Shown here in pieces: positions 1 through 64,000 of a stretch of 64,000 bases of DNA. The position numbers and the translations under genes are program-made. The notes beneath the pieces are model-generated. The model was not told the origin of the DNA and did no database searches. It was given only the letters and a program-made list of their open reading frames with translations. Positions within the stretch are counted from its first letter, which is position 1, and the number at the start of each line of letters is the position of its first letter. Source of the DNA: Bythopirellula goksoeyrii (GTDB lineage Bacteria; Planctomycetota; Planctomycetia; Pirellulales; Lacipirellulaceae); assembly GCF_008065115.1 (NCBI RefSeq), contig NZ_CP042913.1, positions 6,087,257 through 6,151,256 on the forward strand. The letters are read 5' to 3'.

Positions 1-9
1 GCTAGAAGA

Positions 10-273
10 ATGAAATCTTCCACTCCGCGAAACGGGACCAACAAACGCGTCTATGACCCCTACCTGCTTGACCTGGGATTTACCTGGACTCCGACGATGG
101 GTATCGGCACCGGCTGCCGTTTTCACTTGCATCCTGACGAACTCCCCACGGGCCGCCTAGTTGTTCGGCTATCAGGGCACCTTGCAGCTGTAATTGACGG
201 CACGCTTTATGACACCAAGGACTGTAGCCGTGGCGGGACGCGTTGCGTCTACGGGTTTTATCAACGTAGCTAA
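10..273 (+). CDS. Small hypothetical protein of mobile-element type
   Basis: An 87-residue protein that I do not assign to a named family. The C-terminal half, with RLSGHLAAVIDG, then DCSRGGTRCVYGFY, resembles small conserved proteins seen in phages and integrative elements. That likeness is from memory of the motif and not from a search. The start is only nine bases from the window edge, so no ribosome binding site can be judged. It is followed 26 bases later by another small gene in the same direction. No membrane segment or signal peptide is seen. Confidence 0.55.
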   Translation: MKSSTPRNGTNKRVYDPYLLDLGFTWTPTMGIGTGCRFHLHPDELPTGRLVVRLSGHLAAVIDGTLYDTKDCSRGGTRCVYGFYQRS

Positions 274-299
274 TAACCCTAGCACCCAAGGGGTCCACG

Positions 300-641
300 A
301 TGAATGTGATGCACAGAACTATGGGCTCGATGTCAAAGCCCGGCAAAACCAAAGCTTCTACGGAAGCGACTAGAGAAATGCCGTATGAGCTGAAAATAAA
401 GCACTCGGTGGCTCCCTATGTGAGCCGTTCGAAGATGCCAGAGGGAGTAACTCTTCTAATTGCAATGATACAGAATCTAAAAGCAATAGAAAAGTTACTG
501 AAGTCAAACAAGAAAAAGCTCATGGAAGATTTGAAGCGATGGGACAGAGCTATGCATTCCTTCAAAGCCCCGCCAGAAAAAATGTATCGGAGGAAAAGAG
601 TTCAATGGCCAACACAAAAACAAACTCGCGTACATCACTAA
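300..641 (+). CDS. Small basic hypothetical protein
   Basis: A 113-residue, lysine- and arginine-rich protein with no recognised domain. Residues from about 55 to 95 look helical (leucine/lysine repeats, a run LLKSNKKKLMEDLKRW). An alternative start exists at the ATG at 333, which would remove 11 residues. It lies between the first small gene and a 260-base spacer before the vWA gene, and belongs to the same plus-strand block of the integrated element. Coding status rests on length, context and composition only. Confidence 0.45.
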   Translation: MNVMHRTMGSMSKPGKTKASTEATREMPYELKIKHSVAPYVSRSKMPEGVTLLIAMIQNLKAIEKLLKSNKKKLMEDLKRWDRAMHSFKAPPEKMYRRKRVQWPTQKQTRVHH

Positions 642-843
642 CCCACAAGGAGGAAATGAGCTAACCAGTGTGGGCAAAAAATAAGACCCTGACTGTTCTA
701 AAGAGCAGCCAGAGCCTTATTAGAGGCCGGCACTTTCTGAGAAAGCGATCAACCAGTGTGGAACCTGCATCTTACTCGCAATCTCTTTGAGTGCCAGCCT
801 CTTTGAGGAATTCTTTCCTCTCTTTTGCACCCCGCGTGTGCCT

Positions 844-864
844 GTCTAGGCCTACGGTCTAGGC
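844..864. promoter_or_regulatory. Direct repeat upstream of the vWA operon
   Basis: The octamer GTCTAGGC occurs at 844-851 and again at 857-864, 13 bases apart, about 40 bases before the vWA start codon. The spacing is somewhat more than one helical turn. It could be an operator half-site pair for the operon. No regulator is assigned. The rest of 642-901 shows nothing definite beyond a repeated ACCAGTGTGG at about 664 and 751. Confidence 0.3.
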
Positions 865-901
865 AAATTACCATCCCTTAATTTAATCAGGAGAAATAGC
901 G

Positions 902-1795
902 ATGACCCAAACCAACAATCGACAACTTGTTGTCTCGGGAAGCAGTCAGCAATTAGTCACCAAAGCTGGTAGTTCTCACATATCCAGAAACCCAAACTAC
1001 GACGAACCGGAACTCGATTACGGTGGAGGTGGTCAACCGTTAGTTCTCAAAGGTCGACGCCCCAAACCATTGCCGAAAGGCCCAAGAAGAAAATGCGTCG
1101 GGCACCGCTCAGCCGCAGAGGGCCGCAAGCAACTGGTCATCTTCGCAGTAGACGATTCTGCTTCGATGAAGCGGTTTGAAAAATGCTTGGCTGCTTTAGA
1201 GGCAATGGTAGAAACCCTCTACCAGATGGTGCTCAAAGGCAACGGTGTTTCAGTCTTCGATGTCGCTATCTTCAAATACGGTGACAAGGTCTTTGCCGTT
1301 CAAGAGAATCTTTTAGTGCCCGTGGATGAAGTCGATGAAGACACCTTCGTTTTTCAAGGAAACTCAGGTGGTACGAAGATTAAACTGGCCATGGGATTTG
1401 TCGAAGACCTTCTCGTCACTTATGACCAAGATGTTCTTGCTCACAACGAGGACCCGGAGCGTGTCCCACCACCATTAGTGGTGTTGATAAGCGATGGCTA
1501 CAACGGCGATGGAAATCCCAGACCGGTTGCCGCTCGCATCAAAGAGATGCCCCTCTCAATAGGCGTCTCTCCCATCATTGCCACGGTCGGCATTGAGTAT
1601 GGCGGTGGTGAACCTCATGTCGAGTTGATGACGGATATCGCCAGCAAAGACGAACGCGGAAAGCCTCTGTATTTCGATATCCAGAATGCTGGGGAACTAG
1701 CCGACGTTCTCGCGACCTTGGGAAGTTCTGCAGCGACGTCTGCGACCACGCTTTATCAAGCGACTAAGAACCAAGAAAAGGGGGCAAACCAATAG
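902..1795 (+). CDS. vWA-domain protein, TerY-like member of a vWA/PP2C/kinase triad
   Basis: A 297-residue protein with a von Willebrand A domain from about 78 to 275. The metal-ion-dependent adhesion site is complete: DDSAS at 84-88, the threonine at 158 in SGGT, and SDG at 197-199. The first 75 residues are a low-complexity basic leader. There is no signal peptide or membrane segment, so it should be cytoplasmic. AGGAG lies 8 bases before the ATG. Its stop overlaps the GTG of the phosphatase gene by one base, and the kinase gene follows with another overlap. This is the order and coupling of TerY-P modules, which join vWA proteins with a PP2C phosphatase and a kinase and have been linked to stress response and phage defence. 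Confidence 0.85.
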   Translation: MTQTNNRQLVVSGSSQQLVTKAGSSHISRNPNYDEPELDYGGGGQPLVLKGRRPKPLPKGPRRKCVGHRSAAEGRKQLVIFAVDDSASMKRFEKCLAALEAMVETLYQMVLKGNGVSVFDVAIFKYGDKVFAVQENLLVPVDEVDEDTFVFQGNSGGTKIKLAMGFVEDLLVTYDQDVLAHNEDPERVPPPLVVLISDGYNGDGNPRPVAARIKEMPLSIGVSPIIATVGIEYGGGEPHVELMTDIASKDERGKPLYFDIQNAGELADVLATLGSSAATSATTLYQATKNQEKGANQ

Positions 1796-2655
1796 TGATT
1801 GCTCCTCCGAAACCTGCTGACCGTCTCAGTCGATTGCTCAAGCACTACGCACTGCAATTTGGTGAGAGACTTGCACGTGCTGGCTCTCTCTACGAGTCTC
1901 ACGGACATATTGAGTGCAACGAGTTTGGTATTTCGACTGCAAGTGAAGCAGGTGGAAGGAGGAACAATCAAGATGCGTCCTTGATTTGGATACCGCAGCA
2001 GCCCTCGCCAGTGCGTTGGGCTGCTGCGATTTCCGATGGTGTAAGAACTTCTATTCAATCGGAACACGGTAGCCAACTCGCCTGCTATGCGGCTCTAACC
2101 GTGCTGTTGCAAAGCTACCAACAAGAGAAAGAACCGAATGCTCAGCCAATCGAACAATGCCTGAAATACTTTTCCAAGCTGGGGACTAAAGTAGGCGAGT
2201 ATGCCGACCACCTCCGCCCAGAAATGCTCAGTAAGGGAAACTGGAAGCGGGTGCTTCGAGATGGGCGATTCGCTCAAACCACACTAATGGTTGCATGGGA
2301 AGATGACCGTGGGCTGACTATCGAGGGTATTGGCGATGGTGGTTACATCCTCAATATCGATGGGCCTTCACTAAGTTATTTGCCGTCTTCAGACGGTCCC
2401 GTGAATTGCCTGAGTCCTAGCGGTGTTTGTCTTCGCCGCGACTTCCGCATTGAAGTCCAACACTGGGAAAGTCTCGCTCTGTTTACTGACGGCGTGACCC
2501 CAGCCGTATCGATGGAAGGTCTGATTGTTCCAACGAATGCTGCCAAGGAAGAGAACCTGGCGTCTAGCACGCTGGATAACTATCTCAGCGTCTACCCACA
2601 CCTCATTGATGACAACGTTACTTTACTTACTGCAGCACGGAGGCACCAGCAATGA
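1795..2655 (+). CDS. PP2C-family serine/threonine phosphatase of the triad
   Basis: A 286-residue protein with the PP2C metal-binding pattern: RRNNQD at 55-60, SDG at 80-82, GDGG at 180-183 and TDG at 231-233. The family removes phosphate from serine or threonine using two metal ions. It starts with GTG, overlapping the vWA stop by one base, and ends in an ATGA overlap with the kinase gene, so the three are almost certainly translated together. No membrane segment or signal peptide is present. The neighbouring kinase suggests that the two enzymes act in opposition on shared substrates, which is an inference. Confidence 0.85.
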   Translation: MIAPPKPADRLSRLLKHYALQFGERLARAGSLYESHGHIECNEFGISTASEAGGRRNNQDASLIWIPQQPSPVRWAAAISDGVRTSIQSEHGSQLACYAALTVLLQSYQQEKEPNAQPIEQCLKYFSKLGTKVGEYADHLRPEMLSKGNWKRVLRDGRFAQTTLMVAWEDDRGLTIEGIGDGGYILNIDGPSLSYLPSSDGPVNCLSPSGVCLRRDFRIEVQHWESLALFTDGVTPAVSMEGLIVPTNAAKEENLASSTLDNYLSVYPHLIDDNVTLLTAARRHQQ

Positions 2656-3665
2656 GCTATCCCGTCATCACTCCAGGCGAAGCAAGAGTCTTGGCAAACA
2701 AGACATGGACGCTCGGCGATAGAGAGTTTCGCTTCGGTGAAAGACCTATGCTGGGCAGCGAAGCGTTTGTCTATCCGCTCTATGACTCCGATGAACAGCT
2801 TGTCGCCTTCGTGCGGTTTTCTTTACGCGTTTTAACGCCAGAACGTCTGCAACGCACGCAGTGGCTCATTGGTCAGAGACTCGATGAAAAGACACCAGTT
2901 TTCAAAGCGGCACCCTACTCATGGCTGAGTACGTTTCAGCAAGGGCGGCCGGATGGAGTCAGCATTGATTTCGTCGCTACGCTGCACGCCGCTGTGCGGG
3001 GTGAGAGTTGGCGTGCAATAAAACGTCGCTGTGACAACGAGCAAAAACTGCCATTGATGAAGAAACGGATAGCGGCAGCAAAACAATTGATTTCACACCT
3101 AGCAATTCTTGAGTCCATTGGCAGGCACGGCTTTATCCACGGCGACGTCTCCGATGGCAACTTCATGATAGACCTTGCAACTGGTGAGGCCTACCTCATC
3201 GACTTTGATGCATTTATCTACACCACTTCCGACACTTTGAAGTTTCCTCGTCTCAGTTTCGAAGCAGGGGGCGTCAAAGGAACCATCGGTTACATGCCGC
3301 CCGAATTGGAAGAGAGCACAGCGGGTGAGGCGTTTCCATTCTCCGACCGATATGCCCGCGACATGTTGCTGATAGAGCTACTTGGTTTTCAGTTGGGTGA
3401 CCCAATTGATGCTTCTCCAAAATTTTGGGAAGAGCCAGGGCTTACACAGCAGAAGCTCCAAAAAAACTGTCGCGAATTGAGTCTCACCCACCTGTTACGC
3501 CCCGATGTATTTGAGCTTCCTGAAAAACACCGACCGTGCAGTCGTGAATTGGCAGTCAAAGCTCAATGCCAGATGCCCGATTGCAAAATCCAACTCGCTC
3601 CGTTCACCGTCAAGGTGCCAGAGAGTTCAAAGCCCGTGGTGCTTCGTGAAAGAAAAGCCAAATGA
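2652..3665 (+). CDS. Protein-kinase-fold protein of the triad
   Basis: A 337-residue kinase-like protein. The catalytic loop reads HGDVSDGN at 163-170 and the metal loop DFD at 184-186. GTIGYMPPE further on matches the activation-segment end. Near the N-terminus a glycine-rich loop (LGSEAF) is followed by VAFVRF at 51-56, where arginine stands in place of the usual ATP-binding lysine, so phosphate transfer may be weak or the lysine is supplied elsewhere. It overlaps the phosphatase stop by ATGA and the next gene's start in the same way. The C-terminal 60 residues contain two CxxxxC-like cysteines and could form a small extra domain. The start at 2652 is fixed by the overlap. Confidence 0.85.
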   Translation: MSYPVITPGEARVLANKTWTLGDREFRFGERPMLGSEAFVYPLYDSDEQLVAFVRFSLRVLTPERLQRTQWLIGQRLDEKTPVFKAAPYSWLSTFQQGRPDGVSIDFVATLHAAVRGESWRAIKRRCDNEQKLPLMKKRIAAAKQLISHLAILESIGRHGFIHGDVSDGNFMIDLATGEAYLIDFDAFIYTTSDTLKFPRLSFEAGGVKGTIGYMPPELEESTAGEAFPFSDRYARDMLLIELLGFQLGDPIDASPKFWEEPGLTQQKLQKNCRELSLTHLLRPDVFELPEKHRPCSRELAVKAQCQMPDCKIQLAPFTVKVPESSKPVVLRERKAK

Positions 3666-4162
3666 ATCAAGACCCACTCAATGCATGCCCGGTCGAGCCA
3701 GTGACGCGTCGTGAGCGAACTGCAACTACCTCTAGCAGCTCTCAAACAAAACATCGGGACACACCTACTGCTGCAAAATATCCAACGAAGAAGAAACGAG
3801 ATAAGCGGAAGCGAAATAGCTCTGCCGCTGCAGCTCGCATACGACGAAGAAAAACCTCAGCAACCAAGGCAACTCTAAACACGGCCACGCCTTCACCGCT
3901 GCCATTGGCCCCAGTTGAAGAACTGAGTATCCGCAAAGCCGTGTGGAAGAAGTTTCGTGATGATAAAGAACTCGACACGCTTCTATCGAATCTCTTTTGC
4001 ATAGTGGTGCTGGCGTTACTTGCTTGGCTACACGATGCCTTCTGGATTATTCCTGCCATCATTTGGCTCGCGTTTTTTGTGATAGCCGTCCCTGCCTGGT
4101 TCTTGATTCATACCATCGAAGAATTCTTCAAAAGGCGAAAGGTCTCACGTCATGCGAAATAG
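3662..4162 (+). CDS. Membrane protein with basic Ser/Thr-rich tail, copy 1
   Basis: A 166-residue protein with no named family. Residues 1-85 are polar, basic and rich in serine and threonine, including KKKRDKRKRNSS and RIRRRKTSATK. Two adjacent hydrophobic segments lie at about 106-124 and 126-150, predicting a membrane hairpin with the long tail in the cytoplasm. It overlaps the kinase stop by ATGA. The first 40 residues and the block before the first membrane segment (SPLPLAP, then ELSI) are repeated in the protein starting at 4460, so the pair is a tandem duplication whose membrane halves have diverged. As the product coupled to a kinase, the tail is a plausible phosphorylation target; this is inference. 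Confidence 0.75.
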   Translation: MNQDPLNACPVEPVTRRERTATTSSSSQTKHRDTPTAAKYPTKKKRDKRKRNSSAAAARIRRRKTSATKATLNTATPSPLPLAPVEELSIRKAVWKKFRDDKELDTLLSNLFCIVVLALLAWLHDAFWIIPAIIWLAFFVIAVPAWFLIHTIEEFFKRRKVSRHAK

Positions 4163-4379
4163 AAACGACAGCGTCAAACAACGTGACATCTTCAACAACC
4201 CGATAGTCACCTTCTTTTTAAATTGCTTCGTGCTCACCGCCACAACGAACGCTGTTTTGGAGAAAGGCCTTTTCGCTGGTCTGTTGATTCACTGTGCCTT
4301 CATCGTCTGCTGGAGAGTTTGCGTGCAGGTGACACGAGATTGGACGGCTGGGCGAAAGGGGGCTGAACGTGGGAAGTGA
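4152..4379 (+). CDS. Small membrane protein in the triad operon
   Basis: A 75-residue protein overlapping the end of the previous gene by 11 bases. Two hydrophobic stretches at about 18-32 and 40-57 suggest a membrane hairpin; the ends are basic. No family is recognised. It lies between the two duplicated membrane proteins, and its own hairpin may be a third version of the same membrane module without the Ser/Thr-rich tail. Coding is supported by overlap and hydrophobic pattern only. Confidence 0.5.
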   Translation: MRNRNDSVKQRDIFNNPIVTFFLNCFVLTATTNAVLEKGLFAGLLIHCAFIVCWRVCVQVTRDWTAGRKGAERGK

Positions 4380-4459
4380 ACTTCGCCAACACCAGACGCA
4401 ATTCAGCAAGCCCTTTGCCCATTCTTACTGGCAGGTCTCGGCCATGAATGGAGTTTCAA

Positions 4460-4987
4460 ATGACCACAAAATCAGACTCTTCCCGTACCTCATCAAGCCG
4501 CCAAACGGCCTCAGTAAGTAACTCAATGAATCAAGACCCACTCAATGCATGCCCCGTCGAGCCAGTGACTCGTCGTGAAGGAACTGCAACTACGTCTAGC
4601 ACTCTTGAAACTAAACGCCGGGACACACCTACTGCAAAACAAACAACGAAGAAGCGGAAGCGAAGTAACTCAGCGACCAAGTCAACTCTAAACACGGTCC
4701 CGACTTCGCCGCTGCCATTGGCCCCTGTTAAAGAACTGAGTATTTGCAAAGTTGCGTGGAACAAAATGGAAAATAGTGAAACTTCTCCCACATTTGAAAC
4801 ATGGCTCTTTGTCATACACGCTTCGATACAGGCAATGGTGTTGCCACGTGCTTGGCCATTCGAAAACATCTGGGTTCTTATCGGCACCGTCTTACTCGTG
4901 ATGTTATTGACATGCATGCCTGTCTATTACGTTCTTCGTGTCGTGGAAGAGTACGTCGCAAGGAGACGTAGGCGACGACAAAACTAA
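4460..4987 (+). CDS. Membrane protein with basic Ser/Thr-rich tail, copy 2
   Basis: A 175-residue protein. GGAG at 4450-4453 with six bases of spacing sets the start at 4460, not the ATG at 4448. After 22 extra Ser/Thr-rich residues the sequence restarts as MNQDPLNACPVEPVTRRE, matching copy 1 nearly base for base (3662 onward against 4526 onward). The tail is again basic, with KKRKRSNS. Two hydrophobic segments at about 117-135 and 138-160 form the predicted hairpin, but their sequence differs from copy 1. The C-terminus is a run of arginines. Duplication with divergent membrane parts suggests hetero-oligomeric partners or differing sensors. Confidence 0.75.
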   Translation: MTTKSDSSRTSSSRQTASVSNSMNQDPLNACPVEPVTRREGTATTSSTLETKRRDTPTAKQTTKKRKRSNSATKSTLNTVPTSPLPLAPVKELSICKVAWNKMENSETSPTFETWLFVIHASIQAMVLPRAWPFENIWVLIGTVLLVMLLTCMPVYYVLRVVEEYVARRRRRRQN

Positions 4988-5041
4988 TCGATTTGGACTA
5001 CAGAATCAAAACACAGCCTAGGCCATGATTGGAGTTTGAGA

Positions 5042-5677
5042 ATGAGCAGTGAGCTGACCAGCAATGACCTCGACCTGATGAACGTATCGGTCACCTGCGT
5101 GACGCAATTTACGTCGTCATTTGCCAAAAGGTATTGGCAGGTTTCGAGTATCGCCGCCAAAAGGCGACTTGAAAAGCTCGAACGCAAAGGGCTTCTCAGG
5201 AGTCGCAGTGTGTTGGCCGCCACTCCGCCACCCATCCACGGGCCACTGTGCGTGTTCAAGCCTGAGCAAGAGATTCCGCATACTGCTGGCCGGGTCAGTT
5301 ACCAAGCCCGTCAAAGATGGAAGTCTATACCCGTTGTGGTCAATCGCGTGTACTTCGCAACCGATTTAGGACGCGGGCTCCTGGGCAGACCCCCAATAAA
5401 GCCCCCCCGAGATATCCAGGCCACACATGATTTAGGCCTATCGGATGTCTACCTTGCTTACAGACAACGATGGCCAAAACTCACCGCCAGGTGTTGGCTC
5501 AATGAATCGGAATACGCCCATCACCGCGGACACTGCGTCAAAGTCGAGGACGCCATGCTCTGCCGCAACCACCAAGTTTTACTAATGGTCGACTACGCCG
5601 GAGCATATAGACCAGATAGGGTAAAAGACCTGATGTGTCACGCACAAGAACACAATGTCCCCATAGCAATTTATTAG
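5042..5677 (+). CDS. Winged-helix, replication-relaxation/MobC-like protein 1
   Basis: A 211-residue protein. The N-terminal 55 residues look like a winged helix (SSIAAKRRLEKLERKGLL). The later pattern HDLGLSDVY (H129), VEDAML (169-172) and LMVDYAG (D184) matches my memory of the replication-relaxation family, which includes MOBC-type relaxases with a nuclease-like fold. GGAG at 5031-5034 gives the start at 5042, and the leader around 5021-5045 resembles the one before 4460. It sits four bases before a second protein of similar design and just upstream of a coupling ATPase, as expected for a mobilization module. Function as the relaxase is inferred. Confidence 0.6.
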   Translation: MSSELTSNDLDLMNVSVTCVTQFTSSFAKRYWQVSSIAAKRRLEKLERKGLLRSRSVLAATPPPIHGPLCVFKPEQEIPHTAGRVSYQARQRWKSIPVVVNRVYFATDLGRGLLGRPPIKPPRDIQATHDLGLSDVYLAYRQRWPKLTARCWLNESEYAHHRGHCVKVEDAMLCRNHQVLLMVDYAGAYRPDRVKDLMCHAQEHNVPIAIY

Positions 5678-5681
5678 CCCA

Positions 5682-6380
5682 ATGATTACCAATACCCACC
5701 TTCCAGAGCCAGATTTGGCTCACGAACGCACCAACAAGATGATTCGATTCCTCCTCCGGAATCATGTCGGTACAAATTCTTCCATGCTCCGGATACTGTT
5801 TCCGGGCATGAACCCGGCGACTGTCCAGAAACTCATTCTCCGAGCTATTCGACGGGGCTTACTGAAACGATGGCCATTGCATTCGAGTAGAACCTATTTG
5901 CGACTTGGCCAAGCAGCGATTGCACGTTGGCAGTACCCGAAAAAGTACTCCCGAAGACTCGGTCCGCAAATACTGCCGTACCATCTGGGTTGCTTATCGC
6001 TCACCACGCTCAAAAAAGAGACCCCTAAAAGGCTGCTGCCTTCTGAACTAGAGGCATACTTTCCAGGCTTTCCCCAGACCAACGAATTGCAGCAATGGGC
6101 CTACTATCTCGACAGCTCAACAGGCGTAGACCGCCTTGCCACTATACGCGTCGAATATCGCGTTGGTGGATTCGCAGTCATTAATAGAGTTGCTGAGCAA
6201 TTCCATAGTTATCGCCAGCATGACTGCATCAATGAGCTGCTCGATAGCGGCCGCTTCATCTTGCACGTCGTCACAGCCACGCCTCAACAAGAAGAATCTC
6301 TCTGGGATGCTGCTGAGCATCTCGCTTTTCCCGCCCCGCTGGAAACGTCTCATGACACCAGCCTGACCATGTTTCTCTAA
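5682..6380 (+). CDS. Winged-helix, replication-relaxation-like protein 2
   Basis: A 232-residue protein, likely a paralogue in design of the preceding gene. The first 75 residues carry a winged-helix pattern (LLRNHVGTNSSMLRILFPG, then VQKLILRAIRRGLL). The C-terminal part, with RLATIRVEYRVGG at about 150 and RFILHVVTATPQQEESL near the end, fits the core of the same nuclease-like domain, with the acidic residue E in RVEY. Neither a classical HUH histidine cluster nor a tyrosine relaxase motif is seen. It is four bases after the previous gene and nine before the coupling ATPase, so the three are probably one transcript. Confidence 0.55.
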   Translation: MITNTHLPEPDLAHERTNKMIRFLLRNHVGTNSSMLRILFPGMNPATVQKLILRAIRRGLLKRWPLHSSRTYLRLGQAAIARWQYPKKYSRRLGPQILPYHLGCLSLTTLKKETPKRLLPSELEAYFPGFPQTNELQQWAYYLDSSTGVDRLATIRVEYRVGGFAVINRVAEQFHSYRQHDCINELLDSGRFILHVVTATPQQEESLWDAAEHLAFPAPLETSHDTSLTMFL

Positions 6381-6389
6381 GGAGATACG

Positions 6390-8717
6390 ATGAGCAAACT
6401 AGACCTCTACCGCACCCCCGCCAACGACAATCCAACTCAACCGGAGAAGTTGCCAAAGGAACCGCTGGACTTCCAGTTTCCCATCACAACCAAGCCGGGT
6501 GCTCCTTTTACACTTCGCAGTTTTCTATTCCGCTTAGCACTCGTTTCATTGTTTGGATTCGTCGCACCACTCTCTCTACTCTACGACGCTTACCTTGTTG
6601 GCCTCGTTTCTTTGTGTCTACTAATTAGCTACGTCCACCGCACCTACAAACGCGTGGGCACCAAAGTAGCGGGCAAACTTTTTACGGCCTACTTGATTGC
6701 CCATTTTTCATGCTTCCTCTCCTTCAACGGGTTTGGAGGCTTCGTAACGCTCATGTTTTTCGGCACCGTTGCCTACACACTGCACGTTGCTAGAAAATTT
6801 CGCTTGCATTGGAATCAGCGAGCTGCCTGCGGAATGCTACCCAGAACTGATATCAAAGAGTTTCTTCAATCTGGCAAACTACCTGCCGGTGTGAAATCCA
6901 AACCAACGCTCCCGGCGTTTGCCGCAGCGTTACGAAGCTGGATTACCTACGACCCGTTTAACAGCCAAGCAGCAGGGGTGTTCAAATGCTCAATGGGCGA
7001 AGCACAGAACCGAGTCGCAGCGTCTCTTTCGCTAGCCGTGCTTTGGGCCGGAGTGTTAGTAACCCCTCAAGCTCTGTCTTGGATAAGGCTACTTGGCAAC
7101 CCGGTTATCTTTTGGCCGCTTGCTCTCGTTACCATTCCCTTCGCACTTCCCTTGCTGTCGATGTTCTTATCGGCCGGAGCAAGTCTCGGCAAAGCACATG
7201 GGATTATCGAGCACCAATTCGATCCCAAGAATTGGACGCCGTTCATTCGCGATTTGCAAACCTCCAAGAACAGCGTTGTCCGCAACAGTATCTTTCTCGG
7301 CCGCGTACATGGAGACGGCTCGCCAATTCTCTATCCGGCAGAACGCCTGATGCGAGGTGGGTGGATTCAAGGCTCGCCAGGCTCAGGCAAGACACTCTCC
7401 TTGATGCAGACGCAAGAGCAACTCATTGAGCTTGGTTATTCGGTCGTCGTGCTCGATTTAAAAGCTTCTAGCTTCGAGTTGATGTATTCAGCACACGCCG
7501 CCGCTCAGAGAGTGCGTCAGCAACAGGGTCGAAACGTTCCCATCTATCCGTTCACGTCCGTTTGCGGCAAAGCCAGCTACTTGTTGGACATCTACTCGCA
7601 GAAGTTTTGGTCGGCACGTTCTCCCGAAGAGAAAGCTAGTATCATGCTCGGTTTCTTTGGCCTCAATGGAGCACAGGTCTACGGGGAGTCCTGGTATCGC
7701 GATGCGGCTTGGACGGTGAAACAGCATTTGACTTCCAAATACCAAAATCTCAAGAGCTTTCATGAGGCGGCTCAGCGGCTTGGCGAAGAGTTGGAATACG
7801 CCAAGCCTTGGGAGCTTTCTCGTCAAGTCAAGCAGGATGGTGAGCATCCACGATTGATTCTCAATCGCCTCGGCATGCTCGATGCTCTCAATGCTCGGTC
7901 AGGTTACTCTCAAAAAATTCTCGATAGAGCCATTAACCTCGTACAGCTATTCCAAACTCCAAGCGTTCTGTATTGCGGCCTGCCATCGATTACTGACCCC
8001 GTGGGAAATCCTGAAGTCGGTCGGGTGATTCTTTCATCGCTGCTTGCGACTGCCACGCATACGCAGCATCGCCCTGTGAGAGTCGTGGTCCTGATCGACG
8101 AGTTCCAACGCATGGTTTCTCGCTCACTTGACATAATCCTCCAGCAGGCCCGGTCTAGAGGTGTCGGTGTCATTCTTACCAACCAGAGTTCTGCGGACCT
8201 ACGGGCTGTTGACCAAAACATGCCGGACACCATAGCAGGGAATACAGCCTTCCAGGCGTGGATTAAGGCAACCGACAATATTGGCGTAGACCAGGTTCGC
8301 AACTTCGGTGGCCAGTACATCGAGCACCTCTATTCGACAACTGTTTCATCATCCCAGAACGGACCGCAAACGAGTCGCACTACTAGCGAACATGTTCTCG
8401 ACCGCGTCTCGACAGGTCTGATTGACCGGGTGAATGCTTCTCATGACCAATACTTTTTAAGAATCTCCGACGATGGCGGATACGCCGCTTACGGCAGTCA
8501 GCTCTTCATCGCGCAGTCGGGCTACCACACGGCCACCGAGCAAGAATACAACGACCGCATGACGCGTCCGTGGCCTGATGCCGTGCCAGGCATGCTGGTA
8601 AACGGTGAACATCGTCCGTCGAAAGGACCGACCAACAAAGACCTGGTAGGACGCGACAGGCCTAATCCCACGTCATCGCGGAAGCGAAAGACGACCCCCT
8701 TAAATCCACCCAGATAA
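6390..8717 (+). CDS. Type IV coupling protein (VirD4/TraG/TraD-like ATPase)
   Basis: A 775-residue protein, typical in size for a coupling protein, which links the relaxase-DNA complex to a secretion channel and pumps DNA. Several hydrophobic segments lie at about 40-140 and again at 210-275. The ATPase domain has Walker A GSPGSGKT at 328-335 and Walker B VVVLIDE at 565-571, followed by a QxxSRGVG-type stretch and TNQSS (sensor region). GGAG precedes the ATG by about five bases. The proline- and arginine-rich C-terminal tail may contact the relaxase. It is the best evidence that the element moves by conjugation. No VirB4 or other channel gene is near it. Confidence 0.88.
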   Translation: MSKLDLYRTPANDNPTQPEKLPKEPLDFQFPITTKPGAPFTLRSFLFRLALVSLFGFVAPLSLLYDAYLVGLVSLCLLISYVHRTYKRVGTKVAGKLFTAYLIAHFSCFLSFNGFGGFVTLMFFGTVAYTLHVARKFRLHWNQRAACGMLPRTDIKEFLQSGKLPAGVKSKPTLPAFAAALRSWITYDPFNSQAAGVFKCSMGEAQNRVAASLSLAVLWAGVLVTPQALSWIRLLGNPVIFWPLALVTIPFALPLLSMFLSAGASLGKAHGIIEHQFDPKNWTPFIRDLQTSKNSVVRNSIFLGRVHGDGSPILYPAERLMRGGWIQGSPGSGKTLSLMQTQEQLIELGYSVVVLDLKASSFELMYSAHAAAQRVRQQQGRNVPIYPFTSVCGKASYLLDIYSQKFWSARSPEEKASIMLGFFGLNGAQVYGESWYRDAAWTVKQHLTSKYQNLKSFHEAAQRLGEELEYAKPWELSRQVKQDGEHPRLILNRLGMLDALNARSGYSQKILDRAINLVQLFQTPSVLYCGLPSITDPVGNPEVGRVILSSLLATATHTQHRPVRVVVLIDEFQRMVSRSLDIILQQARSRGVGVILTNQSSADLRAVDQNMPDTIAGNTAFQAWIKATDNIGVDQVRNFGGQYIEHLYSTTVSSSQNGPQTSRTTSEHVLDRVSTGLIDRVNASHDQYFLRISDDGGYAAYGSQLFIAQSGYHTATEQEYNDRMTRPWPDAVPGMLVNGEHRPSKGPTNKDLVGRDRPNPTSSRKRKTTPLNPPR

Positions 8718-8884
8718 GTTCCCGCATCCATCCCCACCCCTGGAGAACATGACTACCGCTCCCGTCGCAGAGATGAGTGCGACACCGAGTCAGTTGCTTG
8801 TAGCGACTTCGACTCAAAGGTTTTTTTGATTTTGATGAAGCGACCTTTCGCTGAGGGCCACTGTGGTCTTGAACGAGGGGGAAG

Positions 8885-8911
8885 CAGAATCCGCCATGCT
8901 GGCGGATTCTG
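8885..8911 (+). terminator. Perfect 12-bp hairpin after the coupling gene
   Basis: CAGAATCCGCCA at 8885-8896 is followed by a three-base loop and its exact reverse complement at 8900-8911, then TTTACAACC. It lies 168 bases after the coupling-protein stop. The short thymine run makes termination possible but not certain. It could also act as a processing or regulatory element for the next gene. Confidence 0.5.
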
Positions 8912-8921
8912 TTTACAACCT

Positions 8922-8952
8922 TTCGTAGCCCGTTCCCCTGAAAGGCTACGAA
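8922..8952 (+). promoter_or_regulatory. Second stem-loop in the leader of the next gene
   Basis: TTCGTAGCC at 8922-8930 pairs exactly with GGCTACGAA at 8944-8952 around a 13-base loop. It ends 17 bases before the ATG at 8970, so it could mask or expose the ribosome binding region (TAGGAG at 8956-8961). Directly downstream of another perfect hairpin, it makes a structured leader. Confidence 0.4.
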
Positions 8953-8969
8953 GCATAGGAGTTAGTGTT

Positions 8970-9419
8970 ATGGAACAAAAAACGCTAACACGTCGCGACA
9001 TCGACGTCAATAAAATCGTGTTACCTGAGCATGATTGTAGTGAATCGTCATTTGGAATGTACAAGGTTTGGCAACCTAACCAGGAAGCCTTCTTTCGTGC
9101 ATTCACGGAAAAAATGAGGGCTCCGAAAGGATTGCGATGCATTACCCATCACTTGAGGTTCGCTGAGGACTTCAACCTTGCCGCATTTGTCGTGGCCAAA
9201 GACATGGACGACGTCTTTGGTTGCCTGAATGTGAATGAGGATAGTGATGAGAGGGCCAAGCGGGTCATTTGGCTTCGGCCAGATGCCTCACCCGGCTCCA
9301 CTGGTGATGTATTCGTCTCACCGGAAGGAGATGCACAGTTCGTGACCGTTGTTGGTTTTCGTCCTGTCGAAGATGACCTGTTCAGCGATGAACATTTCAC
9401 CGATGCACTAATCAGTTAG
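8970..9419 (+). CDS. Hypothetical protein of the element
   Basis: A 149-residue soluble, acidic protein with no recognised domain. TAGGAG at 8956-8961 supports the ATG at 8970; the longer frame from 8826 would read through two perfect hairpins and is unlikely. The C-terminal third is rich in aspartate and glutamate. A strong hairpin terminator follows at 9433. It therefore looks like a single-gene unit with its own structured leader and terminator, set between the transfer module and the integration module. Confidence 0.6.
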   Translation: MEQKTLTRRDIDVNKIVLPEHDCSESSFGMYKVWQPNQEAFFRAFTEKMRAPKGLRCITHHLRFAEDFNLAAFVVAKDMDDVFGCLNVNEDSDERAKRVIWLRPDASPGSTGDVFVSPEGDAQFVTVVGFRPVEDDLFSDEHFTDALIS

Positions 9420-9432
9420 GTAACCACACCCC

Positions 9433-9460
9433 GTTCCGGGCCTCATCCGAGGCCCGGAAC
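9433..9460 (+). terminator. Rho-independent-type terminator
   Basis: GTTCCGGGCCTC at 9433-9444, a four-base loop and the exact reverse complement at 9449-9460 are followed by ACTTTTC. The stem is very GC-rich and starts 13 bases after the upstream stop codon. Confidence 0.7.
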
Positions 9461-9499
9461 ACTTTTCATCACATTGATTATTTGAAAAGGGAGATTGCA

Positions 9500-9745
9500 A
9501 TGCCCAAACCGCCAGTTCACGAAGTCCGCTTTGGAATGATCAAAGCATCCATTTGGCACAATCAGACGAAGAACGGAGAGCGATTCAACATCACCGTCAG
9601 TCGTATCTATAAGAACGGCGACCGTTGGGTCGAGTCTTCCCACTTTGGCCGCGATGATCTGCTGCTCGTGTCGAAGGCATCAGATTTGGCGCACACCTGG
9701 ATTTGTGAGCAACAACACTCGGAAAAAGGAAGGACCCATGAATAA
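9500..9745 (+). CDS. Small conserved element protein before the excisionase
   Basis: An 81-residue protein. GGGAGA at 9489-9494 supports the ATG at 9500. The pattern RFGMIKASIW, NQTKNGERFNITVSRIYK, then SSHFGRDDLLLVSKASDLAHTW is a compact alpha/beta-looking domain that I recall as recurring beside integrases in planctomycete elements, without a known function. It overlaps the start of the HTH gene by eight bases, so the two should be co-translated. A role in excision or in control of the integrase is possible but only inferred. Confidence 0.65.
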   Translation: MPKPPVHEVRFGMIKASIWHNQTKNGERFNITVSRIYKNGDRWVESSHFGRDDLLLVSKASDLAHTWICEQQHSEKGRTHE

Positions 9746-9953
9746 GGAGAACTTAGTCCCACCCAAGCAGAGTGTCCAACTCATTGCTGCTGAAGAGCTT
9801 GCAGAAATGCTCGACGTCTCCACACGAACTGTCTGGCGATTGCTGAGCACGGGCCAGCTGGTGCAGCCCTTGAGAATCGGCGGTAGTGTCCGCTGGAGGA
9901 TCGACGAGGTGCAAGAATGGATCAATAATGGATGTCCGGTAGTCACCAAGTAA
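9738..9953 (+). CDS. Excisionase-family helix-turn-helix protein
   Basis: A 71-residue protein that is almost entirely one MerR/excisionase-type helix-turn-helix: LIAAEELAEMLDVSTRTVWR, then a wing with LRIGGSVRWRIDEVQEWI. Proteins of this type direct excision or regulate the element. The ATG at 9738 sits inside the previous gene's last codons. The integrase follows 13 bases after its stop, so the three genes form one integration module. Confidence 0.8.
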   Translation: MNKENLVPPKQSVQLIAAEELAEMLDVSTRTVWRLLSTGQLVQPLRIGGSVRWRIDEVQEWINNGCPVVTK

Positions 9954-9966
9954 GAAAGGTTTTTCA

Positions 9967-11349
9967 ATGGCTAGCATTTATAAGAAGAAACGCGACAAGG
10001 GAAAGAAGAATGCCTCTTGGTACGTAAATTACACGGACCATCTTGGAAAGAGGCGGACTGTAAAAGGATTCACTGACCGACGGGCAACCGAGCAGATGGC
10101 TGCCAAGGTGGAGCATGATGTCATGCTCCGCAAACGCGGTCTGATTGACCCGGAGAAAGAGCGTAGGCTTCAAGTTCAGGCGAGCAGTCTTGAGAAGCAT
10201 ATCCAGGACTTCGAGAAGAGTCTCAGTGACAATACGCCTAAGCACGTGAAACTGACCATTTCGCGGATACGCTGCGTGGTCGATGGATGTAAGTTTGAGA
10301 CTGTCGCGGACCTTGAACCGGATGCGGTAGTAGTTTTTTTGCGAGACTACTGCAAGAGCAAGAATCTTGGTCGAAAGACGTACAATCACTACGTGCAGGC
10401 CATCGACAGCTTTTGCAATTGGATGCTACTCACGAAGCGGATTGGGAGCAATCCACTTTTAGGACTGGAACGTCTAAATGCAGAAGTGGACGTACGCAAG
10501 AAGCGGCGAGCGCTCACCGCCGATGAGATAGCTTTGCTGGTAGAGTCTGCCCGCCAAAGTGGCATTGAGATTCAATGCTACGACGGGGAAACCCGAGCAC
10601 GAATTTACCTTCTCGCGTACTTCACCGGACTTCGTCGGCAAGAATTGGCAAGTCTGAGCCGTGAAAACTTCAATCTCGATACCGATCAGCCAACACTTAA
10701 AGTCGAAGCTGCCTGCTCGAAGCATCGACGCGAAGACGTACTCCCATTACATCCCGACCTAGTCAATATGCTTCGCGAATGGCTCCAGGAATATGACGAG
10801 AACGATCCACTGTTCCCGCACTTGGCTAAACGCCGTACCTGGAAGATGGTCAAGCTCGACCTGGAGAGGGTAGGGATTCCCTACAACACGGCTGAAGGAG
10901 TTGCTGACTTTCATGCTGCTGGTCGTCATACCTACATCACCGAGTTACTTCGCAACGGGGTCTCGTTGGTTGAGGCCCGCGAGCTGGCCCGGCACAGTGA
11001 TGTTCGGATGACGATGAAGTACACCCACATCGGCCTGGGCGATCAGGCAGAGGCACTGAAGAAACTCAAAGGGGTCACGGTCGAGCAGTCGGAAGCCGGG
11101 GACTCTGGCGACCCGCAAAATGGGTCGACAGAAAAGTGTCCACGTTCTGGCCACGCGCCAGTGGACTCTGCCTGTCAAAATGTGGCAACTGGTGGCAATG
11201 GGAAGTGTTCGCCACTAAACGACGAAACCCCTGCCGCTGACAGGGGTTATCATCAAAATTCGTCGTCTGACAACAGTTGTCAAAAGTGGAGGCGGCGGGA
11301 ATTGAACCCGCGTCCCGACATAGCTCCACGCAAGCTTCTACGTGTGTAG
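9967..11349 (+). CDS. Tyrosine-family site-specific integrase
   Basis: A 460-residue recombinase that joins and excises the element. The N-terminal part is a SAM-like DNA-binding region. The catalytic domain shows Arg-223 in TGLRRQEL, His-316 and Arg-320 in FHAAGRHT, LARHSD at about 338, and the nucleophile Tyr-352 in MKYTHIG. In most of the family histidine and arginine are three apart (HxxR); here the gap is four, a form I recall from other planctomycete integrases. Residues beyond about 375 are low in conservation. The last 20 or so (WRRRELNPRPD) are simply the tmRNA 3' end read on the other strand, so the frame was probably changed by integration. Confidence 0.9.
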   Translation: MASIYKKKRDKGKKNASWYVNYTDHLGKRRTVKGFTDRRATEQMAAKVEHDVMLRKRGLIDPEKERRLQVQASSLEKHIQDFEKSLSDNTPKHVKLTISRIRCVVDGCKFETVADLEPDAVVVFLRDYCKSKNLGRKTYNHYVQAIDSFCNWMLLTKRIGSNPLLGLERLNAEVDVRKKRRALTADEIALLVESARQSGIEIQCYDGETRARIYLLAYFTGLRRQELASLSRENFNLDTDQPTLKVEAACSKHRREDVLPLHPDLVNMLREWLQEYDENDPLFPHLAKRRTWKMVKLDLERVGIPYNTAEGVADFHAAGRHTYITELLRNGVSLVEARELARHSDVRMTMKYTHIGLGDQAEALKKLKGVTVEQSEAGDSGDPQNGSTEKCPRSGHAPVDSACQNVATGGNGKCSPLNDETPAADRGYHQNSSSDNSCQKWRRRELNPRPDIAPRKLLRV

Positions 11350-11642
11350 CCGACTGATTTAATTTCACTTGCGGGTCACCCAGTCGACCAGGTTACCTGC
11401 TTGCTAGCCAAGAACTTTTTTAACTGCGAACGTACCCGGCAGTGACTCGCAGCGGTTCGGATTTGGTGACGGACGTCCGGGCCAATCCGACTTCAGCCCT
11501 TAGTCCGGGCGCCTTTATTTAGGCAGCCAAAGCGTAATTGCCATTGGCAATTGACATTGTGATCAGCTTTTTACGTGGCCCACTGATCAACCACGACACG
11601 CGACTTACGCTTCATCTACCCGGTCGAACCCAGTTCGCCCCC
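11287..11642 (-). ncRNA. ssrA: Transfer-messenger RNA (tmRNA)
   Basis: The 5' end GGGGGCGAACTGGGTTCGAC and the 3' end with GGGTTCAATTCCCGCCGCCTCC form the tRNA-like part, with a seven-pair acceptor stem and discriminator A at 11287. CCA is not encoded; the genome continues CTT. The tag frame ends at 11519-11521 (TAA) and its last residues are ANGNYALAA, close to the usual alanine-rich proteolysis tag. The exact resume codon is not certain. tmRNA rescues stalled ribosomes and marks the unfinished protein. The 3' end serves as attachment site for the element to the left. Confidence 0.93.
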
Positions 11643-11665
11643 GTGCGGTAAAGACGCAAGAACCT

Positions 11666-11671
11666 ATTATA
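11666..11671 (-). promoter_or_regulatory. Likely -10 box of ssrA
   Basis: On the minus strand TATAAT stands 23 bases before the mature tmRNA 5' end, consistent with a short leader later trimmed by RNase P. A -35 element is not obvious. Confidence 0.5.
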
Positions 11672-11766
11672 CGTCGGCAGACGCTGGGAGGAAAGTGAGG
11701 GGAATTGGGGGAGAAGTGGTCAGTTGTCAGTGGTGAGTGGGAGGTGGGAAAGGAAAGATGAATTGA

Positions 11767-11852
11767 AGATAGCCACGAAAAGCACGAGAAGGCACGAAAA
11801 CCTATCGCCAAGACTTTATCCCCTTTTGTGATTCTTTGTGTTTCTTGTGGCC
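11767..11852. repeat. CACGAAAA-type inverted repeat
   Basis: ATAGCCACGAAAAGCACGAG on the left and the complement of ATGGCCACAAGAAACACAAA on the right form an imperfect palindrome of about 85 bases. The space 11643-11766 before it holds only the ssrA promoter region and a purine-rich stretch. Confidence 0.55.
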
Positions 11853-11900
11853 ATTACTTGCAACTCTTGTGTCTTTCACATTCGGCGAATAATGGTGTGA

Positions 11901-11980
11901 AACGCAGAGTGCGCTGAGGCGCAGAGGATGGAGTGCCTGCCTATTCTCTGCGACTCTCCGCGCCTCTGGGTTCTCTGAGC
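11901..11980. repeat. GCAGAG palindromic repeat, copy 1
   Basis: AACGCAGAGTGCGCTGAGGC on the left pairs with CGCGCCTCTGGGTTCTCTGA on the right. Copies with the same arms occur at 15662, 48378 and 51702, always between genes. Confidence 0.65.
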
Positions 11981-12026
11981 TTAACTTTCCTCTGAAACAG
12001 TTGTGTTGAATCCCACCTTAGCAAAT

Positions 12027-12262
12027 GGGGTGGCACAATTACTACAAGAAAATGGGGAGAAGTTGCGAGTAGTGAGTTGCGAGAAGAGAGAGGGGACGGG
12101 GTTTGTAGCCCGCGAACAGGCCGTGCGCACTCTGTTGAATAATACTGGCGGCATGTTGAAGAGAAGTATTAGCCACGGATGGTCACGGAAATGCACGGAT
12201 GGGGCCGGGGGTTTTCTCATCCGTGTTTCATCCGTGGAAATCAGTGGCCAAATATTTGAGCG
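12027..12262. repeat. Long direct repeat A beside the DUF3500 gene
   Basis: About 236 bases that return at 13737-13979. Shared landmarks in order are GGGTGGC, a GAGAAG run, GGGACGGGGTTTGTAG, CTCTGTTGAATA, TACTGGCGGCATGT, and GCCACGGATGGTCACGGAAA. The last part is itself an inverted repeat with the ATCCGTGGAAATCAGTGGC near its end. The open reading frame of 97 codons across it (12003-12296) is a by-product of the repeat. Confidence 0.75.
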
Positions 12263-12280
12263 AGGTGGGGGATATTACCA

Positions 12281-13351
12281 TCACTTGGCGGACTGATGGT
12301 GCGGGCTTTCGGCGTAGTGCCGCTGCAGATAGTCGGCGCCGAAATTGTTGTCCGGGGAATGCCACACCAAGTGAGCGTGATTGGCGTTGTTCTGGGTGTT
12401 GTCATATTCAATGACTAGGGTCGGACCGTGAATGCGAAAATAATGGCCCTTTCCCACTTCCACGCTTCCCGCCCAGGCGAAGTGCAACTTGTCGAAACCG
12501 GCGTCCTCCAGTTCATCCAGCGCACGCTCTCTTAATTCTGCGTTGAAGTTGCCGATAATTTCATCGAGAAGGTTTCGCAGCAGCGCTTGCTGGGCGTCGG
12601 TCATTTCCTCGGCGCTGAGTCCTTCGGGCTCGCCGAAGTTAATTTCAACGCCGGGCAGCGCAATCACATCCCCTGGAGCCGTTTCGGCGATCATCGCCGT
12701 CTTGAGTTGTGCAGGGGTACAACTGGTGATCAGGTCACGGGCCAAATCTTCTTCGGTGCCCAGCACACGCAGCCCCGCGCGGGGTCCGTCGCGCAGCTCT
12801 GCCGGGTTCGTGCCAAAGAAGGCGGGAGTGACCGAGACGACTTGCCCCGTGACCGAGGAAAAGTTGAGCGACAAATGGTGCCCTTCAATGCGCCAGCCCC
12901 ACGGCTCGTCGGAACTCGGATCACCAAACAAAGCGAACCAATAGCGCTCGGGATCGCGAACATTTTGAGCATTGGGACGACTGGCTTCCAACCGACGCAA
13001 ATCTTCGTCCAAAGACATGATCGCGAGTGCTTTGAAATAACCCTGGCTACTGAGCGCGATTCGCAACAAGTTGTGTGCCGCCCGCCGCTGCTCCAGATTC
13101 ATGTCGTGCCAATTCACTCCTAGCCGATCCTTGGGAACAAAATGCCAATCGGTCCGCACGGGTCCCGCAAACTCAAAGCTCGCTTGCCTGGTCAACTCGG
13201 GCCCTAAGGTAGAGCGCCACGCCAATACGGCCTGGCGCATGGCATCGCTATCGACCACAACCACGGGCTCATGGGCCTCATGGGCATCAGCAACGATGGC
13301 AACAAAGCAGGTCGCTAGAAAAACACAACTGATCATGATGAGGGTTTTCAA
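12281..13351 (-). CDS. Secreted DUF3500 family protein
   Basis: A 356-residue protein of the DUF3500 family, whose biochemical role is unknown. It covers nearly the whole length with family landmarks such as RYWFALFGDPS, WGWRIEGHHLSLNF and HAHLVWHSPDNNFG. GGAG at 13359-13362 lies seven bases before a TTG at 13351, which I take as the start. It gives the signal peptide MKTLIMISCVFLATCFVA; an ATG at 13336 is the alternative. The gene stands alone on the minus strand and is bracketed by two direct repeats of about 240 bases, so it may have been acquired or duplicated as a unit. Confidence 0.8.
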   Translation of the reverse strand: MKTLIMISCVFLATCFVAIVADAHEAHEPVVVVDSDAMRQAVLAWRSTLGPELTRQASFEFAGPVRTDWHFVPKDRLGVNWHDMNLEQRRAAHNLLRIALSSQGYFKALAIMSLDEDLRRLEASRPNAQNVRDPERYWFALFGDPSSDEPWGWRIEGHHLSLNFSSVTGQVVSVTPAFFGTNPAELRDGPRAGLRVLGTEEDLARDLITSCTPAQLKTAMIAETAPGDVIALPGVEINFGEPEGLSAEEMTDAQQALLRNLLDEIIGNFNAELRERALDELEDAGFDKLHFAWAGSVEVGKGHYFRIHGPTLVIEYDNTQNNANHAHLVWHSPDNNFGADYLQRHYAESPHHQSAK

Positions 13352-13736
13352 GGCAGGACTCCAGACAGAATGAGTTGAGAAAGGATGGGGGGGAATGGTG
13401 GTTGGTGGATGCTGGATGGTGAGGCGGATCATGCGCGCGGAGGTTGGGCCAGGGATGCTTCGCCTTTTTGAAAATTTGTGCGCGTTCGTTTTTTTATTAT
13501 TTAATTACCTCCTTCGCCGCCGGTTCGAATCGCTTCAACTCGTTGGTGGGACAAGATTTACGAAGCTGTCGACGTCTTCTTTCCGGGGGAGTTTTGTAAA
13601 GCAATATTCTTCGCATGGGCTCTCTATCGTACTCCGCTGCAGTCGGATTGGGGACAGGGAATTCACGGAACGGATGTGCTTGCAGCCATCAATCGAAATC
13701 TAAGCGCTTGACTCCCGGCTCGCAGTTTACCTAACC
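13352..13736. other. Intergenic stretch, no gene seen
   Basis: Between the DUF3500 start and repeat B. It contains G-rich GGTTGGTGGATG-type low-complexity sequence, and an AT-rich patch around 13485-13510. A GGTTCGAATC at 13531-13540 resembles a tRNA T-arm, but no other tRNA parts are near it. Confidence 0.5.
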
Positions 13737-13979
13737 GGGTGGCCCAATTTCTATAGGAAAGTTAGGAGAAGTTAGGAGAAGTTTTGAGTTTCGAGGCGCG
13801 AGATGTGAGAAGAGGGACGGGGTTTGTAGGTCGCGAACAAGCTCTACGCGCTCTGTTGAATAGTACTGGCGGCATGTGGGGGAGTGTTAGCCACGGATGG
13901 TCACGGAAATGCACGGATGATGCTCGTGCGTTTCTTTATCCGTGTCTCATCAGTGGAAATCAGTGGCTTAATCTTTGAG
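13737..13979. repeat. Long direct repeat B beside the DUF3500 gene
   Basis: Second copy of the repeat at 12027-12262, in the same orientation, with the same order of landmarks and the same ending ...TTGAGC. The two copies differ by many substitutions and small gaps, so the duplication is not recent. From 13980 to 14277 no further feature is seen. Confidence 0.75.
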
Positions 13980-14277
13980 CCCCTTTTCCGAGCCTACGGC
14001 TTATCCGAGTTTGTGACATTCAACGACAAAGATTTTGTCCGGTGCGTGCAAGTCACCACGTATAAACCTGAAGAAATTGCATCGGGCCGAGCGTCTATTC
14101 TTAACAGTTGAGCGGTGTGCAGTGACGGGCTGCCAAAACCTTCGATATGCCGTCCCGACGTGCAAGCTTGCCATCCGGTCCATCCCTTCACGGGCTAAGT
14201 TAGTGCCAAAGAAGAAATGTGTCTCTGCTGGTTTGGTAGCTCTTGGAATCGCAACGACTTGAGTTAACCAAGTAGGA

Positions 14278-15012
14278 TCAGGAAGAAGGATTCTCCCCCT
14301 GTTCTTTGTTGCTAGATTTGCTGCCTTGATTCCTCAACCACTTGGTAACGTTCTCCAAGGCTTCTGGCGGCAGTTCTCGTCCAAGATACTGCCAGCCATG
14401 GAGGATAGCAATTTCTACGTCGGCGATGCGCCGTATGTCACCGTTAGTCATACGTGGAAGGGATTCGTAATCAACACCTAGCGACCTAGCTAATATTTGC
14501 AAGCCGCCGACGAATTCCTTTGCGCTGTTATCCGCTTGCTGCGGCTTGCCTCGCGGGTTTGACTTCGAGGAACAGTCTGCCTTCGCATTGCTTTTCCGAG
14601 CGAGTTCCTTCACCGTACGGCTTTTCGACGCGGAGGTTGTCTTCCGGACATTCGAAGTGGTCCGCTCATGCCGTGCCTGCTGCGGTGTAGCTTCTTGCTG
14701 AGCCAGCCACTCCGCGAGAGTAGATTGACGATAACGTACCCGCGTTCCAAGGCGAACACTCGGCAACTTGCCGTTCTTGGTTAGTGAGTGCACATGGCGT
14801 CGACTCACGCCTAATAGATCTGCAACTTCATCTCCGGTGTAGAGCTTGCATGTGTGATTGTCTACGGACGCGAAATCGCCTTGACGAGGGTTCGACCTCG
14901 AAGCACCGTTTTCGGCGAGAAATTCACGTATGGTTTGAGTAATAGTTGATCGAAGCATCGTCGCGATTGCTCGCGCGGCGGCCTCGATCTCTTTTCCGAT
15001 TGGGTCATCCAT
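14278..15012 (-). CDS. Excisionase-type HTH DNA-binding protein
   Basis: A 244-residue protein with a MerR/excisionase-type helix-turn-helix at about 58-103: YTGDEVADLLGVSRRHVHSL followed by a wing with RLGTRVRYRQSTLAEWL. The N-terminal 50 residues are helical, the region 105-165 is a basic Ser/Thr/Lys-rich linker, and the C-terminus holds a second small domain with GVDYESLPRMTNGDIRRI. Such proteins usually regulate genes of mobile elements. It overlaps the end of the upstream 70-codon gene. No integrase is adjacent, so it may be the relic of a second element. Confidence 0.7.
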   Translation of the reverse strand: MDDPIGKEIEAAARAIATMLRSTITQTIREFLAENGASRSNPRQGDFASVDNHTCKLYTGDEVADLLGVSRRHVHSLTKNGKLPSVRLGTRVRYRQSTLAEWLAQQEATPQQARHERTTSNVRKTTSASKSRTVKELARKSNAKADCSSKSNPRGKPQQADNSAKEFVGGLQILARSLGVDYESLPRMTNGDIRRIADVEIAILHGWQYLGRELPPEALENVTKWLRNQGSKSSNKEQGENPSS

Positions 15013-15217
15013 TGAGGCGCGCTAAACCTTGCTGAGTGCCATAATATTCGTTCTCACGCAATCGCATTTCATGCCCGGTTTCTTTAGGGGCAAACAGGAT
15101 ACGCATCCTAGACGAAGTAGCTACTCCTGGCATCACAACATAAGCATATTGAGTCAGATTAGAAAGAAGAGTATCCCTCTGCTCCAGCGAATTATCAGTG
15201 GTCGTGCCGAAGCTCAC
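15005..15217 (-). CDS. Small hypothetical protein before the HTH gene
   Basis: A 70-residue protein whose stop overlaps the start of the HTH gene by eight bases, which supports translation as a pair. No domain is recognised. Its upstream side borders the first copy of the 200-base repeat after only about 60 bases, so it may be a truncated remnant. Confidence 0.4.
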   Translation of the reverse strand: MSFGTTTDNSLEQRDTLLSNLTQYAYVVMPGVATSSRMRILFAPKETGHEMRLRENEYYGTQQGLARLNG

Positions 15218-15277
15218 CCGCTGAGCTTCTATTTTTTCATCGACAGTTGAACTAGGTATGAAATCAAGGTAACTAGA

Positions 15278-15490
15278 CGGAAAGGACAGGCATTTTTCGC
15301 TAGGCGTTTTCGCTTAGGGTAAGAACTCAGTGAGCCTTCAACCTGTTCTCTCGCGAGCAATTTTGGCAATTGAGACAGCCACGATTCGGAGAGCACTTGA
15401 TTTGCTGTCGCAGGCGCGATTGCCCCAAAGTCTTTTGCTTGATAAGTGTGGAACAATTGGCCAATTGCTTCGACTTCGATTGTGACAGTT
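15278..15490 (-). repeat. 200-bp interspersed repeat, copy 1
   Basis: First of four copies (others at 17144, 19682 and 20828), all in the same orientation. Shared core: GAGCCTTCAACCTGTTCTCT, GGCAATTGAGACAG, GATTCGGAGAGCACTTGATT, TGCTGTCGCAGG and CGACTTCGATTGTG on the plus strand. The middle has inverted ends GGCAATTGAG and CTCAATTGCC in copies 3 and 4. Read on the minus strand, copies 1 and 2 keep an open frame beginning MFHTYQ(A/P)KDFGAI, but copies 3 and 4 do not, so coding is doubtful. Confidence 0.8.
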
Positions 15491-15509
15491 CCTTTACCCT
15501 CCTTACGTT

Positions 15510-15600
15510 CCCCGGCCGCTACCGCGTCCGACCCTCCCAGAGGGAAGGTAATCTAAAACCACCCTCCCTCCGGGAGGGTCGGACGCGGTAGCGGCCGGGG
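15510..15600. repeat. 29-bp perfect inverted repeat
   Basis: The 29 bases at 15510-15538 are the exact reverse complement of 15572-15600, with a 33-base loop that itself contains ACCCTCCCTCCGGGAGGGT. A shorter relative with CGACCCTCCCGGAGGGAGGG follows repeat copy 2 at about 17350-17391. Confidence 0.85.
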
Positions 15601-15661
15601 AGGGGTTTAGGGTATTCTTCCAAGAGTATCGATCAGAATCTTTGGGCATCGCAAGAATGGT

Positions 15662-15749
15662 TTTTAACGCAGAGAACGCAGAGGCACAGAGGAAAGAATG
15701 AGAATCCTCTCTCATATCTTCTCTGCGACTCGGCGCCTCTGCGTTAAAA
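15662..15749. repeat. GCAGAG palindromic repeat, copy 2
   Basis: Begins TTTTTAACGCAGAG and ends CTCTGCGTTAAAATC, an inverted pair around about 60 bases that contain further GCAGAG/CTCTGCG motifs. Same family as 11901, 48378 and 51702. Confidence 0.7.
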
Positions 15750-15774
15750 TCTTTTTTGGAGTGAGTCACAAACC

Positions 15775-16139
15775 ATGAAAAGCACCAGCCACCACGATGA
15801 ACGAATTGCAAAAATGACCTTCGCGTCGGTCTATCCTCACTATCTCGCCAAGGTTGAGAAGAAGGGCCGCACCCGAGAAGAACTCCATCAGGTGATCGAG
15901 TGGCTCACGGGTTTTGGTGAGGCAAAACTGAAAAATTGATTGAGAAGCAGGTGACTTTTGAGCAATTCTTCAAACAGGCAAAATTGAACCCCCATGCGCA
16001 CCTCATCACTGGGGTCATCTGTGGTTACCGAGTGGAAGAGATTGAGAATCCACTCACGCAGCAGGTCCGCTACCTGGACAAGCTCGTGGACGAGTTAGCC
16101 AAGGGTCGCAAGATGGAAAAAATATTGCGTACCGAGTGA
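15775..16139 (+). pseudogene. DUF2200 protein, split by a frameshift
   Basis: Two adjacent frames together give one complete DUF2200 protein of about 120 residues. The first, from the ATG at 15775, reads HDERIAKMTFASVYPHYLAK through EELHQVIEWLTGF and stops at 15937-15939. The second continues from 15936 with [20 protein letters not shown] and ends [18 protein letters not shown]. One base is missing in the AAAAA run at 15931-15935. Both halves are well conserved, so the lesion is recent or a sequencing error. The function of the family is unknown. From 16140 to 16303 no gene is seen. Confidence 0.85.
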
Positions 16140-16303
16140 CGGAAGATGAAAGTCCCCTATGCAAGGGCTGCCATGGGCGTTTCTGCTGGTTTAGTAGCTC
16201 TGGGAAGGGCAATTGCGTCAGTCCTGTGAGGGGCATCATAAGATGTGTGTCTCGCGAGTCTCAGTTCTCGCTTCGCATCGTGGGTTCAAGATGCTTTGCA
16301 ACC

Positions 16304-16726
16304 TCAATCGTCATCCCATGGATTGATGAGGAGGACGCCAGTTGACTCGAAATGAGCGACGTTGCGCGTCATCAAATGGAGTCCGTGCCGCAGTGCGGTC
16401 GCGGCGATCAGGCCGTCCACTGCAGGGAGGGGCTTGCCTTTCTTTTCGGCCTTGGCGGTAATCTCCCCCCAGATCAGGGCCGTCTCTCGATCGACAGTCA
16501 GGATGCGGGGTTGCGCGGAGCGTGCAAGTTGGTTTAACCAGTCTGCGAGCGCACGCTTCCTGGCACTCGTCTTCAGCCTATCGATCCCCTTCTTAAGCTC
16601 ACCGAGTGTGAGCACACTGAGAAAGATGTTTTCGTCGGCAAACGTTTCAAATCGCTTGCGAACCTGAGGGTTTCCCTGCCGTCGTTGCACTTCTGACAGG
16701 ACACAGGTATCGACAAGGGCTCTCAA
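16304..16726 (-). CDS. vapC: VapC-type PIN-domain toxin
   Basis: A 140-residue PIN-domain ribonuclease, full length for the family. Expected acidic site residues are present: Asp-6 in LVDTCVLSE, Glu-43 in LGELKKG, Asp-104 in AVDGLIAATA and Asn-122 in TRNVAHF. Such toxins cut RNA, often tRNA, when freed from the antitoxin. It overlaps the antitoxin gene by four bases (ATGA-type), giving the usual antitoxin-first operon. A palindromic operator stands before the pair. Confidence 0.88.
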   Translation of the reverse strand: MRALVDTCVLSEVQRRQGNPQVRKRFETFADENIFLSVLTLGELKKGIDRLKTSARKRALADWLNQLARSAQPRILTVDRETALIWGEITAKAEKKGKPLPAVDGLIAATALRHGLHLMTRNVAHFESTGVLLINPWDDD

Positions 16727-16968
16727 AGCTCAATCTCCCTACCGGGCGACTGATCTCGCTCTAGTTTGACACCTTCGAGGCTCGGGCCGTGCAAGATGAG
16801 TTGTTTGAGGCTCGGAGTTTTTCCCTTCAGACGTTGGTATTCGTCGCCATCGAGTACAACGTACTGACGGTTGCGGCGCGTGATGATCTGGGGCTGCTGC
16901 TGAGCCAAATTGAGCACCTCGCTAAGCTTGCTCTTGGCGTCGGCAATGCTCCAATGGGATAGGGACAT
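16723..16968 (-). CDS. Phd/YefM-type antitoxin
   Basis: An 81-residue protein with the Phd/YefM DNA-binding start SHWSIADAKSKLSEVLNLA and the later ITRRNRQYVVLDGDEYQRL. The C-terminal part (after about 55) should bind and block the toxin. AGGAGAG lies eight bases before the ATG. The family represses its own operon by binding palindromes, and one lies directly upstream at 16979. Confidence 0.88.
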   Translation of the reverse strand: MSLSHWSIADAKSKLSEVLNLAQQQPQIITRRNRQYVVLDGDEYQRLKGKTPSLKQLILHGPSLEGVKLERDQSPGREIEL

Positions 16969-16978
16969 GGAACTCTCC

Positions 16979-16999
16979 TTGACTAGTTAAACTAGTCAA
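16979..16999 (-). promoter_or_regulatory. Palindromic operator of the toxin-antitoxin operon
   Basis: TTGACTAGTT, one central base, then the exact reverse complement AACTAGTCAA. It ends 11 bases before the antitoxin start codon, where Phd-type antitoxins bind, and overlaps the ribosome binding side of the leader. Confidence 0.7.
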
Positions 17000-17143
17000 A
17001 TTATGGCTTATGTCGAGAAAGAAGTCAAGAAGACATTTTGCTTTCGAGGGGGCCTCGACGCGGCTTTTATAGTAAATTCTCACCTGCAGCAGCCTCTCTT
17101 TGGTAGCGACCGTGGAGGGATTCTAGGACCATCGGTACTGGGG

Positions 17144-17343
17144 CGGAAAGAACACGCATTTTTCTCTTAGGGTAAGATCTCAGTGAGTCTTCAACCTGTT
17201 CTCTGGCAAGCATTTTAGGCAATTGAGACAGTCTCGATTCGGAGAGCACTTGATTTGCTGTCGCAGGCTCGATTGCCCCAAAGTCTTTTGGTTGATAAGT
17301 GTGGAACAATTGTCCAAGTACTTTGACTTCGATTGTGCCAGTT
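17144..17343 (-). repeat. 200-bp interspersed repeat, copy 2
   Basis: Same core and order as copy 1, about nine in ten bases alike by eye in the central 130 bases. On the minus strand it keeps an open frame (MFHTYQPKDFGAIEP...). It lies between the VapBC operon and the dockerin gene and is followed by the GGGAGGGT-type palindrome. Confidence 0.8.
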
Positions 17344-17405
17344 CCATTGCCCTCCCCGGCCCTGAGAGGCCGACCCTCCCGGAGGGAGGGTATTGAGTTA
17401 GACTC

Positions 17406-19523
17406 TTAATCTGAAAATGCCCTGGTGAAAACAGCTGAAAGCAATGCAGTTGTCGCTTCGTCCTCGCTGCTTTCTTCCGGAGCATCGTTATGGGTGGCCG
17501 AGAAATGGCGCACTTCTCTCGGGAGGGATTCGTAGCGGTCGAAGACAGCGTCGCGCGGCTCTTCAATCCTTAGCGACTCGTCGCGCCACAAGCTTTCAAC
17601 TTCTGTGACTTCTTCGAACATGTCCAGGCTCAGTGCCGCATCGACCGTACTGACTTTTGCAGAAGTCTCAGCTTCTTCTGAAGCAACGGCGGCGGTTTGC
17701 GGAGGAAGGATAATTGTCTCGCCGTAGCTCAATTGCCAGGCAGCCAGGTCGCTCAGATCGGCGTCGCCGTCGTGGTCGCTGTCTCCCCCGGCTGCAGCAG
17801 CACCGCTTTGGCCAAACGCGCGTTGCCAATTCAGGAAGTCTCTGCCGTCAACCCGCAAGTCGTTGTTGAAATCCGCCGAGGGTGGGGCTTGGGCTTCGTA
17901 GCTGCCGATGTCGATCCGCGGCGTGGGTGTAACCCCTGAAAGGACTCCAATGGCCACTCGGGTGAAAGGATCGCCACGCTGATCGAACTCATTCGCGTCG
18001 AAGAGAATCGACGGGTCACCCGCATCAATCGCCGGACTATCTGGCAACAGGGCGTGTGTTTTCGTTGGGCCGCCGTTGTTAGCTAGTGGGCCGAGTAATG
18101 CGTCGATGGGATTTACCTGTGTCCCGATTCGATTTCCATTCATGTCATGGGTAATGCCGGTAAGGGCTTTGCCATCCCCAATCAGGTTAAAGGATCCGTT
18201 TACATAAGCATGAATATCACCGAAATTGGAGTCATTCTGCGCCACGATCGAATGATGAAGCTGTACCGCCTGTGCACTGAACGTGTGGATTCCTCCGCCA
18301 CTATTGGCTGAATTGCCGGTGATGGTGCTATGGCTAATGCTCAGTGCAACGTCGCCTCTGCTGTAAATTCCCCCGCCGTTTCCGATACCTCCCGAATCTG
18401 CATCATTGTTGCTAATCGTGCTGCCAGTGATCGTGACCATGCCGTTGTCGTTGGCAATGCCTCCGCCGGAGCTGGCATGATTCTCGGCAATCGTCGTTCG
18501 CAGGAGCGTCAACGAGCTGACGTTCGGATTGCGACTAAATTGGTTGATCCCGCCTCCGCTACCGTCAGCTCGATTCCCGATGATTGAGCTATCGGTGATC
18601 GTTGCCTGGCCTCGATTGGTGAGCCCGCCACCGTTGCTGGCGTGATTTTCACTGAGGGTACTGCTCAAGATATTCAGGGTCGCGGCTTCGCCATTGAAGA
18701 TACCACTTCCTTCAGTATGGTTGGTAATATTCGTGTTCGTGATCGATGCCAGACCATAATTAAAAACTCCCCAACTCGTGTTTCCACTGACGGTACTGTC
18801 AATGATCGACACAGAGCCAAGAGCCATGCCTGCGGCATCCGATGTTTCGTTCGCGATCCCTCCACCTTCTCCTCCAACATTGCCGGTGATGGTGCTGTTG
18901 GTGATCGTCAGCGAGCCCTTCTCGTTAAAAAGGGCACCGCCGTAGCTCGGGGAAGCATTGCCTAAGAGTGAGCAGTCCGCAACGGTCAGGTGCTCGCGAT
19001 TAGAAATCGCTCCTCCGGAGTCATCACGGTAATCCGTTCCATACTCCAAGTCACCGCCGGTCAGGGTGACACCGGATATCTGAACAGTAATCCAAGTCGC
19101 GTCATTTCCATCGTCGACCTGCAGAACACGAGACCCATCCTGCGTGTTGAAAGTCTGATCGCGGCCGTTACCAGCACTTATCGTGAGCAGTTGTGGACCG
19201 TCGCCGGTGATGGATAACTCGGAGGTGATTGCAAGTTCGCCATCTTTGAGCAAAATAATTTCAGGCCCGTCGTGGCCGAAATCGAACCGGATATCATCAG
19301 CAACGTCGTTGCTCACAAAGCCATCGATGACCGTGCCAGGGTTGTTGGCGATCTCGATCGCCTCACGCAAGCTGAGCTGTCCGTCACCTGCGAGGTTGGC
19401 CAGCGAGTCGTCGAGATTATTCTGGACTGTCAAGACAGCCAGCATCCGGCGGTCTTCGAGCGATTCGATGTGAAGAAGGAGATCGTTTGAAGTGGGCCGC
19501 GAGAACATTCTTTCATGTTTCAT
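17406..19523 (-). CDS. Secreted right-handed beta-helix protein with dockerin
   Basis: A 705-residue exported protein. The N-terminus carries the planctomycete secretion motif SLEDRRMLA at 21-29. The opening [12 protein letters not shown] and the later [20 protein letters not shown] mark a choice-of-anchor Q domain, and the body from about 60 to 480 is made of short repeats of the type [12 protein letters not shown] that form a parallel beta-helix. At about 548-610 there is a dockerin type I domain with two calcium loops, [17 protein letters not shown] and [17 protein letters not shown]. The last 95 residues are acidic and unassigned. Probably located on the cell surface; its substrate is unknown. 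It is flanked by copies 2 and 3 of the 200-base repeat. Confidence 0.88.
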
Positions 19524-19681
19524 TTGATGTGCTTGCAGTCAATTGCTATTGAATTGGAAGCACGACGCATCGGAGGCACTAGTCGAGAGGAGAAGCCTTG
19601 AGAGCCATTATAGTGTGATCTCGGACTATTGCAAAAAGAAGATTGTCGCGATTGAAGGAGACGGGAAGATACTAAGCATGC

Positions 19682-19851
19682 TTCGCTTGGGCTAAAAATC
19701 TCAGCGAGCCTTCAACCTATTTTTTCGCAAGCATATTGGGCAATTGAGACAGCCACGATTCGGAGAGCACTTGATTTGCTGTCGCAGGCTCAATTGCCCC
19801 AAAGTCTTTTGGAACCTTTGTCCAAGTGCTTCGACTTCGATTGTGCCAGTG
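19682..19851 (-). repeat. 200-bp interspersed repeat, copy 3
   Basis: Carries the core GGCAATTGAGACAG ... TGCTGTCGCAGG CTCAATTGCC but lacks the TTGATAAGTGTGG segment present in copies 1 and 2, which breaks the minus-strand frame. It stands before the dockerin gene and after the PEP-CTERM gene. The rest of 19524-19983 holds no gene. Confidence 0.8.
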
Positions 19852-19983
19852 CAATTTGTTTCAATAATGGTTCGTTTGAAACTGATGGTAGTTTCTTCGA
19901 GTGCCTGCGTGGATGATTCTCAGAGATAAAGCGACTAGCTATAACTTCTTGGCTTGGGCGAGCGGGAAGCACTACTGAGCAAG

Positions 19984-20640
19984 TCAACAGTCGCACCCGG
20001 CGGGGGGACGCTGGGAAAAGAATATCATTCCAAAGAGCACCAGCATTACCCCTGCTTTCGGTTCGGGAATCAAGCGAAGTGTGATCAGACCCGTGGCGGA
20101 GTCTGTACTTTCACCGTCTGGATTTGGGGAGGCGTATATCTCTGCGAAGAGCTGATAACTTCCCGCCGACAGAAACGCACCGTCGATTAAATCTACAGGC
20201 AAACTATCAGACACTCGCGTGAGGATAACTCCCACGGTCGGCTCAGGAATAAAGAGTGTGGAATCAATGTTCGTACTAAAGCTAATGGCCGCGGAAGCCG
20301 AAACACTGGCAGAATAACTCGATCCAGGTCGTGTAAACGCCGTTGCCAGTGCGTCCAGTTGAACTCCCAGCGTGGGGCCCAAGGGACTTTGATAGAAATC
20401 GGCAGACACGACGCCTGATGCAAGATAATCTTCCCCAATACCAACACTAAAAGACGCAATAGCGTTGTAAAAACCAAACTCCGTTTCCGAGAACGAGTCC
20501 ATATCCTCGCCAGCAACCGCCTCACTTTCCAAAAGCACCGAATCGATGGCAACGCCACCGCTGGCAGTGGGAGGCGTTGCAATGGTCAGGACTATCACAC
20601 TAACGAAGACAAGCAAGATGCGGCGCAAAATGCGAATCAT
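19984..20640 (-). CDS. PEP-CTERM-like secreted protein
   Basis: A 218-residue protein with an N-terminal signal peptide (RRILLVFVSVIVLTIATPP) and, at 192-205, PEPKAGVMLVLFGM, which has the form of a PEP-CTERM sorting signal cleaved by an exosortase. The body is a beta-rich, serine-rich domain without a named family. The usual arginine cluster after the hydrophobic stretch is weak (SQRPPAGCDC), so the sorting signal is atypical or has drifted. It is flanked by copies 3 and 4 of the 200-base repeat. Confidence 0.75.
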   Translation of the reverse strand: MIRILRRILLVFVSVIVLTIATPPTASGGVAIDSVLLESEAVAGEDMDSFSETEFGFYNAIASFSVGIGEDYLASGVVSADFYQSPLGPTLGVQLDALATAFTRPGSSYSASVSASAAISFSTNIDSTLFIPEPTVGVILTRVSDSLPVDLIDGAFLSAGSYQLFAEIYASPNPDGESTDSATGLITLRLIPEPKAGVMLVLFGMIFFSQRPPAGCDC

Positions 20641-20827
20641 GGTACTTTCTCCAGTGGCGGACTACGCTGAGGGACCCCGGGGAACGACGCATCATTATTT
20701 GCAGGCGGCTGCTGGGAATCGCTGGACATCCGATGAAACCATCCATACGGGCGAGACTCGATTCTAATGGTGGGCTGAGGGGGAAGCAAGGAATTTTTGG
20801 ATGGTGCGTGGCCGAAGACGGAAAGGA

Positions 20828-21027
20828 CGGAAAGGACAGGCATTTTTCGCTAAGGCTAAGAACTCCGTGAGCCTTCAACCTGTTCTCTCGCAAGCATATT
20901 GGGCAATTGAGACAGCCACCGATTCGGAGAGCACTTGATTTGCTGTCGCAGGCTCAATTGCCGTAAAGGCCTGTTGGTAATTCAGTGCGGAGCCTTTCGC
21001 CAAGTGCTTCGCCTTCGATTGTGCTTG
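20828..21027 (-). repeat. 200-bp interspersed repeat, copy 4
   Basis: Starts GAAAGGACAGGCATTTTTCG like copy 1 and has the inverted core ends GGCAATTGAG (20902-20911) and CTCAATTGCC (20953-20962). The segment after the core has been replaced. Its end lies three bases from the stop codon of the TraG-like gene. The rest of 20641-20827 shows only a GGAAAGGAC repeat. Confidence 0.8.
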
Positions 21028-21030
21028 TCC

Positions 21031-22986
21031 CTAAAATAGCGCGGACCCTGATTCCGATGGGGGCGGAACGTCTTCAGTGGATTCTTCGGCCCGCTTGCGC
21101 TTCTTCGCTTCTTGATCCTTCTTCTTCACACGAGTGTAGTCGAGGTAGTGCAAATTGGCTTGAATGTTATCCGTATTGCTGTAGACATAGCTCAAGAAAA
21201 ACTCCGTGATCGTTGCTTTGCGAGCCTTCAGCTCTTCCGCCAAGCGCAGGACCATAGGCAACTTATTCGCATTATCCTCCTCAAATGCCTTCCACCATTT
21301 TCTGGCGGAACCCGTTGTGTTGTCCCAGTCGATCGTTTTCCTAACTTCTTCCAGTGTGACTCGGATTCGCTGCTCACTCCAGTTGCTGACATCCATGAAA
21401 CTTTTCTCTTCCGTGTCGCCTGAGTTAGCAGCCGGCTTCACCTGTTTGAACCTAGGCATAGGCAACTGCCTAGTCCGTAATCGTTCATGACCCGTGATTG
21501 CTCGGGTAGTGCGCAGGAGGGCAGCAATCGGGCGCAGCTCATAGGATTTCTGCAAATAGGCCTGAAATGAGAGCGATCCAAACATCAATGTGGCAGGTCG
21601 ACCAAAGAGAGGGTGCGAGTAGTTTGGAGAGCGAATCGACGCCGAAGATGTTAGCGGTCGAGTGCAGAATGAGGAATTCTCTCCTTCGTAGCAAGGAAGC
21701 GAAACCATTTGTTCCCCACTCGCGTGGGAAAAGTAGTCGGCATCGCAAGCCGGGCCACCCGGGAGAACGATCTTGTTGGAAAAATTGTCCATCAGCGCCC
21801 GACAACTGGGACCGTACGCAAGTTCCAGCGAAGAGATAGTCTGCACACCTGCTACGATCCCGATTCCGCGGGAACGCATGGTCATCAACCGTTCCGGCGA
21901 AAGCAGATACCCCAAGGAGGGCATGTCGTCGTAGAAGATCGTAGCATCCACCTTTCGATTCGCCGACCGCTCGGCCGTGTTGATGAGTTCGTCCGTCACA
22001 CTGAGCGCCAACATCTGGTACAGCACCCGCTGGGTTTCGAGACTCGTTTCCGGCATTTCGATAAGCAGACAGACGGGTTCCTTGAAGAGTCGATCCAATT
22101 TCAAATCGTCTCGCGACATCACTCGCATCGCGCTTTCAGAGAGAAACGAACTCAGGGCCCCGATAATCGACGCCAACACCGTCTCAGCATTGCCGGAACT
22201 GCCGGTCAGAAAATTCGCCAGTTGTCGAGAACTTGGATTTTGGTGTCCGCGCAGCTCACTTAGCAATTCTTGGAAGGAAAGTGAAAAAAGGTTGAACATG
22301 GCAGGAAAAGAACGGTACCCAGCATCCCAGGCCCCTTTGAGCGCCGTCTTGATCCACTGGGTCCAGAACTCGGAATCTCGGGAATGGGGGTTCTTTACCG
22401 AGTCGGCAAAGCGGCTGATCCGCGCGAATGCCTCGTTTTTGTCTTTGGTAGCAAGGGGATTCCAACCCACGCTTCGCCAGGAATTATTGAGATTTATCAC
22501 CACCAGCTGCTTGTTGGTCTGCCGACACAGCTGGGCGATGGGGCCATAATCCGATGACTTTAAGGAGAACGTGATCACACTCTGGTGCGGGTCAGAAATC
22601 GCGGAATACCGCAACGGGTCGATTACCTGCGTATTCTTGCCCGCACCGGTGACCCCCAAGACCATCGTATGCGTTGCCCGCTCCTGCGTTTGTAACACGA
22701 GGTCTACTCCATAGATCGGCTCGCGGGAGAGGGGGTCACGGGGCTGGGTATTCAGAAGGGGAATCGTAGCAGGGAGCAGAATAGCACCAGGTTCTGCTGG
22801 GGAGGTATAAGCCGAAATATCGGCCGGCGTAGGGTGTCGGGTTCCCGAAATATAGCCGCAATAGTCCTCCGGAGGGACCTCCGACCGTGATTGGGACCGC
22901 ATCACATGCGGGTCCGTGGGGTCGAAAACAAATTCGTCGTTGGAATCCTCTTGTTCACAATTCGGCTCATTACTAAACAGGGTCAT
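21031..22986 (-). CDS. TraG/VirD4-like ATPase, orphan
   Basis: A 651-residue protein of the type IV coupling family. The P-loop reads GVTGAGKN at about 111-118, with asparagine where threonine or serine normally binds the magnesium ion, though a threonine follows directly. The Walker B position has FYDDMPSLG (353-354), DD and not DE. MRSRGIGIVAGVQTISSLE matches the sensor region. It has no hydrophobic N-terminus, unlike the coupling protein at 6390. The ATG at 22986 is chosen over a TTG at 23016. No relaxase or secretion gene adjoins it, so it may be the remnant of a second element or an adapted cytosolic ATPase. Confidence 0.75.
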   Translation of the reverse strand: MTLFSNEPNCEQEDSNDEFVFDPTDPHVMRSQSRSEVPPEDYCGYISGTRHPTPADISAYTSPAEPGAILLPATIPLLNTQPRDPLSREPIYGVDLVLQTQERATHTMVLGVTGAGKNTQVIDPLRYSAISDPHQSVITFSLKSSDYGPIAQLCRQTNKQLVVINLNNSWRSVGWNPLATKDKNEAFARISRFADSVKNPHSRDSEFWTQWIKTALKGAWDAGYRSFPAMFNLFSLSFQELLSELRGHQNPSSRQLANFLTGSSGNAETVLASIIGALSSFLSESAMRVMSRDDLKLDRLFKEPVCLLIEMPETSLETQRVLYQMLALSVTDELINTAERSANRKVDATIFYDDMPSLGYLLSPERLMTMRSRGIGIVAGVQTISSLELAYGPSCRALMDNFSNKIVLPGGPACDADYFSHASGEQMVSLPCYEGENSSFCTRPLTSSASIRSPNYSHPLFGRPATLMFGSLSFQAYLQKSYELRPIAALLRTTRAITGHERLRTRQLPMPRFKQVKPAANSGDTEEKSFMDVSNWSEQRIRVTLEEVRKTIDWDNTTGSARKWWKAFEEDNANKLPMVLRLAEELKARKATITEFFLSYVYSNTDNIQANLHYLDYTRVKKKDQEAKKRKRAEESTEDVPPPSESGSALF

Positions 22987-23382
22987 TGTAGTCTCGGCTT
23001 TCCATAAAGAAGACAAAAAGTTGAGTGAACATGCAGCCGTACCACGACTGCGAACTCAATGAAGACAGCTCCGTCCGCCACTGATGCGTGTCACAAAAGG
23101 ACACCGCCCTGATAAAAATCAGGAAGTGGCCATAGAAATTCTCCCCTATCACCTACCATGGAGCGAGGATGAGATTTTTGCAAGCAAATAGTTTTTTGAA
23201 ATCCAAAAGTTTTTTGAGTTCAAAAATTGCTGCGAGAAAAACAGAACTCTGGCCGAATTCTGCGGCGGTGATCGAAGTATCTAGAATTTCGATCCTCGCA
23301 GCGACAGGATCGGTCCCTTGAATATTGTCGACTGAGGCAACTCGTGTGGAGAACGTGTGGATTGGTTGTTGGTGGAAGGTGA
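22987..23382. other. Intergenic stretch between divergently used blocks
   Basis: No gene is supported. It contains an AT-rich patch with repeated AAAAGTTTTTTGA near 23190-23225. Open frames here on either strand have no recognisable content. Confidence 0.4.
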
Positions 23383-23907
23383 TTAGCGGTTTGGCGGCAA
23401 CCGGAGACTACGTTGCTGGAGGACTTCGTCGCATTGGCGGAATAATTCCTGGCAGCTGGAGCGTTCGACGTGGGGGAGTATCTGGCACTTTGGCTCGCGG
23501 CGCATGTGGGTGACAAGTTGGGCGGGGGAGAGGTCCGAGGCCTGGGGCCAGTAGTGGTTTGCGTCCTCCATGGTGGACGCACCGAACACGACCGTTTCCA
23601 ATTCGGCCCAGATGCAAGCGGACATGCACATCGGGCACGGCTCGCAGGTGCTGTAGAGAATTTGGCCGTGGAGTGAGAGTTGGCCGAGCTTGGTTGTGGC
23701 CAGGCGAATGGCGTTCATCTCGGCGTGATTGGTTGGATCGGAATGTTGGATGACCGTATCGTAAGCCTGAGCCACTAGTTGGCCGCTCTGGAGATCGTAG
23801 ATCGACGAGCCGAAGGGGGACGGAAACTCGGTTGCCAACGAGGTCGAGGTGAACTCGACGAGCGCAATCATCCGCTCACGGTGCTGAAGATCATCCGACG
23901 TGGTCAT
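23383..23907 (-). CDS. CMP/dCMP-type zinc nucleoside deaminase
   Basis: A 174-residue deaminase. The zinc site is complete: His-61 and the proton-shuttling Glu-63 in HAEMNAI, and Cys-91 and Cys-94 in PCPMC. Members deaminate guanine, cytosine-type nucleosides or tRNA adenosine; the size and the ending resemble guanine-deaminase-like nucleoside deaminases more than tRNA-specific TadA, but I would not fix the substrate. It is a single gene on the minus strand, cytoplasmic, with no partner genes beside it. Confidence 0.85.
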   Translation of the reverse strand: MTTSDDLQHRERMIALVEFTSTSLATEFPSPFGSSIYDLQSGQLVAQAYDTVIQHSDPTNHAEMNAIRLATTKLGQLSLHGQILYSTCEPCPMCMSACIWAELETVVFGASTMEDANHYWPQASDLSPAQLVTHMRREPKCQILPHVERSSCQELFRQCDEVLQQRSLRLPPNR

Positions 23908-23985
23908 GGGGGGATAGTGGTTGGTGGTGAGGGGTGAGAGACTTCGCGCTTTGCTGCGCTGCGCTCCGCAACGCGGCTAACACAA

Positions 23986-25029
23986 TCAAAACTGCGCTTC
24001 GTTGCCGGAGGGGAGTGTTACGCGGGGGGCGGCGGGGCCGTCGATTTGTTGAAGGTGCTCGAGTGGTTTCTCGCGTAGGCGGAGGAACTTGAATCCTACG
24101 AGGCGCGGTTTGCCGGCGGCATCCTTGATGGCATTATCCTCGGTCGAACGGGCAATGTACTCATCGATCGGCTCTTCGCGTACCTGTGGCGGTGTGGAAT
24201 GGATCAGATGCACCTCGCCATTGGGGCCGTGGGCAATCAGTCCCACATGGCCCACAAACACGCTGCCTCCAAAGGTTTCGTTGGGCGGGGCGTCTGGTTT
24301 GACGGTCGCCCGGACGATGTTCACGAAGTCGCCGTCTTGTAATTCCTGTTTTGCCTCGTCGATCTCGACATACGGCAAATAAATGTCTTCATGCTTTTCG
24401 ACGGGGACATCCACCTGCAACTGGTAGCGGTTCTTGAAGAATCTGGCGCGATCGATCGTTTCACTGAAGTCTACAGCCTTGTCACCGGCCAGTGGTGCTG
24501 TGATATCTTCCACGAGCCAACGATTCGAGATGTTCCAGTCGACCTCGGTATAGTGGTTGCGGGTGGTGACACCCAGTTGGCCATCTCGATATCGAATGCG
24601 CTGCAGCATCTTCATGAAGCTGGGCCAGTTCTGCGCGAGCGCCATTGCATACGTGTGCTCGGCGAAAACGACGCAATCGCTTTTACCCAGGCAGTAAATG
24701 GGCTGCGGGTCGTAGGGTTCGAAAGGCATCTCGCCAAGCAAGTAGAGTTCATAAGGCTGACCGATGTTTTTGCGGGCGAGGTGGATAATGCGCTGGCGGA
24801 GATCAGGTTCGGTGGCGCTGAGGAATCTTAAATACGTGTCGACCTCAGATTCCGTGAACTCATAGAGTGGCTGGTCCTGGAGGCTGGCGATTTGGTCAGC
24901 GTCGAGGCCGAGTCGCTCGCAGGCGGCGAATTGCTCGTTGATCTGGGCCACCGATTCACTGCCCGGCACAAGAGCGACCAGACCTGCGACCAAGGCAAAG
25001 ATATCTAAAAAAGTTAGCACTCGTCCCAT
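23986..25029 (-). CDS. DUF1460 (amidase-like, NlpC/P60-related) protein
   Basis: A 347-residue protein with a hydrophobic N-terminal segment (about 5-22) for export. The DUF1460 region has Asp-118/Cys-119 in KSDCVVFAEH, a likely catalytic cysteine, NHYTEVDWNISN at about 157-168, and HVGLI near 257. Relatives are cell-wall amidase-like cysteine hydrolases. Planned location is periplasmic or membrane-bound. It is separated by about 80 bases from the deaminase and reads in the same direction. Confidence 0.75.
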   Translation of the reverse strand: MGRVLTFLDIFALVAGLVALVPGSESVAQINEQFAACERLGLDADQIASLQDQPLYEFTESEVDTYLRFLSATEPDLRQRIIHLARKNIGQPYELYLLGEMPFEPYDPQPIYCLGKSDCVVFAEHTYAMALAQNWPSFMKMLQRIRYRDGQLGVTTRNHYTEVDWNISNRWLVEDITAPLAGDKAVDFSETIDRARFFKNRYQLQVDVPVEKHEDIYLPYVEIDEAKQELQDGDFVNIVRATVKPDAPPNETFGGSVFVGHVGLIAHGPNGEVHLIHSTPPQVREEPIDEYIARSTEDNAIKDAAGKPRLVGFKFLRLREKPLEHLQQIDGPAAPRVTLPSGNEAQF

Positions 25030-25220
25030 CCTGATATTCCTGAACTAGTTCGCACTTGCTGCTAAAGGTTTACAATTCAACCTACTACTGATCCCGAACG
25101 CAACTGCGTCCGAGCCCCTCGGGTGAGGTTCCTAGCTTCACTCTCCCATTTATGGTACCGATAGAATACTGTCGGGACCAGCAACTACTTACTTGTTACT
25201 TGCATTGGGAATGAAAAGCC

Positions 25221-25757
25221 GTGACTATTCGCTCCGTTCACAATATCTCTCCCCAACTCGGCGAGCGGGTCTACATAGATTCAGCCGCCACTGTTATCGG
25301 CGATGTCACTCTTGGCGACGATGTGAGCGTTTGGCCGGGGGCCGTGATTCGGGGGGACTTGCTGCCGATCAAGGTGGGGCATCGCTCCAACGTGCAGGAT
25401 AATTCTGTGTTACACACCACGCACAAGAGCAAATTCAACCCGGACGGGTGGCCGCTGACGATTGGCGACGACGTGGTGATTGGCCATCGGGCCGTGCTGC
25501 ATGGTTGTGTGGTGGGTGATCGGGTGCTGATTGGCATTGGGGCGATTGTGAATGATGGGGCGGTGGTTGAAGACGAGGTGATCGTCGGGGCGGGGTGTTT
25601 GGTGCCGCCGGGGAAAGTGTTGGAGAGCGGATTTGTGTATGTGGGGAATCCCTGCAAAGTCTTGCGACCGATTACGGAAGTGGAGCGGGAGTTCTTCAGT
25701 TATTCGGCGGGGAATTATGTGCGGTTGAAGGATCGGTATTTGGCTGGCGGTGAGTAG
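25221..25757 (+). CDS. Gamma-class carbonic anhydrase family protein
   Basis: A 178-residue left-handed beta-helix (hexapeptide repeat) protein starting at GTG. The metal ligands expected for the family are in place: His-65 in NSVLHTTH, His-89 in VVIGHRAVLH and His-94. Members hydrate carbon dioxide or act as related transferase-like proteins; activity cannot be told from sequence alone. The hexapeptide rhythm runs from about 20 to 150. It stands alone between minus-strand genes. Confidence 0.88.
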   Translation: MTIRSVHNISPQLGERVYIDSAATVIGDVTLGDDVSVWPGAVIRGDLLPIKVGHRSNVQDNSVLHTTHKSKFNPDGWPLTIGDDVVIGHRAVLHGCVVGDRVLIGIGAIVNDGAVVEDEVIVGAGCLVPPGKVLESGFVYVGNPCKVLRPITEVEREFFSYSAGNYVRLKDRYLAGGE

Positions 25758-25822
25758 CGGAGGAACGCACTCTGCTGCGCTGGGGCTCCGCATCGCGGCT
25801 AACAATTCGATCTGCCTCGCGG

Positions 25823-26452
25823 TTATCGTTGGGCTTCGAGGGGTTCGTTGATTGCGTCTTCGGCGACGCGTTCGATTGTTTCTTTGCGACGTTCACCGGG
25901 TGCACCTTGCAAGCGTTGATAGGTGTAGATGCCAGCGACGATAGTCATAAGTGAGCCCGCCGCGATAAAGAAATACAGCACCCAGCCGGCGAATCTTGTC
26001 AGGAGCTTGTGTTGTTCCTTGGTGTGCTGAACGCCCAAGAGGGAGCGACCGAGGGCTTCTTGGGCGGCTAGTTCTTTGGCAGCGATCAGCTTCTCCTGAG
26101 CTGTGACAGTGGAAGTAGTTTGAGGGAAGAGAGTTGAGTGTTGAGGACTAGGAGACCACTGGTTCGAGGGGGCTGGTCGCAGTGCTTGGGAATCTTTCAC
26201 AAAACCAAGATGCTCGCAGACCGTTGCCCCGCGGAGTTCCCATTTGTGGATGAGCGCTTTAAAGCCTTTGTGAGTTTGGAGGGCTTGTGCGAAAGCGTCG
26301 GCTTCGAAGGCGATGGCGAGGCTGTTGGTCTTACGATCTGTGCCGTAGGCGAATCGGCCCAAAAGCGTGCCAGCGTAATTCTGCAGTTCTCCCACTTCGC
26401 CAATGGTTGGCTGATTCCCACGAGGGAAGAGTAGATATCGATAACCGCTCAT
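25823..26452 (-). CDS. Hypothetical protein with C-terminal membrane segment
   Basis: A 209-residue protein with no named family. AGGAG nine bases upstream supports the ATG at 26452. The first 90 residues look like a small alpha/beta domain; a proline/serine linker follows, and one hydrophobic segment lies at about 155-175 (WVLYFFIAAGSLMTIVAGIY). It is probably anchored in the membrane with the N-terminal domain in the cytoplasm. It converges on the carbonic anhydrase gene. Confidence 0.6.
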   Translation of the reverse strand: MSGYRYLLFPRGNQPTIGEVGELQNYAGTLLGRFAYGTDRKTNSLAIAFEADAFAQALQTHKGFKALIHKWELRGATVCEHLGFVKDSQALRPAPSNQWSPSPQHSTLFPQTTSTVTAQEKLIAAKELAAQEALGRSLLGVQHTKEQHKLLTRFAGWVLYFFIAAGSLMTIVAGIYTYQRLQGAPGERRKETIERVAEDAINEPLEAQR

Positions 26453-26554
26453 GGAAGCGTCTCCTGTCGCGGCCAACGGCATCCCCCCCGCAGCCATGTG
26501 CCAGGATCACTATATACATTTTATGGTTTTGAATTCGTTAGAAAAGGGTGTAAG

Positions 26555-28096
26555 ATGATTGAGGTCAATACTAATCGTCCAATCAACTCTTCACCTCTAG
26601 CCCCAGGGAAGCCTGATTTAATGCGAACTACTACTCGTCGATATTTTTTGCAACAAGGGGCTTTGGTTGGTGGAGCGCTCGCGCTTGGCTCTCGAGCTTT
26701 TGGCGCGACAAGTGCCAATGAGCAAGTGAATTTGGGTGTTATCGGTTTGGGGTGGCGCGGGGGGCAACTTATTGATGCCTTTGGCCGAGTTCCTGGGGTG
26801 AAGATTGCTGCTATCTGTGATCCAGATAGTTCGCTCGTTGATGAATGGTCTGCGAAAGTACCCGATGCCCAGACATTTTCGGATCTTCGCGGTCTGCTCG
26901 ATCTGGCTGAGATCGATGCCGTAGCGATTGCCACTTGCAACCACTGGCACTGTCTGGCAGCGCTGTGGGCAATGGAAGCGGGGAAGCATGTCTATGTCGA
27001 GAAGCCGCTGTGCAATGCCCATTGGGAAGGAGTGCAGGTCGTCAACGCGACGGACAGGTACAAAAAGATTTGCCAGATCGGCACGCAACAGCGTTCAGCC
27101 CCTTTCCTGGGTGAGCTCAAGCAATTATTGCATGAGGAGAAACTACTGGGACCGATCGAGTGGGTCCGAGTGAATCGCTTCGGAGTGCGAGCATCGATTG
27201 GCAAGCGAGAGGCACCGCTGGCGCCTCCAGCGACGCTCGACTACAACCTGTGGCTCGGCCCAGCGGAAGATCAGCCAATCTATCGCGAAAAGTGGCACTA
27301 TGATTGGCACTGGGATTGGAACACCGGTGCTGGTGAGATGGGCAACTGGGGCGTCCACATTTTGGATGATGTGCGGAACAATGTGTTTCAAGATTCTGTT
27401 GCTTTTCCTCAACGGGCGATTGCAGCAGGAGGCCGGTTCGGCTGGCACGATGCGGGCAACACGCCCAATGTGCATTTTGCTCTCTTGGACACGGGAACGA
27501 TTCCTGTGGTGATTGCCTTGACCAATCTTCCAGACAAGCCCGGCAGCGAATCGGCGCCAAAATGCCCAGGGCCTGGCAGTGGATACATTGCGTATTGCGA
27601 AGGTGGACGCCTGGAAGGCCAGCGAGGGAAAGCCCAATTCTTCGACTCCGAAGGTAAACTGATCAAAGAGTTTTCCGGGAACGATGGCATGGGCGCCCAT
27701 CAGGTAAACTTCATTGAAGCGATCCGAAACAATTCGCCAGACTCACTTAACGGGCCCGTGAACGAAGGACACCACTCGACGGCTTGGTGCACACTAGCGA
27801 ATTATGCCTACCGCGCTGCCCAGGAAACGGCGACAAGTGATTCAACAGATCCTAGCGTCTTGGTTGAACAACTTGGGGCGGACGCTAGGCTCTCTGCCGC
27901 GGCGGCTACGATCCTAGAGCAACTCAGCCAAGTGGCAGCCAACAACCAACAAGGCATTGATGCTCTCGAACTTACCCTGGGTCCCGTACTCACATTCGAC
28001 TCAGCAAGTGAGCAGTTCACAGGTGAACACGCCGAAGTGGCGAATCAATACTTGCGTACTCTTGGACGTGGCGAGTTTGTGGTGAAGGAAGTTTGA
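26555..28096 (+). CDS. Tat-exported Gfo/Idh/MocA family oxidoreductase
   Basis: A 513-residue NAD(P)-dependent oxidoreductase-family protein. The start at 26555 is preceded by AAAAGGGTG; an ATG at 26621 is an alternative. The N-terminus has twin arginines in TRRYFLQQGALVGGALALG, a Tat signal. The Rossmann fold follows with VIGLGWRGG, and the family motif VEKPLC appears near residue 155. Such exported oxidoreductases are very numerous in planctomycetes and are thought to act on sugars or inositol-like compounds in the periplasm; the substrate here is unknown. It stands alone. Confidence 0.88.
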   Translation: MIEVNTNRPINSSPLAPGKPDLMRTTTRRYFLQQGALVGGALALGSRAFGATSANEQVNLGVIGLGWRGGQLIDAFGRVPGVKIAAICDPDSSLVDEWSAKVPDAQTFSDLRGLLDLAEIDAVAIATCNHWHCLAALWAMEAGKHVYVEKPLCNAHWEGVQVVNATDRYKKICQIGTQQRSAPFLGELKQLLHEEKLLGPIEWVRVNRFGVRASIGKREAPLAPPATLDYNLWLGPAEDQPIYREKWHYDWHWDWNTGAGEMGNWGVHILDDVRNNVFQDSVAFPQRAIAAGGRFGWHDAGNTPNVHFALLDTGTIPVVIALTNLPDKPGSESAPKCPGPGSGYIAYCEGGRLEGQRGKAQFFDSEGKLIKEFSGNDGMGAHQVNFIEAIRNNSPDSLNGPVNEGHHSTAWCTLANYAYRAAQETATSDSTDPSVLVEQLGADARLSAAAATILEQLSQVAANNQQGIDALELTLGPVLTFDSASEQFTGEHAEVANQYLRTLGRGEFVVKEV

Positions 28097-28129
28097 ACGC
28101 GAGGGGATCGCTAAGCCGCAAGCGGTTGG

Positions 28130-28681
28130 CTAGAGCTTGCGGATGGTGTCGCCGGTGCGCACGGTGCCCCCTTGGACCACGCGGGCGTTGATGCCACGGA
28201 GGTGCAGCCGCTTGCCTTCAGGGGAATTTACAAACTTGGTCGCATCGGGGCCGAAGCGCTGAGCGAATTTCTTGCAGCCGGTGTGGGGCTCGGCAGTCAC
28301 TTCCAGCACGGCCGAGCCGATGGTGAGCTTCGAACCAACGGGGAGATTCTCGTCGCTCAAATCGAAGTCGACATAGAGTTGATCCCCAGCGAGTTGCCAC
28401 CGCTCGCGGTCCTGCGCCAAGAGCGAAATCACACGACTGTTCATGACGTTGATCTGAGTGTCGGCATTTGCCGGTCCCCCGCGGTAGTCGCCGCGGGTGA
28501 GCCAGCTATCGCCGAGCAAACCTTGCTCGGGGTCGACTTTCGCTTCGAACAGCATTTGTCTCTGGTCGACATCGGGGCGGCAGACGATCATCTCCAGCAC
28601 GCCGTTGTCGGAAGGGGATTGGCGGATATGCTCGAGCTGCGATTCCATTTCGTCGAGGGTTAGGTGCAAGGTTTGATGCAT
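28130..28681 (-). CDS. MOSC-domain protein
   Basis: A 183-residue protein of the MOSC family, which handles sulfur carried on a conserved cysteine for molybdenum-cofactor-type chemistry; Cys-136 in EPHTGCKKF is the expected site. GGAGA eight bases before the ATG at 28681 makes this the preferred start. A longer frame would run through the palindromic repeat just upstream. It is a stand-alone MOSC protein, close in size to the YiiM-type group, and is followed downstream by the end of the oxidoreductase gene. Confidence 0.8.
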   Translation of the reverse strand: MHQTLHLTLDEMESQLEHIRQSPSDNGVLEMIVCRPDVDQRQMLFEAKVDPEQGLLGDSWLTRGDYRGGPANADTQINVMNSRVISLLAQDRERWQLAGDQLYVDFDLSDENLPVGSKLTIGSAVLEVTAEPHTGCKKFAQRFGPDATKFVNSPEGKRLHLRGINARVVQGGTVRTGDTIRKL

Positions 28682-28696
28682 AGTGAGAATCTCCAT

Positions 28697-28761
28697 TAGG
28701 CGAGCCGGGGCGTCCTCGCCCTCGATCATTGCCGGGGTCGAGGACGACCCGGCTCGCTTAC
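28697..28761. repeat. Inverted repeat upstream of the MOSC gene
   Basis: TAGGCGAGCCGGGGCGTCCT at the left and the near reverse complement of TAAGCGAGCCGGGTCGTCCT at the right, with three mismatches over about 24 bases. It sits between two minus-strand genes and may act as a terminator of the DinB gene. Confidence 0.6.
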
Positions 28762-28789
28762 AGGATGACATGTTTACCATGAAGGGGGT

Positions 28790-29296
28790 TCACCGCTTGA
28801 ACTCTTTCCCCATCAGGCGGCGCAGCAGTGCGATTTGGCCTGCGTGAACCAATTCGTGCTGGGGGCTGTACTCGATGGCACCCAGCTTGGTGTCGAATGC
28901 CGGATGCGGTTTATCAAGGGGAACATCCAATTCTGCATCCGTGTACTCGGCGATTTCGCTGAGGACCTGGGCCTGGACGCCGTCAAAGATCCGTTGAATC
29001 TCGGAGAGCGGGGGATTGTTCGCTGCGCCGGCCAGGGGAGTTGAGCCGATGCGGAAATTTTCAAAAAACTCCTGGGGGATGATTGCGTCGTCGCTGTCTC
29101 GATGGCCCCGCACTCGCAGTAGGCAGAGGCTATATTGCGAGGCGGCTAGATGGGCTACCTGCCAGGCGACATGGGTGACAAACCCTGGCGGAGTCCAAAA
29201 CCACTCTTCATCGGAGAGTTCCGTGAGAAACTGCTTGGTGTAGCCACGGGCGAACTCGATTCGCTCGGTTGCGGTTTGGATGCGGTCGCGGGACAT
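28790..29296 (-). CDS. DinB-family protein
   Basis: A 168-residue four-helix-bundle protein of the DinB/YfiT type. The usual metal ligands appear as histidines in THVAWQVAHLA and HELVHAGQI. Family members are often thiol-dependent transferases or hydrolases; none can be named here. GAGG eight bases upstream supports the ATG at 29296. It lies before the MOSC gene in the same direction but is separated from it by a palindrome. Confidence 0.75.
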   Translation of the reverse strand: MSRDRIQTATERIEFARGYTKQFLTELSDEEWFWTPPGFVTHVAWQVAHLAASQYSLCLLRVRGHRDSDDAIIPQEFFENFRIGSTPLAGAANNPPLSEIQRIFDGVQAQVLSEIAEYTDAELDVPLDKPHPAFDTKLGAIEYSPQHELVHAGQIALLRRLMGKEFKR

Positions 29297-29379
29297 GGGA
29301 GGTTCCTCATGGACGAAAGTTGCACTGAATTGTAGAGCCATTATCCCCTTTGTCCGGCAAACTGCAATCCGCGCAGCAA

Positions 29380-29411
29380 AACAGCCCGCTGCAAGAACGC
29401 AGCGGGCTGTT
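29380..29411 (-). terminator. Terminator of the small gene at 29439
   Basis: A perfect 13-bp stem (AACAGCCCGCTGC and its complement) with a six-base loop. Read leftwards it is followed by TTTTG, as expected for a terminator of the minus-strand gene that ends 28 bases away. Confidence 0.75.
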
Positions 29412-29438
29412 GAACTATTACTATATGATTCGTGCTCG

Positions 29439-29681
29439 TCAGGCACCTGGTCGACGGAAATATTGGTAGGCGGAGAGTACTTCGTACAAGTCACGTGAGA
29501 TCGTAATATCGTCGTTATCGAAATCGCTGAGCCACGTTCGCTCGCTAGTCACCGCGTCAACGATTAAGGGCAAGACCTCGCCAAACGAGACTGTGACGCA
29601 GTCTTCGCCGGTTTCGTTCTTGGTAACGACCGGCGAGTCGTTCTCAACAGGACCACGGTAAATCTTCAGATGAGTAGGCAT
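29439..29681 (-). CDS. Small conserved hypothetical protein
   Basis: An 80-residue acidic protein starting MPTHLKIYRGPVE. A GGAAGGAA stretch about eight bases upstream favours the ATG at 29681. I recall similar short proteins in other planctomycetes, without a function. No membrane segment or signal peptide is seen. The gene has its own terminator hairpin. Confidence 0.6.
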   Translation of the reverse strand: MPTHLKIYRGPVENDSPVVTKNETGEDCVTVSFGEVLPLIVDAVTSERTWLSDFDNDDITISRDLYEVLSAYQYFRRPGA

Positions 29682-30041
29682 AACGAGGGTTCCTTCCCAG
29701 CGCATAAGGGCGAATTAGTGAGCGCAGGCATCCTTGCCGCGCACCGTCTCAGTGTCGCCCCCCGGTCCGTACTCGAAGTATCGGCGGCACGGGTTGATGG
29801 ACTTGGAACCAATTTGAAGAAAACAACGATTTTTCCGACAATGCCTGCTAGCAGATTTGAGAAAGGCTTGCTGGCGTGGGAGATAGCCGACTCGTGGGGC
29901 AGCCGTTTTGGCTGCCATAGAGTTCAGTTAGATGTCCAAGATGGCTGCCCCATGTAGGGGTTGTCAGGATTGCAAATCGGGGCGAAGATCGGCAGTTCAC
30001 AAACACGCAGTGCCAGCACTGATTGCATCGCAAAGAGAACT
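29682..30041. other. Intergenic stretch between divergent genes
   Basis: No gene is supported. It must contain the promoters of the divergent genes at 29681 and 30042. Open frames here lack any recognisable content. Confidence 0.4.
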
Positions 30042-30521
30042 ATGGATTTTAAACAACGACTACAAAAAGCGACCGAACGTGGCCAACATGCCCGTGACAA
30101 AAAGGAACGGGTGGAAGCGGCCAAGGCCATGAGCGAGGAAGAGTGCCGCCGGGTTCACAGCGGCTACCGCCTGGAACTCACCGACCACATCGAAAACTGC
30201 CTAAAACAACTTGCCGATCAGTTTCCGGGTTTCAATTTTGCCTCGGTTGCCGACGACAAAGGTTGGGGTGCTGCGCTGAGTCGCGATGATTTGTCGCTCA
30301 ACGAGGGGAAACGCGACAATCTCTTCAGTCGCTTGACAATCACCGTCGCCCCCCACAATCAATATCATGTACTCTCGATCGAAGCCCGTGGAGCAATCCG
30401 CAACAAGGAAAGCTTCACCCGCAGCCATTATCAAATGCTCAAGGACGTGGACCTGGACCACTTCCGGCAACTCATCGAGCACTGGGTGCTGGAGTATGCC
30501 GAGCAATATGCGGGTGCGTGA
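30042..30521 (+). CDS. Hypothetical protein
   Basis: A 159-residue soluble protein, starting MDFKQRLQKATERGQ. The first 40 residues are highly charged and helical; the remainder looks alpha/beta with RLTITVAPHNQYHVLSIEAR. No family is recognised. It converges on the minus-strand gene that ends at 30565. A longer frame exists but the upstream part lacks protein-like composition. Confidence 0.6.
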   Translation: MDFKQRLQKATERGQHARDKKERVEAAKAMSEEECRRVHSGYRLELTDHIENCLKQLADQFPGFNFASVADDKGWGAALSRDDLSLNEGKRDNLFSRLTITVAPHNQYHVLSIEARGAIRNKESFTRSHYQMLKDVDLDHFRQLIEHWVLEYAEQYAGA

Positions 30522-30564
30522 CCGCTAAGCCACCCGCCACGGTGGATGTTCGACAAGCTACTGC

Positions 30565-31395
30565 TTAAGCTTCGGCCAGGGTCAGCTCGCGGAGGGCGTC
30601 GAGGCATTCGCACACGGTTTCTGGGGTAGCATCTCGCCAACCTTCGCGGCGATGGGCGATGATTGCCAGTTTGAATTGCTCGAACGCGTCGGCCAAGTCG
30701 TCGGGCAGCAGTTCCACGTCGACATTCAAGCGTGTGCGTTTCGCTTGCGTCGTGGCGGGGGCAGGTTCGTCGTTCTCTTCGGGAGCGGAATCTTGGGAGA
30801 CGGTCTTCTCTTGTGTTGAATCAGGTGTGGAGAGGGATTTGACGGGGGTTGATTTGGCGGGGGTAGTTTGAGCGGGTTCTGATTCTTGCAGGCCCGCTGA
30901 AGCGGGTCCCGCCGTCGGGGAGTCGAATTCTGAAGACTGCTCTAGTTCAGTTTTTTGTTCGGATTCGGGGGTGCCGAGAGTTTCCCAACGTTTGCCGCGC
31001 ATTTGCGAGACGGACCACTCGTTTTGAATCGCCCCTTCGAGCCACATGGGGGCATCGTCCCAGTCGAGGGCGGCTTGGAAATGGCTCCAGTAAAGGCCCG
31101 GGTATTGTTCCCACTCTTGGCCGAAGCGCTGGGAAACTCGCCGCAGGCGACCAACATGTTGGCTCGTGACGCCACCCACGAGTTGGGCCCAGGATTCATC
31201 CGAGTAGTCGGTCACGGCGGCGCCCTCGGTCATGAGGGCTTCGCGCCATTCACAGATGATGCGACCCTTTTCCCAGTTGGTCGTGCTGACCAAGCGATTC
31301 CACTGGCCGACGAACTGCTCGGCAAGCTGGCCACCCTCTTGCGAAGGAGCAATCGTCTGCGTTTCTGTGGAAGTATTCTCGGTATCTGGTGTCAT
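30565..31395 (-). CDS. Hypothetical protein with inserted repeat
   Basis: A 276-residue protein without a named domain. The N-terminal 130 residues are globular (EQFVGQWNRLVSTTNWEKGR, WSHFQAALDWDDAPMWLEGA) and the C-terminal 50 helical. Between them lies a Ser/Thr/Pro/Gln-rich linker that contains PTAGPASAGLQ, encoded by a palindromic repeat (30885-30920) also found inside the anti-sigma gene. I infer that the linker tolerates such insertions. Probably cytoplasmic. Confidence 0.6.
   Translation of the reverse strand: MTPDTENTSTETQTIAPSQEGGQLAEQFVGQWNRLVSTTNWEKGRIICEWREALMTEGAAVTDYSDESWAQLVGGVTSQHVGRLRRVSQRFGQEWEQYPGLYWSHFQAALDWDDAPMWLEGAIQNEWSVSQMRGKRWETLGTPESEQKTELEQSSEFDSPTAGPASAGLQESEPAQTTPAKSTPVKSLSTPDSTQEKTVSQDSAPEENDEPAPATTQAKRTRLNVDVELLPDDLADAFEQFKLAIIAHRREGWRDATPETVCECLDALRELTLAEA
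30885..30920. repeat. Palindromic repeat inside a coding region, copy 1
   Basis: Contains TTGCAGGCCCGCTGAAGCGG followed by GTCCCGCCGTCGG, with the hairpin CCCGCT-GA-AGCGGG. On the minus strand it encodes PTAGPASAGLQ. The same sequence with four changes lies at 32143-32179 in another gene and in the same reading frame. Confidence 0.8.
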
Positions 31396-31650
31396 GGGAA
31401 GCGGATTCCTTTCGAAGTGTGAGTCGCACGGAGAGGATAAGCGATCTCCGGGGGGCGGATTCTAGCATGGCTACCAACCGACTCACCACCACTAACAGCC
31501 ACTTCACCGAGAAGAATTCTGGGGCAACTTTGTCCACAGAGCCATGCAACCGCTACGCCTAGCAGAATTTAACACACGATGGTGCTCTGACCACGACGAA
31601 CAGCACCAACAGAACCAATCGTCTTCTGGGGAAAACCTGTCGGCAAACAC

Positions 31651-31866
31651 TTACACCGTTGGTGGTCGTTCATCCGATTGGAAATCGCAGTTCTTGTGCG
31701 CTCCATCGCAAAACGGCTTGTTTTCTGAGTGGCCGCAACGGCAGAGGGCGATCGCCGGTTTTTCGGGATTGAGTGTGAATGCTTGGCCCTGAGAATCGAA
31801 CAACTGAAACGGGCCTTCGACGACGAAGGGGCCATTGGGACGCATACGAATTTTGACTTCAGACAT
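31651..31866 (-). CDS. CDGSH iron-sulfur protein
   Basis: A 71-residue protein made of one CDGSH iron-sulfur domain: Cys-42, Cys-44, Cys-53 and His-57 in CRCGHSENKPFCDGAH bind a 2Fe-2S cluster. Family members carry labile clusters and are tied to redox or iron-sulfur handling. It is a single small cytoplasmic gene. Between it and the preceding gene (31396-31650) nothing is seen. Confidence 0.88.
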   Translation of the reverse strand: MSEVKIRMRPNGPFVVEGPFQLFDSQGQAFTLNPEKPAIALCRCGHSENKPFCDGAHKNCDFQSDERPPTV

Positions 31867-31948
31867 AGAACTCTCTGCCTTTCTAGATAGGAGGTACCGC
31901 TTAGAGGGTTCAGAATACTCGAAAACGGCGCAAGCGCGTAGTCACCTA

Positions 31949-33322
31949 CTATTTCTCTGACGTCTCGCTCTCGTGCAGGAGGAACAGTACGCGCATCGGC
32001 GGCGGAGAGTCCGCATCTTTCTTGGCAAGTTTCCGTTTCTTGTCGCTAGAATCCAAATTGCGTCTAGATTGGATTTGCTCTTCAAGTTGTTTTCGTTCGA
32101 CGGGCGATTGATTGTTTCGTAGCTTGGTGGCCCAGGCTTGTTGTTGCAGGCCCGCTGAAGCGGAGCCCGCCGTAGGTTCCGAGGCAAGGTCAAGCGAGTT
32201 GAGCGCGGCGATCACGCCTTGCTGCTCGGGAGTGACGACATAATTTTGTGGGGCGGCTTGCTGACGCATTGGTTTTTCGTATTGCCGATACTGTTCGAGT
32301 TGCTCAGTGGGTTTTCCACCGCTGACCGCATTCGCGGGTTCATCGATTGTGAGCGACTGGATCGCTTCGGTGTCTTGACTGCACGCGAAGAAAAACTTGG
32401 CAAGTTGTTCAGGAGGGGCTTCCACGAAAACCATCTCTGCTGCGGGGGTCTGCGTCTTTCCCTTAGGCTGAAGAGATTTCGATTCATCTTTGCTCGAATC
32501 ACTCTGCGAGGCAGCTCCCGCCACTCCGCCATCACGAGATTCGGCATACAAGCCTGAACCACGGAATGATGCTTTGGCATCCTGTTCGACGGGCTCGTCA
32601 ACAATTTGGATGTCATTAGCGACAAGTAGACGATCGAAATGTTCTGCGCCCGAACGCAGGTCTTTGAGTGTGACATGTACGAGTCCCACGTTGGATTCTG
32701 GCGCGATCAAGCTGCCTGCAACGTGGTCGACGCCGAGTGCAACAGCGGAATCGGTTGCCATTTCCCGTACTATATCAGACCGTTCATCACTCGGCGCGGC
32801 GGCAATTCCCTCCGTTGAAGATTCGTCTCGCAAACGGGGCGCGCCGAATGCGTCGGCTTTCGGTACCTCTTCGATCGCCTTTAACTCTGATAATGCCTGG
32901 GGAGCGGATTCGTCCTTTGCATTAGCTCGTTCTTTGCCGACTGGAGCCTTGTCGATTTGGGCAAGTTCGACTTCCTTCTCGTTGCCTGCTGGCTGGTAGA
33001 ACATCAGCATCAATAGCGCCGCCGTGGCCAGCAAGGGCCAGAGTAGACGCTTGCGCATAGTTAGTTCACTCGGTTGAAGGGGAACTGAGGGCCCGTCGAT
33101 CTGCTGGAAAACGGCGGCACGCATGTCCTCAGTCGCTTTAACTCGAGGCAGAGACCGCACTTTCGAAGAAACGGCCTCCAATTCGGCGACCAACTGCCGG
33201 GCCTGTGGATCCTCAGCCAACCGTGCCTCGACCATGGCGCGCTGCTCGTCGGTGAGTTCGCCATCAACATAGGCGCTCAGCAAAGAGTCGTCGAAATCGG
33301 GTTGGTTGTTTAGTTCTGACAT
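31949..33322 (-). CDS. Anti-sigma factor-like membrane protein
   Basis: A 457-residue protein. The N-terminus (DSLLSAYVDGELTDEQRAMV) is the helical opening of anti-sigma domains, though the HxxxCxxC zinc site is not present. One membrane segment lies at about 93-109, leaving a large C-terminal part outside. That part is low in conservation and rich in Ser, Gln and Lys, and near 381-393 holds the repeat-encoded PTAGSASAGLQ. The gene overlaps the sigma factor's stop by 13 bases, so it is expected to hold that sigma factor inactive until a cell-envelope signal arrives. Confidence 0.82.
   Translation of the reverse strand: MSELNNQPDFDDSLLSAYVDGELTDEQRAMVEARLAEDPQARQLVAELEAVSSKVRSLPRVKATEDMRAAVFQQIDGPSVPLQPSELTMRKRLLWPLLATAALLMLMFYQPAGNEKEVELAQIDKAPVGKERANAKDESAPQALSELKAIEEVPKADAFGAPRLRDESSTEGIAAAPSDERSDIVREMATDSAVALGVDHVAGSLIAPESNVGLVHVTLKDLRSGAEHFDRLLVANDIQIVDEPVEQDAKASFRGSGLYAESRDGGVAGAASQSDSSKDESKSLQPKGKTQTPAAEMVFVEAPPEQLAKFFFACSQDTEAIQSLTIDEPANAVSGGKPTEQLEQYRQYEKPMRQQAAPQNYVVTPEQQGVIAALNSLDLASEPTAGSASAGLQQQAWATKLRNNQSPVERKQLEEQIQSRRNLDSSDKKRKLAKKDADSPPPMRVLFLLHESETSEK
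32143..32179. repeat. Palindromic repeat inside a coding region, copy 2
   Basis: Contains TTGCAGGCCCGCTGAAGCGG followed by AGCCCGCCGTAGG. On the minus strand it encodes PTAGSASAGLQ, the same frame as copy 1 at 30885-30920 in an unrelated gene. Confidence 0.8.
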
Positions 33323-33888
33323 GGACTTCCAACTAGTAGCTCTTTCATTTGCATTCGAGCGCGGAACAGGCGGCTGCGGACGGTGCCGACTGGCAACTGG
33401 AGGATCTCGGCAATGGTATCGTAGGAGCAGTCTTCCATTTCGCGCAGGACCAATATTTGGCGATGCTCGTCGCTAAGCTTCAATAAAGCGGACTGGATAA
33501 CTTCTGCCTGTTCGACTCGCAGCAATCGCTCATCGGGTGCGACTTCGTTATCAATCGGCTCTTGTCCAACATTCGCTTTCATCATATCAATCGACAGTTC
33601 TTCATCGCGCCGCCTGTGCCGCCGGCGATGGGAGCAGGCCAGATTCAATGCCACACGATACATCCAGGTATAAAACTGGGACGAGCCACGGAACGTGTCG
33701 AGCTTGGTGTACGCCTGAACGAAGGCATCCTGCAGCACCTCGCTGGCATCCTCGGCATTGCCCAGCACTCGGAGCAAGGTATTGAACAGCCTATCCTGAT
33801 GCCGCTCCACAAGCGTTCCGAAGGCCTGACGGTCCCCCCCTTGGGTAGCTGCCACCAACTCGGCGTCGCTGGGTCGAATCTGGGTCAC
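33310..33888 (-). CDS. ECF-type RNA polymerase sigma factor
   Basis: A 192-residue sigma-70 family factor of the extracytoplasmic-function type. Region 2 is seen in the first 95 residues (TLVERHQDRLFNTLLRVLG, then DASEVLQDAFVQAY, then FYTWMYRVALNLA) and region 4 at about 130-185 (LSDEHRQILVLREMEDCSYD, then LPVGTVRSRLFRAR). It directs RNA polymerase to a stress-type regulon. The overlapping downstream gene is its likely membrane anti-sigma factor. Confidence 0.92.
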   Translation of the reverse strand: MTQIRPSDAELVAATQGGDRQAFGTLVERHQDRLFNTLLRVLGNAEDASEVLQDAFVQAYTKLDTFRGSSQFYTWMYRVALNLACSHRRRHRRRDEELSIDMMKANVGQEPIDNEVAPDERLLRVEQAEVIQSALLKLSDEHRQILVLREMEDCSYDTIAEILQLPVGTVRSRLFRARMQMKELLVGSPCQN

Positions 33889-33966
33889 ACTCTTAACTCA
33901 TCTACTATTTTGACGTAGGACGGCGACGAATAGTTCCCGCAGGGGCGAATCTGCTACCATTGAAGC

Positions 33967-35148
33967 ATGGAACCACTTCAGTGGATAGACGACGAGCTTG
34001 GCGAGCGGCAACGTGCCGGGTTGCTGCGCACACTCCCCCCTCCCCTTACTACGGCGGGAGCGGTCGTGGAGGTCGCAGGAAAATCGATTATTAATTTTGC
34101 GTCCAACGACTATCTGGGGCTCGCCGCGGACAAGCGGCTTTCTGAGGCTGCCATCGCAAGCTTCCATCAACAAGGAGTGGGCCGCGGAGCCAGTCCGCTC
34201 GTGAGTGGTCGCTCGATGGTTCACGAGGCCCTCGAAAAGCGGCTTGCCGCTTTCTTCGGCACTGAAGCTGCCCTGCTATTTCCAACCAGCTTTGCCGCCA
34301 ATGCGGGGATCATCCCGGCACTGGTTGGTATGGGGGATGCAATCTACGGCGATGAGAAGAATCACGCCAGCATCATCGATGGTTGCCGACTCGCGCGGGC
34401 GGAGCGTCACATCTATCCCCACGCGAAGATCGATGCGCTGGCAACGCTCTTAGAGGCCGGGAAAAAATATCGGCGGCGGTTGATCGTGACAGACACGCTG
34501 TTCAGCATGGATGGCGATCTCGCACGCCTACCGCAGATTGCCGAGTTGGCTCACGAACACGATGCGATGTTGATGGTTGACGAAGCCCATGCGATAGGGG
34601 TGTTCGGAGCGAATGGCCGGGGTGTGGTCGAACATTTTTCCGCGGCACATCCTAAATTGCCGGAGAGAGTTCATATCCGGGTAGGATCGTTCGGCAAAGC
34701 CTTGGGAGCGGCGGGGGGATACGTCTGCGGCTCGGCAGCGCTCATCTCCTGGTTGGCAAACACCGCACGAACCTATGTTTTCTCGACGGCACACCCAGCC
34801 GCGGTGAGTGCCGCGGCGCTAGTGGCGCTGGATCTGGTAGATCGCGAACCAGAACGTCGCCGGGGCCTCTTGGAACGGGCCGCAGAATTGCGTGAACGGC
34901 TCACAGCCGACGGCTGGAACACCGGCCGCAGTGAGAGCCAGATTATTCCAGTGATTCTCGGCTCGCCTGAACGGACGATGGAGATCTCCGAGAAACTCCG
35001 CGACCGCGGAATCTGGGCACCAGGCATTCGGCCGCCCTCGGTGCCAGCGGGAGAGTCGCTGTTGCGGCTAGGGTTTACCGCGGGGCATACCGGGGAGATG
35101 GTTGAGCGGCTTCTGGAGACACTCAAGAAAGTGCGTCGAAGCGAATGA
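33967..35148 (+). CDS. bioF: 8-amino-7-oxononanoate synthase
   Basis: A 393-residue PLP enzyme of the alpha-oxoamine synthase family, normal length. The PLP lysine is Lys-244 in GSFGKALGAAGG, with the cofactor aspartate in MLMVDEAHAIGVFG. BioF joins pimeloyl-ACP (or CoA) and alanine in biotin synthesis; KBL-type relatives are possible, but the N-terminus (ELGERQRAGLLRTLPP) fits BioF best. No other biotin genes are adjacent. The last 80 codons have a diverged second copy at 35712-35951, beyond a small inserted gene pair. Confidence 0.85.
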   Translation: MEPLQWIDDELGERQRAGLLRTLPPPLTTAGAVVEVAGKSIINFASNDYLGLAADKRLSEAAIASFHQQGVGRGASPLVSGRSMVHEALEKRLAAFFGTEAALLFPTSFAANAGIIPALVGMGDAIYGDEKNHASIIDGCRLARAERHIYPHAKIDALATLLEAGKKYRRRLIVTDTLFSMDGDLARLPQIAELAHEHDAMLMVDEAHAIGVFGANGRGVVEHFSAAHPKLPERVHIRVGSFGKALGAAGGYVCGSAALISWLANTARTYVFSTAHPAAVSAAALVALDLVDREPERRRGLLERAAELRERLTADGWNTGRSESQIIPVILGSPERTMEISEKLRDRGIWAPGIRPPSVPAGESLLRLGFTAGHTGEMVERLLETLKKVRRSE

Positions 35149-35158
35149 GGATGTCACG

Positions 35159-35413
35159 TCAAGATTGATCACGGTTCGCTAATTTCAGCGAACCTTCGTA
35201 AAGGGTGTCGGGGCAAACGTCTTGTTCGTTGGGCCAAGCCACTGTCCCATTTTCAACCCGCGCTTGGCGAAAATAGTCAAGATCCTTCAACTCTTGAAAA
35301 ATCCCAAACTCTAGATGAGGATTGAAATCGTAGATGCCAACTTCACCACTCTCGAATTGGAGTTCGAGTGTGTGATCATCCTTGGCTACAACGGTTTTCA
35401 CGCGGGGATTCAT
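35159..35413 (-). CDS. DUF2442 protein
   Basis: An 84-residue protein of the DUF2442 family (VKTVVAKDDHTLELQFESGE, then a later WPNEQDVCPDTLYE). It commonly occurs directly after a DUF4160 gene, as here (six bases apart). The pair is often suspected of being toxin-antitoxin-like, which is not shown by sequence. It stands between bioF and a fragment of bioF. Confidence 0.8.
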   Translation of the reverse strand: MNPRVKTVVAKDDHTLELQFESGEVGIYDFNPHLEFGIFQELKDLDYFRQARVENGTVAWPNEQDVCPDTLYEGSLKLANRDQS

Positions 35414-35419
35414 GTCGGC

Positions 35420-35689
35420 CTATTTCAATGGCGGAATTTTATTGGGTAGTTCGCCGTTAACCGCAAGCTGCCAACCGTCAAGTAACTCTTGGCGATGTAT
35501 TTCTATCCATGCTTGTACTAATCTAATTTTACCAGGAGGCAGCCCGCCTTCCAGTATCTCACCATCGGGAATGGCGAACACTGCTTCTTCGCTTTGGTAT
35601 CTTGCGTGGATATGGGGGAGATTGTGCCGTTTGTTGTCCAAAAAATACATGGAGACGACTATTCCATAAAATCTGGACAATACAGGCAT
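35420..35689 (-). CDS. DUF4160 protein
   Basis: An 89-residue protein with the DUF4160 pattern: MPVLSRFYGIVVSMYFLDN, HNLPHIHARYQSEEAVFAI, and LVQAWIEIHRQELLDGW. The ATG at 35689 is the natural start, since the longer frame would read the bioF fragment backwards. It is followed by the DUF2442 gene. The pair is unlike its neighbours and appears to be an insertion. Confidence 0.85.
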   Translation of the reverse strand: MPVLSRFYGIVVSMYFLDNKRHNLPHIHARYQSEEAVFAIPDGEILEGGLPPGKIRLVQAWIEIHRQELLDGWQLAVNGELPNKIPPLK

Positions 35690-35711
35690 TATTTCAATAT
35701 AACCTGCGAGG

Positions 35712-35990
35712 GCGTCTCGCCACAGAGGGCTGGGACACAGGCCGCAGTGAGAGCCAGATTGTTCCCGTGATTCTCGGCTCGCCTGAACGGACGATGGAGA
35801 TCTCCTCGAAACTCCGCGACCGCGGAATCTGGGCACCGAGCATTCGGCCACCCTCGGTACCGGCGGGAGAGTCGCTGCTGCGGCTTGGTTTTACTGCGGG
35901 GCATACCGGGGAGTTGGTTGAGCGGCTTCTGGAGACGTTAAAGGTGATTGGACGGCACCCTGGACCAGATATGAGGGATATACCGATTTG
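35712..35990 (+). pseudogene. Second, truncated copy of the bioF 3' end
   Basis: From about 35714 to 35951 the plus strand repeats the last 80 codons of bioF (34899-35136), for example GRSESQI(V/I)PVILGSPERTM and PSVPAGESLLRLGFTAGHTG. The nucleotides agree in most positions, with scattered changes, many silent. There is no start codon or 5' part, so it cannot be a functional gene. After the end of homology the frame continues for 13 codons to a stop at 35990. Confidence 0.88.
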
Positions 35991-36127
35991 ACGTAAGTTC
36001 CCCGCCAGTAAAAACTTGACGCTGGCCATTTGGCTACTTAGGATCGATATTAGGGGACTTTTTGTACTTCCAACGTCCCTCCCTGAAACTACACCGCTCG
36101 ATCACACAGATCGATGAGGAGACTCTG

Positions 36128-37318
36128 TTGGCACTCATTCTGCAAATCGTATTGGCCATCGTCCTGTTGCTGGGATTGGTGTCGGTATTCTTGAGTGCTA
36201 AGAATTGGCATTGGAGCCAATTCGTGCTCATCTTGTTTATCATGCTCACCGCGGTCGGCTTCCTCATACTCGCCGCCGAAACCATGCGAATTCATCGTGG
36301 TCTTCGCGCAAAGCTGCCAGGCATGGAAAGCCAACTCGCCTCGCTCGAACAACAAAACGAAGTCCTCTTGCGAGGAATTGAAGAAGACAAGGGGATCATT
36401 CAGCTTGAGCATCGCCTGCAGATGCTTACCCGTGATCGGGGTCGTGCCTGGCGACAGGTTGCACCGGCAGGTGCCTTGAACGAAAAAGGGCAAATTGAAG
36501 TCTCTATTGCCAACCCCAAGCCTCACGGCTTAGATGCCGAGACCATTGTTTATTTATTTGAGTCTGGGAACGCCAATCCAGCCAACCCAGCGGATGGCCG
36601 CCAGTTTCTGGGAGAATTCAAAGTCGTCGAGTCCAGCGAAACTGGTGTTGTCCTCGAGTCAACGCAATTGTTGGATCAACGCACTGGAGAACGGCTCGCC
36701 CGGAGCGAAGGCCCGTGGAGTCTCTATGAGTCCATGCCCTCCGATAAGTACGATACGTTTGCCGGCATAGAGGAAGCCGAACTTCGTAAACGACTCCCTG
36801 CTGCGGTCGTCGAACAGTACCTGCGGCATGGCCAAGAAGCCACTCCTGATGATGACCCTAGCGATGTGATTGGTTTTGATGAGAACGATGTGCGGCTTGG
36901 TCCCAACGAAATGGACAAAGCGGTGAAAAAGGTCTACAACAGGCCGCTACGAGATTACACGTTTCTGTTTGCCGAACTGGGACGTCAAAAGGCGGTGCTC
37001 TTGGCTAAGCGAGATGCCCTCATTGAGGACAATGCAAAATGGGCAGCTACTCTGGCCAGTGCCGAGAAGCTTTCGGAGTTTCGTGAGCAAGAAATCAAGC
37101 TGCTCGAGGAAGATTTAGCCGGCATGAAAAAAGACCGCAAGGCGATTGACGAGCATCTGAAGGCGGTGAGCCAATCTCTCAAAAACGCACGAGAGTTGAT
37201 TGACAGCCTGCTGGCTGAGAACTCCTCTTTAGCCGATCGGCTGGCGGCACGGGTGCAAGAGTTGCGTCAGATCATCGACTCGACAGTCCCGGCGACGGCG
37301 GCGATTGGGATTCCCTAG
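36128..37318 (+). CDS. Membrane-anchored coiled-coil protein
   Basis: A 396-residue protein beginning at TTG, chosen because AGGAG at 36117-36121 lies six bases upstream. Two membrane segments at about 3-24 and 33-54 are followed by coiled-coil stretches at about 62-95 (LASLEQQNEVLLRG) and 295-380 (LAGMKKDRKAIDEHL). The part between (about 100-280) is a beta-rich domain. No named family. Probably located in the cytoplasmic membrane with the long domain on one side. I have seen such proteins in planctomycetes without a function attached. Confidence 0.65.
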   Translation: MALILQIVLAIVLLLGLVSVFLSAKNWHWSQFVLILFIMLTAVGFLILAAETMRIHRGLRAKLPGMESQLASLEQQNEVLLRGIEEDKGIIQLEHRLQMLTRDRGRAWRQVAPAGALNEKGQIEVSIANPKPHGLDAETIVYLFESGNANPANPADGRQFLGEFKVVESSETGVVLESTQLLDQRTGERLARSEGPWSLYESMPSDKYDTFAGIEEAELRKRLPAAVVEQYLRHGQEATPDDDPSDVIGFDENDVRLGPNEMDKAVKKVYNRPLRDYTFLFAELGRQKAVLLAKRDALIEDNAKWAATLASAEKLSEFREQEIKLLEEDLAGMKKDRKAIDEHLKAVSQSLKNARELIDSLLAENSSLADRLAARVQELRQIIDSTVPATAAIGIP

Positions 37319-37354
37319 TGTCGCTAGCAGAGTGAACAATCCATCGGCTCAAAG

Positions 37355-37432
37355 TGTCATTCCCGCGCAGGCGGGAACCTAGAAGCAACGTGCCGCCTAC
37401 TAGATACCCGCCTGCGCGAGGATGACTTGACA
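37355..37432. repeat. TGTCATTC-type palindromic repeat, copy 1
   Basis: TGTCATTCCCGCGCAGGCGGG on the left and its near reverse complement CCCGCCTGCGCGAGGATGAC on the right, with about 30 bases between. The ends match those of the repeats at 56338 and 62886. Confidence 0.7.
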
Positions 37433-37478
37433 TTTCTTGGCGTAGTCTCGGAGTCCATCGTAAGCTACGATTAATTGC

Positions 37479-38324
37479 ATGGGACTCTACGATCGCGACT
37501 ATGCTCATGAACCTCAGCAGGGAGTGCAACTCCGATTGCCTGGTTCGATTACCAACCGAATTATCCTGATCACGATAGGCTGCTATCTCTTGCAGCTTTT
37601 CCTCGGTATGCCATTTACCGAGAAGTTTGTCTTGTATCCTGATTGGTACAGCAGGCCATGGAATGCATATCGGCTGCTTACCTATGGCTTCCTGCATGAT
37701 CCTAATTCTCTCTGGCACATTGGGTTCAACATGTTTGCCCTGTGGAGCTTTGGCAACCAGGTGGAACGCGTCTATGGCAGGGAGCGATACACGTGGCTGT
37801 ATCTGACAGCGATTGTGGTGGCTGGGCTAATTTGGTCGCTATCTGAGGCAAGCATGGGCCGACCTGCCGGAATCGTCATGGGTGCCTCGGGGGGTGTGGT
37901 CGCCGTTGTGATTCTGTTTGCACTGAAGTTCCCCCACGCCAAGGGAATGGTGTTCCCGATTCCCATTCCGATTCCCATGTGGGTATTGGCAATTGGACTG
38001 GTGCTGATGGATCTGCAAGGCGCCATGTCGCGCGGGGGCGATATCGCCTTCACTGCCCATTTAGGTGGAGCCCTCTATGGCTGGTTATTCTTCATGACTG
38101 AGTGGACCCCCGCTACGCTATTCCATCGACTTTTTGGTGGCCTGCCGAAGATGAAAGGTCCTTCGTTGCGAGTTCATGAGCCAGATGAAGAGAATGCCTC
38201 TGACCTCGAAGTCGATCGCGTGCTGCAAAAGATCCAAGAGCAAGGTCGTGAGAGTCTCACCTGGCGTGAGAGACGAATTTTGGAAAAGGCCAGTCGTCAG
38301 TATCAGAATCGCCGCAATTTGTAG
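37479..38324 (+). CDS. Rhomboid-family intramembrane serine protease
   Basis: A 281-residue membrane protein with six hydrophobic segments. The catalytic pair is present: Ser-137 in MGASGG and His-194 in TAHLGGALYG, with Asn-84 in GFNMFALW stabilising the intermediate. Rhomboids cut substrate proteins within the membrane. The C-terminal 70 residues are cytoplasmic and charged. The gene is followed by the SUMF1-like gene 33 bases later in the same direction, so both may be one transcript. Confidence 0.9.
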   Translation: MGLYDRDYAHEPQQGVQLRLPGSITNRIILITIGCYLLQLFLGMPFTEKFVLYPDWYSRPWNAYRLLTYGFLHDPNSLWHIGFNMFALWSFGNQVERVYGRERYTWLYLTAIVVAGLIWSLSEASMGRPAGIVMGASGGVVAVVILFALKFPHAKGMVFPIPIPIPMWVLAIGLVLMDLQGAMSRGGDIAFTAHLGGALYGWLFFMTEWTPATLFHRLFGGLPKMKGPSLRVHEPDEENASDLEVDRVLQKIQEQGRESLTWRERRILEKASRQYQNRRNL

Positions 38325-38357
38325 GCAAACTGCTCGCGCGAAAGGAATCGCACAAGT

Positions 38358-39302
38358 ATGGTTCGACAGCGAAAGAGATTGCTTTGGCTTCTAGCGGCCC
38401 TGCTGCCGCTTCCCTTTGCGTACGGTCTGCGCGATGTTGATAACGAACCGAATCCGGAGTCCGTTGCTGCTGTCACAATCGTTCCTCTTCCCCGTGCCGA
38501 CGGCATGGTACGGTTGCCCGAAAGCGTCTTCCTGATGGGGACGCCACGCCCTGGCCCGGTTGACCAACGCCCCGTGCATCGAGTGCGGTTGAAATCATTC
38601 TGGCTCGACAGGACTCCTGTTACGAACCGGGAATTCGAGGCGTTTGTCGCAGCGACGGACTACACAACCACGGCCGAACAACAAGGTTGGTCGCTCTTGT
38701 TCGATCGCAATCGGGCTCGTTGGAATGAAACCGAAGGAGTAAGCTGGCGTCATCCGACGGGCGCCGATAGTTCGCTGGTAGGCAAAGCTGAATACCCCGT
38801 GGTGCATGTGAGCTGGTCTGATGCGGTGGCTTACGCCGCCTGGGCAGGCAAACGTCTTCCCACCGAGGCGGAATTTGAATTCGCATCCCGAGGGGGACTT
38901 AGCGACACGGCCTACGCATGGGGTCGGGAACTGACTTTGAGTAATCGGCTGCAAGCCAACTACTGGCAAGGCAAGTTTCCGTTTACCAACTTGCAGCTTG
39001 ATGGTTTTTATGGAGTGTCGCCCGTAGAATCGTTCTCTGCAAACTCCTATGGCTTGTTCGACATGGCGGGCAATGCTGCCTGTTGGTGTGCTGATTGGTA
39101 CGCAGACGATGCTTATGGAAGTAGCCGTGCGGATACCGGCGATGGTCCCACGACAGGCACCGAACGTGTGCTGCGTGGCGGGAGCTGGCGCTCCACGAGC
39201 GAGAAAGGAAACGGCTTGCAAGTTGGCGACCGCGAACATGCTGCTCCGACAACGACCAGCGACTACATCGGCTTTCGCTGTGCTCGGGATGTGAAGGAAT
39301 AG
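38358..39302 (+). CDS. SUMF1-domain (formylglycine-enzyme-like) protein
   Basis: A 314-residue protein with a hydrophobic N-terminal segment (about 9-26), then the SUMF1 fold: VFLMGTPRPGPVDQRPVHRV, PVTNREFEAF, YPVVHVSWSDAVAYAAWAGK, RLPTEAEFEFASRGG, and IGFRCARD at the end. In true formylglycine-generating enzymes two cysteines precede GFRC; here that stretch (GDREHAAPTTTSD) has none, so sulfatase maturation is unlikely and a binding or structural role is more probable. It probably sits outside the cytoplasmic membrane. Confidence 0.85.
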   Translation: MVRQRKRLLWLLAALLPLPFAYGLRDVDNEPNPESVAAVTIVPLPRADGMVRLPESVFLMGTPRPGPVDQRPVHRVRLKSFWLDRTPVTNREFEAFVAATDYTTTAEQQGWSLLFDRNRARWNETEGVSWRHPTGADSSLVGKAEYPVVHVSWSDAVAYAAWAGKRLPTEAEFEFASRGGLSDTAYAWGRELTLSNRLQANYWQGKFPFTNLQLDGFYGVSPVESFSANSYGLFDMAGNAACWCADWYADDAYGSSRADTGDGPTTGTERVLRGGSWRSTSEKGNGLQVGDREHAAPTTTSDYIGFRCARDVKE

Positions 39303-39452
39303 CCATCGCCGGGGGGCGGTGGTTCACCTCAATGCACCCATGGCTATCCAGCAATGGCTACTAAATTGCATGAAAGTTCGTTTTTCTGCCTGGGTTAATT
39401 GCCTCCCTCGAAATCGGTTATACTAGGAGCCTGACACAACGGGATAGAAAAC

Positions 39453-40361
39453 ATGTCTGAATCTCAAACGATCCTGATCACTGGTGCCTCAGGGCTCATC
39501 GGCTCTGCCTTGACCAAGGCACTCGAAGCCGATGGGCACAAAGTACTGCGCGCGGTTCGAGAGAATGTTCAGAATCCCCAGGAAGAAATCCATTGGTCCC
39601 CTGTCTTAGAAGAAATCGACCAGCAGAAACTCGAGGGGATTGACTCGATCGTGCATCTGGCCGGCGCGAACATCGCTGGCAAGCGGTGGACCGAGTCGTA
39701 TAAAAAACAGATTCTTGAAAGTCGGACAAAGGGAACTAGCCTGATCAGTGAAGCGATTGCCAAGATGCAACGCAAACCTCGGGCGTTTGTGTGTGCCTCG
39801 GCGATCGGGTATTACGGTGACCGCGGCACGACAGAGCTTGATGAAACGAGTTCCCCCGGGGGTGACTTTCTCGCCGAAGTCTGTTTGCAGTGGGAACGCG
39901 CTTCTCTGCCGGCCCAGGAGGCTGGTATTCGCACCGTCAATACACGCATTGGTGTGGTACTTAGCCCCAACGGTGGGGCACTGAAAACAATGCTACTCCC
40001 TTTCAAGATGGGAGTCGGAGGGGTGATCGGCGATGGCAAGCAGTCGATGAGCTGGATTGCTCTTGACGATGTCGTGGGTGCGATGCAGTTTGCCTTGGCC
40101 CATGACACTCTTTCCGGCCCGGTGAATTTGGTCTCTCCCGAGTGGGTAACTAATCGCGAGTTTACCAAGACGCTCGGCAAGGTGTTGGGCCGGCCGACGG
40201 TTCTGCCGATGCCCGCCTTTGCTGCGAAGTTGGCCTTTGGCGAGATGGCCGAGGCGTTGCTGCTCTCCAGCACTCGCGTGATTCCGCAGCGATTGGTCGC
40301 GGAGGGGTTTGCCTTTCAGTATCCGCAATTGAAAACAGCGCTAGAACATCTCTTGAAATGA
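39453..40361 (+). CDS. TIGR01777-family epimerase/NAD-dependent oxidoreductase
   Basis: A 302-residue short-chain dehydrogenase-type protein. The nucleotide-binding loop is GASGLIG at 11-17. VHLAGANIAGKRW and KKQILESRTKGTSLI are landmarks of the TIGR01777 (YfcH/SulA-like) group, and YYGDRG supplies the usual tyrosine. The reaction is unknown for most members. It is cytoplasmic and stands alone, 150 bases after the SUMF1-like gene. Confidence 0.88.
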   Translation: MSESQTILITGASGLIGSALTKALEADGHKVLRAVRENVQNPQEEIHWSPVLEEIDQQKLEGIDSIVHLAGANIAGKRWTESYKKQILESRTKGTSLISEAIAKMQRKPRAFVCASAIGYYGDRGTTELDETSSPGGDFLAEVCLQWERASLPAQEAGIRTVNTRIGVVLSPNGGALKTMLLPFKMGVGGVIGDGKQSMSWIALDDVVGAMQFALAHDTLSGPVNLVSPEWVTNREFTKTLGKVLGRPTVLPMPAFAAKLAFGEMAEALLLSSTRVIPQRLVAEGFAFQYPQLKTALEHLLK

Positions 40362-40366
40362 TCGTG

Positions 40367-40416
40367 GGGCAGGCTTCTGGCCTGCCGAGCGTCAGCGACA
40401 TGCTGGAAGCCTGCCC
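40367..40416. repeat. Inverted repeat after the epimerase gene
   Basis: GGGCAGGCTTC at 40367-40377 pairs exactly with GAAGCCTGCCC at 40406-40416. It begins six bases after the stop codon and may act as terminator. The remaining space to 40662 holds an open frame without protein-like support (an extension of the next gene). Confidence 0.6.
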
Positions 40417-40662
40417 AGGGATATGCTACGAAGCGCTAGCATTGCCAGCGGGGCTTTCTCTGCAAGCAGACTTTTTTCTGCATTCGCGATATTTTTTGCA
40501 GGCGCAATTATCCTCAAAGTCGATAAGGGAGGAAGCGGAGGTGCGCAATGGGCGTACTCGCAGGTGGTCTTTGACCAAATCAACCCTACGAGGTTGTTGA
40601 ACGAAACACTCTCGCCATTCGACGCGGTTGGCGAAGGGTTACACGCTGAGGAGGAGCGTTCC

Positions 40663-42834
40663 ATGCGAGGGGGCTATTCGAAAAAGATGTTTGCCAACGG
40701 AGCCACGCGACTAGCGGGGTTATCGTTCGCGGGGTTGCTATTGGCTGGTACTGCTTTCGCCGAGCAGGACGACGTAGGCTACGAACAAATAGCCGAACGA
40801 CCCAAGGCCGAAAAGTCCATTCTCGTCGCCAAAGGCGCCATTGCCGAGGCAGAACCTACTGCTGCCCCTGCGAAGACTCGCAAGCGAAGGCGGCTCGAAC
40901 CGATCGCGAATATTTCGCAGTATGAACCCGATTTGGCAGAACCTCGCAAAACGGGAATCACCGAAACCGATTTGACCCCCGAGAGGATTTCCCAACCCGA
41001 AAACGATAGGCACCCGCTGATATCTGATCTAGCGGAAGAAGCGGAAGACATTGAAACCGAGCTCTCTATTGAAAGCACGGACGAAGAACTTTCGGTTGAA
41101 GGCCTGGTCGGACTTGAGGCAGTCACTTTCCACGGTATTACTCCTGGAGTCTCACTTCGCAGCGAGGTCCTTGCCGATTGGGGAACTCCCGAATCTGGCG
41201 ATACCCAGGGAGAAACACTCCACTATCAATTCGAAGGTCTGCGCTCGGTGGATGCTACTTTTGAAAAAGACCGAGTGAAATCTATCGCCATCATCCTCGA
41301 GAAACCTCTGCCGACGAGCGAGATGATAGCCAGCTTGGAATTGGAAGAGTGCCGACCGGTGACTGTGAGTGACGCCAAGAAGTCGCAATTTGCTCATGTC
41401 TATCCCGAACGGGGTGTCGTGCTGACGGTATCCAGCACCGCCGGCATGGTGGTCGCCTCGGATGAAGAGACCGACACTCTCGAAGAGCAAGTGAGCGATG
41501 TGCTGCTAGAGACCATCAACCCGGCAGCGTTTCTGCTGCGGGCCAAAGAGACCGCACGCGCGAACTTGTCCCAGAGCATTGCTGACTTGGAACAAGTGGT
41601 GATGATGGATCGCAATTCCGCCGAGGCAAGACGACGATTGGCGGATTACTACTTGTCCGTCGGCAAAGCCATCACCGCGGAGCGCTATGCCGCCGAAGCT
41701 GTTGACTTGGAGCCCGACCACCATCCCAACCGACTGCAATGGGCGAAGTGTTTGAGCCAGTTGGCGCGTTACGATCAGGCCGTGGATCAAGCTAAGCAGG
41801 TTCTCGAAGGGAGCGGTGTCAAACCGATGGATAAGGCGCGTGCCCTGGAAGAAATGGCACAGTTGGCTTCGCTTGGCTCGAATGATGTTGCCCAGAAGGC
41901 AATTCCCTTGCACACCAAGGCGATCGAAATTGCTGACAAACTGGCCAATAGCGAAAACACGGAGTCACGCCACGCAGCACAATGTTTGTTGATTGACGCC
42001 CATCTGGCAATTGCTATGCAGATTGCCCAAGGGAATTTCCAAGATAAGAACCGCGCCGTACCCCAGTGGCTCGAACGGGCATCTGGACTGGCTGAAGCCC
42101 TGATTGCTGAGGATTCTATTTATCTGCCACGACGACTCCAAGTCGCGGTGAGTGGCCTGGCGGCTGCAACAAATTTGGATAAACCGATCGATCCCAAATT
42201 GTGGATCGAAGAATCTGAAGAGACTGTGCGCCTGTTGGAAGAGGCGATCACGGATCGACTCACTTGTAGCCAATTCGATTGGCAATTGGGAATGGCTTAT
42301 CTGCATGCTGCCGATATAGAACATGTCCGCAGCCAGGCGGCGTCGGCCAAGCGATTCGGTGAGCTGGCCGAAGAAAAACTCAGTGAGCTATCACGACAAC
42401 GTGACGAATTGCCTGATACGGGTTACACCATGGGACGGCTGTACTTTCAGATCGGTGCCGTCTATGCGATTCATGAAGACGACCATGAGGCTGCCTGCAA
42501 ATGGTATCATCAGGCTGCTGATTTGTTGCTCAACCCTGTGCCAGTAACGACATTGGCCGTGCCTCAACAACATGGTGATGCCTTGGTGAGCATGGGAGTT
42601 TCCTACTGGCGCACTAACGAGCGAGAGCGCGCCGTAGAACTGACGCTTGCTGGAGTCGATTTAATTGAGCAAGCAGTCGACGCCGGGTTACTCGGATCGA
42701 CGTCGCTTGCCATTCCTTATGAGAATCTCTCGGCCATGTATCAGGCCTTGGGCAAAGATGAACCAGCCGCTCGTTATCAGCTGCTTGCCCGCAAACTCGG
42801 CAGCGGAGAGGGACTGGAGAGTTCGCGGAGGTGA
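40663..42834 (+). CDS. Secreted tetratricopeptide-repeat protein
   Basis: A 723-residue protein. GAGGAG eight bases before the ATG at 40663 and the signal peptide that follows (LAGLSFAGLLLAGTAFAEQD) favour this start, though the frame is open from 40423. A basic/acidic low-complexity stretch to about 140 is followed by a small domain (ITPGVSLRSEVLADWGTPES) of the type that compares a computed term, and tetratricopeptide helices from about 300 to 710 (DLEQVVMMDRNSAEARRRLA and similar). TPR proteins bind partner proteins. Likely periplasmic. Confidence 0.75.
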   Translation: MRGGYSKKMFANGATRLAGLSFAGLLLAGTAFAEQDDVGYEQIAERPKAEKSILVAKGAIAEAEPTAAPAKTRKRRRLEPIANISQYEPDLAEPRKTGITETDLTPERISQPENDRHPLISDLAEEAEDIETELSIESTDEELSVEGLVGLEAVTFHGITPGVSLRSEVLADWGTPESGDTQGETLHYQFEGLRSVDATFEKDRVKSIAIILEKPLPTSEMIASLELEECRPVTVSDAKKSQFAHVYPERGVVLTVSSTAGMVVASDEETDTLEEQVSDVLLETINPAAFLLRAKETARANLSQSIADLEQVVMMDRNSAEARRRLADYYLSVGKAITAERYAAEAVDLEPDHHPNRLQWAKCLSQLARYDQAVDQAKQVLEGSGVKPMDKARALEEMAQLASLGSNDVAQKAIPLHTKAIEIADKLANSENTESRHAAQCLLIDAHLAIAMQIAQGNFQDKNRAVPQWLERASGLAEALIAEDSIYLPRRLQVAVSGLAAATNLDKPIDPKLWIEESEETVRLLEEAITDRLTCSQFDWQLGMAYLHAADIEHVRSQAASAKRFGELAEEKLSELSRQRDELPDTGYTMGRLYFQIGAVYAIHEDDHEAACKWYHQAADLLLNPVPVTTLAVPQQHGDALVSMGVSYWRTNERERAVELTLAGVDLIEQAVDAGLLGSTSLAIPYENLSAMYQALGKDEPAARYQLLARKLGSGEGLESSRR

Positions 42835-42875
42835 GTAGGTGAGTAGGTTTACTCTCAGGGCTCGCTGATCTTTTC

Positions 42876-42939
42876 TAGCCATTGGCGGGAGCCCATGGTT
42901 GAAGTAGCAGGAAATCCGCAGGCCTGGCGCCAACGGCTA
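42876..42939. repeat. TAGCC-type inverted repeat
   Basis: TAGCCATTGGCG and CGCCAACGGCTA form a 12-bp pair with one mismatch. The inner part is similar to the palindrome at 45981 (GGAAGCCGATGGTT against GGGAGCCCATGGTT). Confidence 0.5.
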
Positions 42940-42992
42940 CTAGGAATGTGCCTGTGTAGAAATTCTTGGCTCAATGGGTTACCATTGAGCAC

Positions 42993-43514
42993 ATGTCGAA
43001 CTTTGATCCTACGAAGTATGGCCCGGCGTTGGCAGAACTGATCGCGTCGGCCGAGCCGATGTCTCTGGATGCGGGCGACGCAGATATCGCAAACCGCCCT
43101 GCCCTTTCCGCTTTATCGCTTGAGAGCACTTTTGAGCATGTCTCGATTGTGGACACCGACATGGCTCGGTGTTGTTTGTCGGGAGTGTGGCTGCTGCACA
43201 ATTTTCTTGATGAGTCCCACACGATCAGCCAAGGGATCTCTACGCCCTCGGGAAGCTACTGGCATGGAATCATGCATCGCCGCGAAGGGGATTATTCCAA
43301 TGCCAAGTACTGGATGCGCCGCGTCGGCGAACATCCGGTATTTGACGAGATGGCTGAGCACTCACATAACTGGGATCCGTTTAGTTTTGTCGACGACTGC
43401 GAGCGGGCCGTGGGCAGCGGTAATCAAGCTGAAATCTCGCCTTTGCGTTCTCAGCAACATCTGGAATGGCAGATGTTGTTCGATTTCTGTTACCAGGCGG
43501 CGGTTGGGCGTTAG
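42993..43514 (+). CDS. Conserved hypothetical protein
   Basis: A 173-residue soluble protein, mostly helical. Histidine- and tryptophan-rich stretches such as SGSYWHGIMHRREGDYSNAK and EHSHNWDPFSF give it a distinctive core. I do not recognise a named family, but this pattern recurs in my memory among bacterial conserved hypotheticals. Start at 42993; the longer frame adds nine residues without support. It precedes the thiol peroxidase gene by 115 bases. Confidence 0.6.
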   Translation: MSNFDPTKYGPALAELIASAEPMSLDAGDADIANRPALSALSLESTFEHVSIVDTDMARCCLSGVWLLHNFLDESHTISQGISTPSGSYWHGIMHRREGDYSNAKYWMRRVGEHPVFDEMAEHSHNWDPFSFVDDCERAVGSGNQAEISPLRSQQHLEWQMLFDFCYQAAVGR

Positions 43515-43629
43515 TACAGGAGTTCGCTCCACGGGAGCAGGCCCTTGAAAGCAGCCCTCAAAAGTCGATACTGAGGGTTGTTTCAAATCGAATCTCCCAC
43601 CCCCAATTACCCATATGAAAGGTCCCACC

Positions 43630-44157
43630 ATGTCACGTTCCGGAGCAATTACGTTCAAAGGCAATCCTATGACTCTCGCAGGCGATGCCGTCGAGACGGG
43701 CAAGCCGGCCCCTGATTTCAAACTGCACTTCTTCAAGGAGGGCATGCAAGAACTCACGCTGGCCGACATGAAGGGCAAGCCCACGATTCTTAGCGTGGTT
43801 CCTTCGCTCGACACGCCTGTCTGCCAGACGCAAACCAAGAAGTTTAACGAAACCCTTGGAGAACTTGGCGACCGCGTGAATGCCGTCACGGTGAGTCTCG
43901 ATCTGCCGTTTGCGATGAATCGCTTTTGTGGTGCCGAAAACATCACCAACATCCAATCGGCCAGTGACTACCAAGATCGCACTTTTGGCAACAACTGGGG
44001 CACTCTGATCGAGGAACTCAAGATTCTCTGCCGGGCAACCTTTGTGCTCGATGCCGATGGCAACGTGGTTTACGCCGAGTACGTGCCTGAAGTAACCAGC
44101 GAACCCAATTACGATGCAGCAATGGAAGCCCTGCAAGGCCAACTGCAAGCTGCTTAA
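43630..44157 (+). CDS. tpx: Thiol peroxidase (Tpx-type peroxiredoxin)
   Basis: A 175-residue atypical two-cysteine peroxiredoxin. The peroxidatic cysteine is Cys-65 in SLDTPVCQTQT and the resolving one Cys-100 in MNRFCGAEN, as in known Tpx enzymes. It reduces hydrogen and alkyl peroxides using thioredoxin. AAAGGT lies upstream of the ATG at 43630; another ATG at 43615 is less likely. The di-haem peroxidase gene follows in the same direction, so two peroxide-removing systems adjoin. Confidence 0.93.
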   Translation: MSRSGAITFKGNPMTLAGDAVETGKPAPDFKLHFFKEGMQELTLADMKGKPTILSVVPSLDTPVCQTQTKKFNETLGELGDRVNAVTVSLDLPFAMNRFCGAENITNIQSASDYQDRTFGNNWGTLIEELKILCRATFVLDADGNVVYAEYVPEVTSEPNYDAAMEALQGQLQAA

Positions 44158-44182
44158 TTGCGCTGGTGTTCACGATGAAAAA

Positions 44183-44256
44183 CCTTAGCCGGAGGCACAC
44201 CTGACTCCGAGATCTCACGTGCTTGACTCCCGGAGGGCGTGGCCCTCCGGCTAAGG
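44183..44256. repeat. CCTTAGCCGGAGG-type inverted repeat
   Basis: CCTTAGCCGGAGG at the left pairs exactly with CCTCCGGCTAAGG at the right, and an inner CCGGAGGGCGTGGCCCTCCGG hairpin lies within the right arm. It stands just after tpx and 30 bases before the peroxidase start. Confidence 0.7.
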
Positions 44257-44286
44257 ACGACAAACTCTTATTGGGAACGAAGAACC

Positions 44287-45951
44287 ATGGGTAGATTTCT
44301 GGCGATCGTTATCGCTTTGGTCATCGTTGCGCTGGTGATCAACAACTGGCAGAGCAAAAGGAGGGCCGCCGCCGAGAAGGGGGACCATGCCGCGGTCGTT
44401 GCTCCCAATGAAGATCCGCCCAATGAGATTTCTCCGAAGAAGTTGGCCGAGTATTCTGGAAAACTGGATACGGCAGTTGAGGGTGCTTCTCCAAAGAAAC
44501 TCGATACCGTGGACGGAAAACTCAAGAAGCTCTTGCACAATAGGGATACCAAGGGGGAACTCGCGACGGACGACGCGAAACCATCGTCACCAGAAGCAGA
44601 AGCCCCCAAGGTAAAAGAAGAACCAACGGCGGAGGTCGCTTCAGCGAACCCGAAACCCACCCCAAAGCCCGAACCCAAATCGGAATCAACCCCTTCCACT
44701 GAACCTGAAACCAAACCCAGTACCGATCCCAAACCGAAATCTCAACCCGAAACCAGCGCCCCACCTAAACCCAGTACCGAGCCCGAGAATGTAAAGCTTG
44801 GCGACGGCGCACTCCTAGGCGGCATTCCTGGCGAGGGAGATCTCACGATGGAGCAAATCGAAACCTGGCTCGGCGATCCTAAGAATCACGCCGTGTTGCT
44901 ACCGGAACTCCCCCTGGGGCTTGAGGCCGGTGCCTCGGCGATTGCAGGGATTGAAGAAAATCCACTCACTCGGGCGAAAATCGAACTGGGTCGGCAACTG
45001 TATTTTGACACACGGTTATCCGTTGACGATACCATTAGCTGTGCAAGTTGCCATGATCCGGAGCATGGTTATGCCAAAGATACGCGTTTTGGAGTGGGCG
45101 TGAAAAAACAGGAAGGGAATCGCAACTCGCCGGTCGCCTACAACCGCATAGTGAGCAGTGCGCAGTTCTGGGACGGTCGTGCCGCCTCGCTCGAAGACCA
45201 GGCGATCGGTCCGATGGCCAATCCCATTGAAATGGGCAATACCCATGAAGTGGTAATGCAAACAATCTCCGGGGTTCCCGGTTATCAAAAGCAATTTACA
45301 GCTATTTTTGAAGATGGCGAGACGATTGAAAACGCGGGTAAAGCGATTGCCAGTTTTGAGCGAACGCTAGTGACCGGCCCCGCGCCATGGGACCATTACC
45401 AGGAGCTCAAGAATTTCGAGCGGGCCTACGCGGCTGACATCGAAGACCTCGATGCCCTGCAGGAAGAGGATGAAGAACTCTACAACGACTACATGGAGCT
45501 AAAGAAGGCAAGCGAAGCCAACCCCATCAGCGAGTCGGCAGTTCGCGGTGGAGAACTTTTCTTTAGCGACAAAGCTGGCTGCACCGCCTGCCACGTGGGT
45601 GCCAACTTCACCGACGAGAAATACCACAATCTCGGCGTGGGGATGGATGCCGACGAACCCGATCTAGGTCGGTATGAAGTGACGAAAGAAGACGTCGAGC
45701 GCGGGGCGTTCAAGACACCCACGGTTCGCAATATTGCACAGACGGGTCCCTACATGCACGATGGTTCGCAGGAGACGCTCGAAGAGGTAGTCGAATGGTA
45801 CGTCAAAGGAGGACATCCGAATCCCCACCTGAGCGAGAAGGTGAAGAAGCTCGATCTCACCGATCAGGACAAAGCGGACCTCGTGGCGTTCATGAAAGAA
45901 GGACTCACCGGTTCGCTGCCACCCGTGGAAACGGGTCGCCTACCGAAGTAG
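44287..45951 (+). CDS. Di-haem cytochrome c peroxidase (MauG/CcpA family)
   Basis: A 554-residue exported enzyme. A signal-anchor at 1-20 is followed by a long Pro/Lys/Glu/Ser-rich linker (about 60-165). The catalytic part has two haem sites, CASCH at 252-256 and CTACH at 432-436. The family reduces hydrogen peroxide with electrons from cytochromes, in the periplasm. The linker is unusual in length and suggests a tether between the membrane and the enzyme. It follows tpx, and a strong hairpin terminator lies 30 bases after its stop. Confidence 0.9.
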   Translation: MGRFLAIVIALVIVALVINNWQSKRRAAAEKGDHAAVVAPNEDPPNEISPKKLAEYSGKLDTAVEGASPKKLDTVDGKLKKLLHNRDTKGELATDDAKPSSPEAEAPKVKEEPTAEVASANPKPTPKPEPKSESTPSTEPETKPSTDPKPKSQPETSAPPKPSTEPENVKLGDGALLGGIPGEGDLTMEQIETWLGDPKNHAVLLPELPLGLEAGASAIAGIEENPLTRAKIELGRQLYFDTRLSVDDTISCASCHDPEHGYAKDTRFGVGVKKQEGNRNSPVAYNRIVSSAQFWDGRAASLEDQAIGPMANPIEMGNTHEVVMQTISGVPGYQKQFTAIFEDGETIENAGKAIASFERTLVTGPAPWDHYQELKNFERAYAADIEDLDALQEEDEELYNDYMELKKASEANPISESAVRGGELFFSDKAGCTACHVGANFTDEKYHNLGVGMDADEPDLGRYEVTKEDVERGAFKTPTVRNIAQTGPYMHDGSQETLEEVVEWYVKGGHPNPHLSEKVKKLDLTDQDKADLVAFMKEGLTGSLPPVETGRLPK

Positions 45952-45980
45952 TTCTCATAAACTTCCTATTCTCTTTAACA

Positions 45981-46042
45981 GCCTTCGGCGGAAGCCGATG
46001 GTTGAATGCCAGAGAAGAAAACCATCGGCTTCCGCCGACGGC
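45981..46042. terminator. Bidirectional terminator hairpin between convergent genes
   Basis: A 23-bp stem with one mismatch (45981-46003 against 46020-46042) and a 16-base loop. It lies 30 bases after the peroxidase stop and two bases from the stop of the convergent FxsA gene, so it can serve both. GCCGATGGTT-type palindromes of this family recur at 42876. Confidence 0.7.
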
Positions 46043-46044
46043 TA

Positions 46045-46542
46045 TTATGGCTGTTGGTCCGCTGGCGCTTTGGCTTCGCTTTCATCAACGACATGGGCAT
46101 CGATCACGCGACCTTCGACCACGGTCGAATTGCCGCGCACCGTATCCTCGCCGGTGCCATCCCAAACGTTGACCGACTGCACTCGGACATTCTTCGCAAA
46201 CCAGTGGCGTACGCCTTTCATCACCAGCGAACGCAACGGTGGAATCAACAGAGACAGTCCGAAGATGTCGGTGAGTACACCGGGGGTGATGAGCAGCAGT
46301 CCGGCAACCAGGATCAGTGCCCCATCGCCCAAGGCTTTGGCCGGGAGCATCCCTTGCTGCATTTCACTCTGCATGCGATTGAGCGCCTGAAAGCCCTGCC
46401 AGCGGGCCAATGCCGCGCCTGCAATTCCCGTGGCCAAGACGACAGCTATCGTTGTCCAGAAGCCAAACACACCGCTCAACTGAACCAGGAGCCAAAGCTC
46501 GGTAAGGGGTAGGAGCGTGAATAGGAGTAAGAGTTGTAGCAT
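46045..46542 (-). CDS. fxsA: FxsA family membrane protein
   Basis: A 165-residue protein with hydrophobic segments at about 2-20, 27-45 and 72-95, and the family core FTLLPLTELWLLVQLSGVFG, then ATGIAGAALARWQG. In E. coli FxsA affects exclusion of phage T7 by the F plasmid; its normal role is unknown. The C-terminal 55 residues are polar and probably cytoplasmic. The ATG at 46542 is chosen since the longer frame has no protein-like sequence. Confidence 0.85.
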   Translation of the reverse strand: MLQLLLLFTLLPLTELWLLVQLSGVFGFWTTIAVVLATGIAGAALARWQGFQALNRMQSEMQQGMLPAKALGDGALILVAGLLLITPGVLTDIFGLSLLIPPLRSLVMKGVRHWFAKNVRVQSVNVWDGTGEDTVRGNSTVVEGRVIDAHVVDESEAKAPADQQP

Positions 46543-46762
46543 GATGTCTTCATGGTACGGGGTTGGGGTGTATATTAGTAGGCCCGTAGAAAGACAAGCC
46601 TTCTTTCGGACTTCGCGATTATTTCTGATAGTTGATGTTGGAATACAAATTGACGCGATTTTCTTGTCTGCCCATACTCTACGGCTCAGAATCGCACGAA
46701 CCGGCTCCGTCGGAATCATGCTAAAGTTTCTTTTCCATTGGACAGATCGGAAAAAGTGAAAC

Positions 46763-47185
46763 ATGAGCTATCCATTCTCTGGCGACCCCGAGAACATCGA
46801 GAGGGACACGCCCTCGCAAACTGGCGATCGATTCGACGAGATGCGACGTGTGGCAAAGTATCAACGCTGGGTTCTCTTTGCAGTACTCGCAAATGTCACC
46901 CTGTATATTCTGTTCATAATTGCAAGTGTAAACGACGAAGCCCCAGCACTTAAGTTTGCGGACCGTATCTTGTCGATTATCGTTTTTTTCTTCTCGATCT
47001 ATGCCATTTTCAAGTTGGCGAGAGAACTGTTCAGTACCGGAATCGCGGTATTATGTGCCATCTTAATTTTGGTTCCTCTTGTTGGGCTTATCACGTTACT
47101 TGTGATTAATCAGAAAGCCACCACGTATCTACAAAGGCGTGGAGTCCATGTTGGTCTCATGGGGGCTAATCCTAACAACATTTGA
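46763..47185 (+). CDS. Four-helix membrane protein, unknown
   Basis: A 140-residue protein. After a polar N-terminus of about 33 residues come membrane segments at about 35-56, 67-85 and 90-115. The ending (NQKATTYLQRRGVHVGLMG) is a pattern I recall from many small bacterial membrane proteins without function, where the last segment is followed by such a polar tail. It is separate from the gene cluster around it. Confidence 0.7.
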   Translation: MSYPFSGDPENIERDTPSQTGDRFDEMRRVAKYQRWVLFAVLANVTLYILFIIASVNDEAPALKFADRILSIIVFFFSIYAIFKLARELFSTGIAVLCAILILVPLVGLITLLVINQKATTYLQRRGVHVGLMGANPNNI

Positions 47186-47252
47186 GAAGCAGGTGTTACC
47201 CTGCAAAACCTATCTTGACCTTGGGAATGTGTTCGCATGTATACTATACATC

Positions 47253-48344
47253 ATGGCGAACGAACCAAACCAATCACCCAAAATCCACGGACGCGGCTCC
47301 GGTATTCAGCCGGCCAATCCCTATCTGCACGTTTTGCAGGAGGCCGACTGGGAACATGTGGCTGAGGACGAGGAGTATCTCACCGAATTGGGGCGGCCGC
47401 GCACGGTGTACTTGCCGGACAATTCGCAATCGATCATTAGCGAGAACGACAGTCCAGACATTCCGTTTCGCTATAGTGTGAATCCCTATCGCGGGTGTGC
47501 CCATGGGTGTAGCTATTGCTATGCGAGGCCAACGCATGAATATCTAGGGCTCTCGGCGGGGATTGATTTTGAAACGAAGGTGATGGTCAAGCATCGCGCC
47601 GGTGACCTCCTGCGCGATTGGCTGGCGCGGCCTGCCTGGCGACCGGAGCCGATCACCTTCTCGGGTGTAACCGACTGTTATCAGCCCGCCGAGCGTGAGT
47701 TTCGTTTGACGCGTGCTTGCCTGGAGGTGGTGCTGGAGGCGAATCAGCCCGTGCATCTGATCACCAAGAATGCCTTGGTCCTGCGCGACCTGGATCTATT
47801 GAGGGAACTGGCGGCTAAGAATCTGGTTCGTGTGGCGGTGAGTATCACGAGTCTAAATCAATCGCTTACTCGCGTGATGGAACCCCGCACTAGCAGCCCG
47901 GCGGCACGACTTGCTGCGGTAGAAGAACTTTCCTCAGCAGGCGTTTCGACGTTTGTGATGGCTGCCCCCATGATCCCCGGTCTCAATGATAGCGAACTAC
48001 CGAGCATCTTACGTGCGGCAAGCGAAGCGGGTGCTCAAGGCGCGGCATTTGTCCTGCTGCGACTACCAACGACCGTTCGTCCCGTGTTTTTTGACTGGCT
48101 CGAGCGCCAGGTTCCGGACCAGGCAGAAAAGGTGAAAAATCGAATTCGCTCCACGCGCGGTGGGCGCGTTAATAGTGCGCGTTTCGGTGAACGGATGCGA
48201 GGCACGGGAGAGATCGCCGATCAGATCGCACAGACGTTTCGTGTCTTCGCGGCAAAGTACGGGCTAGCGGGCAAGTTGCCGCCGTTGGACTGCTCGCAAT
48301 TCCACCCACCACGCGCGAAGAGCGGGCAGATGTCCTTGTTTTAA
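47253..48344 (+). CDS. PA0069-family radical SAM protein
   Basis: A 363-residue radical S-adenosylmethionine protein. The 4Fe-4S cluster cysteines are Cys-82, Cys-86 and Cys-89 in RGCAHGCSYCYA. GRGSGIQPANPY near the N-terminus and the C-terminal SARFGERMRGTGEIADQI mark the PA0069 group, related to spore photoproduct lyase-like proteins; its substrate is unknown. The ATG at 47253 follows a TATACTATACATC stretch that could be the -10 promoter region. The preceding gene ends 67 bases upstream. Confidence 0.88.
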   Translation: MANEPNQSPKIHGRGSGIQPANPYLHVLQEADWEHVAEDEEYLTELGRPRTVYLPDNSQSIISENDSPDIPFRYSVNPYRGCAHGCSYCYARPTHEYLGLSAGIDFETKVMVKHRAGDLLRDWLARPAWRPEPITFSGVTDCYQPAEREFRLTRACLEVVLEANQPVHLITKNALVLRDLDLLRELAAKNLVRVAVSITSLNQSLTRVMEPRTSSPAARLAAVEELSSAGVSTFVMAAPMIPGLNDSELPSILRAASEAGAQGAAFVLLRLPTTVRPVFFDWLERQVPDQAEKVKNRIRSTRGGRVNSARFGERMRGTGEIADQIAQTFRVFAAKYGLAGKLPPLDCSQFHPPRAKSGQMSLF

Positions 48345-48377
48345 GGCGAGCCAGAAGCATAAGCGCCTGGAGTTCTC

Positions 48378-48481
48378 AGAATTCGATTAAACGCAGAGTG
48401 CGCTGAGCCGCAGAGATTCGCAGAGAAATCTCAATTCAAATCTCTTCTCTGCGCCTCTGCGTTTAAAATCTTTGAATTCTA
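48378..48481. repeat. GCAGAG palindromic repeat, copy 3
   Basis: AGAATTCGATTAAACGCAGA on the left pairs with CTCTGCGTTTAAAATCTTTG on the right, then GAATTCT. It is the longest-armed copy of the family also seen at 11901, 15662 and 51702. Confidence 0.75.
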
Positions 48482-48522
48482 GAATTACTACCCATTTGGC
48501 TGCGTAATGCTACAATGCACGC

Positions 48523-48729
48523 ATGGGCGAAAAACCATCACGTGCTGGGTATCCGAGTTGGGCTGCTCCTGGGCTTGGCTTATTGGTTGGCATGTTTCTC
48601 TCTTATGCCACGCTGCTGCAGACCGAGCCCTTGTCGCCCTACCCTCCTTTAATGACGCTCGCGATTGGAGGGGGGATCGGATGTCTGGCGGGTCTATTGA
48701 TCGGACTGAGAGAACGCTTCCGACGTTAA
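48523..48729 (+). CDS. Small two-helix membrane protein
   Basis: A 68-residue protein with hydrophobic segments at about 16-32 and 46-61 and a basic C-terminus (RERFRR). It is unknown in function. Its last 36 bases overlap the convergent gene ending at 48694, which is unusual but possible for such short genes. Confidence 0.5.
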   Translation: MGEKPSRAGYPSWAAPGLGLLVGMFLSYATLLQTEPLSPYPPLMTLAIGGGIGCLAGLLIGLRERFRR

Positions 48730-49191
48730 GGCAGCGGAAAGTACTGCCGCGACATAGGTGCCGATCTCTGGCTCTTGCGAGGCGCGAGGACCTGCCACAT
48801 TCAATCGTTCGACGCGATGCTCCAGGATAAAATCCGCGATGCGCTCTCCGGCTTCGATGACCGAGGGGGTTTCTTCTTGGGCAAGGTGCAGACAAGGTTT
48901 TCCCGCACGCTCGGCAACGGCTAGCGTGAGTGCCGAACCGCCGGTGGCATTTGCTTGAGCAGTAATGACCAGAGTGGCGTCGGAGTCTCGCACATTCCAG
49001 CGGGTACGCTGGTCGTATTTTGCACTGCTTGACTCTTGCAAGTTGTATTGCAAGTCGAGCGGACCATCTTCAGCGCGTCGACCGAGTGGGCACCAACCAG
49101 CGTGATCCAATCCAAAACGGATTGCAAAATCGAGGGCGGCACGGTCAGCGCCCGTTTGGCCTCCCGAGACAATCGTGAGCGGCCACTCCAT
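48694..49191 (-). CDS. Putative molybdenum carrier / SLOG-type protein
   Basis: A 165-residue protein of the family named putative molybdenum carrier, a Rossmann-like nucleotide-binding fold. The N-terminal loop IVSGGQTGADRAALDFA and ATLVITAQANATGGSALT are typical. Real function is unclear; the same fold is found in proteins binding nucleotide signals. The ATG at 49191 is chosen since it places the glycine loop at the normal distance. It is one base after the stop of the M48 protease gene and could be transcribed with it. Confidence 0.85.
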   Translation of the reverse strand: MEWPLTIVSGGQTGADRAALDFAIRFGLDHAGWCPLGRRAEDGPLDLQYNLQESSSAKYDQRTRWNVRDSDATLVITAQANATGGSALTLAVAERAGKPCLHLAQEETPSVIEAGERIADFILEHRVERLNVAGPRASQEPEIGTYVAAVLSAALTSEAFSQSDQ

Positions 49192-49192
49192 A

Positions 49193-50149
49193 CTAGGGCC
49201 GCAACCCGTCGGGGATGCCATCGGGGAAATATTTCTTGATGGCGGCTTCGATGTAGGCGACGCGGTTGGCCGGCTTGGGATGGGTGCTCAAGAATTCCGG
49301 CGGACCGCTGCCACCAGCCTGCTCTAAGATTCGCATCACCCCTTCCATGGCTCGTGGATCGTAGCCGGCTTGATAGGTGAGTCGAACGGCCCAGTCGTCG
49401 GCTTCGATCTCCGCCTCGCGACCATATTTCATGCCGATCGCCGAGGAGATCATCTGTCCCATCTGTGCTCCCTGCTGGCTCCCTGCCAAAACGCCGATCG
49501 CCCCCGCTAAACCCTGGAACATTCCTTGGCGGGCCATCTGCTTGTTGCCATGTCGCGAAAGAACATGGCCAATCTCATGCGCCAACACGCCGGCAAGCTG
49601 GCCCTCGGTTTCTAGATCGCGATAAAGTGCTTCGGTGATAAAGACCTGTCCGCCTGGCAAGGCGAAAGCATTGACTGTTCGAGGGTCGGCGAGAAGCGTG
49701 AACTGGAAAGCCTTCTCATAGGGATTGTGGCGATTTGCGTCGGGATGCTCTTTGTTGTACTCGGCAAGTTGACGGTCGAGACCTTCCAGAATTCGCCAAC
49801 CGACTTGCTGGACCTGCTGCTGAGCGGCCACCTTGCGGGAAGGGCCACCATGCATGCCGACCATCTCGGGAGCAGCTTGAACTCCCAATTGGATTTCTTC
49901 CGCCTCTTCCGTCATCGCGACGCGCTCGGTCTCACCGGTAACTTCATTCTTATCGCCCGGCTTGGTGTAGTAACTAATAAAGGCAAACGCCGCGATGGCT
50001 AGCGCGATCAGCAGCCGAATCTTGATAGCGCTGCCCGCACCACCACCTCCTCCTGAACCACCGAACATCGGACGGCGTTCTTGGCCGTAGCTGGAAGTGC
50101 GACGTTGTTGCTGGGGAAATGGAAATCGCAGGGGAATTGTGCGTGCCAT
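49193..50149 (-). CDS. M48-family zinc metalloprotease
   Basis: A 318-residue protease with the zinc motif HEIGH at 191-195 (VLAHEIGHVLSRHG) and the third ligand in EIEADDWAVRL. One membrane segment lies at about 42-60 after a Gly/Ser-rich start. Enzymes of this group (HtpX/BepA-like) degrade misfolded envelope proteins. It probably faces the periplasm. The gene before it in the same direction ends beyond a palindromic repeat, and the molybdenum-carrier-like gene follows after one base. Confidence 0.88.
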   Translation of the reverse strand: MARTIPLRFPFPQQQRRTSSYGQERRPMFGGSGGGGGAGSAIKIRLLIALAIAAFAFISYYTKPGDKNEVTGETERVAMTEEAEEIQLGVQAAPEMVGMHGGPSRKVAAQQQVQQVGWRILEGLDRQLAEYNKEHPDANRHNPYEKAFQFTLLADPRTVNAFALPGGQVFITEALYRDLETEGQLAGVLAHEIGHVLSRHGNKQMARQGMFQGLAGAIGVLAGSQQGAQMGQMISSAIGMKYGREAEIEADDWAVRLTYQAGYDPRAMEGVMRILEQAGGSGPPEFLSTHPKPANRVAYIEAAIKKYFPDGIPDGLRP

Positions 50150-50237
50150 AGTCGGTACTCAACGTAAAGAGGAAGATATCGTCGAGCATTAAATATAACA
50201 CGGTCGTCTCGCTTGAAAAGGCAACGCCCAGGGACCA

Positions 50238-50395
50238 CAGGAGAACTGCAAAGTCCGTTTATTAGCCGATTGGCATAGCATTCAATGCCGCCAGCTAGTG
50301 GTATGGTTACAAGGAATCATCGCGAATTACCAGACGCCAGCAATGCCTTCGCTTCACCGATGGCAAGGCGAAAAAATGACTTTGCAGTTCTCCTG
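50238..50395. repeat. MITE-like element with 18-bp inverted ends
   Basis: CAGGAGAACTGCAAAGTC at 50238-50255 is the exact reverse complement of 50378-50395. Outer flanks continue the likeness with GGGACCA on both sides. The inside has no gene. It fills the 313-base gap between the M48 protease gene and the terpene-cyclase-fold gene. Confidence 0.75.
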
Positions 50396-50462
50396 CCCGG
50401 GACCAGAATCCCGGGGCGTTGGGCGTATTCGTGGCGAGCCGTAAACATAAGTGACCGGAGCA

Positions 50463-51653
50463 TTACGGCAGGCAATGCGTGAGTGCCACCACTGCGAGCG
50501 CTGTGGCCAACAGCGGCTCGTCTTCCTTCATCAGCGGGCTGACAGTATTCACGAAACTACCGTCAGTGCGCTGATGCTTGATCACAGCGGCGGCGAGGGC
50601 GTCACGCTCTGCGGGAGGAAAATCGAGCGCCCGATAAACTTCCGCCCGGGCGGCGTAGTGATAGAATCGGATCGCTTCGCCCCACGGTTCGGGATGGTCG
50701 GTCGGCACCCCCTGGGGATAGTCCAGATTGGTATATTTCTTGAGCCAGCCGACAGCTGCCGTTACGCGTTCGTCATCTTTCGGCACCCCGGCAGCAAGCA
50801 GTGCAAGAATACCGTCGCACGTAGCAGTGGCGTAGCTCCGCCACTGGTTCTCCTCTTCATCAAAGCGGCCCTTGTTGGCTGCGAGTACAACCGGCGAAAA
50901 ATAGAAACCGCCGTCGAAGGGTGATGACATGATCGTTTCAGCACTCTCCGGCAACGGTTGGACGGCAAGCGCTGTGGACTGCTTTTGCAAAACTCGGAGG
51001 AATTGTTGAGCATGGTAGCTATAGATGAGATCATAATCCGCAAGTGCATAGATACCACTTTGCATTGTTCTCAATGCCTGCAGAGCACGACGAGTATGGG
51101 CCAGGTCCATATGTCCAGATTCGCCCGGCTGCTGAGCGATGTTGAATCCCCAACCCCCAAAAGCAGCCATCGCTGTCGTAAAACCATCGTCCCCATCAAA
51201 CTGAGCGTTGAGTAGAAATGTCCTCATTGAGAGCACGTGCTCAGATTCGATCCCAACAAGGCTAGGATCGAGTGCGCGCAATCTTTCAATCGCCAAGATC
51301 GCATAAGCCGTGCTGTAAACGGGGTACTCGAGAATATCAGGATCGCTGCGACCAAGTGCGCCGTCGGCATCGAGATGCTCGATGATGAATCGCATCGCCA
51401 ACTGGGCCTTCTCGGCGTTTTCGGTAGAGAGTGAATCTGTACTCCCAAGCAACGCGTGTAACACGAAGGGCGTGAGCGCCTGCCCGGAGCGCAGCACGGC
51501 ATATTGTTCACTACTCCAGGAGCCGTCGTCGTGTTGTTGGCTCCAAAGGTTGTCGACTGCGCGAGTAAGTGCCTGCTGTGGCGAGGTTGCTTCTGCAGGG
51601 TGCAGTGCACTTGAATTTATAATCGACAACAGTAGCAGCAGCGGGCGAACCAT
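50463..51653 (-). CDS. Secreted alpha/alpha-toroid (prenyltransferase/terpene-cyclase-fold) protein 1
   Basis: A 396-residue protein with a signal peptide (VRPLLLLLSIINSSALHPAE). QW-type repeats such as DDGSWSSEQYA and GGWGFNI are spread across it and mark the alpha/alpha toroid of prenyltransferase and squalene-cyclase-type proteins. The catalytic DxDD of cyclases is not seen, so a binding or other function is likely. It belongs to the group of exported planctomycete proteins with this fold. A related gene lies just upstream on the same strand, separated by a palindromic repeat. Confidence 0.8.
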   Translation of the reverse strand: MVRPLLLLLSIINSSALHPAEATSPQQALTRAVDNLWSQQHDDGSWSSEQYAVLRSGQALTPFVLHALLGSTDSLSTENAEKAQLAMRFIIEHLDADGALGRSDPDILEYPVYSTAYAILAIERLRALDPSLVGIESEHVLSMRTFLLNAQFDGDDGFTTAMAAFGGWGFNIAQQPGESGHMDLAHTRRALQALRTMQSGIYALADYDLIYSYHAQQFLRVLQKQSTALAVQPLPESAETIMSSPFDGGFYFSPVVLAANKGRFDEEENQWRSYATATCDGILALLAAGVPKDDERVTAAVGWLKKYTNLDYPQGVPTDHPEPWGEAIRFYHYAARAEVYRALDFPPAERDALAAAVIKHQRTDGSFVNTVSPLMKEDEPLLATALAVVALTHCLP

Positions 51654-51701
51654 GGTTTGAAACTCCGTGTTATCAACAATTCAACTATGATCAGCGTACG
51701 T

Positions 51702-51798
51702 AATTCTTTCAACGCAGAGTTCGCTGAGGCGCAGAGAAGAGTTTCTGATAAAATCTCTGCGAACCTCAGCGCCTCTGAGACCTCTGCGTTGAATCTTT
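51702..51798. repeat. GCAGAG palindromic repeat, copy 4
   Basis: ATTCTTTCAACGCAGAGTTC pairs with CTCTGCGTTGAATCTTTTT on the other side of about 55 bases. It lies between the two toroid genes and could serve as terminator of the upstream one. Confidence 0.75.
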
Positions 51799-51834
51799 TT
51801 CTGGTGGAATTCTTTCCCTGGGCATTGGGCTTGA

Positions 51835-53172
51835 TTACTTCCCTGCGTCGGCCATCTGATGACTATTCGTACGCTTAGCCATGTCGCTCAGGAACTCGGC
51901 GTCGTTCTCAGTGGTGAGACACTGCACTACTGCCGCTGTGCAGAACACGGGGCTGGTAATGCAGTGGTGGCCGCTCCAGGAGCCGTCGCCGTTTTGTACT
52001 TTTTCCAGCCGGGTGGCCATCTTGCCGTTCCAGTTTTGGAACTTGTCGCCGCCGGCGATCACCAGTGATTCGCTGGTCATCAGATAGCTGAGATACTCCT
52101 CGCCACCGTTGTTGCCAAAGCCTTTGAGTAGGTTCTCATCGCCGAGGCGATCCATCTGGGCCTCATTCTGCTGGGCGGCTTTGGCTAGTTTCTGGGCAGC
52201 AGCACCTCCGACTCCAGCAACCATGAGTGACTCTTCACTAACCGGAGCGCTCGCGGCGAGTTTGCCTTCGGCTTTTGCCTTGTCGACTCGAGACTGAGCT
52301 TCCTGAGCATCGGCAGCATTGGCGCGCATCGAGCCGTTGAAGGCGTACAACTCGACTCCCGCGGCAGCCGAGGCATCGGCTTTGCCGCTCTTGGAGTCGA
52401 AGTTTCCTTTTTGATAATTGCGGGCCTTTTCAAGGACGTCCTTGTCGATTTCTTTGCCATTGGCGGCTGCGATTTCCAGCGCCGAGCAGGAGAGCGACGA
52501 CTGCAACACGGGTGCCCAACCGCCACCCTTCCCCCAACTGCCATCGGCCTGCTGCGAAACTTGCAGCTTGGCAAGGCACTTGTCGATGGCCGCATCAACA
52601 CGCTTGTGCAGTGCTTCATCCTTCTCGACCAACGGCAACACGCGCGACAGATACTGCGACGTCATCGCTGTGTCGACGTAGCGGCCCAGCTTGATCTGTG
52701 GCTGGGTCCCTTCGATGTCGGTGATGAGTGGGCCTTCGACTTTTGATTTCTCAACGGCTGTCAACAGATATTCTAATCCTCGTTTCGCTTGCGACTGATA
52801 AAGACCTTCGACGGGAGTATGGCCAGCCCTCATGAGTGACAGAAGTGTGAATGCGGTCGTAGCAGGATCAGTTTGAATGGCATGGGGATCACGAACACTT
52901 TGCTGGGCATGCGAGCCACCACCCCAGCCGCCGTCGTTATGCTGGGCGGCAATCAGCCACGCGATTCCCTTCTGCAAGAAGTCGGGCAGATTGCCGGGAT
53001 CTACTGGTTGTGGCTGAGGTTTCGGCTGATTCTCAGCGACAATCTGGTCGACGACCTGCTTGGTCGCCGCAGCTGCCGGGTCGTCCGCGACGGGCTTGGC
53101 GGACAGCGGATGAATCAAGCTGGCGACCGCTAGCAGGGCCAGCGCAGCACAGCACACACGGGGAACATTCAT
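51835..53172 (-). CDS. Secreted alpha/alpha-toroid protein 2
   Basis: A 445-residue protein with a signal peptide (CCAALALLAVASLIHPLSAK). Repeats of the type NDGGWGGG, ADGSWGKGGGWAPVLQSSLS and GDGSWSGHHCITSPVFCTA show the prenyltransferase/squalene-oxidase repeat fold. Again no cyclase DxDD motif is seen. The middle (about 250-330) is a low-complexity Ala/Lys insert. It is probably exported, and forms a pair with the gene at 50463. Confidence 0.82.
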   Translation of the reverse strand: MNVPRVCCAALALLAVASLIHPLSAKPVADDPAAAATKQVVDQIVAENQPKPQPQPVDPGNLPDFLQKGIAWLIAAQHNDGGWGGGSHAQQSVRDPHAIQTDPATTAFTLLSLMRAGHTPVEGLYQSQAKRGLEYLLTAVEKSKVEGPLITDIEGTQPQIKLGRYVDTAMTSQYLSRVLPLVEKDEALHKRVDAAIDKCLAKLQVSQQADGSWGKGGGWAPVLQSSLSCSALEIAAANGKEIDKDVLEKARNYQKGNFDSKSGKADASAAAGVELYAFNGSMRANAADAQEAQSRVDKAKAEGKLAASAPVSEESLMVAGVGGAAAQKLAKAAQQNEAQMDRLGDENLLKGFGNNGGEEYLSYLMTSESLVIAGGDKFQNWNGKMATRLEKVQNGDGSWSGHHCITSPVFCTAAVVQCLTTENDAEFLSDMAKRTNSHQMADAGK

Positions 53173-53459
53173 GACGGGCTCCTCTCATATCGGGAACTAC
53201 GGGATGGAAAAGTGCGCCGACCCGTGGGGCGGCTACAATTTGGACGCAGGCCGGGGGGGAAGAGTTCCCCGGATTTTTTTGGGATGTGCCCACAGACTGG
53301 AAAGCACGATAATTCACAGAACGATGTAACCTAAGCATGTCTTGCGAGGATACGTTTCCAGCGGCGATGTGCAAAAAACCGTTGTTGGTTAGCGTCGGCA
53401 CATACAACTGGTTATGATTTAGGCACAATCGCTACCACGCATGACAAGGGTTTCTCATC

Positions 53460-54413
53460 ATGGCCAGGGAGTTGACAAATGCTTCGCTGTTTGGTGGCTT
53501 CTTCATGTTTATCGTTTGCGCCTCGGGATGCACCGAGGACGGCGAAAAAGGCCTCCAAAGCAAAGACAATGTCACAGTTTATCTGGACTCACAGCAAACG
53601 CCATCCGCGCACAACGAAATAGCGACGGATGACTTACCCCATTTCATCCCGGGAAAAGCGAAGGGCGAAGTTCTGCGAGACGTCCAGTGGCGCGGTGCGT
53701 TTTTTGAGGCGTCCGGAATCGAAGGTAAAGATATCTCGGCAATCTTATTTAATGTGGTGCCTAGTGCTGCCGAGAATGACGAGCTTGGTGTATGGGTCTA
53801 CTCTATCTTTGAAGAGGACAAGTTCGTCAAGTTCGTGGAGAACCCGTTCACGATGGACGTGAGAGATAGACTTCCTGCGGAGCTTCTTGAGAAAGTAGAG
53901 GACGAGAGTGGCCAAAGTTACCAGCAAATAAGGCGCAGGAGAATTGGCGATGCAGCACTTCTCAAGTTCCTATCACAAGCCGAACCGGCAAGAGTTGATG
54001 TTCTGAAAAAAAAGGCGGAAGCCGCTGGAACTGCTCCTTCACAAATCGATCCTGGACTTACCGCGGCAGTCCTCGGCATGAAATCACTTGGTATTGACCC
54101 ATTCCCGAACGCCGAAGATGACTATCGGTTGAATGCACAATTACGCGAGCAATTCAATGGGGCCCGCTTGAATATAGGAATTTCAGAAGAGCGAGTTAAA
54201 AACATCTTTGGCAGCGAACCAGTGAAAACTGGCAAGGTGGAAGGTGGCACTTATATGCTATTCGGCAGACCATTAACCAGTGCGGTAAACGTTCGACCTG
54301 GATTACTGTACACAAATGTGTTGACATTGTTTGATGACCGTGGCAACTTAACGTGGGCCGCTTCTGTGGACGCGTACGGCGCTTGGCAAAAGAATTCATA
54401 CTTCCTTGAATGA
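53460..54413 (+). CDS. Putative lipoprotein, unknown
   Basis: A 317-residue protein with a hydrophobic start ending in CASGC, a possible lipobox (cysteine at about 24). The mature part is acidic and mixed alpha/beta with the elements DVRDRLPAELLEKVE and GISEERVKNIFG. No family is recognised. It stands alone; the 287 bases before it hold only a purine-rich stretch. Confidence 0.6.
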   Translation: MARELTNASLFGGFFMFIVCASGCTEDGEKGLQSKDNVTVYLDSQQTPSAHNEIATDDLPHFIPGKAKGEVLRDVQWRGAFFEASGIEGKDISAILFNVVPSAAENDELGVWVYSIFEEDKFVKFVENPFTMDVRDRLPAELLEKVEDESGQSYQQIRRRRIGDAALLKFLSQAEPARVDVLKKKAEAAGTAPSQIDPGLTAAVLGMKSLGIDPFPNAEDDYRLNAQLREQFNGARLNIGISEERVKNIFGSEPVKTGKVEGGTYMLFGRPLTSAVNVRPGLLYTNVLTLFDDRGNLTWAASVDAYGAWQKNSYFLE

Positions 54414-54569
54414 TCGGTAGCCTCGGATGCTTCTTTGCCAACTAGCACGGTCACAGCGACCCCCCGCACGAAACGCGGTCTCCATCCTGCGTAGGACGAC
54501 ACACCTTCGCCCTTAGCTAACAAACCTGCTCCGCTGGGTGTCAGATCCATCTATGGGCATAGGTACCGA

Positions 54570-55853
54570 TTATTGCGCCCGCCGTTTCCGCCCCCGCGGG
54601 GCGAACATCTTCTGTACGGCGGTGATTCCTTCTAGCAGGCGGTCGACTTCCTCCGGGCGGTTGTAGAGATAGAAACTTGCTCGCGTGCTGGCCGAGATGC
54701 CCAGCAGTTTGTGCAGCGGCTGGGTGCAATGGTGGCCTGCGCGGACGGCGACGCCGAATTGGTCGTTGAGGACTTGGGCGAATTCGTGGGCGTGGATCTT
54801 CTCGAAGGCAAAACTCACGAGACTACTGCGATACTCTGGCGCGGGGCCAAGAATCCGCAAGCCATCGATCTGACTCAAACCTTCATAAGCATACTTAACC
54901 AGGGCCTGCTCGTGGCGATGGATCTCCTCGAGACCTATGGCCGAGAGGTAGTCGATGGCTGCTGACATGGCAATGGCAGGCACGATGGGAGGCGTGCCAG
55001 CTTCGAATTTGGCGGGCAACTCGGCAGGGGTAAACCCATCGAGGCACACCTCGTTGATCATACTCCCGCCACCCAAAAATGGTGGCATCGCGTCGAGCAG
55101 CGCTTCCTTGCCATACAAAATGCCGACCCCCGAAGGGCCGAGCATTTTGTGACCGCTGAACGCCAAGAAGTCGCAGTCCCAAGCGGCAACATCCGTGGGC
55201 AAGTGGGGTACGCTCTGGGCGGCATCGACCAACACCAAGGCTCCTACAGCGTGTGCTTGGGCGATGATCTCGGCAATCGGATTCACGGTACCGAGCGTGT
55301 TCGACATGCTCGTCACGGCGACAAGTTTAGTTTGCTCGTTGAGCAACTCACCGAACGCCTCCATGTCGAGCTGGCCATCCTCAGTCATGGGCACATGCCG
55401 CAGTGTTGCACCCGTCTTGGCAGTGACCTGTTGCCAGGGTACCAGGTTGGAGTGGTGCTCCATGACCGTGGTGAGAATTTCGTCGCCGGGGCGGAGATTC
55501 GTTTCCCCCCAACTGCGCGCCACCAGATTGATTGAACCAGTGGTTCCCTGGGTGAAGATAACTTCCTGCGGGTTGGCCGTGCCTATGAAGCGAGCCACTT
55601 TTTCGCGGGCTTCTTCGTATTGCTCGGTACTGCGTTCGCTGAGGGTGTGAATCCCGCGATGGACGTTGGCATAGTCGCGTTCGTAGACCCGCGCGATGGC
55701 GTCGATCACTTGGCGGGGGCGCTGGGTACTGGCGGCGTTGTCCAGAAACACCAGCGGGTGACCGTTAATAATGTCGCCAGAGAGAATCGGAAAGTCAGCG
55801 CGAAGCGATTCAGGCAACATTGCCGACTGATCTATAGTTTCCAGAGAGTTCAT
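54570..55853 (-). CDS. sufS: Cysteine desulfurase
   Basis: A 427-residue PLP enzyme that takes sulfur from cysteine for iron-sulfur cluster assembly. The PLP lysine is Lys-236 in FSGHKMLGPSG and the catalytic cysteine Cys-376 in RAGHHCTQPL, matching the SufS/group II type. The ATG at 55853 overlaps the stop of sufU in an ATGA, so the pair is translated together. Normal length; cytoplasmic. No other suf genes are adjacent. Confidence 0.93.
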   Translation of the reverse strand: MNSLETIDQSAMLPESLRADFPILSGDIINGHPLVFLDNAASTQRPRQVIDAIARVYERDYANVHRGIHTLSERSTEQYEEAREKVARFIGTANPQEVIFTQGTTGSINLVARSWGETNLRPGDEILTTVMEHHSNLVPWQQVTAKTGATLRHVPMTEDGQLDMEAFGELLNEQTKLVAVTSMSNTLGTVNPIAEIIAQAHAVGALVLVDAAQSVPHLPTDVAAWDCDFLAFSGHKMLGPSGVGILYGKEALLDAMPPFLGGGSMINEVCLDGFTPAELPAKFEAGTPPIVPAIAMSAAIDYLSAIGLEEIHRHEQALVKYAYEGLSQIDGLRILGPAPEYRSSLVSFAFEKIHAHEFAQVLNDQFGVAVRAGHHCTQPLHKLLGISASTRASFYLYNRPEEVDRLLEGITAVQKMFAPRGRKRRAQ

Positions 55854-56248
55854 GATTTGTCCGAACTTTCCACGGGGGCATGCACTGCCGATTGCAGCAC
55901 TTTCCACGAAAGCAGGCAGCACTTTTGCCGATTGGGAGTTAGGCGCGGGCCGTAAAGCTCGAGCATGTCGGCAGCTGAGAATTCTTTGATATCGTCAACC
56001 GTTTTGCCTTGAAGTTTTTCCAGGAGCATCGAGGCAGAGGCCTGGCTGATGACGCATCCCTCGCCATCGAAGAATGCATCGACAATCTTGCCATCGCCGT
56101 CGAGTTGAAGCTCAATTCGTACCACGTCGCCACACAGTGGATTCTTGTCCTGGTGGGCATGCGTGGCCGTAGGGAGCGAACCGCGATGAAACGGGTCCTC
56201 GTAGTGATCGAGAATATGGTCCTGGTAGAGTTCTTCTTCGGAAGGCAT
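55850..56248 (-). CDS. sufU: Iron-sulfur assembly / sulfur-transfer protein
   Basis: A 132-residue SufU-type protein. The zinc/cluster ligands are Cys-39 and Asp-41 in LCGD, Cys-65 in GEGCVISQAS, and Cys-110/Cys-111 in QKCCLLSW. SufU receives sulfur from SufS in the zinc-dependent system of Gram-positive and other bacteria. It is the first gene of the pair, followed by sufS with a 4-base overlap. Confidence 0.92.
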   Translation of the reverse strand: MPSEEELYQDHILDHYEDPFHRGSLPTATHAHQDKNPLCGDVVRIELQLDGDGKIVDAFFDGEGCVISQASASMLLEKLQGKTVDDIKEFSAADMLELYGPRLTPNRQKCCLLSWKVLQSAVHAPVESSDKS

Positions 56249-56337
56249 GGGGGGAAAGTTAGGTGTGGAATGTTGAAAGGCAAAGGGGAATATATCTACC
56301 TTCTCACATCTATCATGGAACTTCTAGTCCCTCGTTG

Positions 56338-56454
56338 TGTCATTCCGAAGGAGCCTAGCGACTGAGGAATCTGGGTTCCATCCCTTTCCTCGCTCAATGG
56401 GGGCTGGTATTGCAAGCCAGATCCCTCGGTCGCCAAGGCTCCCTCGGGATGACA
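56338..56454. repeat. TGTCATTC-type palindromic repeat, copy 2
   Basis: TGTCATTCCGAAGGAGCC at the left pairs with GGCTCCCTCGGGATGACA at the right. The arms extend for about 37 bases with a few mismatches. The ends match the repeats at 37355 and 62886. Confidence 0.75.
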
Positions 56455-56458
56455 AATA

Positions 56459-58087
56459 CTACCACGGCTTATCGCGCAGGATTTCGGTGGCAGCATTCTT
56501 CCCGCAGGCGCCCATCACGCCGCCGCCGGGGTGGCTGGCGGCGCCGCAGAGATAGAGGCCCGGCACAGGGGTGCGATGGTCAGCCCAACCGGCGACGGGG
56601 CGGAAGCAGTAGAGCTGATGCAGTGGCATGGCCCCCTGCATGATGTTGCCACCGGTGATGCCGAAGGTTCGTTCCAAGTCGAGCGGCGTGAGAACCTGGC
56701 GATGTTCGATTGCAGCCGGGACATTCGGGGCATACTCGGCAAGGGTTTCAACACAGCGAGCGCCGAAGGACTCACGGATATCGTCCCAATTTCCATCGGC
56801 AAGCTTGTACGGAGCATATTGTACGAACATCGAGAGAATATGCTTGCCGGGGGGAGCGATCGACGAATCGACGCTGGTGGCCATCGTGCATTCGAGAATC
56901 GGTTTCTCACTGGGCCGACCATATTTGGCATCGTCGTAGGCGCGTTCCAAATAGTCGAGCGACGGGCCGATATGCATCGTGCCGTGATGTTGCGGACCGA
57001 CGCCGTCGCCGGGTAGGCAAGAAAACTTGGGTGGTTCGCTCAGCGCCAAGTTCACCTTGGCCGAGGCCGAAGAATAATCGATCCGCGCAACCGCTTCGCG
57101 AAATTCCTCGGGCAGCGCATCAGGTGACAACAATCGCTCGAAGGTAAGGTGGGCATCGACGCTCGATGCCACAATGCGCGAGGAAAGCTGCGACCCGTCT
57201 TCGAGTCCCACTCCACAGGTGCCATGTTTGTCGGTATGGATGGCATGGACGGGGGCCTCGCGACGAATCTCGACGCCGAGATCAGTGCAAGCGGAGGCAA
57301 TTGCATCGGAGAGAGCTCCCATGCCTCCCTGCACGTAACCCCATACACCCCGCGCGCCGCCGGCTTCACCCATCACGTGGTGCAACAGCACATACGCACT
57401 GCCGGGGGAGCTGATCGATGTGAACGCGCCGATGATGGCATCGGTGGCCAGAGTGGCTCGCAACACGTCCGACTCAAACCAGCGCTCGAGGATGGGTCGC
57501 GCCGCACCGGTCAAGAGTTCCACTGCCTCTGGCAAGTCGGCACCAAGCGACTTGATAGCATTGTGCATGTCAAGCAGTTTCTTACCGTCGCGCAGCCGTT
57601 TGCCCACGCCAATCTTCCGCCATGACTTCGGCAGCGGCAACGGATCGGGGGCCGCTTCGCCAAGCACCGGTTCGAGCGTCGCGGCAACTCGTTCCAGCAG
57701 CGCTTCGTAGCGGGGAAAAGCTGCCGCGTCGCGCATGCTGAATTTTCCGATCTCGCGCTGGTTGAGCGATGCGTCGGGACCCATCAACAGGCTGCGACCG
57801 TCGGGAAGCGGCGTGAACGAAGACGGAGACCTCGGAAGAATTTTCAGTCCATATTCCTTGAGCCTCAGCTCTCGCAAGATTTGCGTTTGGAACAAGCTGA
57901 TCACATAAGCGGCGGTGGAGACTTTGTAGCCGGGCCAGAGTTCCTCGGTTGATGCGCAACCACCCAGCACATGCCGCCGCTCCAGCACGCACACCTTGCG
58001 GCCTGCCTTGGCGAGATACGCCGCTGCAACCAATCCATTGTGTCCCCCGCCGATGATGATGCAATCGTACGCGCCGTGTTTGGCCAT
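56459..58087 (-). CDS. PYROXD2-like FAD-dependent oxidoreductase
   Basis: A 542-residue flavoprotein of the phytoene-desaturase-like group. The FAD loop reads IIIGGGHNGLVAAAYLAKAG, followed by VLERRHVLGGCAS. The ending (TPVPGLYLCGAASHPGGGVM, then GACGKNAA) is typical. It resembles the human mitochondrial protein PYROXD2 in overall plan. The substrate is unknown; carotenoid desaturation is possible but no carotenoid genes adjoin. Confidence 0.88.
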   Translation of the reverse strand: MAKHGAYDCIIIGGGHNGLVAAAYLAKAGRKVCVLERRHVLGGCASTEELWPGYKVSTAAYVISLFQTQILRELRLKEYGLKILPRSPSSFTPLPDGRSLLMGPDASLNQREIGKFSMRDAAAFPRYEALLERVAATLEPVLGEAAPDPLPLPKSWRKIGVGKRLRDGKKLLDMHNAIKSLGADLPEAVELLTGAARPILERWFESDVLRATLATDAIIGAFTSISSPGSAYVLLHHVMGEAGGARGVWGYVQGGMGALSDAIASACTDLGVEIRREAPVHAIHTDKHGTCGVGLEDGSQLSSRIVASSVDAHLTFERLLSPDALPEEFREAVARIDYSSASAKVNLALSEPPKFSCLPGDGVGPQHHGTMHIGPSLDYLERAYDDAKYGRPSEKPILECTMATSVDSSIAPPGKHILSMFVQYAPYKLADGNWDDIRESFGARCVETLAEYAPNVPAAIEHRQVLTPLDLERTFGITGGNIMQGAMPLHQLYCFRPVAGWADHRTPVPGLYLCGAASHPGGGVMGACGKNAATEILRDKPW

Positions 58088-58216
58088 CGTCTTTCACTTC
58101 CATGCTCGATGATTGAACTAGTACAACGAGAATTGTACAGAAGCGGATAGCAAAGAGTCGAGAGTCAAGAGCCTGAAAAGAAATCTCGCTCTTGACTCTT
58201 AGCTCTCGATCCTTGA

Positions 58217-58705
58217 CTAAATCCCCAGCACCTTGGCCGTGGCGAGCCACATGAGTTCGCCAGCGCCGGGGGCAATTTCGTTGTCCATTCGCACAGAAGC
58301 GACAGCACCCTTGGCAAGCCGCAAGTTGGCATTGGAGTTCCCCACCAGGGCCGCGGTGAGCCAACCGACATCGGGGGCATGGCCGACCCAGCAGACCGAT
58401 TCGCACTCGGATTGGCGAGTCCAGTCGAGCAAGGCCTGGAAATCGCTGCCCGGCTCCAAGGCCTCCAACCGCTCGACGGCCGGTTCACGCCGGGTGTACT
58501 GAGAAATCAATTCGGCTGTCTGCTCGCAACGAGTATAGGGACTTGTAGCCACCAGTTCCGGTGCGAATCCCCGCTCGGAGAGTGCTTGCACAACTTGCAT
58601 GTAGCGCTCAGAACCTTCCGGCTCCAGTTCGCGCATGCTGTCATCCGGCCAACGGGGATCGCCGTGTTCATAGGCCCAGGCGTGTCGTGCGATGTAGATA
58701 TGCAT
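58217..58705 (-). CDS. sixA: SixA-like histidine phosphatase
   Basis: A 162-residue protein of the histidine phosphatase superfamily. The catalytic residues are Arg-7 and His-8 in IARHAW, and His-109 in WVGHAPDVGW. SixA removes phosphate from phosphohistidine of signalling or phosphotransfer proteins. The length fits. The DPRWPDDSMRELEPEGSE stretch is the usual substrate loop. Cytoplasmic; the gene lies between two minus-strand genes. Confidence 0.85.
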   Translation of the reverse strand: MHIYIARHAWAYEHGDPRWPDDSMRELEPEGSERYMQVVQALSERGFAPELVATSPYTRCEQTAELISQYTRREPAVERLEALEPGSDFQALLDWTRQSECESVCWVGHAPDVGWLTAALVGNSNANLRLAKGAVASVRMDNEIAPGAGELMWLATAKVLGI

Positions 58706-58749
58706 GGGAGGGAAGTGGTCAGTGGTCAGTGGTTAGTGGTTAGTGGTCA

Positions 58750-59775
58750 TTATTTTTCACGCCAGATATCAGCTTCTTCGATGGCAAGTTCTCGTTGTCG
58801 ACCGGCAATTGCCGCTTTGAAGCGTTTGGCATCCATGGGGTAGCCGGCGGTTGGTTTCAGGCCGGGGATCTGGCGGCACCAATAATCGTTGAATGCCCGC
58901 ATGGCCAATTCGCGGTGGTACTTGGCGGTCATCGAGGCGAGCGCGACGGGGAGTTCCGCTTCTCCATTGGTGCGAAACTTGATCTCGGTCCGCGAGTCGC
59001 TCGCCCCCCAAGCATAGTGACTTACCGGGCCACTCTCGGCAAGGGTATCGATCCACTGGTCGGGGAAATAGTGTTGCAAGAGTGCAAGATAGCGATTGCG
59101 GCCACCATGTTTGTCGCATGTGATGAAGAGGGGACTGGGGGCTGGGGGATGGGAGCTGGGGAGACTTTCTAAGACGTCGCGGACCAAGCCAATTGAGACA
59201 TGGGACAGTGCGGCACCTTTGGTGCCGAAGTGGGTAGTTAGTTCGTTGAACTCTCGGGGGAACACCATGCGAGTGCGGAGGTCGTGTAGATGGACGCCCG
59301 CGAAGACGCAAGCGGTTGTGAAGCGAGAGGAGAGGTCGGTGATTTCTTCTCTGCCTGCGTCGAGAGGTAACTTGCAATTGTAATCTGCGTACCAGGGTAC
59401 TTTCGGGGCATGAGTTCCAATGAGCGTCTTCCAGCGAGCCGGCTCGTCCCCGAGCCCGTTCCGCAATCCCACCAAAACTCCACGTTCCAATTGCCGCAAT
59501 CCCGCGCCAGGTTTGTAGAGTTGTTTCGAGTCGGCGATGGCAATCTGGGTGGTCGATGGCGTGGGGGAGACGATGTCTGCAAGATGCGTGTAGAGGTCGC
59601 AAGCCAACCCCCGCCTTCCGGCGAGGGCTATTGAGGACCTTGGTGATTTATTGGCTCGTGACTCGCAACTCGCAACTCGCGACTCATCCTCCACCCACCA
59701 TGCCGAGGCCGCGACTACCAAGGGGCCTAGATTCGGACCGTATCCCGCTTCGTCGATGCCGATGAGCCATGCCAT
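58750..59775 (-). CDS. RNase HII-like protein with repeat-derived insertions
   Basis: A 341-residue protein of the ribonuclease HII superfamily, which cuts RNA in RNA-DNA hybrids. The active site opens with Asp-8/Glu-9 in GIDEAGYGPNLGPL; a further aspartate stands in ITCDKHGGR. At 30-60 the sequence ESRVASCESRANK and LAGRRGLAC is encoded by intergenic-type repeats (plus-strand CTCGTGACTCGCAACTCGCA, and GCCTTCCGGCGAGGGCTA). A second, proline-rich insert at about 209-221 is encoded by a GGGGGCTGGGGGATGGGA-type run. Usual RNase HII is about 200 residues, so it is much longer, and may be a distinct planctomycete form. Confidence 0.75.
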   Translation of the reverse strand: MAWLIGIDEAGYGPNLGPLVVAASAWWVEDESRVASCESRANKSPRSSIALAGRRGLACDLYTHLADIVSPTPSTTQIAIADSKQLYKPGAGLRQLERGVLVGLRNGLGDEPARWKTLIGTHAPKVPWYADYNCKLPLDAGREEITDLSSRFTTACVFAGVHLHDLRTRMVFPREFNELTTHFGTKGAALSHVSIGLVRDVLESLPSSHPPAPSPLFITCDKHGGRNRYLALLQHYFPDQWIDTLAESGPVSHYAWGASDSRTEIKFRTNGEAELPVALASMTAKYHRELAMRAFNDYWCRQIPGLKPTAGYPMDAKRFKAAIAGRQRELAIEEADIWREK

Positions 59776-59802
59776 GGGGTGAGTATAGCGTAGAAGCGGA
59801 TT

Positions 59803-59875
59803 CCCTGCGATGCGTTGCATCGCGGCTTTTTTTATATATCACAATCCCCTAGCCGCGATGCTACGCATCGCAGGG
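59803..59875 (-). terminator. Hairpin terminator downstream of the YCF48 gene
   Basis: A 25-bp stem with one mismatch (59803-59827 against 59851-59875), five bases from the stop of the 993-codon gene. Read leftwards it ends in a sequence without a long T run, but the loop is T-rich. Related motifs (GCATCGCGGCTAAC) stand near 25790. Confidence 0.65.
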
Positions 59876-59879
59876 GGAC

Positions 59880-62861
59880 TCACTTAAACTGTAGCAACCC
59901 GAAGTTCAGGGGGTTAGGCTCGCCTGTCAGCGGTGCGGCGAGGCTCTGCGATTCCCGCTCCGGCATGAGCCGCTCGGCGGCAATTGCCCACGTGTCGCCG
60001 ATTTCCGGCGGAGCGTCTGAGAGCGCACTCCAAGGGATGGCGGCTTCGATGGTCCATGATTCTTCATCTCCGCCAGCTGCTACGAACCACTGCGGATTCC
60101 AGGAGGGATCCTGCCAACAGGCATCGTTAGTCCAACCTCGTTGGTCGATTGTGAGATCGAAATAGGTGGTGTAGTCGCGGTCTAAGTCTAACAGAATCCG
60201 AACTCGATCGTGGGGCGTCAGGTCCGCGTCGTAAGTGCGAGGCCGTGTGTCGACCTCATACTCAAGCTCAGATGATTTCGCACAACGAATAGCAATGTAA
60301 AGGTATTCGTCATCGCGCGAGATGAGAAACTCGGATGACAGGGAAGAATCGTCGGGGCTCAACCCCGTGAACTCTTGCTCCCACATAGGCTCGTCGAGAA
60401 TCGCGTCGAGGTGGGGCTTCTCCGCAGTAAAGCGGCCATCGACCAGGGGCACGCGGGGCTTAGTTCGCCCCGCATCGGCGAGCCATCGCTCGATGTTGCC
60501 GCAACGTTGCCAGGCTTCTCCTGGTGAGCGAAGTGAAAGCGACTCGAGATATTTCTCATGCCCTGCGGGTACCAGACGGTTGCGTTCAGCAATTGCCCAG
60601 GGAACGCGAACTTGCGGCTCCGCATACAAGAGGGGCCGTGTGTGGGCGATGTGCTGGGTGATTTGCACTGCGCGGGTGAATCGCTGGAAATCGATACTCT
60701 CTTCATAACTGGTCGCAGCGGCCGGTTGCACGGAACCTTCAGGGGTATCACCTTCCGGCACCTCGACGGCAATCGCCTGGGCGACGGCCGGAGTCACCTT
60801 GCGGTAGGCTTGGGCGGTTTCTCCACTGGCGTAATACTGCACCAGCCAGACCAAACCTGCGTCAACCAGCGGATCGCTCGGATACCGGCGGGCTAGGAGT
60901 TCCAGCGTGGCCGCCTTCAGGTCGAGTTGACCGGCTTCTTGGAAATGCGTCGCCAATTCATAGAGCAGCGAAGCGGCGGCGGTGGGATCCAGGTCGGTAA
61001 GCATTTGTCCCACTTGGCCGAGTAGTGCGGGATTGCCACCACTGGCTCGGAAGATGTTGCGCAAGTTACGCCGTTTTTCGGCGAGATGTTGCTGGGCCTG
61101 TGCTGCGAGAGGATCCATCAGGGGAACTTGCGCGCGGCGACTGGCACTGCCGAAAGTCGCTCCCAGCCCCGCTATCAGATCGTCGACCTGAGCGGTCGGC
61201 TGCCCAGCATGACTTGCCACCAACCGAAACTCGTCTGTAACTCGGGGAGGAGCTAACTGGCGCTGCAGCAGACTGGCGGCGGCAATGCTGGAGTCGGCCA
61301 GCGACGTGCCGGCCACATTGTCTTCGGACTGCACCCGATGGGTTCCGCGCTTGCCTGGGGGGAGAAGTGCATAGACGCGGCTAACTTGCCAGGGTGAAAG
61401 GGCGAGTTGCTCGCTGAGCTGCGAGAACTGCTCTTCGTCGGCAGCTTTTAACGCGGCCTCCTCCGCTGCGGTGGCAATCTGACTGACAAAAGCCGAACTT
61501 TCTTCCGAGGCTTCGGGCACTATAAGGACCTCTGGTCGCCAAGTGCGGACCTGACGGACGATCTCTGCAACGAGCTGCTCGTTAGTATTCTCTGTGATTT
61601 CATTCTGAAACTGCCAGGCATTAGTCAATGTGTTGCCACCGAGAAAATGCACCGCTTCCCTAGTACGCATCGAAGCCGAAAACTGATCAAATTGCGAGGC
61701 TTCTTGGGAAGAATTCATCAGATGAACGACCGTGCGATAGCCGTCGCACTTGGCGAGCTTGGTCAGCGCGGCGAGCGGTAGTTGGCTGGCATCTTCTAAG
61801 ACCATCAACACTGCGATGCGGTCACCGGCAGCACGCTGCGTGTGCCAAGTTTGGCCACCATTGCTGGTGTGCAGAATCGTGCCAAGATCACCGACGGCCC
61901 AGCCATGTGACTCGTCGATAAACGTAATCTTGTTGAGCGGCGTCTTACTACCGGTGGCAAGACCTTGCCACGATTCACCCGCGTCTGGAGAGTGCAACAC
62001 GACGCTGCCAGGAGATCCCGCGATCCAAACATTTTCACCCCTGGTTGCCACGGTACGCCACTCGATAGATTCGACGATTTCCTCGGGCAGCATATCCACT
62101 CTCTCCCAATGGGCGCCGTCATCGGTGGTGTGAGCGATCAGCCCCGCCTCACCAACGATCCAGCCCGTACCGTCGTCCGCGAGTTTCACCGCATGGGCAT
62201 CATGAACATTCTTCTCTAAGTTGATGGGCACTGCATCGCCGGCCACCATGCGAGCGATCTGGCCCCCGGGGCCAACGACCATCCCGCGGTGCTGGCTGGT
62301 AAAATCGCCGCCCCACCATACCGAAGGTGCAGCGACTCCCAATGCACGCCAGTTGCGACCGCCGTCATCGGTAGCGAACACGCCCAATGGCTCGCCCTCT
62401 GAGCCGCGCCCCCAGGCCACGCCGTGATGGGGGTCAAAGAATATCACGCTCTCCAAGGCGGGAACGAAAGCCAATTGCTTCTCCCACGTTTGCCCTCCAT
62501 CGGTGGTGCGGAGGACGACTGCCTGACTGGTCCAGAGATAGGGCTGCGTCGCGCCCCCCACGGCCCAGCCAAGTTCGCGATTTAGAAAATAGACTCCGCC
62601 GAGGTGTACGTCTGCATGCGACTCCTGTTGGTGCCAATGTTCCCCACCATCCAGGGTATGCCAAATGCAACCATGCTCTCCGACGGCCCAGCCATAGGTG
62701 GCGTCAACAAAACAGATGTCGTTGAGCGACGCATCATCGACCAGTGGAGCGGAAATCGCCTCGGCTGCAGCAGGCGTGATCGCCGGAGGAAAGGCTTCTT
62801 GGGCCAGTAGTTCGACGCTCCAAATAAGCGTAACCCAGAATATGAAACTAAAGCGAACCAT
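59880..62861 (-). CDS. Exported YCF48-type beta-propeller protein with C-terminal sugar-binding-like domain
   Basis: A 993-residue exported protein (signal peptide FSFIFWVTLIWSVELLAQEA). From about 30 to 330 it has YCF48/BNR propeller repeats of the type YGWAVGEHGCIWHTLDGGEHW and HGWAVGDLGTILHTSNGGQTW. Around 335-520 is a region that resembles a PIG-L deacetylase fold (VVHLMNSSQEASQF, RTREAVHFLGG) but lacks the HPDD metal motif. Helical repeats follow to about 760. The last 200 residues (LDAILDEPMWEQE, YLYIAIRCAKS, WTIEAAIPWSAL) form a CBM9/DOMON-like domain. Probably a surface protein of unknown role. Confidence 0.8.
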   Translation of the reverse strand: MVRFSFIFWVTLIWSVELLAQEAFPPAITPAAAEAISAPLVDDASLNDICFVDATYGWAVGEHGCIWHTLDGGEHWHQQESHADVHLGGVYFLNRELGWAVGGATQPYLWTSQAVVLRTTDGGQTWEKQLAFVPALESVIFFDPHHGVAWGRGSEGEPLGVFATDDGGRNWRALGVAAPSVWWGGDFTSQHRGMVVGPGGQIARMVAGDAVPINLEKNVHDAHAVKLADDGTGWIVGEAGLIAHTTDDGAHWERVDMLPEEIVESIEWRTVATRGENVWIAGSPGSVVLHSPDAGESWQGLATGSKTPLNKITFIDESHGWAVGDLGTILHTSNGGQTWHTQRAAGDRIAVLMVLEDASQLPLAALTKLAKCDGYRTVVHLMNSSQEASQFDQFSASMRTREAVHFLGGNTLTNAWQFQNEITENTNEQLVAEIVRQVRTWRPEVLIVPEASEESSAFVSQIATAAEEAALKAADEEQFSQLSEQLALSPWQVSRVYALLPPGKRGTHRVQSEDNVAGTSLADSSIAAASLLQRQLAPPRVTDEFRLVASHAGQPTAQVDDLIAGLGATFGSASRRAQVPLMDPLAAQAQQHLAEKRRNLRNIFRASGGNPALLGQVGQMLTDLDPTAAASLLYELATHFQEAGQLDLKAATLELLARRYPSDPLVDAGLVWLVQYYASGETAQAYRKVTPAVAQAIAVEVPEGDTPEGSVQPAAATSYEESIDFQRFTRAVQITQHIAHTRPLLYAEPQVRVPWAIAERNRLVPAGHEKYLESLSLRSPGEAWQRCGNIERWLADAGRTKPRVPLVDGRFTAEKPHLDAILDEPMWEQEFTGLSPDDSSLSSEFLISRDDEYLYIAIRCAKSSELEYEVDTRPRTYDADLTPHDRVRILLDLDRDYTTYFDLTIDQRGWTNDACWQDPSWNPQWFVAAGGDEESWTIEAAIPWSALSDAPPEIGDTWAIAAERLMPERESQSLAAPLTGEPNPLNFGLLQFK

Positions 62862-62885
62862 GGGCTTCCTGTGCCGCGTGAGATA

Positions 62886-62972
62886 TGTCATCCCCAGGTA
62901 CTCCGAGGGTCTCCGCAGGCGACTCGCCGTGGCGAGATCTGGCCAGATTTCTCGGAGAACCTCGAAATGACA
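62886..62972. repeat. TGTCATTC-type palindromic repeat, copy 3
   Basis: TGTCATCCCCAGGTACTCCG on the left pairs with CGGAGAACCTCGAAATGACA on the right. It lies 25 bases before the start of the YCF48 gene. The rest of 62862-63195 shows no gene. Confidence 0.65.
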
Positions 62973-63195
62973 GGAACGTGAATTCCTGGACTTCCACAGC
63001 CTATTCTATTGAATTCTCTCAGTTGGCCTAGCGCAATGGCTCTATCGCGTTGGTAATGCTGTGTCGCATTGTAGGGGATATTCCGACGACCCCACCCGAA
63101 GGCCTTTCCTGAGCTATATTTTCGGTATGGGGGCGAGTTTCTCGAATGCACTCGTTTTGCGCCCATTCCTTGCTTGCACTCCCCCGTTAGACCAT

Positions 63196-64000
63196 ATGAC
63201 AGACACTCTCATAGCGTCGAACTTCGAGACCACAGCACCAACGATTGATCAGTTCGTTGGTCGGGTAAAATCGCTATACAGTTTGCCTGTCGTGGCGGCG
63301 GAAGTGCTGGAACTCACCGCCTGCCCGCAAGTTGATACCTCGGCACTCAAAGCGTGCATCGAGCGAGACCCTGCGCTGACGGTGCGTATTCTGCGTGTGG
63401 TGAATAGTTCGCTCTTCGGATTGAGTCATCCGGTGAGCAATCTGAGCCAAGCGATCACGATGCTCGGTATCAAGCCGCTCAAACTGCTGGTACTCGGATT
63501 TAGTTTGCCGGAAGGCTTGTTTGCGAATGTTGCGCGGGAGCAACTCGAGTGGTACTGGTCGACGACTCTAGTTCGTGCGGTGGCCGCGCGGGAAATTAGT
63601 GAACAATTGTTTGAACGTCCCGGCGACGAAGCCTTTCTCGCTGGATTGCTGCAAGACATTGGTGTCTTGGCCCTCTTGGGGCAGTTTCAAGAGTCGTACT
63701 CCTGTTTCCTGGCAAGCGCAATCGAAAGTGAAGCCAATTTAGAGGAACTCGAAACGGAATCACTTGGCTTTGACCACCTCGAATTGAGTGCCGCCCTCTT
63801 GGAGCAGTGGAACATGCCTGCCCCCCTGGGAAGGGCTATCGCGAATGTTCGCACGAGAGAATTTCACGCAGGTGGTGAGACGTCCTCAGATCATCTTACT
63901 CGCGTGCTGCAATTGGCCACGCTACTTGGTGAGCTCGTGGGACGCCATCGTTTGAGTAGCTTGCCTGATTTGTTGACCCTGGGTGCCAAGTATTGCGGCC
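63196..64000 (+). CDS. HDOD-domain protein (partial, continues past the window)
   Basis: The frame from the ATG at 63196 is open to the end of the window (268 codons). HDOD landmarks are SLPVVAAEVLELTACPQVDT, IERDPALTVRILRVVNSSLF, LSQAITMLGIKPLKLLVLG and FLAGLLQDIGVLALLG. HDOD proteins are output or signalling modules related to HD phosphohydrolases but without the metal-binding HD pair; many act near cyclic-di-GMP or two-component signalling. The C-terminus is unseen, so attached domains cannot be judged. Confidence 0.85.
   Translation, partial: MTDTLIASNFETTAPTIDQFVGRVKSLYSLPVVAAEVLELTACPQVDTSALKACIERDPALTVRILRVVNSSLFGLSHPVSNLSQAITMLGIKPLKLLVLGFSLPEGLFANVAREQLEWYWSTTLVRAVAAREISEQLFERPGDEAFLAGLLQDIGVLALLGQFQESYSCFLASAIESEANLEELETESLGFDHLELSAALLEQWNMPAPLGRAIANVRTREFHAGGETSSDHLTRVLQLATLLGELVGRHRLSSLPDLLTLGAKYCG

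What the first reader, a model, noticed from the sequence alone, without database searches (positions are those of the whole stretch)
902..4987. TerY-P-like vWA/PP2C/kinase triad joined to membrane proteins on a mobile element
Three overlapping genes give a vWA protein with complete metal site, a PP2C phosphatase and a kinase with HGDVSDGN and DFD. Vertical overlaps (1, 4 and 4 bases) continue into a membrane protein. The vWA/PP2C/kinase (TerY-P) architecture is known from tellurite-type stress neighbourhoods and phage defence. Here it lacks other Ter genes and has its own membrane proteins, which could be a variant that senses at the membrane. Location in an integrated element fits a defence or competition cargo.
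Basis: partly seen in the sequence, partly recalled or inferred. Interest (0 to 1): 0.75.

Follow-up and report, generated by a model that had tools for sequence, protein, structure and literature searches.

The report
Membrane-linked bacterial phosphorylation switch operon
A small operon on a mobile DNA element in a planctomycete bacterium encodes a metal-binding protein, a phosphatase, a kinase and separate membrane proteins; in relatives the membrane part is usually fused to the kinase, so it looks like a membrane-tethered version of a known on/off signalling module, possibly used against phages.

Summary
Window 902-4162 is a tightly coupled operon: vWA with complete MIDAS, PP2C, kinase with HGDVSDGN and DFD, and a two-TM protein, overlapping by 1, 4 and 4 bases. 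A tandemly duplicated membrane gene follows at 4526-4987. Six other vWA-PP2C-kinase triads of this family were found, in planctomycetes. In five, the kinase gene itself continues into 1-3 hydrophobic segments; in the sixth, such segments lie in the +1 frame. The separate membrane gene here is best read as the split-off tail of a membrane-anchored kinase. E. coli YegL-PphC-YegI has the same gene set, order and membrane tether, but only weak sequence similarity.
The operon does not meet the TerY-P definition tested: TerY model E=0.006 only, and no OB-fold or zinc ribbon found on the kinase. It sits in a 39.3-kb element in ssrA with type I RM plus PrrC, a McrBC-like pair and IetAS-like genes, so defence cargo is plausible. 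But of five relatives whose neighbours were partly scanned, one has a defence effector nearby. The window kinase has Arg at the usual ATP-binding Lys, so its activity is uncertain. Verdict: a new, split and membrane-tethered variant of a known triad; defence is inferred.

The parts
902..1795 (+). vWA protein, 297 aa, complete MIDAS (D84-S86-S88/T158/D198); about 70 residues precede the point where the relatives' assigned starts lie
   Evidence: AGGAG before the ATG. L042's frame stays open upstream of its assigned start, L043's does not
1795..2655 (+). PP2C phosphatase, 286 aa, metal-site motifs intact, GTG start
2652..3665 (+). kinase-fold protein, 337 aa; HGDVSDGN and DFD; Arg55 at the usual Lys; no hydrophobic segment
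3662..4162 (+). membrane protein 1: basic Ser/Thr-rich N-terminal tail (about 100 aa), then two hydrophobic segments (106-124, 126-144)
4152..4379 (+). small hydrophobic ORF, 75 aa, two hydrophobic segments; existence as a gene uncertain
   Evidence: codon score 0.017, between the 95% and 99% points of the null
4526..4987 (+). membrane protein 2 (longer start at 4448 possible): tandem duplicate of membrane protein 1 with conserved tail and diverged membrane part
   Evidence: codon score within the null
5036..8717 (+). two small genes (213 and 232 aa, no Pfam family above cut-off) and a TraG/TraD-like ATPase: probable transfer module 48 bases downstream of the operon; context, not part of the switch
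9967..11349 (+). tyrosine recombinase (integrase) of the element, its end overlapping the ssrA 3' end; context
   Evidence: Phage_integrase E=1.7e-19
11286..11306 (+). right end of the element: the ssrA 3' end; the left copy is outside the window at genome 6059219-6059239; context

Best explanation
This is a membrane-tethered vWA-PP2C-kinase switch. Proposed working: the kinase is held at the inner membrane by the coupled two-TM protein, whose basic Ser/Thr-rich cytoplasmic tail takes the place of the linker that joins kinase and TM segments in relatives. The vWA protein acts as a Mg-dependent docking or adaptor subunit and the PP2C resets the phosphorylation state. A signal at the membrane, such as phage entry or envelope stress, shifts the kinase/phosphatase balance and changes the membrane protein or another target. 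Shown: gene set, order, overlaps, motifs, hydrophobic segments inside the kinase gene of relatives, tandem duplication of the membrane gene, and location on an element with other defence genes. Inferred: a physical complex, tail phosphorylation, membrane sensing, a defence role.
For: Same triad order in seven of seven loci. Predicted TM segments after the kinase domain inside the kinase gene of five of six relatives (L040 3, L041 1, L042 3, L048 1, L050 3), and hydrophobic stretches in the +1 frame of the sixth, L043. The window kinase has none, and a two-TM gene overlaps its stop by 4 bases. The two membrane genes share the tail (76% aa identity, dN 0.138, dS 0.331) but hardly the membrane part (22%). 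E. coli yegL-pphC-yegI has the same order and YegI has three predicted TM segments; a 2026 paper states that YegI is membrane-bound and dephosphorylated by PphC (PMC13232886, passages seen). The element carries HsdMSR with PrrC (PADLOC 7e-136), a McrBC-like pair (Pfam McrBC 3.3e-38) and IetAS-like genes. TerY-P protects P. aeruginosa PAO1 from phage with most cells surviving (PMC10889362, passages seen).
Against: Arg55 replaces the Lys of the six relatives, so the kinase may be weak or inactive. Homology between the split membrane gene and the fused TM tails is not shown; neither membrane protein has a tblastn hit in 115 held loci, so the case rests on position and architecture. In a partial scan of ten neighbour proteins from five relatives, only L040 gave a defence effector (SspH). 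No effector of the operon is evident. The second membrane gene's codon score lies inside the non-coding null.
Confidence: 0.5

Rival explanations
1. A general envelope- or stress-signalling operon of the YegI-PphC-YegL kind, picked up by the element, with no role in phage defence.
For: The neighbours scanned for L042, L043 and L050 are WD40/PDZ, TPR, WYL-regulator or unknown proteins rather than defence effectors; the passages seen on YegI and PphC name no defence role.
Against: The window copy is on an element with at least three defence systems and the G400 copy is on a contig with SspH; the distribution is very patchy (4 of 397 class genomes with a full-length-type match, own included, plus one degenerate hit).
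Confidence: 0.28
2. The operon serves the element itself, for example by regulating its transfer machinery: it lies directly upstream of a TraG/TraD-like module.
For: Only 48 bases separate membrane gene 2 from the two small genes that precede the TraG-like ATPase.
Against: No vWA or PP2C hit near TraG relatives in L088-L091 (6-18 kb each), although relatives of the 5036 gene are there in three of the four (L089-L091); no TraG hit in the DNA held for the six triad relatives.
Confidence: 0.12
3. A decaying operon: the kinase lost its ATP-binding Lys, the kinase-membrane fusion broke, and a fragment was duplicated.
For: Arg55; split gene; codon score of membrane gene 2 within the null.
Against: The frames are open, overlaps are tight, MIDAS, PP2C and the other kinase motifs are intact, and the duplicated tail shows dN/dS of about 0.42 over 80 codons.
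Confidence: 0.1

Closest known systems
TerY-P triad (TerY-like vWA, PP2C, Ser/Thr kinase with C-terminal zinc ribbon or OB-fold; description from passages of PMC11090510)
   Same: Same three enzyme types adjacent in one operon; mobile or defence context; complete MIDAS.
   Different: No zinc ribbon or OB-fold found on the kinase; instead a membrane part, here encoded separately; only weak matches to the PADLOC TerY and STK_OB models.
E. coli yegL-pphC(yegK)-yegI
   Same: Same gene set and order; the kinase is membrane-bound with TM segments after the kinase domain; atypical kinase motifs.
   Different: Profile comparisons are weak (E 9.7e-6 vWA, 3.3e-4 PP2C, 1e-4 kinase); YegI is longer, with a further C-terminal region; K-12 has yegJ between pphC and yegI; no defence gene in the 12 kb read.
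Kinase-containing defence proteins (PD-T4-6, Mad6, MkoA, PglW models of PADLOC)
   Same: Kinase core matches: window best 6.1e-8 (PD-T4-6); family best 7.1e-11 (MkoA).
   Different: For the window protein the matched stretch is the catalytic core; such matches are expected of any kinase-fold protein and imply no vWA-PP2C pairing.

Membership tests
TerY-P defence system | vWA, PP2C and kinase genes adjacent in one operon | tested here: met
TerY-P defence system | vWA matches the TerY model | tested here: inconclusive
   E=0.006 for the window protein; 3 of 7 family members at E<=0.01, best 1.9e-4
TerY-P defence system | kinase carries a C-terminal zinc ribbon or OB-fold (from passages of PMC11090510) | tested here: not met
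   None of the 11 Pfam families matched at E<=0.1 by the 7 kinases is such a domain; in the window protein STK_OB matches only residues 146-188 (4 of 7 members match that model, stretches of the other three not shown); the window kinase has three Cys after residue 290, at 296, 306 and 311
TerY-P defence system | protects against phage | not testable with these tools
   needs an experiment
Yeg-type membrane kinase triad | order vWA, PP2C, kinase | tested here: met
Yeg-type membrane kinase triad | TM segments in the kinase protein after the kinase domain | tested here: not met
   None in the window kinase; two in the overlapping next gene; present in the kinase gene of five of six relatives
Yeg-type membrane kinase triad | sequence homology of the three proteins beyond their superfamilies | tested here: inconclusive
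   weak profile matches only
Integrative element in ssrA | integrase next to ssrA and direct repeats of the ssrA 3' end at both ends | tested here: met
   the repeat pattern (up to one mismatch) occurs exactly twice in the 6.47-Mb genome, backwards control 0; homology to sister genome G507 begins at 11285; left end not confirmed by synteny

The most novel reading that the evidence does not exclude
A split-kinase immune or stress receptor: a TerY-P-like switch whose membrane sensor has become a separate, tandemly duplicated and diversifying subunit. The conserved Ser/Thr-rich tail docks to the kinase and phosphatase, while the membrane hairpins are replaced or evolve fast to recognise different membrane signals.
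Probability: 0.2. Interest if true: 0.68.

Novelty: new variant of a known kind. Interest (0 to 1): 0.48.

Why it matters
TerY-P triads protect against phages (PMC10889362), and the passages I saw do not say what they sense. A family in which the kinase's C-terminal zinc ribbon or OB-fold is replaced by membrane segments, split off here as separate genes, suggests that the C-terminal part chooses where the switch listens. It would also link the E. coli YegI/PphC pair, for which no inducing condition has been defined (PMC13232886), to a wider membrane-tethered class.

Tried and rejected
A tellurite-resistance reading: no TerB/C/D-type Pfam family appeared among the 20 element proteins scanned (one search lists up to E=1, up to 0.001); the remaining ORFs of the element were not scanned. 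Viral or plasmid carriage: two viral-contig scans confirmed no relative, and tblastn of the kinase in the plasmid and phage collections gave no match at E<=1e-3. Proof of the left end by synteny: the neighbour gene at window 12281-13432 lies elsewhere in G507 and G434, with no tmRNA in the 19.5 kb fetched around it; the 17.6 kb left of ssrA in G507 have no blastn match to the left flank. Sister elements: TraG-like relatives in 12 of 195 other genomes of the order sample are 24-35% identical, and L088-L091 show no vWA, PP2C or triad-kinase hit. Homology of the split membrane gene to the fused TM tails could not be shown; no structure of the membrane proteins was predicted (one of two structure jobs left unused).

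Rows dropped before the family was counted. Order search: of 73 genomes with a hit at E<=1e-5, own, G400 and G525 were kept; the other 70 are short kinase-core matches (best 1.5e-9). Genome-contig scan: 19 of 25 loci (E 4e-8 or weaker); of these only L052 was read. Class search: G778 (L044), a kinase-like protein without HGD and DFD and without the other two genes nearby. Phylum profile search: G051 and G107; only the flanks of G051 were read. As a check, tblastn of the window vWA and PP2C at E<=1e-4 against 115 held loci hit only loci of the six relatives; most dropped loci from the order search hold only about 1.5 kb on each side, and dropped genomes without a fetched locus were not checked.
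Full report
What is there. Six open frames run in one direction from 902 to 4987. The first four overlap by 1, 4 and 4 bases. Pfam names the first two as vWA and PP2C; the third is a kinase-fold protein that passes the APH cut-off and falls below the Pkinase cut-off. The structure prediction of the kinase is fair (mean pLDDT 80.2, pTM 0.82, seven-sequence alignment), and Foldseek returns eukaryotic protein kinases, AAK1 first, at E 3.6e-10 and a query TM-score of 0.55. Motifs: MIDAS complete in the vWA; PP2C metal motifs invariant in the seven aligned sequences; HGDVSDGN and DFD in the kinase. One departure: Arg55 stands on the predicted strand 50-57 where the six relatives have Lys. That this is the ATP-binding Lys site is read from the alignment and from general knowledge of kinases, not measured.

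Where it is. The window is G000 C1:6087257-6151256 of a 6,473,141-base contig. G400, placed in the same order as G000, has the contig of a record titled Pirellulales bacterium (same length of 33,897 bases, 100% match), so the host very probably belongs to the Pirellulales. The operon lies in an element of about 39.3 kb integrated at the 3' end of ssrA: tmRNA at 11286-11642, integrase at 9967-11349, and a 19-bp exact repeat. The 21-base pattern with one free position, up to one mismatch, occurs exactly twice in the whole genome, at 6059219 and 6098542, on the same strand, with no match of the backwards control. Homology with the sister genome G507 starts at 11285, at the repeat. The left end rests on the repeat alone.

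Company on the element. Scanned with Pfam and PADLOC: HsdM, HsdS, PrrC (E=7e-136) and HsdR in that order; an ArdC-like protein; an AAA protein followed by a McrBC-family protein (Pfam 3.3e-38; no PADLOC hit for the latter); IetA- and IetS-like genes (5.2e-72 and 2.3e-34); a replication initiator (Pfam RPA). A TraG/TraD-like ATPase lies at 6390-8717. So the operon travels with at least three defence systems. Twenty proteins of the element were scanned with both libraries; its other ORFs were not.

Relatives. In 396 genomes sampled from the order, 73 had a kinase hit at E<=1e-5; besides the window's own only G400 (6.1e-45) and G525 (6.6e-42) match over most of the protein. In 397 genomes of the class a profile found five at E<=1e-15: own, G400, G837, G990 and G778, the last a degenerate kinase. 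A scan of the genome-contig collection (one genome for each of 84,980 species) gave 25 loci, six of them strong (L046-L051, E<=3e-51), of which L048 and L050 were new. In 392 genomes of the phylum sample a seven-row profile found own plus two weaker kinase hits. The genome-contig scan relies on two exact short patterns and may miss members. Five of the six record titles name planctomycetes; the sixth (L051, the G837 contig) is titled bacterium, but G837 is placed in the window's class. The six relatives (L040, L041, L042, L043, L048, L050) carry vWA, PP2C and kinase side by side in the same order; in L041 the vWA is cut by the contig end. Identity to the window proteins is 31-35% for the kinase, 29-34% for the vWA and 25-28% for PP2C. 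The window vWA and PP2C hit no other of 115 held loci at E<=1e-4.

The membrane part. With a plain hydropathy scan (19-residue window, threshold 1.5), the kinase proteins of L040, L041, L042, L048 and L050 have 3, 1, 3, 1 and 3 hydrophobic segments after the kinase domain (L048 also one borderline stretch near its start); YegI has three. L043's kinase frame has none, but the +1 frame just beyond shows hydrophobic stretches: an assembly error or a real break. The window kinase has none, and the overlapping gene 3662-4162 has two. The simplest account is that a kinase-linker-TM protein was split between kinase and linker, with the 4-base overlap keeping the two coupled. The linkers of the relatives are 11-20% Ser/Thr and 3-16% Lys/Arg; the tails of membrane proteins 1 and 2 are 22% and 28% Ser/Thr and 25% and 17% Lys/Arg, so the likeness is one of kind, not degree. 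No sequence homology of the tails could be shown, and neither membrane protein hits any of the 115 loci.

The duplication. Gene 4526-4987 repeats gene 3662-4162: 81% over 144 nt and 83% over 103 nt. The aligned tail (80 codons) is 76% identical in amino acids with dN 0.138 and dS 0.331; the membrane part (68 codons) is 22% identical, and the change comes at about codon 90. That fits either replacement or fast divergence of the membrane part. Against it, the codon-usage score of gene 2 (-0.091) lies within the out-of-frame null (95% point -0.020), while membrane gene 1 (0.049) lies above the 99% point (0.026); the score is a weak instrument, since the PP2C gene reaches only 0.029 and the 5036 gene -0.082.

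How it most likely works. The best-supported picture is a membrane-tethered kinase/phosphatase switch with a vWA adaptor. That defence is its use is inference from its company on the element and from TerY-P, which protects PAO1 with most cells surviving, some death being seen (PMC10889362, passages seen). Against it, among ten neighbour proteins chosen from L040, L041, L042, L043 and L050, only L040 gave a defence effector (SspH); L041 and L050 gave CRISPR-associated regulator models, the WYL protein of L050 also a Cas3c model; L042 and L043 gave none. L048's neighbours were not scanned. This is not an enrichment test.

Comparison with the known. The TerY-P description (vWA, PP2C, kinase with zinc ribbon; OB-fold in stand-alone defence forms) is taken from passages of PMC11090510. 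The window fails the kinase C-terminal feature and is borderline on the TerY model, so I do not file it as TerY-P; it may work like one. E. coli yegL-pphC-yegI shares order and membrane tether, with weak profile similarity. The papers on YegI and PphC themselves were not held; what I say about them comes from passages of PMC13232886. Paper searches for TerY-P with vWA and PP2C, for YegI/YegK/YegL, for TerY with vWA, for TerY-P with defence, for TerY with transmembrane, for IetAS/TerY-P/PrrC and for Planctomycetes with TerY listed no title on a membrane-type triad in planctomycetes (titles and abstract starts seen, cut to five rows), and the library lacks most subscription journals.

Noticed in passing
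genome 6061243-6068281 (L071:987-8025): HsdM-HsdS-PrrC-HsdR in one row: a PrrC-type anticodon-nuclease guard within type I restriction genes on a planctomycete element.
   Followed up: partly
L071:13850-17314: AAA ATPase and subtilase pair matching the IetAS defence models on the same element.
   Followed up: partly
window 5036-6380: Two small proteins without a Pfam family above cut-off; relatives of the first lie beside TraG-like genes in other genomes, twice in each of L089-L091.
   Followed up: partly
G526 C20:14421, G562 C33:187302, G495 C29:16613: Extra 25-26-bp copies of the ssrA 3' end in three same-genus genomes, suggesting that ssrA is a common integration site there.
   Followed up: no
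L042:1143-2909 and L043:4199-5956: A look-alike protein of unknown family (588 and 585 aa; likeness judged by eye) lies just upstream of the triad in G837 and G990.
   Followed up: no
L044:8165-9430: A kinase-like protein with one hydrophobic segment that lacks the HGD and DFD motifs and has no vWA or PP2C beside it: a possible pseudokinase relative.
   Followed up: no
L087 and L040:1-2661: The G400 contig carries large ATPase-like genes (by eye) and an SspH gene about 14 kb from its triad.
   Followed up: partly
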